Virus record (IMG/VR): IMGVR_UViG_3300042696_000074
Span: 1-29,515 of that record
DNA length: 29,515 nt
Strand: one strand, 5' to 3'
Origin: a virus
The notes beneath the pieces were generated by a model. That model did no database searches, was not told the DNA's origin, and was given only the letters and a program-made list of their open reading frames with translations. Positions 1 to 29,515 of the stretch are shown piece by piece; positions within the stretch are counted from its first letter, which is position 1, and every line of letters begins with the position of its first letter. A program made the position numbers and the translations under genes.

Positions 1-417
1 TTGGTAGGGCTTGTCCCACTTGCCGATTTGTACGTGCATGTAGAAGTTACAGCAGAAGTAGTCGGTCTGAATCTCCGACCTGTCCCAGTGGTGGCGAGAT
101 AGAATCTGAACAGCCTTGCCCATCACCCCGAAGCCAAGAGGGGTGAGATAGTAACCGTTGCTGCTGTAGTCGAGGAAGTCCCGACTGTGATTGTATAGCC
201 ACGTATAGTGGTTGAGTTGAGCATAGCGACTGCCCTGCTGCCAACCCTCAGCCCAGCCAGCCAGCACCTCCTCTGGCCCCTCCATCAGGGACAAGGTAAT
301 GCTGCTACCCATTGAAAAATTGTGGGTCGTCACTGAAAACTTCCAGCCAGGAAGCTCCTTTTTGAGAGCAGCACGCACCTCTTTGGCAATCTCAGTGGTA
401 GATTTGTAGTCGCTCAT
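1..417 (-). CDS. LPD29-like small phage protein, C-terminus cut by window edge
   Basis: The reading frame is open from an ATG at 417 to base 1 with no stop, giving 139 residues of an incomplete protein. The N-terminal part (about residues 9-60) has a helix with KEVRAALKKELPG, then WKFSVTTHNFSMGSSITLS and a GP-containing turn. This pattern, a basic helix followed by 'FSV...SSI', matches what I know of large polyvalent-protein domain 29 (LPD29), found alone or fused in phage and plasmid early proteins of unknown function. The rest is rich in Tyr and Trp (for example LNHYTWLYN). The ATG overlaps the stop of the upstream gene in an ATGA, so translation is probably coupled. The domain assignment is from memory of the motif. 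No enzymatic role is claimed. Confidence 0.75.
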   Translation of the reverse strand, partial: MSDYKSTTEIAKEVRAALKKELPGWKFSVTTHNFSMGSSITLSLMEGPEEVLAGWAEGWQQGSRYAQLNHYTWLYNHSRDFLDYSSNGYYLTPLGFGVMGKAVQILSRHHWDRSEIQTDYFCCNFYMHVQIGKWDKPYQ

Positions 418-686
418 GGTTTGATAACCTCCTGTAAGAACTGAGAAACGTTCGTCATCACGGCTGCATTGTCGAGCAAATCTTTAGCGGTAAAAAGCAC
501 ACCATTCGTCACATGCAGTTTGCATGTCCCATCCATCTCGCCATCAAACCACTCCACCCTGACCACCGTCGCACCCCCCGTAAAGCCTGCCACACAGTGC
601 GTCTTGCCATCCCTGTTCACCCAACTGCTCACCTTGCCGCCATATTTCCTGGCATTAAAGACGAACCTACTCTTGGCTACCTTCAC
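414..686 (-). CDS. hypothetical protein, 90 aa
   Basis: A 90-residue protein I do not recognise. It begins with a basic stretch (MKVAKSRFVFNARKYGGK), followed by a probable beta-rich core with alternating hydrophobic residues (residues 31-65) and a short C-terminal helix. No signal peptide, membrane segment or metal-binding cysteine set is seen. Its ATG overlaps the stop of the gene before it (683) and its stop overlaps the ATG of the next gene (417), both as 4-bp ATGA overlaps. This places it firmly inside the leftward early operon. The overlaps and lack of a better frame are the main evidence that it is real. Confidence 0.75.
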   Translation of the reverse strand: MKVAKSRFVFNARKYGGKVSSWVNRDGKTHCVAGFTGGATVVRVEWFDGEMDGTCKLHVTNGVLFTAKDLLDNAAVMTNVSQFLQEVIKP

Positions 687-913
687 ACTTGCACCCCATT
701 TACCCAGAAATCCAACTCACCCAACCCAGGATTGTGCTGCACCTCAGCAACCTGCCAGTAGCAAGCTCTCCCAAACTCGTCATAGAGGGGAGAGGTTTGA
801 GACAGGTATCTCACCATCGTTCTGGCATCCTCTTCCCTGTCGAATGTGGCGTAGGGGATTACCATTTCCATATCAGAGCTTGAATCTTCAACTACATGTG
901 ATAACACGTACAT
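683..913 (-). CDS. hypothetical acidic protein, 76 aa
   Basis: A 76-residue, mostly acidic protein with no recognised family. The segment TFDREEDARTMVRYLSQ (about residues 23-39) looks like an amphipathic helix, followed by GRACYWQVAEVQHNP in a probable strand. The ATG at 913 has a purine-rich ribosome binding site (AGAAGGGG) about 7 bases upstream. About 100 non-coding bases separate it from the previous gene, the largest gap in this part of the cluster, so a promoter could lie there, but I could not define one. Its stop overlaps the next ATG as ATGA. Confidence 0.7.
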   Translation of the reverse strand: MYVLSHVVEDSSSDMEMVIPYATFDREEDARTMVRYLSQTSPLYDEFGRACYWQVAEVQHNPGLGELDFWVNGVQV

Positions 914-1014
914 CAGACACCCCTTCTAAGCCCGATTTGCGGGTCATAGCGATGCGTTACCCTACTAACTGGTACAATCTAGCACGAAGCCATACAAAAA
1001 CTCTCTATGCTCTT

Positions 1015-1266
1015 CTATTTCAATCTCCAGTCTTCACACTTGGCAGAGATTAGCTCTTCCAGTGCAGCCAACGCTTCGAGATAGGTATCAAAGCGTGCAG
1101 TCTCCAGAGCTTCCACCCCATCCTCTGGCTTGCCCTTCATCCACCCCAGAATCACCACATAACCATGCCAGGTAGACTTGCTGCCTTTACTGACAATGAT
1201 GCGAACACCCGAAGCACCCCTGCTGATCAGATGTTCGGTGTACAAGTCAAAGTCGCTGCTATTCAT
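1015..1266 (-). CDS. hypothetical protein, 83 aa
   Basis: Unrecognised protein. I prefer the ATG at 1266 (MNSSDFDLY) over an ATG 14 codons upstream. It has a clear AGAGGGG site about 8 bases ahead and overlaps the stop of the preceding gene by only 8 bases, as is normal in this cluster. Residues 20-45 alternate hydrophobic residues (GVRIIVSKG, HGYVVILGW) as in a beta hairpin. Residues 55-80 form a likely helix (ALETARFDTYLEALAALEELI), where the phrase 'ARFDTYLEALAAL' resembles the 'F.t..eA..al' segment of small phage proteins that wrap one hairpin and a helix. No function is proposed. Confidence 0.7.
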   Translation of the reverse strand: MNSSDFDLYTEHLISRGASGVRIIVSKGSKSTWHGYVVILGWMKGKPEDGVEALETARFDTYLEALAALEELISAKCEDWRLK

Positions 1267-1447
1267 CAGCCACGCCCCTCTCTTGAAACTCAGCCAACTG
1301 GTTGGCATAGACCAGAGCGATTCTAAGAAGCTCTTTCATTCGCAACCACTGACCCCGTTCTTCAGCCTTCAAAGCCATCTCGAAGAAGCGTTCCATGTTG
1401 GACTCTATATCTTTCAAAATGTAATTCCTCTCTTCCACCCTCGTCAC
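1259..1447 (-). CDS. hypothetical helical protein, about 62 aa
   Basis: A short, almost wholly helical protein (ILKDIESNMERFFEMALK, then EELLRIALVYANQLAEF-type heptads), probably a small helical bundle. The start is uncertain because only GTG codons are available: 1459, 1447 and 1438. I chose 1447 because it forms a GTGA overlap with the upstream stop, the arrangement used repeatedly in this operon. However, the G-rich site there is very close, and the GTG at 1438 has better spacing. Its stop overlaps the next gene by 8 bases. Function unknown. Confidence 0.6.
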   Translation of the reverse strand: MTRVEERNYILKDIESNMERFFEMALKAEERGQWLRMKELLRIALVYANQLAEFQERGVADE

Positions 1448-1830
1448 TTCTCCCCCCACGCCCAGGCATAGAATGCGCCAGCCGATTCCCAGATTGTTCC
1501 ATCGAAGAGAAGTGTAGGTACAGGAGTTTGGCTATCCCTGTTCAAGCCAGGTCGAATGTTGAAGCAGTATTCGTCCCCCATATCCACACCATAGCCATCC
1601 ACCCACACAAACCAGCGTGCATACTCTTTGGAGTTGTCACCCTGCCAGGACTTGAGCAGCTTATACTTCCACCCTGTTTGCGGGTCAATCCACGATGCGT
1701 AAGGGTTGTCTGGTTTGCGAGACTTGCCAGCGGGGTTTTTGTTCACCCTCTCAGCCCCTGGCTTGCCAGTCTCACGTGCCACTTTTCTTGCTGCCTTCTG
1801 GGTGTCCCGAATTGTTTGGTAGTAGCTCAC
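1444..1830 (-). CDS. hypothetical protein, 128 aa
   Basis: An unrecognised protein with a basic, probably disordered N-terminal third (many Arg and Lys, for example KAARKVARETGKPG) followed by an aromatic-rich domain with WIDPQTGWKYKLLKSWQ and YARWFVWVDGYG. The GTG at 1830 is the likely start. It has AAAGGAG about 8 bases upstream and overlaps the previous stop as GTGA; an ATG eight codons further upstream has no comparable site. The Trp/Tyr-rich pattern is typical of small phage early proteins that bind host proteins or nucleic acid, but nothing specific can be assigned. Confidence 0.7.
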   Translation of the reverse strand: MSYYQTIRDTQKAARKVARETGKPGAERVNKNPAGKSRKPDNPYASWIDPQTGWKYKLLKSWQGDNSKEYARWFVWVDGYGVDMGDEYCFNIRPGLNRDSQTPVPTLLFDGTIWESAGAFYAWAWGEK

Positions 1831-2054
1831 TGTCCCTGCTCCTTTACAGACCAAAATTCAAAGGGTAACTCTCGCAACAACAGACGAACCCGACCACCCC
1901 ACACCGCTAAACAGTCACGCACCACCACACTTTGAGTAGTCACCTGCTCTATTTCAAACTCTCGACTGTTCACAACTTCCCCACCCTGCCAGCCTACATG
2001 CTGGAGAAGAACATCCCCCACCTGTAACTTGCCAACCTGCTCTTTGGTAATCAC
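1827..2054 (-). CDS. hypothetical beta-rich protein, 75 aa
   Basis: Start chosen at the GTG at 2054, which overlaps the previous stop as GTGA and has GGGAG about 7 bases upstream. A longer version from an ATG at 2087 would overlap the neighbour by 37 bases. The protein begins ITKEQVGKLQVGDVLLQH, then has alternating hydrophobic strands (FEIEQVTTQSVVVRD, RVRLLLRELPFEFWS). That is consistent with a small SH3-like or OB-like barrel in which 'L.vGDvl' leads into the first strand. Family not recognised and no function assigned. Confidence 0.7.
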   Translation of the reverse strand: MITKEQVGKLQVGDVLLQHVGWQGGEVVNSREFEIEQVTTQSVVVRDCLAVWGGRVRLLLRELPFEFWSVKEQGQ

Positions 2055-2260
2055 TTCGGCTCTCCCTTCACCAACAAGGCCAGACAACGCTTACAGGTAA
2101 CAGGCACATCACTATCTACCTCATAGGCAGCAGAGCGAATTACCCTGCCGCTGTTCCCCTTCGCCCCACAGAGGGCAGCTACACGCTGCCCCCACCCACC
2201 CCGACTCTTCAACTGCACACCCTCATGTACAGTCCTGCCAGCACCGAGCATCACTCGCAT
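2051..2260 (-). CDS. putative zinc-binding mini-protein, 69 aa
   Basis: A small protein with one His and three Cys in the order H12, C31 and C56-x2-C59 (VTCKRCLALL at the C-terminus). Short proteins ending in 'VTCKRCL' are common in genomes of phages of Gram-positive hosts and are usually annotated as zinc-finger or hypothetical proteins, so metal binding is likely but not shown. The ATG at 2260 is preceded by GGAGAG inside the end of the previous gene. The stop overlaps the next GTG. Partner and target unknown. Confidence 0.7.
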   Translation of the reverse strand: MRVMLGAGRTVHEGVQLKSRGGWGQRVAALCGAKGNSGRVIRSAAYEVDSDVPVTCKRCLALLVKGEPK

Positions 2261-2262
2261 GA

Positions 2263-2538
2263 TTATTCACTCTCCAAAAGATCATGCTGAACCAGTAACT
2301 CTTCAGCTTCTTCCACCGTCAGAGCTTGCGCCCAGGCATTTTTAATTTCGAAAACATCTTCAAACTTCCACCAACCAAAGACACTGTGAGGAATGCACAG
2401 GTAGGAATTGACATATACTTTGGCCTTTGGGTGCTTTCTTGCCCACTTCACAGCCCAGGCGAAGCGTTGATAACGCTTGACTTCCACGAGAGATTTACCA
2501 TCAGAGGATAAGTGATAGACAACGATTTTCTGTTTCAT
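2263..2538 (-). CDS. hypothetical protein, 91 aa
   Basis: The start at 2538 (MKQKIVVYHL) has a perfect AAGGAG 9 bases upstream. A longer frame to 2601 would run into the preceding gene. The sequence is a strand (KIVVYHLSSDGKSL), a Trp-rich helix (YQRFAWAVKWARKHP), another strand (KVYVNSYLCI) and an acidic C-terminal helix (TVEEAEELLVQHDLLESE). This alternating pattern resembles small phage proteins in which a two-strand sheet packs on one helix, but I do not recognise the family. Two bases separate its stop from the next ATG. Confidence 0.7.
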   Translation of the reverse strand: MKQKIVVYHLSSDGKSLVEVKRYQRFAWAVKWARKHPKAKVYVNSYLCIPHSVFGWWKFEDVFEIKNAWAQALTVEEAEELLVQHDLLESE

Positions 2539-2551
2539 AGGTGATTGCTCC

Positions 2552-2842
2552 TTAGCGAGTGATGCGACGAGTGTAATCTTGGATGCGTCGAGTGTGAGCA
2601 AAGAGGCGAACCCCCAAACTCAGCCGACACTCAGCCCTGTGTGCGTCACGCATCTCGTACACCATGCGTTGGGCATACTGGGGCAAAGCCGAGAAGCGGA
2701 GAGAGTCAGAGAAATTGATGTAGTGGAAGATATTGACCCGCTTCACATACTGCGAGTACACCAGCATGTCGCCATTGTCGAAGAGGGAAACGACCCAGTT
2801 ATTTTTGGTGTGTCGTTCCAGGATGCGAGGTTCATTGTACAT
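2552..2842 (-). CDS. hypothetical basic protein, 96 aa
   Basis: I choose the ATG at 2842 (MYNEPRILERH) because it has the AAAAAGGAAG site of the leader sequence shared with other genes in this cluster. A frame starting at 2902 would overlap the 53-aa gene upstream. The protein has an antiparallel-strand start (NNWVVSLFDNGDMLVYS) and then a long basic helix region with many Arg (ALPQYAQRMVYEMRDAHR, ending RRIQDYTRRITR). The basic end suggests nucleic-acid contact. Family not recognised. Confidence 0.65.
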   Translation of the reverse strand: MYNEPRILERHTKNNWVVSLFDNGDMLVYSQYVKRVNIFHYINFSDSLRFSALPQYAQRMVYEMRDAHRAECRLSLGVRLFAHTRRIQDYTRRITR

Positions 2843-2867
2843 AGTACAGGCTTCCTTTTTGTGAGAG

Positions 2868-3029
2868 TTACTTGGATAAACGATTCGCTTCATAGAGTGC
2901 ATCAGCCTTGCTGTTGTGGATGGACAGAACCAAATCGCACCACATCACAAACCATGCCTGATTGACAGGCGAGTACGCCACATGAATTCCATTGTGCAAG
3001 CGACTTTGTCGCTTCGAGCTTTGCTGCAT
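2868..3029 (-). CDS. short protein of 53 aa
   Basis: A complete frame from ATG at 3029 to TAA at 2868 encodes 53 residues, starting MQQSSKRQSRLHNGIHV and ending DALYEANRLSK. It has a strong AAGGAG site about 5 bases upstream and exactly fills the otherwise empty space between its neighbours. The core NGIHVAYSPVNQAWFVMW followed by a strand and the helix NSKADALYEANRL is the layout of many very small phage and plasmid proteins (two strands with a conserved Trp, then a short helix). Function unknown. Size makes it easy for gene callers to miss. Confidence 0.7.
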   Translation of the reverse strand: MQQSSKRQSRLHNGIHVAYSPVNQAWFVMWCDLVLSIHNSKADALYEANRLSK

Positions 3030-3041
3030 AGTTATAGCTCC

Positions 3042-3224
3042 TTAGAGGTTTACAGAGTAGTCACCACAGACCACCCTATCAGAGAACCAAAACGTTTCAT
3101 TGCGTCGAGTGTAACCAAAACCTTCATAGAAGACGGCAACCTGCTGCAGGGCAGCGAGAGCGTTATTAGCGTAGGCAGTAAAGACCACGCCAGTATCCAC
3201 ACGAGTTACATAGTAGAGTTTCAT
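3042..3224 (-). CDS. hypothetical protein, 60 aa
   Basis: A 60-residue protein starting MKLYYVTRVDTGVVFTAYAN, with a helix (NALAALQQVAVFYEGFG) and a final strand. This is the 'strand, helix, strand' form also seen in neighbours. Its ATG overlaps the stop of the larger gene upstream as ATGA, and there is little Shine-Dalgarno sequence. It is probably translated by ribosomes arriving from the upstream gene. No family recognised. Confidence 0.65.
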   Translation of the reverse strand: MKLYYVTRVDTGVVFTAYANNALAALQQVAVFYEGFGYTRRNETFWFSDRVVCGDYSVNL

Positions 3225-3943
3225 AGGATATTCTCAGAATCAATCAGACCTTCAACCAAGTCACACAGGCTATCCACAGATACACCCGCCTTGAAGCTGT
3301 CCACACGGAAACCCCACACAGCAGCTTGCCCCTCTTCAACAGTCACCCCTAAGAGCTTGCAACCCAACAACACAACCTTCGCCAACCGCTTGTAGTGACT
3401 GCCAGGATTGATGGAACCCTTCAAGCGTGTACCTGTCAGGATGTGGATCATGTGCTGGTCAACTGTGGCAAGTTTGCCCTCTTTGGGAAACTCCAAGTTA
3501 CGTGCAAAAGCAAAGGTCTTCTCACGAGTCTCTGGAATGTCGTTTCCATCCAAAGCATTGAAAGCATTCACACAGTTTTCCCACGTGTAGCCAACCCCAA
3601 ACTTTTGGGTTTTAAGATACGCTTTCCTGTCATCCAAGTCTTGGAAGAGGAAGTAAGCACGAATCGCCTTACCAGCATCCGCAAGATTCAACTCCCAGTT
3701 TTTTCCAGGTGACAGGCAAGAAACAACCTGACAAACTGTATGAATGCTGAGTTGAACGCCAAACTCTTTCGACAAGTCAACCGCCATGCACTCACACTCA
3801 TAGTTGGCGTTTACATACCACTGCATATTGACTGCAAAGCGTTCCTGCTTGGTCTGGGCTAAAGCGTACCAAGCAAGGAAGTTAGATAGCATCTGCTCAT
3901 CAGATGGAATCATAGACTTGTTGAGATTCTTTGAATCAGCCAT
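3221..3943 (-). CDS. helix-hairpin-helix DNA-glycosylase-like phage protein, 240 aa
   Basis: Start at 3943 (MADSKNLNK) chosen from the AAAAAGGA site 9 bases upstream. A longer frame would run through the terminator. Motifs in order: CLSPGKNWELNLADA (residues 76-90), a stretch with KTFAFARNLE (142-151), ATVDQHMIHILTG (159-171) and QAAVWGFR (206-213). I know this motif order from a family of hypothetical proteins common in phages of actinobacteria and others (I believe DUF7178). Its layout resembles HhH-GPD DNA glycosylases, in which a conserved Asp follows the hairpin; here D162 and H164 are the candidates. A role in DNA base modification, repair or protection is therefore possible but inferred. 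It is the largest gene of the leftward cluster and is preceded by a stem-loop and a terminator. Confidence 0.7.
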   Translation of the reverse strand: MADSKNLNKSMIPSDEQMLSNFLAWYALAQTKQERFAVNMQWYVNANYECECMAVDLSKEFGVQLSIHTVCQVVSCLSPGKNWELNLADAGKAIRAYFLFQDLDDRKAYLKTQKFGVGYTWENCVNAFNALDGNDIPETREKTFAFARNLEFPKEGKLATVDQHMIHILTGTRLKGSINPGSHYKRLAKVVLLGCKLLGVTVEEGQAAVWGFRVDSFKAGVSVDSLCDLVEGLIDSENIL

Positions 3944-3952
3944 TGTAGACTT

Positions 3953-3965
3953 TCCTTTTTGAGAG
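3953..3965 (-). promoter_or_regulatory. shared 13-base leader with Shine-Dalgarno (copy 2)
   Basis: On the minus strand this reads CTCTCAAAAAGGA, and the GGA is the ribosome binding site 9 bases before the ATG at 3943. The identical 13-mer with identical spacing precedes the gene starting at 4303, and a close variant precedes the gene starting at 2842. The reuse suggests a common translation-enhancing leader or a binding site for a phage or host regulator. Confidence 0.6.
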
Positions 3966-3969
3966 GGTG

Positions 3970-3988
3970 AGAGGGGCAAAGCCCCTCT
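3970..3988 (-). promoter_or_regulatory. 5' leader stem-loop before the HhH-like gene
   Basis: AGAGGGGC (3970-3977) and GCCCCTCT (3981-3988) are perfectly complementary over 8 bp around a 3-base loop. The hairpin is transcribed just before the Shine-Dalgarno of the gene starting at 3943. It has no T-tract, so it is unlikely to be a terminator. It could stabilise the transcript end, block or direct translation, or be a processing site. Confidence 0.6.
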
Positions 3989-4000
3989 TGAACACCCCAA

Positions 4001-4033
4001 AGATAAAAACCCGCTTGAAACATGCAAGCGGGT
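4001..4033 (-). terminator. intrinsic terminator after the first gene of the leftward cluster
   Basis: The stem ACCCGCTTG / CAAGCGGGT (4009-4017 with 4025-4033) is a perfect 9-bp GC-rich hairpin with a 7-base loop. On the minus strand it is followed at once by TTTTTATCTTT, the form of a Rho-independent terminator. It lies 43 bases past the stop of the gene at 4076-4303. Only about 57 bases separate it from the next ATG, with no clear promoter between. It may be partial or controlled by antitermination. Confidence 0.85.
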
Positions 4034-4075
4034 AAGTGTATATGCACTTAGGAGTGAGCTTAACCGTTGGGTTGA

Positions 4076-4303
4076 TTAGAGAAGACTTACAGCAAACAGG
4101 TGATTGTCGTGTCCATAGGCAATTGAATTCTTGGCGTGGACTAGTTCGCCCTGCTCTAGCATGGCGGTAACGCCAAACGCATTCGCATAAGCACGTATGC
4201 AAGCGTCAAGGGGTGATGTTGCCGAGATGGTCTTAAATTTCCCATTGTACAAGTCGAACACGAGATAATCTCGCTTTGGTAGAACAACATCAAAATCGCT
4301 CAT
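4076..4303 (-). CDS. hypothetical protein, 75 aa, first gene of the leftward cluster
   Basis: Begins MSDFDVVLPKRDYLVFDLYNGKF, with AAAAAGGA 9 bases upstream inside the shared leader. The middle TSPLDACIRAYANAFG forms a helix of the type 'sp.eAi..Ya...g', common in small phage proteins that also carry a flanking strand (YLVFDLYNGKFKTI). No function is recognised. Being first after the AT-rich intergenic region and directly followed by a strong terminator, it should be the most highly transcribed gene of the cluster if leftward transcription starts near 4350-4400. Confidence 0.75.
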   Translation of the reverse strand: MSDFDVVLPKRDYLVFDLYNGKFKTISATSPLDACIRAYANAFGVTAMLEQGELVHAKNSIAYGHDNHLFAVSLL

Positions 4304-4312
4304 TGTGAGGAG

Positions 4313-4325
4313 TCCTTTTTGAGAG
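4313..4325 (-). promoter_or_regulatory. shared 13-base leader with Shine-Dalgarno (copy 1)
   Basis: CTCTCAAAAAGGA on the minus strand, 9 bases before the ATG at 4303 and identical to the copy at 3953-3965. A variant with two extra bases (CTCTCACAAAAAGGA) lies at 2853-2867, before the ATG at 2842. Confidence 0.6.
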
Positions 4326-4330
4326 TAGTT

Positions 4331-4405
4331 GAGTTAAGCTCACTACTAAGTACATATATACTATTGCTAGAAGTATATATGTACCTATATAGATAGTCTT
4401 AACTC
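4331..4405. repeat. nested perfect inverted repeats upstream of the leftward cluster
   Basis: Inner arms GTACATATATACT (4350-4362) and AGTATATATGTAC (4372-4384) are perfectly complementary over 13 bp with a 9-base loop. Outer arms GAGTTAAG (4331-4338) and CTTAACTC (4398-4405) pair over 8 bp. A further pair, CTCTACTAAGT (4403-4413) and ACTTAGTAGAG (4445-4455), lies just to the right, and CTACTAAGTAC occurs twice as a direct repeat. Position immediately upstream of the first leftward gene suggests operator sites or part of an origin. Confidence 0.7.
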
Positions 4406-5088
4406 TACTAAGTACCTGACTACTTGTACTAATGTATATATAGGACTTAGTAGAGTATTACTACCTTCTGTAATCGAGTACTTTGGTATAGGATATTGCA
4501 TGATACAGAACTACTATACCTGTAGAATACTACTATCTCTCACTATAGTAGTCCATCCAAGTATAGTTACTAATCTATCAGATATTAAGAGCATATCCCA
4601 CTACAGGATTAGATTACTACTGTACATCTTGAGTCTAACTATAGACCTATGTCTCACGACAATAGTCTATAATACTCTCATTACATCTCTATTGAATGCT
4701 CATACCGTCTGATTAGCACCATATGATATGTTCACCTATACCACTGTACTCATAAGACTCTATAGGCTAGATATACCGCTATAACTTTACCTATAGATTC
4801 ACCCCTCATTCTGGTACACTCTGCGATTACTACTTGGGTACTAACTTACTAACCTTACTAACCTTAGCTAGGCATAAGGCGCAGTAGTTACCTTTTACAG
4901 GATTATCTCTGATTACTGACAAGCTTCGCTAGTCAAGCGTTTACACATGTTACCAGTGTAGATTGCCCATAGAGCATCTGCTCACTATGCACACGTAGTC
5001 ATAGCACGCCTTAGGCATAATCTCCCCCATGACAGGGGTCGTTAGCACGTTCTGGTTATAGCTATCGCTAGGTCTTAGAGCCTCCTCT

Positions 5089-5106
5089 TGCGCCAAACCT
5101 GGCGCA
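5089..5106. repeat. GC-rich hairpin in the centre of the AT-rich region
   Basis: TGCGCCA (5089-5095) and TGGCGCA (5100-5106) form a perfect 7-bp stem with loop AACC. A second perfect stem follows at 5125-5142. Neither is followed by a clean T-run on either strand, although TTTTT lies between them at 5118-5122. Confidence 0.6.
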
Positions 5107-5124
5107 CTTGCCTATCCTTTTTGT

Positions 5125-5142
5125 TGTGCCTTTGTTGGCACA
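5125..5142. repeat. second central hairpin
   Basis: TGTGCC (5125-5130) and GGCACA (5137-5142) pair over 6 bp around TTTGTT. It lies 18 bp right of the first hairpin. Together they mark the point where base composition switches from C-rich to G-rich on the plus strand. Confidence 0.5.
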
Positions 5143-5245
5143 CCCCAAGTATAGCCTTTTTCAGGGGGTAGGAACTTTTGTGTTTTCAGCCCCAAAAGGG
5201 GTATCACCTCTCGTGTAAAATGGGGTCAAAAACGGGAAAATTGGT

Positions 5246-5399
5246 GCTATATCTTGTAGTATAAAAAACCAATATGCTAGTTACCTTAATCACAGTAGTG
5301 CTATATCTTGCGTACTAAAAATTCAAGATAGTAGTTACCTTAAACACAGTAGCGCTATATTTTTCACACTAAAAATCTAATATAGTAGTTACCTTAATA
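5246..5399. repeat. three tandem 54-bp repeat units
   Basis: Units start at 5246, 5300 and 5354, exactly 54 bp apart. Each begins GCTATAT, has an A-run in the middle (TAAAAA-type) and then (C/G)TAGTTACCTTAA 34 bases after the first element. Units 1 and 2 continue with (A/T)CACAGTAG into the next unit. In units 2 and 3 the first element and the block before TAGTTACC form inverted repeats with different sequences: TATCTTG/CAAGATA in unit 2, CTATATT/AATATAG in unit 3. Unit 1 has only a weak equivalent. These resemble iterons of a replication origin or an array of regulatory sites; there are no spacers, so this is not CRISPR. Confidence 0.85.
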
Positions 5400-5710
5400 G
5401 TTAAGGTTACCAAAGGCAGTATATTGATATATTTATACTTAGTCTTAGTTATAGTCCTAGAGCGGTAGCTATAGTGTAGATGTTAGTTATAGTAGTTAGT
5501 ATGAGTATATTTATATCTAAGAGAGAGTAGTGGTTAGTAGTAGTATATTCCTATTAAGTATTGAGTAGTATATCTATTAACTTACTCTTAAAGAAGCAGT
5601 ATATTTAATATCTAGTATTGGTATAGTTAGTGGAGGTAGTATTAAAAGAGTAGTATTAGTATGGTCTTGGTATATTACTCTTCTATATGAGATATAGTAT
5701 CTTCTATATA

Positions 5711-5748
5711 ATAAGAGTAGTTATTATCTAAGTAATAACTACTCTTAT
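5711..5748. repeat. perfect 16-bp inverted repeat
   Basis: ATAAGAGTAGTTATTA (5711-5726) and its exact reverse complement (5733-5748) flank the loop TCTAAG. It lies 65 bases beyond the stop of the leftward nuclease gene, so its RNA would fold at the end of that transcript, but no T-tract follows. A 10-bp palindrome ACTAGCTAGT lies at 5799-5808. It may act as a transcript-end stabiliser, weak terminator or protein-binding site. Confidence 0.75.
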
Positions 5749-5812
5749 ATTAGTACCTAGTATTAGTACTTAGTATTTAGTATGGATATACTATATATAC
5801 TAGCTAGTGAGT

Positions 5813-6760
5813 TCAACTCTCCTGGATTCCATTCAGAATCTTCAGCAACTTAATCCTGTTCCCCGCACTCAGAGCATCTAACCCGTAGAGAACTTCAACC
5901 GTCCTTTGGAACCTCTCCTGGCTATCCTGGTAAAGGAGACGGGCATTGTAGTTAGCTAGACTCTGCATCTCGATTAGCTCCCCTGGCTCTAGTTCTGGAA
6001 GGGGGCTAGTTGGCAACGCTCCACTCGCCCCTGGCCTATCCTGGTAGCAGAAGAAGTCCCTAAACTCACAGTAGTGACATTCAGTGTGCTTCCTGAAGGT
6101 GGCAGGGACTGGTGGCAGTGCCTTCCTCTGGGAGGCTAGTTTAGAGAGCCAGGCTGTTGCAAGGCGGTTGGTTAGCGATTCCTCTGAACAGTCAACTTGG
6201 AAGGTGCGAATGAGCAGTGGCCTTTTCGGTTGTAGGTTTCTGGACAAGTAGGTAAGCCAGGCCCGATGCACTCCACTGACAGCACAGTAGGTTTGTATCT
6301 GAGCGAGGTGGGTTGGCTTTGGTTCTGTGGGTAGTTCCCCACAGGTCTTGCACTCAACCAGTGCTAACTGGTCTTCAGAGTCAAAGACCACGAAGTCAAT
6401 CTTCCCGCTAATCTTAATCTCTGGCATCTCCACTAACCTGCAACTCTGGATGAGGAGTCTATCATTCCTCTTCAGCGTTGCTGCCAGCAGGTCTTCAAGT
6501 GCCACCCCAATCGCCATGTATGCGCTGCCAGCAGCGTTGACATAGCCATCCACCCAGGTGTTATGCTCAAGCAGGGTGTTGCGCCTGGCGCAAAATCCAG
6601 CATCAGAGCCGTAGAGGTAGGGTCGCTTCTCCACTTTGGGCGAATGTCTCTCCAACATGCTTTGATACCAGGCATCCATGTTGGTCTGGGGCAGACGTGG
6701 GTCGCCCCTGTAGATGGTGGCTTCCCCAACTCCCTCAACCCGCTGAAATTTAGCTGCCAT
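5813..6760 (-). CDS. Cas4/RecB-like PD-(D/E)XK nuclease with Fe-S cysteines
   Basis: A 315-aa predicted metal-dependent DNA exonuclease. The catalytic core is visible as GKIDFVVFD (D122) followed by LALVECKT (E136 and K138), then HLAQIQTY (Q154), the motif II-III-QxxxY layout of the RecB/Cas4 superfamily. One cysteine in GFCARR (C57) and three near the end in ECHYCEFRDFFC (C228, C231, C238) have the split arrangement that binds a 4Fe-4S cluster in Cas4 and AddB. Such phage nucleases process DNA ends in replication or recombination; that role here is inferred. The start at 6760 overlaps the end of the upstream gene by 11 bases. It is the last gene before the AT-rich region. Whether it acts as a 5' or 3' exonuclease cannot be told. 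Confidence 0.85.
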   Translation of the reverse strand: MAAKFQRVEGVGEATIYRGDPRLPQTNMDAWYQSMLERHSPKVEKRPYLYGSDAGFCARRNTLLEHNTWVDGYVNAAGSAYMAIGVALEDLLAATLKRNDRLLIQSCRLVEMPEIKISGKIDFVVFDSEDQLALVECKTCGELPTEPKPTHLAQIQTYCAVSGVHRAWLTYLSRNLQPKRPLLIRTFQVDCSEESLTNRLATAWLSKLASQRKALPPVPATFRKHTECHYCEFRDFFCYQDRPGASGALPTSPLPELEPGELIEMQSLANYNARLLYQDSQERFQRTVEVLYGLDALSAGNRIKLLKILNGIQES

Positions 6761-6995
6761 GCGCTTTGCTCCTGTTTTTCCTGCGTGTCTCTGCTGCTTT
6801 CAATCCAATCGCACTTCTCTCCTCAGGTGTCTTCTCACTCCACCACTGGCGCATCCCTTCCCGCCTTTTGAGTTTGTCTATAATCCTCTCCCCTTCAGTC
6901 ATCTCTGCATAGTTTCTCTTCTGGGTTGCACTGATTTTGGCCTTCATAGCCGCTATCGCTTCCTCAGACATGGTTCGTGGTTTGCGTTTCCCCAT
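6750..6995 (-). CDS. small basic NUMOD3-like DNA-binding protein, 81 aa
   Basis: Start chosen at 6995 (MGKRKPRTMSEEAIAAM), which has GGAG 8 bases upstream; a frame to 7058 starts in the promoter leader. The protein is very basic and carries repeated helix motifs: SEEAIAAMKAKISATQ, then MTEGERIIDKLKR, then KTPEERSAIGLKAAETRRKNR. This 'S/TpEer...K...' pattern is that of NUMOD3, the modular DNA-binding helix found in homing endonucleases and stand-alone phage proteins. No nuclease domain is present, so it is more likely an accessory DNA-binding protein. It is the first gene of a two-gene leftward unit with the Cas4-like nuclease and overlaps it. Confidence 0.65.
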   Translation of the reverse strand: MGKRKPRTMSEEAIAAMKAKISATQKRNYAEMTEGERIIDKLKRREGMRQWWSEKTPEERSAIGLKAAETRRKNRSKAHGS

Positions 6996-7046
6996 TCCTG
7001 TATCTCCGTATGTACAAATAGCTCCTTTGGACTTATACTTGACATC

Positions 7047-7075
7047 ATTATAGCACACCTTCTAGTTACCTTAAA
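7047..7075 (-). promoter_or_regulatory. leftward sigma70-type promoter
   Basis: On the minus strand, TGCTATAAT (7055-7047) contains a consensus -10 hexamer with an extended TG element. The hexamer 17 bp upstream is TTTAAG (7075-7070), a weak -35. Transcription would start near 7040 and give a leader of about 45 bases to the ATG at 6995. The -35 lies inside the repeated 12-bp motif at 7063-7074, so a protein binding that motif would affect this promoter. Confidence 0.6.
7063..7074 (+). promoter_or_regulatory. isolated copy of the TAGTTACCTTAA motif before the late operon
   Basis: TAGTTACCTTAA is identical to the conserved block of the three 54-bp repeat units (ending at 5289, 5343 and 5397). 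A partial copy, GTAGTTACCTTTTA, lies near 4883. Here it abuts the Shine-Dalgarno AAAGGAAG of the first late gene and overlaps the -35 of the leftward promoter. A weak rightward promoter (TTGGAC at 7027, TATAGC at 7049) may also lie here. It is probably an operator or a phage-specific promoter element. Confidence 0.55.
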
Positions 7076-7083
7076 GGAAGCTG

Positions 7084-7863
7084 ATGGCAAATTACAGGAC
7101 GCTGGTGGTCGCACCCAAAACAGACCTGCTTCTGGTGGACGATGAGGTTCAGCAGGTGGTCAACCTGCTGGGAGCCAAGCTCCTGCAAGGAAGCCAGGCC
7201 AATATACACGGACTCCTGGCAATCCTGGCTGAACCCTATGACATTGTTTGGTTTGCTACTCACGGTGATGAAAGGGGCGTCTATCTCAGTGATGGCATTC
7301 TCAATACAGCCGAGCTAACAGCCCTGGCACGCAGCAGTTCTACCCAGTTACTCGTTCTCAACACTTGTTCATCTCGACCTGTTGCACTTTCCATCTACGA
7401 TGAGTTGCGGATTCAACTCGTTTGTACCCTTCGCCCCATTCCAGACCGCAGCGCATTCATCACAGGCACTATCTTCGCCAGGAAAATTGCAGGGGGTGAG
7501 ACTTTCAGGGAGGCTTATCTCAGTGCAAAACCAGGACAGAACAATACCTATCTATTCCTGCCGGAGGATGGGACTGAAATGCCAGCACCCCGACCCCAGA
7601 ACCTAGAGACAGACATTTACCAGTTAGCTGCTTTGGTGCGCCGCCTTGAAATTTTGGTGAGTGGGAGTCCCGATTACAACGTGAACGGCTTGGTTCCAAC
7701 TGTCAACATGCTGGTGGATAAGGTGGATGCTCTCAAGGCAGACTTCCTTGTCCTGCGTGCCAATCAAATCTTCAATAAAAGGCTGCTGATTGGCATGACC
7801 ATTATCACCATCCTGCTTTTAATCTCGATGGTGGTGCTAGTTTTCCAGAAAGGCATCGTATGA
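7084..7863 (+). CDS. CHAT/caspase-like protease with C-terminal membrane anchor
   Basis: A 259-aa protein. The N-terminal 160 residues show the caspase-like CHAT fold: a strand ending in the catalytic His (DIVWFATHGDERG, H60), a loop with GVYLSDG, then a strand ending in the catalytic Cys (LLVLNTCSSRPV, C95). Later come FITGTIFARKIAGGETFREAY and a final strand, as in bacterial CHAT proteases. A helical linker (175-230) leads to one transmembrane helix (about 234-254), with basic NKR before it. This predicts a cytoplasmic protease anchored in the membrane. CHAT proteases act in bacterial defence and cell-death systems. In a phage late operon, directly before holin and lysin, it could serve in exclusion of other phages, attack on host proteins, or lysis control; all of these are inferred. 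The Shine-Dalgarno AAAGGAAG is 3-5 bases upstream. Its stop overlaps the next ATG. Confidence 0.75.
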   Translation: MANYRTLVVAPKTDLLLVDDEVQQVVNLLGAKLLQGSQANIHGLLAILAEPYDIVWFATHGDERGVYLSDGILNTAELTALARSSSTQLLVLNTCSSRPVALSIYDELRIQLVCTLRPIPDRSAFITGTIFARKIAGGETFREAYLSAKPGQNNTYLFLPEDGTEMPAPRPQNLETDIYQLAALVRRLEILVSGSPDYNVNGLVPTVNMLVDKVDALKADFLVLRANQIFNKRLLIGMTIITILLLISMVVLVFQKGIV

Positions 7864-8372
7864 ACGATGTTCTAATCAATCCCGTTATTCCTCAGGAGAA
7901 GAAGGTTAATGTTTGGGTGGAGAGATTCGCCTATGCAGGGATGATAGCCTTCGTCACCATCGCCTTCTTCCTGGCAGTCAGTATCCTCTACAATACCTAC
8001 TTCAATTCGCCACCCGCCTTGGTGGTGAGCCAGGATGGAGTCCCCACTGAACCCCTCTGCCCTGGTCAACGCTTCGACATTCACAACCATGTCGTGATCA
8101 AGAGCCAGATGATGCTCTACATCTACCTCTCAGTCATGGACAAGGACATGACCCACAACTTTGAAGGGACGCAGGTGAGTCTGCCCCCTCGCATTCACCC
8201 TCAACCCTCTGAATTTAACCAGATGATTCCCTGGATTGTGCCGGATTTACCCCCTGGAGACTATGTCAGAGCCATTTCAATGCGGGGTTATGTGGACTCT
8301 GAGAAGCCGCTTTTCCTCACAACCCACTTTTCTATAGGAGATAAACAGCAATGCAACGCCCGATTGAAGTGA
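7860..8372 (+). CDS. single-pass membrane protein with outer domain, 170 aa
   Basis: Residues 1-22 are a short cytoplasmic N-terminus and 23-46 form a hydrophobic helix (AYAGMIAFVTIAFFLAVSIL). About 120 residues outside the membrane look beta-rich, with Cys at 67 and 165 that could pair. The ATG overlaps the CHAT gene stop as ATGA, so the two membrane proteins are made together and may form a pair. No known family is recognised. It is too large and of the wrong shape for a standard holin, has no lipobox, and is not an obvious spanin. Its stop lies 22 bases inside the holin gene. Confidence 0.7.
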   Translation: MNDVLINPVIPQEKKVNVWVERFAYAGMIAFVTIAFFLAVSILYNTYFNSPPALVVSQDGVPTEPLCPGQRFDIHNHVVIKSQMMLYIYLSVMDKDMTHNFEGTQVSLPPRIHPQPSEFNQMIPWIVPDLPPGDYVRAISMRGYVDSEKPLFLTTHFSIGDKQQCNARLK

Positions 8373-8638
8373 TTGAACTCATCAAAATCCTGGTCAATGC
8401 AGCCGTTGTCTGGGTAGTGGTGATGGGTTTTTGGCCGATGGATGCGATGCAGCAAGCCGCAACACTCACCTTCTTCCTGGCTGTGGTCAATGTGGCGGGT
8501 GCGCTCTGGCAGAAGAACCAAGTCACACCCCTCGTTGACCCGAAAGACAAGACAGGCGAACCTTTGGTGCGAGCAGTGGATGGACAGCCCACACGTGCAG
8601 CCCGCAACTACCAGGCACGCAAGGAGCAGATGCGATGA
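8351..8638 (+). CDS. holin, two transmembrane helices
   Basis: A 95-aa protein with hydrophobic helices at about residues 10-27 and 36-54, a short turn containing Asp between them, and a charged C-terminal tail (KNQVTPLVDPKDKTG, then RAARNYQARKEQMR). The size, topology and 'VTP.vdP' after the second helix match class II phage holins in phages of Gram-positive-type hosts. It would open the inner membrane at a set time so the adjoining lysin can reach the wall. A good AGGAG site lies 10 bases before the ATG. The stop overlaps the lysin start as ATGA. Confidence 0.8.
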   Translation: MQRPIEVIELIKILVNAAVVWVVVMGFWPMDAMQQAATLTFFLAVVNVAGALWQKNQVTPLVDPKDKTGEPLVRAVDGQPTRAARNYQARKEQMR

Positions 8639-10899
8639 GTGTGCCGTTTGGACTCCATGATGCTGAAGGCGCACCCTTTGTCCCCCTTGGGGGCTGGTGT
8701 GTGGCCCTGACAAAACTCTCTGAGAGTGGCAACCCTGTCAACTACACAGCGATTCGGCCCGACATCAACTGGTTGGTGCGCTTGAACTGGGGCTATGGCT
8801 CGACAGGAACCATCCCCCTGCCCCAGGATGATGCGAAGTATGTAGCCGCTTTGCGCCAGTTCGTGGCTGGCAGTCGGGGAGTCCACACCTACATTGTGGG
8901 CAATGAACCTAACCACGAGCAGGAGCGACCCAACAATCAAATCATTACTCCCAGTAGATACATTGACTTTTACGAGATGGTGCGGGGTGTGATTAAAAAT
9001 ATCAATCCCCTTGCTTGGGTTGCGGTTGCGCCCTGCGCCCCCTACCACGCTTCTCCCACCTCCTGGCTTGACTACCAGAGCCAGCTTTGGAAGGGGGCTG
9101 TGACGGATGCCATCATCCTGCACACCTACCTACGCTCTTCTGACCCTGATGATGTGAACGATGACTCGCTTCGTATGGGGGATGGCGTCCTAAAAGGCAC
9201 TCAGGCTGGCTTTCTCAGCTACAGAGATGCCCTGCAACTCGTGCCAGGCAGGTTGAAAAACCACCCTGTCTACATCACGGAGTGCTGCGAACTGCTGCCT
9301 ATGGGGTGGGATAACAGGAATACGGGGGTCATCAAAGCTGTCTACAGGGAGATTCGCTCCTGGAATAAGCTGGCCGACAGGCCAAAAATCGCTGCACTCT
9401 GCCTCTACCGCTACCCCAACTACGACCATTACGGGTTGGTAGACAAACAAAATGTGCTGCAGGACTTTAAGGAAGCCATTTCAGAATCCTCTGTAGAGCC
9501 ACAGGAAGGGCAAGAGAACGTGTTTATACCGCAGGTAGTACAATCTAGCAGGGAAGGGGGTAACGTGGCCTCTACACTCGATTTAGAGCCATCCCTGAAA
9601 GCCAGGGGTGTTCGCATCCAGCCACCCTCCAAGACGGATGGCGTATTTGTCTGGAAAGTGGTGAAGGCGCACTGGCTAAACAAAGAAGAATCGCAGGGCA
9701 GACACCATTTCTACTTCGATGTGCTGGATGAGAAGGGCAACCGTTTGGTAGATGTCCCGATTCTCATCACCTGGCCGAGTGGTGTCTTCACCATCACCAC
9801 TGAGGCGAAGCCAGGCGAGCCGTACAGTGCCAACTACCCCATGTCATCCAGCAGGAACGACTACTCAGCGGTGGTGGCAGATGGCAACCCTTCTGAAACA
9901 GTCACAGGGGTGGGGATGGGGGCTGATTTAGGTGCAGGATTCAATGCCAGCGAGCATACCAGTACCTTTGTGGTCTTTCAGAAGGTTGAAAACACGGTGA
10001 AAACACCTACAAAACCCACTAATCCCCTACCCAAATCAGGCTTGTACAACCTTTTTCCACCCCTCGGAGACTACGTAAACCCACCCATCACACAACGTTT
10101 TGGTCAGAATTTAGAGGAGTACAAGCCTCTTTTGGGTCACACAGGGGTGGATTTTGCAGTGCCAACAGGCACAAAAGTCTTTGCCACCGATGAAGGAACC
10201 GCCTTGGAAGTGCGTGAAGATGTGGGTGGTTATGGCAATTACATCAAACTGGTGCATCCCTGGGGTGAATCTCTCTATGCCCACCTCTCCTACCAACTTG
10301 TAGGACAGGGGCAGCGGGTGCAGCGGGGTGAATGGATAGGATTGACAGGTAGCACAGGCAATTCAACAGGCCCACACCTGCACTTTGCCATTCGAGTCAA
10401 TCCCTATGATAGAACAGATGGCTATGATGGCTTTGCAGACCCGCTGCGCTATCTTAGCAGTGCAGCAAAACCCGTTACCATCCCCGCCCCTGGTGTTGTC
10501 TACGGCTATTCTGAAATTGTTCAGGTGATCAAGCAGGTGGCAGAAGAATCTAACCTGGACTGGGAGTTACTCGCTTCTCTTGCCTGGGCTGAAAGTTCAT
10601 TTAAACCCCAAATCCATGATGGACTCTTCCAGGTGGGCGATGATGTGTGGTCAGACTGGGCTTCTGTGGTCAAAGCCACTGAGAGAAACAACCCTTTGGA
10701 CAATGCTAGGGTGGCTGCTGCCTATCTCAACTGGCTTTTTGAGAAGACCAATGGGGATATTGAGAAGTCTTTAATCGCCTATAACTGGGGGTTGAGTCGG
10801 GTATTGGCGGGTGGAGAACCACCCGAACTGACCAGACTCTACATGCGAAAGATTATTCACGGTTGGGATTTGCTCAAAGCCGTGACGAAGGGGAAGTAA
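8635..10899 (+). CDS. multidomain lysin: glycoside hydrolase, M23 peptidase and SLT transglycosylase
   Basis: A 754-aa protein with three predicted catalytic domains. Residues 1-285 form a TIM-barrel glycoside hydrolase of clan A type with the acid/base in VGNEPN (E91), HTY at 163-165 and the probable nucleophile in YITECCE (E216). Residues about 295-455 are a beta-rich linker domain. Residues about 470-608 are a LytM/M23 zinc peptidase with HTGVD (H502, D506), H550 and HLHF (H581, H583). Residues about 620-754 are a lysozyme-like SLT domain with WAESSF (E653), GLFQVG and YNWG. It should cut both glycan and peptide in the host wall, with the barrel perhaps removing an outer polysaccharide. 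Its position after the holin supports an endolysin, although the size also fits a virion-associated lysin. AAGGAG lies 8 bases upstream. Confidence 0.85.
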   Translation: MSVPFGLHDAEGAPFVPLGGWCVALTKLSESGNPVNYTAIRPDINWLVRLNWGYGSTGTIPLPQDDAKYVAALRQFVAGSRGVHTYIVGNEPNHEQERPNNQIITPSRYIDFYEMVRGVIKNINPLAWVAVAPCAPYHASPTSWLDYQSQLWKGAVTDAIILHTYLRSSDPDDVNDDSLRMGDGVLKGTQAGFLSYRDALQLVPGRLKNHPVYITECCELLPMGWDNRNTGVIKAVYREIRSWNKLADRPKIAALCLYRYPNYDHYGLVDKQNVLQDFKEAISESSVEPQEGQENVFIPQVVQSSREGGNVASTLDLEPSLKARGVRIQPPSKTDGVFVWKVVKAHWLNKEESQGRHHFYFDVLDEKGNRLVDVPILITWPSGVFTITTEAKPGEPYSANYPMSSSRNDYSAVVADGNPSETVTGVGMGADLGAGFNASEHTSTFVVFQKVENTVKTPTKPTNPLPKSGLYNLFPPLGDYVNPPITQRFGQNLEEYKPLLGHTGVDFAVPTGTKVFATDEGTALEVREDVGGYGNYIKLVHPWGESLYAHLSYQLVGQGQRVQRGEWIGLTGSTGNSTGPHLHFAIRVNPYDRTDGYDGFADPLRYLSSAAKPVTIPAPGVVYGYSEIVQVIKQVAEESNLDWELLASLAWAESSFKPQIHDGLFQVGDDVWSDWASVVKATERNNPLDNARVAAAYLNWLFEKTNGDIEKSLIAYNWGLSRVLAGGEPPELTRLYMRKIIHGWDLLKAVTKGK

Positions 10900-10901
10900 T
10901 C

Positions 10902-11471
10902 ATGTCTGATGAATTTGAATTTGAGGCTGAGAAGGAGTTGCCCACCGTCTTCAAGATGACCGATGAACGCTTTGCACGAATGCGTGAATACAGGGAGTCA
11001 AAGCGCATTCGTACCGAGTTAGCCAAAGACTTGCGGGTCACCCTGGACGACATTAAAGAGGCACTGACTCAGGCGAAGGGTGTTGTTTTCCATGCAGCCA
11101 CCCTTTTGGGAACAACAGGGCCAGTGCTGCGGCGCAAGATTCAGATGACACCCAGTCTGCAGTTGCATCTCAACAACATCAAGCAGGATAACCTGGACAA
11201 GGTGGAGTATCAACTTATCTCTCAGGCTGAAAGAGGCATTCTGCCTGCAGTGGTAACTTACCTCAAGACACAGGGCAAGGAGCGTGGCTACACAGAGCGT
11301 GCAACCGTTGAACATGAAGTGGGAAACACAGCTAAGAATGCTGCCGCCTTGATTGAGGCGATGCGAAAGGCGGCGCAGGAGGAAGAGTCAGAAATTCCTG
11401 CAACGGTTGAGATTCCAGAGAAGGATTATACATGGGTCGAAGAACCAAAGAGCCACGACCTGACGAGTTAA
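10902..11471 (+). CDS. terS: terminase small subunit
   Basis: A 189-aa protein directly before the large terminase. The start at 10902 (MSDEFEFEAEKEL) follows GGGGAAG by 6 bases. Residues about 45-80 form a helix-turn-helix (DIKEALTQAKGVVFHAATLLGT, then GPVLRRKI) of the FIS-like type that recognises DNA in small terminases. The segment LKTQGKERGYTERATVEHEVG is a frequent signature of the oligomerisation-to-C-terminal region of TerS proteins. Its role is to recognise phage DNA and hand it to the large subunit. The acidic C-terminal tail overlaps the next gene by 40 bases. Confidence 0.8.
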   Translation: MSDEFEFEAEKELPTVFKMTDERFARMREYRESKRIRTELAKDLRVTLDDIKEALTQAKGVVFHAATLLGTTGPVLRRKIQMTPSLQLHLNNIKQDNLDKVEYQLISQAERGILPAVVTYLKTQGKERGYTERATVEHEVGNTAKNAAALIEAMRKAAQEEESEIPATVEIPEKDYTWVEEPKSHDLTS

Positions 11472-12991
11472 CCTCTGAGAGGGCAGCAGAGTTAGGTCGC
11501 TGCTATAAAAGTTATAGCTACTTCATCAACCACTACTGCCGCATCTACGATTCGGTGCAGTCGGACTGGATTCAGTTCCGACTGTGGCCCTCGCAGGTGC
11601 AGGTGCTGGACGACATCCACCACAATCAACTCACGGTCATTCTCAAGGCGAGACAACTGGGGATTAGCTGGCTGAGTCTGGGCTATGCGCTGTGGACAAT
11701 GCTCTACAGACCGATAGCAGCAGTCACCATCTTCAGTCGGCGTGAGACTGAGGCGATGTACATGATGGGGCCGGAGCGTTTGCGGGGGATGTTCGATAAC
11801 CTGCCCCTTTGGATGCTGGCAGGGCATGACACCCTGATTGACTCTGGGCATGAGTGGACGCTTTCCACTCGCTCCTCAGCCAAGGCGTTCCCCACTAGTG
11901 CGGGGGATGGCTATGTCTCCACCCTGGCGATTGTGGATGAGGCTGACTTGTCGCCCGACCTCAACAAACTGATGCGTTCTGTCAAACCGACCATTGACAA
12001 TGGCGGCAAACTCGTCCTGCTCAGTCGGGTCAACAAGTCTGAGCCGGAGTCTGAGTTCAAATCCATCTACAAGGGGGCCAAGGCTGAGGAGAACGGCTGG
12101 CATCCCATCTTCCTGCCCTGGATGGCGCATCCAGGCAGGGACAAGGAGTGGTATGAACGGCAGAGGCGGGACGTTTTGAGTAGGACAGGCAGTCTGGATG
12201 ACCTCTACGAGCAGTATCCAGAGACAGATTCCCAGGCTTTGGCATCCAGAACCCTGGACAAGAGAATCCCACCGATGTGGCTGGAGGCTTGTTTTCAGCA
12301 GCTTCCACCCCTGCATGTGCCAGGTTCGCCTAGCCTCCCCAACCTCGTCCTCTTCTCAGCCCCCCGCCCTGGTGCAAGATATGTGATTGGGGCAGACCCT
12401 GCTGAGGGTAATCCCACTTCTGATGACAGTTCCATGACCGTCATGGATGTGACGACAGGCAATGAGGTGGCAAGCATGGCAGGGAAGTATGAGCCAGCCG
12501 TCTTTGCCAGCTACATTGCCCAGGTCAGTGCTTTCTACAACCACGCACCCGCAATGGTCGAGCGCAACAATCACGGCCACAGCGTGATACAATGGCTCGA
12601 AGAGCATGGGCGCAGGGTTCGGCTGCTGCTGGGGCATGATGCCGAGACACACAAGACCGATAAGAAGACTCGTTCCAAGAGGAAGAAGATGAAGGCGGGA
12701 TGGTTGAGCAGTACGTTGGGTAAAACCCTGCTCTACACATCCTGCACCGAGTTCTTCAGAACCAACGCCAACTACGATACCCCTGGCAAAGAGGGCAACA
12801 AGGTGCTTCATAACTTTTCCACCTACACGCAGCTAGGCAGCATCGAAGCCTCCTCCCTCGAAGCACCGAGAGGGCAGCATGATGACAAGGCTGACAGCTT
12901 TGCTCTGGCTGTGGTGGGTAGGATTCAATTATTAGGCAAGGGGACGGATGCGGTGCTGGTGATGGATTCAGCCAAAGGATGGGGGTACTGA
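11432..12991 (+). CDS. terL: terminase large subunit (ATPase/nuclease)
   Basis: A 519-aa motor protein that pumps DNA into the prohead. The ATPase part has the variant Walker A KARQLGIS (residues 72-79) preceded by LTVIL, and Walker B LAIVDEAD (165-172, catalytic E170). The C-terminal RNase H-like nuclease has the first acidic residue in VIGADPAEG (D322), a second in MVERNNHG (E377) and the third in QHDDKADSFALA (D484, D485 or D488). Length and motif order are normal for the family. The ATG lies within the end of terS and has AAGGAT 5 bases upstream. The stop overlaps the portal start (TGATG). Confidence 0.95.
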   Translation: MGRRTKEPRPDELTSERAAELGRCYKSYSYFINHYCRIYDSVQSDWIQFRLWPSQVQVLDDIHHNQLTVILKARQLGISWLSLGYALWTMLYRPIAAVTIFSRRETEAMYMMGPERLRGMFDNLPLWMLAGHDTLIDSGHEWTLSTRSSAKAFPTSAGDGYVSTLAIVDEADLSPDLNKLMRSVKPTIDNGGKLVLLSRVNKSEPESEFKSIYKGAKAEENGWHPIFLPWMAHPGRDKEWYERQRRDVLSRTGSLDDLYEQYPETDSQALASRTLDKRIPPMWLEACFQQLPPLHVPGSPSLPNLVLFSAPRPGARYVIGADPAEGNPTSDDSSMTVMDVTTGNEVASMAGKYEPAVFASYIAQVSAFYNHAPAMVERNNHGHSVIQWLEEHGRRVRLLLGHDAETHKTDKKTRSKRKKMKAGWLSSTLGKTLLYTSCTEFFRTNANYDTPGKEGNKVLHNFSTYTQLGSIEASSLEAPRGQHDDKADSFALAVVGRIQLLGKGTDAVLVMDSAKGWGY

Positions 12992-14538
12992 TGAATGTAA
13001 GCGACTGGTTTCGAGCCGTGTTTGGATTGAATGAGGGGGAGCCTGAACAGGAGAGTTCAGTGCGTGCTGTAGGCAGTATCTCAGCCCCTGAGAAGGTTGC
13101 ACCCCAGGCGGGGAGAGTGACCCTGGAGGATGGAACGCTGAGCAACTCGTTCAAATCCTCCTGGGTGGTTTCACCCCCTAACGACTATGAAAGCTACTGG
13201 AGATTCCACGAACTGGACACGCAGACCCTCTCCTTGGTCAGCCCCAAGGAATTGTTGGATATGCTGGTGGACTTGTCGCCTGACATTGCAGCAGGTGCGT
13301 GGCATTTTCTGCGCCTCTGCAACCCTGGCTATGAGTACAAAGCCTACAAACTGGGGGGCAAGGCGCAGGAGGATGAACAAGCCAAGGCGCATCTGGACAA
13401 CTTCTTTGCTCGACTGCGTGACCAGTATGGTTCAGTAGATATTGTGCTGGGTCGTTTCTTTATGGGGGCTTATCTGCGGGGTGCTTTCTGTGGTGAACTG
13501 GTGCTAGATGACCAGGCCAGGGAATCCCTGGACTTGGTAGCCCCAGACCCTTACTCAATTCGCTTTCGCAAACGCATGGACTCCCTGCGGGGTGAGGTCT
13601 GGCAACCAGGACAGTGGCAGAACGGCAACTTCGTGCCACTCGACATTCCCAATTTCAGATACCTGCCCGTTGACCCTGTGCCAGCCAGCCCCTATGGGCG
13701 TGCCTTGGCTGCACCCGCACTCTTTGCGGCTATCTTCAGTCTCAGCCTCTTCCATGACATCAAGCGGGTCATCATGCAGCAGGGCTATAAACGCATGGAC
13801 ATTTCGCTCGACATGGAGAAGGCGATGGATGCCTTTAGCTATGTCCCGCAGGGCTATGCCAGTTTGGGGGAGTATATGCGTGCTGCCATTGCAGCGGTCA
13901 AGCTGGCCTATGCAGGGTTGAAACCCGATGATGCCTTCATTCACACCGACCTCTTCAAACTGGAGACACCGCAGGGAACGGTGGACTCGGACAGCATCGG
14001 GGCGATTGATGACATTATGGAAAGGTTAGAAAAGTTAATTACCAGAGCCTTGAAGAGCAATGGCGTGGTGATGGATACCAGCAACAATACCAATGAGACA
14101 GACTCCAACCGCAAGTGGGAGATACATGCAGCGGGTATCAAGTCGCTCCAGCACCACTGCGAGAACATGTTGGAGTCGCTTCTGACTCTGAGTTGCCAGG
14201 CGGTTGGGATTCAGGCGGTTGTTGAGTTTCGCTTTGCTGAACTGCGTGCGGCTGAGATGTTCAGGGACGAGCAAACTCGTACCCTTCGCATTCAGAACTC
14301 TCGTGCTGAGTATGAGGCTGGCTTTGTCAGCCAGGATGAAGCCTCCAACAAGGCTGTCAACCATGATGCTGATGTGCCAGAACCCCGCAACACCCAGGGT
14401 GCAGTGGATTTGGTCGAGGACAACAATGCTGGCAATGAGGTTTTGAACAAGCCTGACCAGAATAATAGCCAAGGGGGATTGCAATTTCGTGAGGATATGC
14501 TAGACTTAGTGGAGAATAAAAATGGGCATTACAACTAA
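12991..14538 (+). CDS. portal protein
   Basis: A 515-aa protein in the portal position between terminase and prohead protease. The start at 12991 (MNVSDWFRAVFG) shares bases with the terL stop (TGATG) and follows AAAGGATGGGGG; an ATG 12 bases earlier lacks spacing. The motifs DLSPDIAAGAWHFLRL, GAYLRGAFCGELVLD, and FRYLPVDPVPASPYGRAL followed by a long helix (SLSLFHDIKRVIMQQG) are typical of the DUF935/SPP1-like portal group: wing, stem, then the clip and crown. It forms the 12-subunit ring through which DNA enters. The C-terminal 100 residues are rich in Asn, Asp and Glu, probably disordered or crown. Confidence 0.9.
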   Translation: MNVSDWFRAVFGLNEGEPEQESSVRAVGSISAPEKVAPQAGRVTLEDGTLSNSFKSSWVVSPPNDYESYWRFHELDTQTLSLVSPKELLDMLVDLSPDIAAGAWHFLRLCNPGYEYKAYKLGGKAQEDEQAKAHLDNFFARLRDQYGSVDIVLGRFFMGAYLRGAFCGELVLDDQARESLDLVAPDPYSIRFRKRMDSLRGEVWQPGQWQNGNFVPLDIPNFRYLPVDPVPASPYGRALAAPALFAAIFSLSLFHDIKRVIMQQGYKRMDISLDMEKAMDAFSYVPQGYASLGEYMRAAIAAVKLAYAGLKPDDAFIHTDLFKLETPQGTVDSDSIGAIDDIMERLEKLITRALKSNGVVMDTSNNTNETDSNRKWEIHAAGIKSLQHHCENMLESLLTLSCQAVGIQAVVEFRFAELRAAEMFRDEQTRTLRIQNSRAEYEAGFVSQDEASNKAVNHDADVPEPRNTQGAVDLVEDNNAGNEVLNKPDQNNSQGGLQFREDMLDLVENKNGHYN

Positions 14539-14728
14539 TCATCAATGGAAAGTGAAAGCCTACATTCAGTATTTGTGTTCAAGTTGCGGCAGCGACAAGG
14601 GGTATGACAAGGAGAAACTTGTCCAGCCCTGCCCCAACTGTGGCTCTTCCTTCGTGAAGATGGCGCAGGTTCATCCCGACAAACGTCGTACCTTTCAGCA
14701 GGACAACAGGCAGATGGGGCCACTCTAA
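14522..14728 (+). CDS. zinc-ribbon protein, 68 aa
   Basis: A small protein with four cysteines in two knuckles, LCSSCG (C19, C22) and PCPNCG (C37, C40), the layout of a rubredoxin-like zinc ribbon. The rest is basic (VHPDKRRTFQQDNRQ). It overlaps the portal end by 17 bases and is two bases from the following gene. Zinc-ribbon proteins in head operons may bind nucleic acid or a structural partner; no direct evidence here. Confidence 0.75.
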   Translation: MGITTNHQWKVKAYIQYLCSSCGSDKGYDKEKLVQPCPNCGSSFVKMAQVHPDKRRTFQQDNRQMGPL

Positions 14729-14730
14729 GC

Positions 14731-16347
14731 ATGGCAACCCCACTTTGGGATGAAAAGAAGATACAGGCTCAGGTTCTGGCGAAGGCTATGAACCTGATTC
14801 CTTTTACAGATGCGCTTGAAACCCTCTATCAGATGCAGAGCGAGTATGAGTCTGAGAGACTTCTGACCCAGACACAACTTGCACAACAGCAGTCACGCAT
14901 TGATGCGCTTGAAGCCCAACTTCAGGGCTATCTCGCAACCACCACCGATGTGCAGGTGAGCGTGGATAAGAGCGTTCCTCTCCTCACCACCAACTTCTCC
15001 ACCTCAGTCGCCATGATTGAAAATCCACCCCTGTGGTCATTGCCAAGCTGGGGGACGATTCGAGAGTCACTCGCCCAGTGCTGCGATGTGTTCAAGTATC
15101 ACATCTTCCCCTTTGGGCTGATTGACCCCTGGTTGGAAGGGGAGAGTGAACCCAACTTCCAGCGAGGGCAGGGACTGGGCAATGCCTTCAGTCGCTTCAG
15201 AGAGATTCAGGCGTACAACCCTCAGGCGAAGATTCTATTAACCCTCTACGGTGCGCCCTGGTGGATGAAATCGGTGATGTTCAAGGGGGTTTCTACCCCA
15301 CTCACCTCTGCGGATGCCTACAGTGATGATGGGCGAGTCACGCAGGGTGCGCTGCCCAGATGGTTAACTTTGGTGGACAAGGCAGTGCGTTTGGCTGTGG
15401 CCTACGGTTGCACCGATTTTGAAATCTGGAATGAAGTCAAAGGCTGGTATGCTACTCCTAACAATCAGGCACGCACTTGGGATGCACGCTATGCGCCTGG
15501 CACTGGGGTCAATGGCGACATGGGCTTCTCCTACTTCCACGAACAGACAGCCAACCGAGTTGTGCAGACCATGACTGCTCTAGGCTTCTCACGCAACCAG
15601 TATCGCATTGCTGCCCCCTACATCCCGATGCCAACCAGGGGCAGTGCTAACGCAGATTCAATCCCATCCACCCATCCTCTCTACGCATTTCGAGAGAAAT
15701 GGGGCTACATGAACATTCAGCCAGTCAAGTTTTTGGTGGAGTTCTTCCAACAGGTAGCCTTACACAAACTGCCCCTGGACATGATAGCTTTGGACTTGTC
15801 GGCAGGGACGACGGATGGAGTCTACCCCAACTTGAATCCCTTCAACTACTCCTCCAAACTGGCTGACATTGTCCAGTACGCACGCAATGAACTCAACCTG
15901 GCTGGTTTGCCAGAGAGTCTGCCCTTCATCATCAGCGAACACTACGAGCCGCCTCCTGGCGAACTGGATAATTCAGACTCAGAGCCGCTGCGGTCAGCGA
16001 TGTGGGCCGATGCCATGCGGGTAAGTATGTTAAGTGGCGTTCTCTACACGGTTCCCTGGGGGGCAAGCTCTCCTGTGCAGGGCAAGTATCCTCAACTCAG
16101 CGCACTCATCAACAAGACCACAGGGGAGCTTCGCATGACAGGTCGGGTCTTTAGCCTCTTCAAGAAGCACTTCCCTCCTGGAACCAAACTGGTGAAAACA
16201 GTCATGGCAGGGAAAGACTTTCAGACGCTTGCCAGTGCTGAGTGGACAATGCTCTTTAATCAGTCAGGCCAACCACGCAAGGTTTTGGTGGGGACGAAAA
16301 TCTACGATATGCTACCGTATGAAACTTCCGTTGTAGGGACAGAGTGA
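14731..16347 (+). CDS. GH39-like glycoside hydrolase inside the head operon
   Basis: A 538-aa protein. Residues 1-70 form a helix and short coiled coil (MQSEYESERLLTQTQLAQQQ onward) that may tether it to another particle protein or make it a multimer. Residues about 80-475 look like a clan-A TIM barrel: LTTNFS at the first strand, KILLTLYGAPWWM, the acid/base in FEIWNEVKGW (E235) and the nucleophile in FIISEHYEPP (E403). A small beta domain follows (480-538), the architecture of GH39-type enzymes. It should hydrolyse a polysaccharide or glycoconjugate; the substrate is unknown. It has no signal peptide. Such an enzyme between portal and prohead protease is unusual and suggests that it is carried on the particle. 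Confidence 0.75.
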   Translation: MATPLWDEKKIQAQVLAKAMNLIPFTDALETLYQMQSEYESERLLTQTQLAQQQSRIDALEAQLQGYLATTTDVQVSVDKSVPLLTTNFSTSVAMIENPPLWSLPSWGTIRESLAQCCDVFKYHIFPFGLIDPWLEGESEPNFQRGQGLGNAFSRFREIQAYNPQAKILLTLYGAPWWMKSVMFKGVSTPLTSADAYSDDGRVTQGALPRWLTLVDKAVRLAVAYGCTDFEIWNEVKGWYATPNNQARTWDARYAPGTGVNGDMGFSYFHEQTANRVVQTMTALGFSRNQYRIAAPYIPMPTRGSANADSIPSTHPLYAFREKWGYMNIQPVKFLVEFFQQVALHKLPLDMIALDLSAGTTDGVYPNLNPFNYSSKLADIVQYARNELNLAGLPESLPFIISEHYEPPPGELDNSDSEPLRSAMWADAMRVSMLSGVLYTVPWGASSPVQGKYPQLSALINKTTGELRMTGRVFSLFKKHFPPGTKLVKTVMAGKDFQTLASAEWTMLFNQSGQPRKVLVGTKIYDMLPYETSVVGTE

Positions 16348-16348
16348 T

Positions 16349-17494
16349 ATGCCAGAAAAACTTTCACACACAGCACGACTGCATCGGGTTGAGGGGGGAT
16401 TGATTCAGCAGCGGTTGACCCTGCTGCAGACTCGCTACCCAGAGGTAGCCGAGGACAGCGAACACCCACCCTTCTTCTTTGATGCCGAAATCAGCAACAA
16501 CCTGCTGGACTCGCACTATACCCACATGTCAGAGTCTACTCTCAATAACTACGCTGAAGATGCCAAACGGGGGGTGGCTTTCTTGCGGGGTCACAACTGG
16601 TCTGAATTGCCCATCGGCTACTCGCTGGATGCCAACCTGGAGAGCAGTGCAGAACGCCAGCGTGTGGTTGCTAGCTTCTACACGGTTTCAGGGTTATCTG
16701 CTACCGATGACCTGATTGCACGCATGAAGACAGGACTGGTGCGGGATGTGAGTGTCGGCTTTCATGGGGGTCGGGCTGTCTGCGACATCTGCGGTCAGGA
16801 CTTTTGGGACTGCCGCCACTTCCCAGGATTGAAGTATGAAGAGAAGGAGGGGGACACCATTCGTACCCTTCTTGCTACCTTTACCATTGAGGATGCCAGG
16901 CTGAGTGAAGTCTCTGGCGTCTTTGATGGCAGCACGCCAGAGGCGATGATTCTCAAGGCTGAACGTGCTGCCAAGGCAGGGGAGTTAACCCCTCAACAAA
17001 TTGAACTTTTAGAGAGTCGTTATCGAATTGCACTGCCAACCAGAAAGGTCGTACCCATGCCAGAAGAGACAAAACCAACACGCACTCTGGATGAGAAACA
17101 GTTTCAGCGACTGGTGGATAACCTCTGCATCCACAATCTCATGCCGGAAGAGGAGCGCAAGACAGTCACGCCCGACACGGCAATCGCCTATGTGGAACTG
17201 GCTGGCAAGCGTATCAAGGAACTCGAACCCCAGGCTGAGGAAGGTCGTCAGTATCGCAAGGACTTGGTGGCTGAAGCCCTGGCTGAGGGTGTACGGGCGC
17301 AGGGCAATGACTTTGACAAGACCCTCTATGAGGGGACGCTCAATGCCGCACCCCTGCCTGTTATCAAGCGCATGAAGGAAGACTGGAAGAAAATTGCCGA
17401 CAAGAGTCTAACGGGTGGGCGTTCCACTGTAGACGGTGACGAACGCCAGCAGCGCAAGGTAACAGCGTCTGCACCTGATGAGGCGTATCGCTAA
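16349..17494 (+). CDS. prohead protease, probably fused to scaffold
   Basis: A 381-aa protein in the protease position. Residues 40-200 fit the S78-type prohead protease: the His in FLRGHNW (H82), the Ser in RDVSVGFHGG (S135), and ARLSEVSGVFDGSTPEA, which matches the 'l.EvS.v.dpa.p.A' end of the domain. Inserted after the Ser is a cysteine knuckle CDICGQDFWDCRH (C145, C148, C155, H157) of the type seen in several phage proteases, probably binding zinc. Residues 245-381 are charged and helical, as expected for a scaffold cleaved away during maturation. No separate scaffold gene is seen, which supports a fusion. The ATG lies one base after the previous stop. Confidence 0.85.
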   Translation: MPEKLSHTARLHRVEGGLIQQRLTLLQTRYPEVAEDSEHPPFFFDAEISNNLLDSHYTHMSESTLNNYAEDAKRGVAFLRGHNWSELPIGYSLDANLESSAERQRVVASFYTVSGLSATDDLIARMKTGLVRDVSVGFHGGRAVCDICGQDFWDCRHFPGLKYEEKEGDTIRTLLATFTIEDARLSEVSGVFDGSTPEAMILKAERAAKAGELTPQQIELLESRYRIALPTRKVVPMPEETKPTRTLDEKQFQRLVDNLCIHNLMPEEERKTVTPDTAIAYVELAGKRIKELEPQAEEGRQYRKDLVAEALAEGVRAQGNDFDKTLYEGTLNAAPLPVIKRMKEDWKKIADKSLTGGRSTVDGDERQQRKVTASAPDEAYR

Positions 17495-17519
17495 TACTCA
17501 ACACTAGGAGGAAAGACTG

Positions 17520-17960
17520 ATGACTGACCCACGTGAGGATGTTCGCTTTGAAGGAATCGGGTATGTGGCCTTTACCTACAACCACGATGACACGATTGTG
17601 TACGACATAACCGAAGAGGGTAACTCAGCCCAGGTTGGTTTGGCTGTCACGCTGGAGTCCAGCGGGGTGGTCAGCCTGGTGGGTGATGGTGAACAGGTGG
17701 AGGGCAAGCTCGTCAAGGTTGAACCTGGCGGGGTTGCAGTGGTGCAGGTGGGTGGCGTGATGACCCTGCCAGGTGGCAGTGGCGCAACCCTCACCCCTGG
17801 CTCCAAGATTGTGGGGGATTTGGGTGCAGCGAGTGCTGAGGGCTATGTCCAAAGTGCGGCTGCTGCAACTGCTGCGAACGCAGTGGTTTCTCGTGGCACA
17901 ATCATTGATGCTTCGGTGGCAACGGCTGTGGTTGTCCGTTTGGAAGCTATCGGTAACTAA
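17520..17960 (+). CDS. capsid decoration (head stabilising) protein
   Basis: A 146-aa beta-rich protein directly before the major capsid protein, the usual place for a decoration or cement protein. It has repeating Gly-Val strands (VVSLVGDGEQVEGKLV, VAVVQVGGVMTLPGG), then the segment LTPGSKIVGDLGA and a C-terminal RGTIIDASVATAVVVRLE. These resemble DUF2190-like and trimeric cement proteins, which bind the capsid surface in many copies. It has a perfect AGGAGG 8 bases before the ATG, one of the strongest sites of the late operon, fitting a protein needed in hundreds of copies. Confidence 0.8.
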   Translation: MTDPREDVRFEGIGYVAFTYNHDDTIVYDITEEGNSAQVGLAVTLESSGVVSLVGDGEQVEGKLVKVEPGGVAVVQVGGVMTLPGGSGATLTPGSKIVGDLGAASAEGYVQSAAAATAANAVVSRGTIIDASVATAVVVRLEAIGN

Positions 17961-17981
17961 TTCAAGAGGAGGGACATTCAC

Positions 17982-19199
17982 ATGCCAGATACACAGACTG
18001 CTCAAGAGATTCACCAACGCCTGTCACAGCCTGACCGAGCGTTGGAGTTGCACCGTGAGGCACTCAAGGCGGGAATGCCGTTGAGCCGCTACCTGGAGGT
18101 CATTGACCCCAGTGAGAAGGGCAGCACCCTGGACGCCTTTGGTCGCCAGTTGCGTGAAGCAGGGATCATCACCCGCAGCAATCCAATGGCAGGGTGGTGG
18201 GCGAGTGAGGCGACTCGCTTCTTTGATGACCCTGTGGGGCGTGCGCTCTACCCTGAGTTCTTTGCACGCCAGTGGCGCAGTGTCATGTTTGCGCCACCGC
18301 AACAGCGTGCTGCCGCTATCCTGCTCTCCAGCGACTATCCGATTGATAGCCCTGAACGACCCTATCCTGATGTGGCTGCACCAGAGTGGCTGAACCAGTT
18401 TCAACCTGCGATTCCACTCAATGAACTGGTCGGTTCGACCCAGGCGATTCAGGGTGAGGATTACCGCAGCATCTATATGACCTACGATGCCGATGCCCTG
18501 CGCCTCTTCCGTATCGGAGAGTCGGCTGAAATTCCAACAGCGACCCTGACCACAAGCTCTCGTGCCAACCGCCTTCGCAAGTATGGTCGTGGACTGCGTG
18601 CTACCTACGAACAACTGCGCCGTATGCGAATTGACCGTTTAGCCTGGTGGATTCGCTGGCAAGCCCTGCAGAGCGAAGTGGATAAGGTGACCGCTGCCCT
18701 GGACTATCTCGTTTCGGGTGATGGTAACTCCGGCACTGCTGCCACTGTGTACGATTTGACCGACCTGGACTCTGCTGCCACAGCGGGAACGCTGACGCTC
18801 AAGGGCTGGCTCAACTTCCGTATGCAGTTCAACCAACCCTACACCATGACCACCGCTTTGATGCCGACCGATGTGGCACTGCAGGTGATTCTGCTCAATG
18901 CGGGAACAGCCAACGTGCCTTTGGCAGGGTTGAATCTCAATGGGGTCGGCAACAGCCTGACACCCATCAACACCACAGCGGATGGTATTCGCTATGGCTG
19001 GACTGCAGAAGCCCCTGCCAGCAAGATTATCGGTTTTGACCGACGCTTTGCCCTGGAGCAGGTGACTGAAATCGGCAGCGAGATTCGGGAAACCGAACGC
19101 TTCATCACCAACCAGACCGAGTTGATGGTGATGACCGAAACCAGTGGCTTTGGTGTGATGGATGCGAGTGGAACCAAGATTTTGAACCTTGCCGCATAA
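17982..19199 (+). CDS. major capsid protein, HK97 fold
   Basis: A 405-aa protein in the major capsid position, with GAGGAGGG 8 bases upstream. After a helical N-terminal arm come MAGWWASEATRFFDDPVGRALYP and a spine-helix region. YKVLIPTD-like loops are replaced by YTMTTALMPTDVALQVILLN, which is the P-domain/A-domain transition of HK97-like capsids. RGLRATYEQLRRMRIDRLAWWIR is the long spine helix. The end (IGFDRRFALEQVTEIGSEIRE, then GVMDASGTKIL) resembles the A-domain close of this group. It assembles pentamers and hexamers of the shell. No obvious cleaved delta domain is separate, so the scaffold is likely in the protease gene product. Confidence 0.9.
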   Translation: MPDTQTAQEIHQRLSQPDRALELHREALKAGMPLSRYLEVIDPSEKGSTLDAFGRQLREAGIITRSNPMAGWWASEATRFFDDPVGRALYPEFFARQWRSVMFAPPQQRAAAILLSSDYPIDSPERPYPDVAAPEWLNQFQPAIPLNELVGSTQAIQGEDYRSIYMTYDADALRLFRIGESAEIPTATLTTSSRANRLRKYGRGLRATYEQLRRMRIDRLAWWIRWQALQSEVDKVTAALDYLVSGDGNSGTAATVYDLTDLDSAATAGTLTLKGWLNFRMQFNQPYTMTTALMPTDVALQVILLNAGTANVPLAGLNLNGVGNSLTPINTTADGIRYGWTAEAPASKIIGFDRRFALEQVTEIGSEIRETERFITNQTELMVMTETSGFGVMDASGTKILNLAA

Positions 19200-19209
19200 G
19201 GAGACAACT

Positions 19210-19557
19210 ATGTCAGACGAACAAAAGACAGTGAAGACCTTGCAGGTGCAGGGTGCAGGTCGAGATTCCAAGGTTGCCTTCTGGGAGAAGAATGAACTTC
19301 ACCCAGAGGGTGAGGTCTTTATTACCAACAATGGTCAGGCAGTGGAGGTGGCAGAAACCCCTGCGGTAAAGCGTGCCATTGCTGAGGGGCGCATCACCAC
19401 TGAAATCAATAACTGGAACACGAAGAAGAAAACCACTGCTACCACTCTACGTCCTGCCACTGAAGAGGAAGAGGATGCAGCGGGTCTGACTACCGATGTG
19501 GAGAAGAAGACCGCTGTGGTGGCTGAACCGATTCGTCGTGGCGCACGTCCCAGTTAA
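19210..19557 (+). CDS. hypothetical head-region protein, 115 aa
   Basis: The start at 19210 (MSDEQKTVKTLQV) has AAGGAG 6 bases upstream, partly inside the capsid gene stop. It has a beta-rich first half (SKVAFWEKNELHPEGEVFI, then GQAVEVAETPAVKRAI) and a low-complexity, charged tail (TTATTLRPATEEEEDAAG). Position after the capsid gene suggests a head or connector accessory protein; the segment 'EVFI.ngq.veVAeTpaVkraI.eG' is typical of small proteins in this place. No known function is assigned. Confidence 0.7.
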   Translation: MSDEQKTVKTLQVQGAGRDSKVAFWEKNELHPEGEVFITNNGQAVEVAETPAVKRAIAEGRITTEINNWNTKKKTTATTLRPATEEEEDAAGLTTDVEKKTAVVAEPIRRGARPS

Positions 19558-19564
19558 GGGGTGA

Positions 19565-19954
19565 ATGATGGCTGTCTTCTCTGACCTGATAACCGATGCT
19601 GCTTCTGTCCTGCAGTACAACCGCTTGCGTCGTGATGTGGGCGCAAGCAGCGATGTGCTGACGGATGCCATTGCAGAGGATTACTTTGTCGAGGCACAGG
19701 AGAAGTACCCTAACGACCAGGCGAAGATGATTGCCTACGCTCGTGTCATTGCGCTGCGGGGGATTCGTGCCAGTGCAGCCCTGCTGGGCAAGTATGCCCA
19801 GAACCAGTCTGAGGAAGACCTGACCAAAGTCTTCACCAATTTGGGGGATATGCTCAAGGATGCCATCAAGGAAGTGGAGAAGGTGGCTGACCCGATTGAG
19901 TCAAATGTTGAACCCTTCTTCTTTGGGGTAGCGACAGGGAGTCGGGGAAGATGA
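19565..19954 (+). CDS. head-tail connector (adaptor-like) protein, 129 aa
   Basis: A mostly helical 129-aa protein with a long helix SEEDLTKVFTNLGDMLKDAIKEVEKV. Its position (first after the capsid block, before two beta-rich connector genes) and helical make-up match the adaptor that docks beneath the portal in siphoviruses. Two ATG codons occur in a row (19565 and 19568); AAGGGG upstream has better spacing to the second. The stop overlaps the next ATG (ATGA). Sequence similarity alone would not prove the adaptor role. Confidence 0.65.
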   Translation: MMAVFSDLITDAASVLQYNRLRRDVGASSDVLTDAIAEDYFVEAQEKYPNDQAKMIAYARVIALRGIRASAALLGKYAQNQSEEDLTKVFTNLGDMLKDAIKEVEKVADPIESNVEPFFFGVATGSRGR

Positions 19955-20334
19955 GCCTGGACATTGGCAAGCTAATCTCTGGTGCAGGAGGCAGAATCAT
20001 TCCTGCCCAGGCTCCACTCAGAGCGCAAATTGAGTGGGCCAGGATTCTGGACAAACCTACTGTCGTTGAACTGGAGCGTGGCAGTGAAACCCTGCCACCC
20101 CAGACAGTGCGTTTGGAGTTTGACAACGGCAATCCAGGTGATGCCACCAGTGTATCGGGCAGCAGCGCAATTCGCAGGTTGACCATCTTTGGCATTGAAA
20201 ACCATCCCACCCTACCCGACACAGACATTGATGCCTGGGACACTTTTGTGCTGGAAGACCAGGAGTACACGGTAGTAACGGTCAACCACCAGACACATGG
20301 CTCTGTTCAGGCATACTGCGAGGCGATTGGCTGA
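19951..20334 (+). CDS. head-closure (stopper-like) protein, 127 aa
   Basis: A 127-aa beta-rich protein with strand pairs PQTVRLEFDN, RRLTIFGIENHP and WDTFVLEDQEYTVVTVN, then a final helix. That fits the small SH3-like barrel of head-closure/stopper proteins, which often carry the 'D.f...g..YtV..v' pattern near the end. Context (after the adaptor, before the tail terminator) is the main evidence. Translation is coupled to both neighbours (ATGA and TGATG). Confidence 0.65.
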   Translation: MSLDIGKLISGAGGRIIPAQAPLRAQIEWARILDKPTVVELERGSETLPPQTVRLEFDNGNPGDATSVSGSSAIRRLTIFGIENHPTLPDTDIDAWDTFVLEDQEYTVVTVNHQTHGSVQAYCEAIG

Positions 20335-20807
20335 TGCCGACACGAGAAGACTTGTTTGTTGCCAAGCTCAAGGCAGACCCGACAATGGTATCTCTTGCCC
20401 CTGGTGGCATCTATACCGATGAGGAAATCGGTCTGGAAGGAATCCATCGGGGTGCAGACTCCAACACCGATGCCGCCTTTGATGAGAAGGGAAGGCTCAA
20501 GACCTGTATCGTCGTGCGCCAGACAGCCGTGACACCCTTCAACAATGTGCGTTCCCAGAAGGACAAGATGGTTGCCACTGTGCAGCGTGTCGAGGTCTAC
20601 TTCTACCAGCACAGGGGTCAGGATGAAGTGGATGCAGCCAAGCTGCGTGCCTATGAAGTGCTGGAGGGGGAGAGGTTAATCGGAACCTACACCCTGACCT
20701 GGCTGGGTGAGTCACCCTTCTACTATGATGTGGGGCCAGTCGCCAATTCCACCACTCTGCGCCAGGACTGGCAGGTGGTGGGAACACGGAAGCCAGGCAC
20801 GACATGA
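20334..20807 (+). CDS. tail terminator-like protein, 157 aa
   Basis: A 157-aa alpha/beta protein with an N-terminal helix (REDLFVAKLKADPTM), an exposed loop and strands, a KLRAYEVLEGERLIG helix-strand, and a final strand pair. This layout matches proteins that end the tail tube and join it to the head. It begins within the stop of the head-closure gene (TGATG) and ends in ATGA with the glycosyltransferase. It is assigned by position and fold-like pattern rather than by a diagnostic motif. Confidence 0.6.
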   Translation: MPTREDLFVAKLKADPTMVSLAPGGIYTDEEIGLEGIHRGADSNTDAAFDEKGRLKTCIVVRQTAVTPFNNVRSQKDKMVATVQRVEVYFYQHRGQDEVDAAKLRAYEVLEGERLIGTYTLTWLGESPFYYDVGPVANSTTLRQDWQVVGTRKPGTT

Positions 20808-21859
20808 GGCTCAACTACTTCGCCTACTACTACACCTATGACGGCTATGGCAGATACAATGCCAGGCTGGTCAAAGCCCTCCTGGACTCAGGTGTGGATG
20901 TGAAGGTTGCCACAATGGAACACATTCCCATGCCAGCCTGGATGCACAAAAGGGAAGGGATTTGTTGGGATGCGCTCAGCATCTCTTCGATGCCACCCTA
21001 CTATCTGCAGCCAGTCCCAGGTCGCCACTGGCTTCTGACCATGACTGAGGGCAGTCTGGTTCCCCCCAAGTGGGTAGAGAAAATCAACACCTCTGGGGTG
21101 GAGCGAGTGATTGTGCCTTGCCAGCACAACAAACTCGCCTTTGAAGCGAGTGGCGTTACAGCACCTGTCTCGGTTGTACCAGGGGGGACTGACCCTGAAG
21201 AGTTCCTGCTCCTCTCCTCAGAACGTCCCCCTGCCAAACCCTACACCTTTCTAGCTCTGGCTGACAGAGGCAGCAGGAAGGGCTGGGAAGAGGTCTATAA
21301 CGCTTTCTACGTGGCCTTTGGGGGCAAGACGAGTGGTTGTAAGGATGTGCGCCTTATCATCAAGGAGCGACCTCCTGCGAATGGCAAGAGTGTTTTGAGG
21401 ATGATGGCAAATGCCCAGGGTATGGATGCACGCATTGTTTGCCAGACAACGGATATGCCTGACATGCGAGAGGTTTACGCTCAGGCTGACTGTGTGGCGA
21501 TTCCCTCTCGCAGTGAAGGGTGGGGAATGCCACAGCGGGAAGCCGCCATGATGGGACTGCCTGTCATTACCCAGCAGTACAGCGGCTTGGATGATGGTCA
21601 CACCCAGGAGTGGGCTTTGACCACAGAGCCAGGCGAACTCAGACCTGTCCCCAAGAAGGATGACAAGGCGGCAGGAGAGTGGATGGTGGCAGATGTGGCA
21701 AGCCTGGCTGACCGAATGCGCTGGTGCTACGAGAACCCTGCACTGGCTCAGGAGTTTGGTTACAAGGCAGCACAGTGGTTGCGTGCTAACCAGACCTGGC
21801 AGCACGCAGCAGACAAGTTGCTGGCATTGATAGGGGCGCAGGATGGCGTACCAGTCTGA
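20804..21859 (+). CDS. glycosyltransferase family 4 (GT-B) in the connector/tail block
   Basis: A 351-aa GT-B enzyme. The N-terminal domain starts with a strand and glycine-rich loop (YYYTYDGYGRYN). The GT4 hinge is VVPGGTDPEEF (124-134), then LADRGSRKGW (R155, K159). The donor site is PSRSEGWGMPQREA, giving an E-x7-E motif (E238 and E246) that binds the sugar nucleotide. It would transfer a sugar from an activated donor to a protein, DNA or polysaccharide. Position between tail terminator and gp10-like gene, coupled on both sides, points to a virion protein as acceptor, as reported for some phages of actinobacteria. The acceptor is inferred. No signal peptide is present. Confidence 0.9.
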   Translation: MRLNYFAYYYTYDGYGRYNARLVKALLDSGVDVKVATMEHIPMPAWMHKREGICWDALSISSMPPYYLQPVPGRHWLLTMTEGSLVPPKWVEKINTSGVERVIVPCQHNKLAFEASGVTAPVSVVPGGTDPEEFLLLSSERPPAKPYTFLALADRGSRKGWEEVYNAFYVAFGGKTSGCKDVRLIIKERPPANGKSVLRMMANAQGMDARIVCQTTDMPDMREVYAQADCVAIPSRSEGWGMPQREAAMMGLPVITQQYSGLDDGHTQEWALTTEPGELRPVPKKDDKAAGEWMVADVASLADRMRWCYENPALAQEFGYKAAQWLRANQTWQHAADKLLALIGAQDGVPV

Positions 21860-22733
21860 GTTCAAATGGAATGTGCAGCCGCTTGAGTTTATCAAAGACC
21901 TGGAAGCCGCCTATCTCAAGGTGGTGATCACAGGCACTCGTGGCAAGGCTGAACAGCGTGCAGCTCAGGCAACCAAGTGGATGCGTGACAATGCCCCCTG
22001 GACTGACAGACCTGCCTATCTGCGTAGGCGAAGAATGGTGGATGCAGACACCAAGAAGGTAAGCTATGAAAGAATTACAACACCTCATGCACGCACTGCG
22101 CTTAAAGCCTTTATCAAGCTGAGTGATGCTGATAAGGCTGAGAATGCACAGATAAAAGCTGCAAGCTCACAGGCGTACCGCAATGACAGGCTCAAGCTCA
22201 AGAACCTGAATGCAACACGCAAGGAGGCTGGCAAAAGACTTCTGAAGAAACTTCCCATTAAGGAGTCAGAGGTAGCCCAGTATGAGAAGTATTTGCGAAG
22301 CACAAGAGTGCCGCTTGTGGACATTACCTTCGCTCACAGCAACAAGAACATCCGCTATGCTATCTGGTTAGAGGTTGCGAATCAAGGACGCTTCTCCATC
22401 ATTGCTCCTGCCATCGAGTACTGGGGGAGAATCCTGATGAACGACATCAAACAGATTGCCAACCTCAAGCAGTATGGTGGTTTTACCTTTGGAGATGAAG
22501 ATAACACCTTACCCTCCACACCAGAGGTTTGGTCACCTACCAGACGCCAGCGTAGGATTGACCGCAGACCTGAGTATGAAAGACGTAAGGCGAGGGAGGC
22601 AATTGATTTTGGGCCAAGAGACAAATATGGTGAATTGCCAAGTCGAGAAAGAGAACTGGAAATTGACGCCTTTTATCGCAAGTATCCAGAACTGGAGCCG
22701 AAAGGCCCATATCGTGGTGATAGAAATAGGTAA
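21843..22733 (+). CDS. HK97 gp10-like connector protein with long charged insertion
   Basis: A 296-aa protein whose ends match the gp10/minor tail family: TKWMRDNAPWTDRPAYLR (44-61) and YAIWLEVANQGRFSIIAPAIEYWGRILMNDI (172-202). The usual members are 120-160 residues long. Here a highly charged helix-rich stretch (62-160, with repeated Lys/Arg/Glu) is inserted between the halves, and a basic C-terminal tail of about 80 residues (RRQRRIDRRPEYERRKARE onward) is added. It overlaps the glycosyltransferase by 17 bases. It probably helps join the head and the tail; the extra segments are of unknown purpose. Confidence 0.75.
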   Translation: MAYQSEFKWNVQPLEFIKDLEAAYLKVVITGTRGKAEQRAAQATKWMRDNAPWTDRPAYLRRRRMVDADTKKVSYERITTPHARTALKAFIKLSDADKAENAQIKAASSQAYRNDRLKLKNLNATRKEAGKRLLKKLPIKESEVAQYEKYLRSTRVPLVDITFAHSNKNIRYAIWLEVANQGRFSIIAPAIEYWGRILMNDIKQIANLKQYGGFTFGDEDNTLPSTPEVWSPTRRQRRIDRRPEYERRKAREAIDFGPRDKYGELPSRERELEIDAFYRKYPELEPKGPYRGDRNR

Positions 22734-22752
22734 TTAACAGGAGGAGAAGATT

Positions 22753-23310
22753 ATGCCGTTTGACCAGGGTGCGCCTCAGTTTGGGGTGAATGATGCCAAG
22801 ATTGCCACATGGAATACAACCGATAGCTATGGGACACTGACCGATGTGATGGGTATCCAGATGGCGCAGGTGACCATCCAGATTATCAGTGCCATTGCCA
22901 ACGGGGATGACCGCATTGTGGCTGCTGCCAGCCGCCTGACAGGGGCGCAGTTGCAGATGCGCTTTGTGGGACTCAACCCCACCAGCATGTCTGTCTTGAC
23001 AGGGGTGGACACCGATGAAATCAGCAGCGTCATCAACCAGCAGTTTGCAGGGGGAGAGCGAATGCCCTACTTTGGGGCTATCGTCAAGGCACTGAGTGAG
23101 GAAATCGGGGACACCTGGATTTTCTTGCCCAAGTGCAAGATTATGTCTGACTTCGTTCTCTTCCAGGGAGAGTTCGGCGCATTCTCCACACCTGAGGTGA
23201 CGGTGCAGTGTGTGCCGGATGAAACCTGGGGTCTGGCGAACTTCATCACCCACCCCACCGATGTTCCGATCAGTGTGATTCCACCTGCCAACATTGCGGA
23301 GATTGTCTAA
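22753..23310 (+). CDS. major tail tube protein
   Basis: A 185-aa beta-rich protein with AGGAGG 8 bases before the ATG, the third very strong ribosome site of the operon. It has strands such as GIQMAQVTIQIISAIANGDDR, LQMRFVGLNP and CKIMSDFVLFQGEFGAFSTPEVTVQCVPD, the alternating pattern of tail tube proteins. The position just before the two chaperone frames and the tape measure gene is diagnostic. It stacks as hexameric rings to form the tail shaft. The stop overlaps the next start (TAATG). Confidence 0.85.
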   Translation: MPFDQGAPQFGVNDAKIATWNTTDSYGTLTDVMGIQMAQVTIQIISAIANGDDRIVAAASRLTGAQLQMRFVGLNPTSMSVLTGVDTDEISSVINQQFAGGERMPYFGAIVKALSEEIGDTWIFLPKCKIMSDFVLFQGEFGAFSTPEVTVQCVPDETWGLANFITHPTDVPISVIPPANIAEIV

Positions 23311-23777
23311 TGGCGAAGAAAGCAGCGAAACCCAAGATTGTACCTGTGGAACAACAACTCTCTGATATGCACAGTCGTGGCATTGAACAGACCATGCCAG
23401 GGACAAACCGCACCATTCGCATCCGTCACCTGGATGCGGTACACATGCTGCGTGAAGGGAAGATGCCCGACATTCTCACTCCGCTGGTCATCAAGTCCGT
23501 CTACCAAGATGTGTCAGACCGAGAGTTGCGAGAGTTTCTGGGAGCGCACAAGGGGAGTGCAGATGATGCCCTCTCCTTTGCTGAGACTGTGGACTATGTG
23601 GTGAGCAAGTCCATTGCCGATGGCACAAAGCTGGACTCGTTGACCATGAACGAGAAGCGTTGGATTTTCAGGCTGGCGATGGGGCCAGCCGAACTCCTGC
23701 TCAACTTTCGTGACGACGAAGACGCTGATGTGGAATCTGTGGACGAAGGCGACGAAGTACAGCCAGCTACCGAGTGA
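23310..23777 (+). CDS. tail assembly chaperone, first frame (gpG-like)
   Basis: A 155-aa protein in the gpG position between tail tube and tape measure. It has a basic start (MAKKAAKPKIVPVEQQL), the middle TIRIRHLDAVHMLREGKMPDILTPLVIK, and an acidic Asp/Glu tail (residues 135-155). Such chaperones coat the tape measure protein during tail building. The C-terminal part overlaps the second chaperone frame by 68 bases, the arrangement commonly linked to a programmed frameshift; see the site at 23706. Confidence 0.8.
   Translation: MAKKAAKPKIVPVEQQLSDMHSRGIEQTMPGTNRTIRIRHLDAVHMLREGKMPDILTPLVIKSVYQDVSDRELREFLGAHKGSADDALSFAETVDYVVSKSIADGTKLDSLTMNEKRWIFRLAMGPAELLLNFRDDEDADVESVDEGDEVQPATE
23706..23709 (+). 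other. possible +1 frameshift site joining the two chaperone frames
   Basis: In the first frame, TTT at 23706-23708 is followed by C, so tRNA-Phe could re-pair one base forward with TTC. That enters the second frame just before GTG ACG ACG AAG and gives a fusion of about 252 residues. The second frame is displaced by +1 (equal to -2), unlike the common -1 case, and has no clear ribosome site of its own. The exact site is a guess. Confidence 0.35.
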
Positions 23778-24069
23778 GATTATGCAGGAGACTGATTCTC
23801 TTGCCGCCTGGATGCTGGACAGCGCAGTGACTTGGTTTGGGATTACAATCGAAAATGCACTGCAAGAGCGTGTCAAGGTTGTGGTGGGTGGTAAGGAACA
23901 ATCGAAGCCCCGCTACACTTTGACACGTTTGTTGCATCCTGTCTTCAGATTGCCCAAACCAGCACCAGACCCTGAAGATAACCCCAACCCTTGGGCAGGA
24001 TTACTCGCTTGGGCAGGAAAGCGCAACAGCGGTGTCAAACGCTACCGCTATGAGAAACCTGTAGATTAG
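23710..24069 (+). CDS. tail assembly chaperone, second frame (gpT-like)
   Basis: Up to 119 residues. The region YSQLPSEIMQETDSLAAWMLDSAV (residues 18-41) matches the conserved 'LPS.i...d....W..D.A..w' start of chaperone partners. Because YSQLPSEI lies upstream of the only ATG (23782), translation probably begins earlier, by frameshift from the first frame or from the GTG at 23710, which has no Shine-Dalgarno. If the ATG at 23782 is used, the protein has 95 residues. The end is proline-rich then basic (PKPAPDPEDNPNP, KRYRYEKPVD). The tape measure gene begins 9 bases after the stop. Confidence 0.7.
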   Translation: MTTKTLMWNLWTKATKYSQLPSEIMQETDSLAAWMLDSAVTWFGITIENALQERVKVVVGGKEQSKPRYTLTRLLHPVFRLPKPAPDPEDNPNPWAGLLAWAGKRNSGVKRYRYEKPVD

Positions 24070-24077
24070 AGGATAAG

Positions 24078-27000
24078 ATGGCAGCAACAGATGGTGAAAT
24101 CAGCGTTGGCCTTGATGCCAGTGAAGTCGAGAAGGGTGGCAAGAAGGCGGTAGCCTCTGCCAAGAAAACAGCCAAGGATATGAAGGCCGCAGGTCAGGAG
24201 GCGAGTCAAGCCTTTGATGCTGTGGGCAATTCTGTTACCCAGCTTTCTCAGAAAATAACCGCTGCCGATAGACTTGCTCTTGAATCCTCTAAACAGAAGA
24301 CTGCTCAGGTCAAAGCCGATGCCAAGGTCTTGGAAAAGGCTGCTCAACTTGAACTCGAAACCGAGCGCAAGAAGGGCCAGCTTGGTGTTGAGCGTCAGCG
24401 TGGCATCAATGTTGGTAAGCGTAAAGAGGCTCGAACCACTGAATTGACAGTCAGTGGTCGGGAGACTCGTGCCAATATCTTTGCCAGGGGTGCAGTCTCT
24501 GCCCAACAGGAGCGTGACAGACGAGAAACAAACCTCTCGATTGCTGAAGAGCGCAGGAAGACAGACGCTGAGAGAGAAGAGATTAAGAAACGTCTTGCTC
24601 TCCACAACGAAGAGTTGCGTGAGAGGCGTAACATCAACCGCCAGATAGATGCCATCACCCGACGTGGGCTAGGTGCATCCCCTGAGGTGCAAGCCAGAAT
24701 TTCTGGTGCAATCAAGGGGGATGCCGCTGCCTTGCAACACGCTGCCCTAGTCTCAGGCGGCATGACCAACACCCAGGCTTTCCACCAGATGTTGACGGGT
24801 GCAGGACTTGCACCTGAGAGTGCCTCTCACCTGTTGGGCAGGGGAAAGCAGACCCTGGAACTGGGTGGCAAGGATGTTGAGGGTGAGCGTGCCAGGAAGG
24901 AAGCTGAGAGAGAAGCCAAGGATGCTCTGAACAGGGAAGCCAAGGCCAGGGATTTAATCACCCGCAACCAAGTCGCCATGAGTCGGGCCAACATGAAGTT
25001 GGAACGAGTCAACCAGCAGGAGATGGAGAAGGAGCGCAAGCGTGCTGCTGCTGCGCTGCGTGACCTGGCGAAAGCCTACAAGGTTGAAGAGGCAGAGATT
25101 GAGAAGGATGTGAAGCAGGTTCAGGCTGTCATCAGACGGGTGATGCAGGGTGGGCCTGATGTGGTGGAGCAGGTTAAGAGCATTCTCTACGACCCCAAGG
25201 CAACCGCTGCACGTATGCAAGCTGTCAAGGGGGGCCAGAGCTATGCCGAGGTTCTGCAGTCCCAACTCCTCTCTACTTTTGGTCAGCAGGGTGCAACCTT
25301 TGCTGCAGGGGGTGGGGGTCGCAGACCCACCATCTTTGGCGGCAACCCCCCTGGAGGTGGCGGGGGTGGTGGTGTTGGCGGGATTTTGCGCCGCCTTCTG
25401 GGTGGGGGTGGGGGTGGCATTGCAGGGAGTTTGATTGGTGGGGTTGCCAGTGGTCTGGGGATTGGGCTGGGTGGCTATGCTCTAACCAATTTAGCGGGTG
25501 CTGCCATCTCAGCAGCCAAGACTGCAACCGCCTATGAACGCCAGCTTGTCGCTGCCAAGAATCTGGCGGGTGGGCAGGAAGAGCTTAACAAACTGCTGGA
25601 GGCATACAACGAAGCCTCTGGTGGGGCTGTTTCCAAAACAGATGCGCTGGCAGGAGTTACCCGCCTCTTATCCACAGGTTATGCCAAGAGTGCAAGTGAA
25701 CTGGCACGAGTGGTGCGTGCCAGTCGTGGTGCAGGAATTGCACTGGGCAGACCCCAGGAGGAAGTGATTCAGGATGTGCAGCTTGCGATTAGCAACACAT
25801 CCCAGAAACGCCTTGACCAAATCGGGTTGGGCATTGAAGAGGTGACCAAGCGCATCAAAGAGATGCGGAAGCAGAACGTGGGTTGGTCAAGAGAGACTGC
25901 CTTTGGTGAGGCGGTTCTTTCGCTGCTTGATGAGAAGTATGGCTCACTCAGTAAAACAATGGAGGGTCAGGCAACAGGGCTGGAGAAACTTGCCAAAGCC
26001 TGGGATGACCTGACCCTGGCTCAGGCCAAGAATGCCAAGGGGCCGATCAACACCTTTGCTGAAACTGCTGCCTCTGGTGTCAACTGGATGCAGAAATATT
26101 TGGAAGACCGTCAGTCAATCGGCCACAGAACCGACCAGTACGTGCTGGAAGCACTGATGGGCAAGAATGACCCTCAGTCGCTGGAGATGAAGCGCAACAT
26201 TCTCAAGAACAATCTCCAGTACTATATCCCTCCTGCCAGTGGCGAGAATTCATCCGATGTGATTGCTCCTCTGGAGCCTGACGAGAATGTTCTCAACATC
26301 AAACGAGATGCCTACAAACAGTCGGAGCAGATTGAGAAGGAGTACAACAAGGCACGACTGGCCGAGATAACGCAGTACGAAGAATCTCGTGCCAGCATGA
26401 TACGCAACTATCAAAAGTCTTTGGCAAGAGAAGAGGAAGACTTCCAACGCTCTCGTGCCAGGAGTTTGCGAGACTACGAGAAGTCGGTTGTGGACATTAT
26501 GCGGGATGCCCAGGAACGGGATGCCGATATTGTCAAAGACCGAGACAAGCGTATCTCTGAACTGGAATCAGACCTCAACGAGAACATTGAGGAGATGCGC
26601 TCCGACTCCAACAAACGCATGGCTGAGGCTGAGGAGGAATACCAGGAGCAGCGTGAAGATGCTATCAAGAACCACAATGACAGGTTGCTCAAAGCTGCCT
26701 CTCGGTTGGATGCTGCTGCCATCTACGAGGAACAGAAGCAGTGGGCTGAGGAGCAAAAGCAGTCCAAGAAGCAGAGGGAAAAACAGGTCAAGCAGGAGCA
26801 GGAAGCCTTAGAAGAACGCATTGACGATGCACGCAAGGCTGAAGCCAAGCAGGTAGAGCAAGCCAGGGAAGCCGCTGAGGAACGGCTGGAGGATGCACGC
26901 AAGGCTGATGCCAAACGTCTGGCTGACATGGCAGCAGCCAGAGCGCAGCAGCAAGCGGATGAGGATGAGGACAGGGCTATCCAGAAGGGCAGAGCAGCCC

Positions 27001-27542
27001 AAGACCATGCGGATGAACTCGAAGAACTTGACAGACAGCATGGACTGCGTCTGGCGCAAATCGAACAGGAAGCCGAAGACAACCGCAAGGCTTTGGAGGA
27101 TGCACTGGCAGCAGACCTGGCGGCTGTGGGCGTCTACATTGAGGGCTACCAGGAGAAGTTGGAAGCACGAGACAAGGTGGTAATTGACTGGGTCAATGAC
27201 TTTGTGGACAAGCTCGAAGAGAAACTCGCCAACGAGAATGCTGACCGAGAACGCAGCACCTATGACCCTAAGTCCACCATCAAGCCACGCCTCTCCTATG
27301 GGGCTGGAGGGCCAGTTCGCACCTCTGGGCCAGCCATCCTGCATGCGGGTGAGTTTGTTCTCTCCAGGGATATGCTGGCGGCTGGCTACTCGCCTGTTCA
27401 TAGCACTGCCTGGAACAGCAGCAACAGCAAGGAAATCAACATCCATGAGGGAGCGATTCAGGTGCATGTTGCCTACGGTATGGAGGAGATGGTGGGCAAC
27501 ATTCTGGAGCGACAACTCACAGAGATTTTGGAGGCAGCATGA
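24078..27542 (+). CDS. tape measure protein
   Basis: The longest gene (1154 aa), in the normal place and with GAGGATAAG before the ATG. Residues 1-400 are mostly charged coiled coil with long Lys/Glu/Arg heptads. Residues about 408-480 are Gly-rich (GGGGGGGVGG, LLGGGGGG) and lead into a hydrophobic stretch (IGGVASGLGIGLGGYALTNLAG) that may insert in the host membrane. Residues about 500-690 form the compact conserved middle (SGGAVSKTDALAGVTRLLS, ESVLSLLDEKYGSLSKTM-like). Residues about 730-1090 are again long coiled coil with the repeat EER..DARKA.AK. The end has GGPVRTSGPAILHAGEFVLSRDM, a common TMP ending. At about 0.15 nm per residue it predicts a tail near 170 nm. Confidence 0.9.
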   Translation: MAATDGEISVGLDASEVEKGGKKAVASAKKTAKDMKAAGQEASQAFDAVGNSVTQLSQKITAADRLALESSKQKTAQVKADAKVLEKAAQLELETERKKGQLGVERQRGINVGKRKEARTTELTVSGRETRANIFARGAVSAQQERDRRETNLSIAEERRKTDAEREEIKKRLALHNEELRERRNINRQIDAITRRGLGASPEVQARISGAIKGDAAALQHAALVSGGMTNTQAFHQMLTGAGLAPESASHLLGRGKQTLELGGKDVEGERARKEAEREAKDALNREAKARDLITRNQVAMSRANMKLERVNQQEMEKERKRAAAALRDLAKAYKVEEAEIEKDVKQVQAVIRRVMQGGPDVVEQVKSILYDPKATAARMQAVKGGQSYAEVLQSQLLSTFGQQGATFAAGGGGRRPTIFGGNPPGGGGGGGVGGILRRLLGGGGGGIAGSLIGGVASGLGIGLGGYALTNLAGAAISAAKTATAYERQLVAAKNLAGGQEELNKLLEAYNEASGGAVSKTDALAGVTRLLSTGYAKSASELARVVRASRGAGIALGRPQEEVIQDVQLAISNTSQKRLDQIGLGIEEVTKRIKEMRKQNVGWSRETAFGEAVLSLLDEKYGSLSKTMEGQATGLEKLAKAWDDLTLAQAKNAKGPINTFAETAASGVNWMQKYLEDRQSIGHRTDQYVLEALMGKNDPQSLEMKRNILKNNLQYYIPPASGENSSDVIAPLEPDENVLNIKRDAYKQSEQIEKEYNKARLAEITQYEESRASMIRNYQKSLAREEEDFQRSRARSLRDYEKSVVDIMRDAQERDADIVKDRDKRISELESDLNENIEEMRSDSNKRMAEAEEEYQEQREDAIKNHNDRLLKAASRLDAAAIYEEQKQWAEEQKQSKKQREKQVKQEQEALEERIDDARKAEAKQVEQAREAAEERLEDARKADAKRLADMAAARAQQQADEDEDRAIQKGRAAQDHADELEELDRQHGLRLAQIEQEAEDNRKALEDALAADLAAVGVYIEGYQEKLEARDKVVIDWVNDFVDKLEEKLANENADRERSTYDPKSTIKPRLSYGAGGPVRTSGPAILHAGEFVLSRDMLAAGYSPVHSTAWNSSNSKEINIHEGAIQVHVAYGMEEMVGNILERQLTEILEAA
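25400..25418 (+). repeat. G-rich tract encoding the glycine linker of the tape measure protein
   Basis: GGGTGGGGGTGGGGGTGG on the plus strand, with another G-rich stretch at about 25310-25380 and GGG at 25425. The sequence could form a G-quadruplex in the coding strand or mRNA. It encodes LLGGGGGG. Confidence 0.5.
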
Positions 27543-27919
27543 AATACTACGTAGGGATGGGACACAATGTCCCCCTGCTTGGACTCTACCCCTTGGTGCA
27601 GCAGCCCAAAGCGGTGGGCTACAGATATGCCAGACGCAACTATGCTGCCAGCGGTGCTGTGATTGATGAGTTGCCCTATGTGGAGTTTGAGTTTGAGATG
27701 CTGGAGGACAAGGAGATTTACCAGGCACTGCTTGCCCAGTTTGGACTCAACATAGATTCCACCTACCCTGTCAGCGTCTACATCGAAGATGAATTCTACG
27801 ACCCTGTCCTTCGCAACGGCACAGCGGTTCGCCCCCTGATTGGCGAGAGTGGGGGGCGTGATGACGGCTTTCTGAAAGGCTTTGTCATTCTGGTGCGAGA
27901 TTTGAGGGAGCAGGAATGA
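27539..27919 (+). CDS. small minor tail protein, 126 aa
   Basis: A 126-aa beta-rich protein that overlaps the tape measure stop (ATGA), begins MKYYVGMGHNVPLLGLYPLV, and contains YVEFEFEMLEDKEIYQALL and PVSVYIEDEFYDPVLRNGTAV. It lies between tape measure and the next large tail gene, where distal tail components are coded, and is small for a full distal tail hub. No family is recognised. Its stop overlaps the following ATG, so all three tail genes are coupled. Confidence 0.65.
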   Translation: MKYYVGMGHNVPLLGLYPLVQQPKAVGYRYARRNYAASGAVIDELPYVEFEFEMLEDKEIYQALLAQFGLNIDSTYPVSVYIEDEFYDPVLRNGTAVRPLIGESGGRDDGFLKGFVILVRDLREQE

Positions 27920-29515
27920 GCGTCGTGATTCGTCCTAGATTATTTCTCCTGGAACCTCAGATTGTCTTCTCTGCCCAGGTAACCCTGCTGAGTGCTGCCG
28001 ACTACCCTGTTGAGTTTGTGGCCTACCACAATGTGACAGCGGGTGACTACACGGCCATCCGTCCTGGCATGACCCTGGTTCTTGGCACAACGCCAGGGGC
28101 TTCAGACCTGGGCAGACAGATGGTGACAGAGGCGGCGAGTGCGATTGCCATCCCTGTTGGCTACAGCAGTGAGGGCATCTATGATGGTGAACTGACTGTG
28201 GTCAACGACACCTACATCACTGTCTGGGCAGACCACAGGCTGTGGGCCAAGATGAGTTTTATTGACACAGCAGGGGGCATTTTCAAGTCCACCAACCTGG
28301 ATGTGGAGTGGCGAACCACAACTCCACCCCCTGTTGCCAACTGTGGAGGTGGCTTTGCTGGCACTGTCAGTGAGGGGGATGGACACCTGACAGTGCAGGT
28401 CTTTGGCGATGGCAGCTTTGCGGTGGCTGAGGGGGCAACGCTGGTCAGTTACTTCTGGGAAATTGGCGACGGTGAGTTTGTGGGTGCTGACACAGAAGCC
28501 ACCATCAACCCCACACTCAAATTCCCACCTGGCTTCAGATATATCTACCTGACCGTTACCGATTCCAACGGGCATACGCACACAGCATCCTGTCCCATCT
28601 TTGCCGACTCACTCTTCAACACGCTCTCCTTTGCTGGTTTTGAGATGGACGACATTCGCATTGCCGACAATGGCTGCACCGTCAGTCTCAAGATAACCCA
28701 GAACGCACCTCGCACCACCTACCCTGATGGCACGCTGTGCATGGTGTGGGAGCAGGAACCAGCCACTCCTGCCAGCCGTGACCACATGCTGGTGGTGGGC
28801 TGGCTTGACCAGGAGGATGTGAGCGTTGATGCTGGCAAGTATGGGCTTGTCAAAGACACCACGATTGCTGTGCTGGATGGTGGGGCAAGGCTCAACCAAC
28901 TCCCTGGCTTCCCCCAGACAGTGGCAGATGATGCCACCAGGGACACTGAATTGCTGCCTGACATGACCTGGAACTACATGATTGACCCCACGATGGACAA
29001 GTACATCCACTACCTCTTGCAGTGGCATTCGACTGCGCTGGAAGTGCTGGACTACACCCCATCAGGAACAGGTGCAACCTACTCGTTCATCCTCAAAGGC
29101 AGCGATGGTGAGAGTCTCTTCGCTCAGGTATCGGATTGTGCCAGTGCCATGCTGCCAGGCTACATCCTGACTGCCACTCCTTTGGGGCAGTTGATGGTGG
29201 TGCGTGACCCCCAGCTTTGGGATACAGCAGACAGAACGAACACAGTTCAAACTGAAATCACAGAGGCCGACTGGACACGCATCTCCTACCAGTACCAGAG
29301 GAACCCTAAGATTCACTGGCTGAGGCGGGGTGCTGTGGGTGTGCAGACCGAACCCACCTTCAATGACGATGGCACGCTCAACCTCCCCACCTACTTCTCT
29401 ATCGCCCCTGGCAAGACACCAGGACAGGGTCTAGGCGAGTCTGAAGACACGATAGGTCTGGTAGATAGTCAAGCCACCTTAAACGCCACTACGGGCCATC
29501 AGTACGCTCGCATGA
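27916..29515 (+). CDS. large tail (hub or tip) protein with PKD-like domain, cut by window edge
   Basis: An open frame of 533 codons from ATG at 27916 to the right end, with no stop. The first 130 residues are beta-rich (VVNDTYITVWADHRLW). Residues about 141-231 look like a PKD or Ig-like domain with VSYFWEIGDGEFVGADTE, then YIYLTVTDSNGHTHT, the classic W-x-x-G-D-G...LTVTD pattern. The part after residue 240 has the long alternating strands of tail hub and tip proteins. Such domains often serve in attachment to cell-surface glycans or proteins. It overlaps the preceding stop (ATGA). The exact role (distal tail, tail-associated protein or fibre) needs the missing C-terminus. Confidence 0.75.
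   Translation, partial: MSVVIRPRLFLLEPQIVFSAQVTLLSAADYPVEFVAYHNVTAGDYTAIRPGMTLVLGTTPGASDLGRQMVTEAASAIAIPVGYSSEGIYDGELTVVNDTYITVWADHRLWAKMSFIDTAGGIFKSTNLDVEWRTTTPPPVANCGGGFAGTVSEGDGHLTVQVFGDGSFAVAEGATLVSYFWEIGDGEFVGADTEATINPTLKFPPGFRYIYLTVTDSNGHTHTASCPIFADSLFNTLSFAGFEMDDIRIADNGCTVSLKITQNAPRTTYPDGTLCMVWEQEPATPASRDHMLVVGWLDQEDVSVDAGKYGLVKDTTIAVLDGGARLNQLPGFPQTVADDATRDTELLPDMTWNYMIDPTMDKYIHYLLQWHSTALEVLDYTPSGTGATYSFILKGSDGESLFAQVSDCASAMLPGYILTATPLGQLMVVRDPQLWDTADRTNTVQTEITEADWTRISYQYQRNPKIHWLRRGAVGVQTEPTFNDDGTLNLPTYFSIAPGKTPGQGLGESEDTIGLVDSQATLNATTGHQYARM

Follow-up and report, generated by a model that had tools for sequence, protein, structure and literature searches.

Organization of the locus

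The window, meaning the whole stretch of DNA analyzed here, is a 29,515-base virus contig from IMG/VR. Its late operon consists of at least 23 plus-strand genes between positions 7084 and 27919, which are separated by gaps of no more than 25 nt and in many cases overlap. The first of these genes (7084–7863) is a real open reading frame that starts with ATG, is preceded by a ribosome-binding site (AGGAAG) 3 nt 5ʹ of the start codon, and encodes a CHAT-domain protein of 259 amino acids. On its other side, a PD-(D/E)XK exonuclease gene (5813–6760) lies in the opposite orientation on the minus strand. Following the CHAT gene on the plus strand are genes for a membrane protein, a holin-like protein, a lysin with M23 and SLT domains, the probable small terminase subunit (its counterpart in the related phage L002 is 40% identical), and the large terminase subunit; the operon also contains genes for the portal, major capsid protein, a glycosyltransferase, and the major tail protein. 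The first-pass annotation had placed the CHAT gene at the head of a lysis operon. It does lead the lysis genes, but because the late genes behind it include those for packaging, head, and tail, it heads the whole late operon, and the earlier description was too narrow. The features of this region are as follows.

5244–5405, plus strand: three tandem 54-nt repeats, each containing TAGTTACCTTAA, within AT-rich DNA that lacks long open reading frames
7011–7039, plus strand: candidate sigma-70-like promoter 5ʹ of the CHAT gene, of a kind whose count is not above chance
7063–7074, plus strand: the 12-mer TAGTTACCTTAA in the CHAT leader, ending 10 nt before the ATG
7084–7863, plus strand: tail-anchored CHAT-domain protein, 259 aa (Pfam PF12770, AlphaFold model, match to 8tl0)
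7261–7263, plus strand: codon of H60, the presumed catalytic histidine, in FATHGD (aligned with the HG of 8tl0)
7366–7368, plus strand: codon of C95, the presumed catalytic cysteine, in LNTCSS (aligned with the NAC cysteine of 8tl0)
7597–7758, plus strand: helical, coiled-coil-like stalk, residues 172–225 (low-confidence model helices and profile likeness)
7786–7842, plus strand: C-terminal transmembrane helix, residues 235–253 (hydropathy; tail anchor throughout the family)
7860–8372, plus strand: membrane protein with an N-terminal transmembrane segment and an outside domain (from the translation)
8351–8638, plus strand: holin-like small membrane protein, 95 aa (39% identity, E 2.5e-7, to a gene of L021)
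8635–10899, plus strand: lysin, Peptidase_M23 plus SLT transglycosylase, 754 aa (Pfam M23 E 3e-25, SLT E 1e-12)

The first four genes of the operon overlap in turn by 4 nt, 22 nt, and 4 nt, the first overlap being an ATGA in which the CHAT stop codon meets the start of the membrane protein gene. This membrane protein, a possible partner of the CHAT protein, has no family match and no relative at E 1e-3 among the loci gathered. The L021 relative of the holin-like protein sits just before a lysin in a Caldilineaceae metagenome-assembled genome. Neither an integrase nor any tRNA or Rfam family was identified in the window.

Two further genes of the operon deserve mention in their own right. The lysin carries, ahead of its M23 and SLT domains, an N-terminal region of about 290 aa that contains YIVGNEPNHEQERP, appears glycosidase-like by eye, is matched by no Pfam family, and is common to Chloroflexota-bin prophages; the lysin is 32% identical over 606 aa to L021:5861–8449 and is also related to L097:1488–3803. 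The glycosyltransferase (20804–21859) belongs to the "GT4-conflict" family (PF20706, E 2e-16) and lies within the head-tail gene run, and a gene judged glycosyltransferase-like by eye occupies a similar place in a related phage (L003:11504–12616).

Exact copies of TAGTTACCTTAA occur in the window in the CHAT leader and three times in the tandem array, and nowhere else. The array is part of an AT-rich stretch of about 1.5 kb (4303–5812; 37–39% GC), which is full of TAGTA/ACTA words and palindromes and is possibly an origin or control region. The longest word common to the leader and this stretch is 13 nt, a length reached in 3 of 1,000 Markov-shuffled controls. The shared sequence may serve to control the late operon and has no specific bearing on the nature of the CHAT protein. 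Scans of the window for promoters and terminators gave results at chance level.

Predicted structure of the CHAT protein

The 259-residue product matches the Pfam CHAT family (PF12770) over residues 17–98 with 32.7 bits (E 6.8e-8), above the gathering score of 24 bits, a cut-off that is also passed independently by the relatives in L034, L036, and L041. CHAT is the sole domain match in the protein; the remainder is the helical stalk and the transmembrane helix. Both residues of the proposed dyad, H60 in FATHG and C95 in LNTCSS, are found in the translation at the positions the first-pass annotation gave them. The C-terminal transmembrane helix that it described is likewise clear, with a mean hydropathy of 2.91 over residues 235–253. 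Because NKR precedes this helix and QKG follows it, the positive-inside rule predicts that the helix anchors the protein by its tail and leaves the CHAT domain on the cytoplasmic side of the membrane (N-in).

A single-sequence AlphaFold model (pLDDT 47) was superseded by an AlphaFold2 model built from a nine-sequence family alignment. The latter has a caspase fold, with pLDDT mostly 80–90 over residues 1–160 and 50–70 in the stalk and transmembrane part, where the stalk is modeled at low confidence as two helices (172–193 and 200–225); coiled-coil proteins also resemble this part of the family profile. Thus the check proposed earlier, structure prediction followed by comparison with CHAT proteases, returned a caspase fold and not an unrelated one. 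The closest solved chain in VIA-align is the SAVED-CHAT protease 8tl0 (Z 18.4, 2.4 Å over 160 residues, 19% identity), with caspase-6 (Z 14.8), legumain (13.9), and human separase (13.3) also scoring. In Foldseek, the only solved structures matched significantly were chains of 8tl0, the activated SAVED-CHAT filament (E 3e-8). The structure search speaks for the families that it lists. When the family profile is aligned with 8tl0, FATHGD falls on FIGHG and LNSC on LNAC, which are the expected catalytic columns. This correspondence came from the family profile; phmmer matches to the PDB (HicB and a weak caspase-3 stretch) were attributed to chance. Based on fold and conserved residues, the protein is a predicted caspase-type protease.

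Among viral models in BFVD, the unnamed 264-aa protein A0A1P8DJ94 matches the fold over its full length (Foldseek E 9.5e-14, 24% identity), and its length and whole-length likeness make it probably a deposited member of the same family. The two models superpose with an rmsd of 23.9 Å, which suggests that they differ in where the stalk and anchor lie.

A family of phage-borne CHAT proteins

No relatives of the CHAT protein emerged when its sequence alone was searched against GenBank phages, IMG/VR, and GTDB contigs; they were instead reached through the portal protein, which led to related phages. Two of these portal-related phages, L011 and L016, carry a distant CHAT protein, and an alignment including them retrieved ten IMG/VR loci whose products are up to 41% identical to the protein of the window. 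A nine-member profile then matched two full-length members (E 6.5e-36 and 5.8e-27) in genomes of the class to which a Caldilineaceae bin belongs. The resulting family has 11 distinct members, namely the protein of the window and 10 others in IMG/VR phages and two Chloroflexota genome bins. All share a compact N-terminal CHAT domain, a stalk, and a C-terminal transmembrane helix, and are encoded in or beside a phage late operon.

Several other matches were set aside or absent. PHROG holds no match for the protein, and the GenBank phage records in the collection searched hold no credible relative. A match in MT836801, a GenBank scaffold labeled "Bacteriophage sp.", was rejected because the 830-aa protein lies on what is apparently a bacterial contig, with subtilisin-like and ROK-like genes, judged by eye, as neighbors; a match inside the replicase of an ssRNA phage (E 0.03) was dismissed as chance.

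C95, N93, S97, G61, and F57 are invariant in all 11 members, and H60 is histidine in 10. The exception, L041:7992–8618, has FAGDGD, with aspartate in place of the catalytic histidine, together with an intact NSCES motif; this copy may be inactive or may have a variant dyad with another base. The C-terminal hydrophobic helix is present in 11/11 phage members versus 0/32 Chloroflexota cellular CHATs whose 3ʹ end is closed (Fisher p 2e-10, a value that is too small because the phage proteins are related to each other). A tree of 62 CHAT domains places the 11 phage members on one branch (support 85/55), and the eight nearest the protein of the window are grouped with support of 97/89. Between members that are about 80–90% identical, dN/dS is 0.08–0.14, indicating that these are working genes under purifying selection. 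The dyad, CHAT motifs, and tail anchor have been kept in 10 other distinct relatives, and the initial observation was more than chance. The CHAT fold, dyad, anchor, and phage origin of the 7084–7863 product are all supported.

Gene contexts in related phages

The position of the CHAT gene differs among these phages. While in the window it is followed by the membrane protein, holin-like, lysin, and terminase genes, in L032–L035 it is flanked on one side by an adaptor-like (head-tail) gene located after that for the major capsid protein and on the other by HK97-gp10-like neck and tail-terminator genes. It precedes a fibre-like gene in L036, with a PHROG holin (7e-12) two genes downstream, and a small membrane ORF in L037. 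In L040 and L041, the CHAT gene ends the gene run and directly follows a stand-alone receiver-domain gene (PF00072, E about 1e-11), itself preceded by one or two small membrane proteins. It follows the tail genes and overlaps the gene for a 130-aa membrane protein in L095, and stands directly before the terminase genes in L096. Overall, a small membrane protein is encoded within two genes of CHAT in five of the seven context types.

The portal of one prophage in the Caldilineaceae bin is 59% identical to that of the window. This prophage has a holin-like gene and a lysin near a tRNA-Trp and no adjoining CHAT gene; the sole match to the family profile in that genome is on another contig, in a 1665-residue frame. 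Together with the varied contexts, this relative indicates an accessory late gene rather than a core lysis gene, and the latter assignment was downgraded. The CHAT protein also matches no known lysis family (holin, endolysin, or spanin) in PHROG, and its place in a lysis cassette is not constant. Phages whose capsids belong to different families carry the gene, which is accessory and mobile among their late operons.

Stand-alone receiver proteins are encoded in three of the late runs (L041:7613–8020, L040:7637–8023, and L005:2816–3352), in L005 near a putative lysozyme with weak likeness to GH19 (E 0.049). They may couple these phages to host two-component signaling.

Probable host of the phage

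The virus probably infects Chloroflexota bacteria, judging from sequence relationships to genome bins, which phage contigs can contaminate. The Caldilineaceae bin carries relatives of the TerL, portal, lysin, and holin-like protein of the window, and the two full-length CHAT members described above come from genomes of the same class. The phage CHAT profile is matched at 1e-8 in 58 of 396 genomes of the class, with five CHAT proteins in one bin. One Caldilineaceae bin contains two different prophage-like regions related to this phage, L097 (G020:C43:27000–46000) and L021. The tRNA-Trp adjoining the holin-like gene and lysin in one such region is a possible attachment site.

Proposed function and alternatives

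The preferred reading, to which a probability of about one half is assigned, is that the protein is a late, membrane-tethered CHAT protease, the product of an accessory, host-directed "moron" in the late operons of Chloroflexota phages. Encoded by the leading gene of the late operon, it would be made late in infection, and its C-terminal helix would hold the CHAT domain on the cytoplasmic side of the host cell membrane, where the coiled-coil-like stalk may promote clustering. The H60/C95 dyad would then cut a membrane-associated or nearby cytoplasmic protein. Candidate targets include a late host response, a membrane protein, and the CHAT-type suicide machinery of the host itself. Because the gene is optional and varies in its position within late operons, a host target is likelier than a part of the virion or of the core lysis machine.

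The surroundings of the gene in the window suggest a different role, in which a protease co-translated with the lysis genes would time lysis by processing, from within the cytoplasm, a lysis protein or a protein of the host envelope. The run of overlaps from CHAT to lysin fits such a role, as do the holin downstream of CHAT in L036, the small membrane ORFs that adjoin CHAT in L037, L040, L041, and L095, and the frequency of small membrane proteins across the context types. However, similarly short overlaps occur throughout the late operon, and evidence for a holin exists for only two of the small membrane proteins. Moreover, the gene is found among head and neck genes or before the terminase in other phages, and the related prophage has its holin-like gene and lysin without CHAT. 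A dedicated part in lysis timing, one of the possibilities raised in the first-pass annotation, is thereby weakened, and control of lysis is a possible but doubtful explanation. Another role consistent with the distribution of the gene is superinfection exclusion or lysogenic conversion, whereby an anchored protease expressed from the prophage would block other phages or the entry of their DNA. Exclusion and conversion morons are often accessory, membrane-bound, and variable in position, as the CHAT gene is, and full-length members are found in bacterial genome bins, one of them directly upstream of terminase genes. Yet the CHAT gene of the window has no transcription unit of its own and leads a late operon, which would normally be silent in a lysogen, and no integrase was identified in the window, making this role unlikely.

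It is also conceivable that the proteins do not cleave anything and act as decoys or dominant-negative copies, binding the partners of host CHAT proteins, or as a membrane scaffold. The L041 member without the catalytic histidine and the abundance of CHAT proteins in Chloroflexota genomes would suit such a function, but the dyad region (invariant C95, N93, and S97, with H60 in all members but one) is conserved across very diverged proteins, which is hard to explain without catalysis and renders a non-catalytic function improbable. A more speculative and rather unlikely proposal is that Chloroflexota phages control the time and manner of host death with their own tethered caspase-like protease, in some cases together with a receiver protein, in answer to host signals. 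Such an enzyme would be a cell-death protease that a virus brings into bacteria.

Comparison with known CHAT systems

Known proteins of this fold serve bacteria in immunity or cell death, and bacteria use CHAT proteases to fight phages, as in type III CRISPR and Borvo; here the protease is carried by the virus. If active, it would be a phage-borne counterpart of caspase-type proteases that ties the exit of phages to programmed death in bacteria and to counter-defence, and it might serve as a tool protease. No description of a phage-borne, membrane-anchored CHAT protein was found in the non-subscription literature searched.

The closest structural relative, the SAVED-CHAT protease of type III CRISPR, is a bacterial immune effector (PMC11417357). 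The phage protein shares its fold and its HG ... NxC columns. However, SAVED-CHAT has a SAVED domain that senses cyclic oligoadenylates and lacks a membrane anchor, whereas the 259-aa phage protein contains no SAVED or other sensor domain and ends in a transmembrane helix. TPR-CHAT (Csx29) of Craspase, in type III-E CRISPR, is likewise a CHAT-type protease in phage–bacterium conflict (PMC10028731, PMC9729208). Unlike the anchored phage protein, Csx29 is soluble, belongs to the bacterial side, and is activated by a guide-RNA complex through its TPR repeats; the phage protein has no TPR match, and its gene is surrounded by phage genes, not Cas7-11.

CHAT proteins serve as bacterial effectors in Borvo as well as in type III-E CRISPR (PMC10952713). 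BovA of Borvo has the CHAT domain (PF12770) in common with the phage protein (PMC10952713), but it is encoded by a bacterial defence gene rather than in a phage late operon, and its profile matches the phage protein with 13.7 bits (E 0.0058) over residues 51–97, covering 56 of 711 profile positions, with no full-length match. CHAT proteins also occur in the conflict systems of multicellular bacteria (PMC10907252). Among the proteins compared, the nearest sequence relatives outside the phage family are the cellular CHAT proteins of Chloroflexota. Most of these are larger and several contain additional domains; the C-terminal transmembrane helix is absent from all 32 that could be compared. Thus, while the CHAT domain itself was already known, the tail-anchored architecture and the phage late-operon setting are new, and they define a conserved phage family with a maintained active site.
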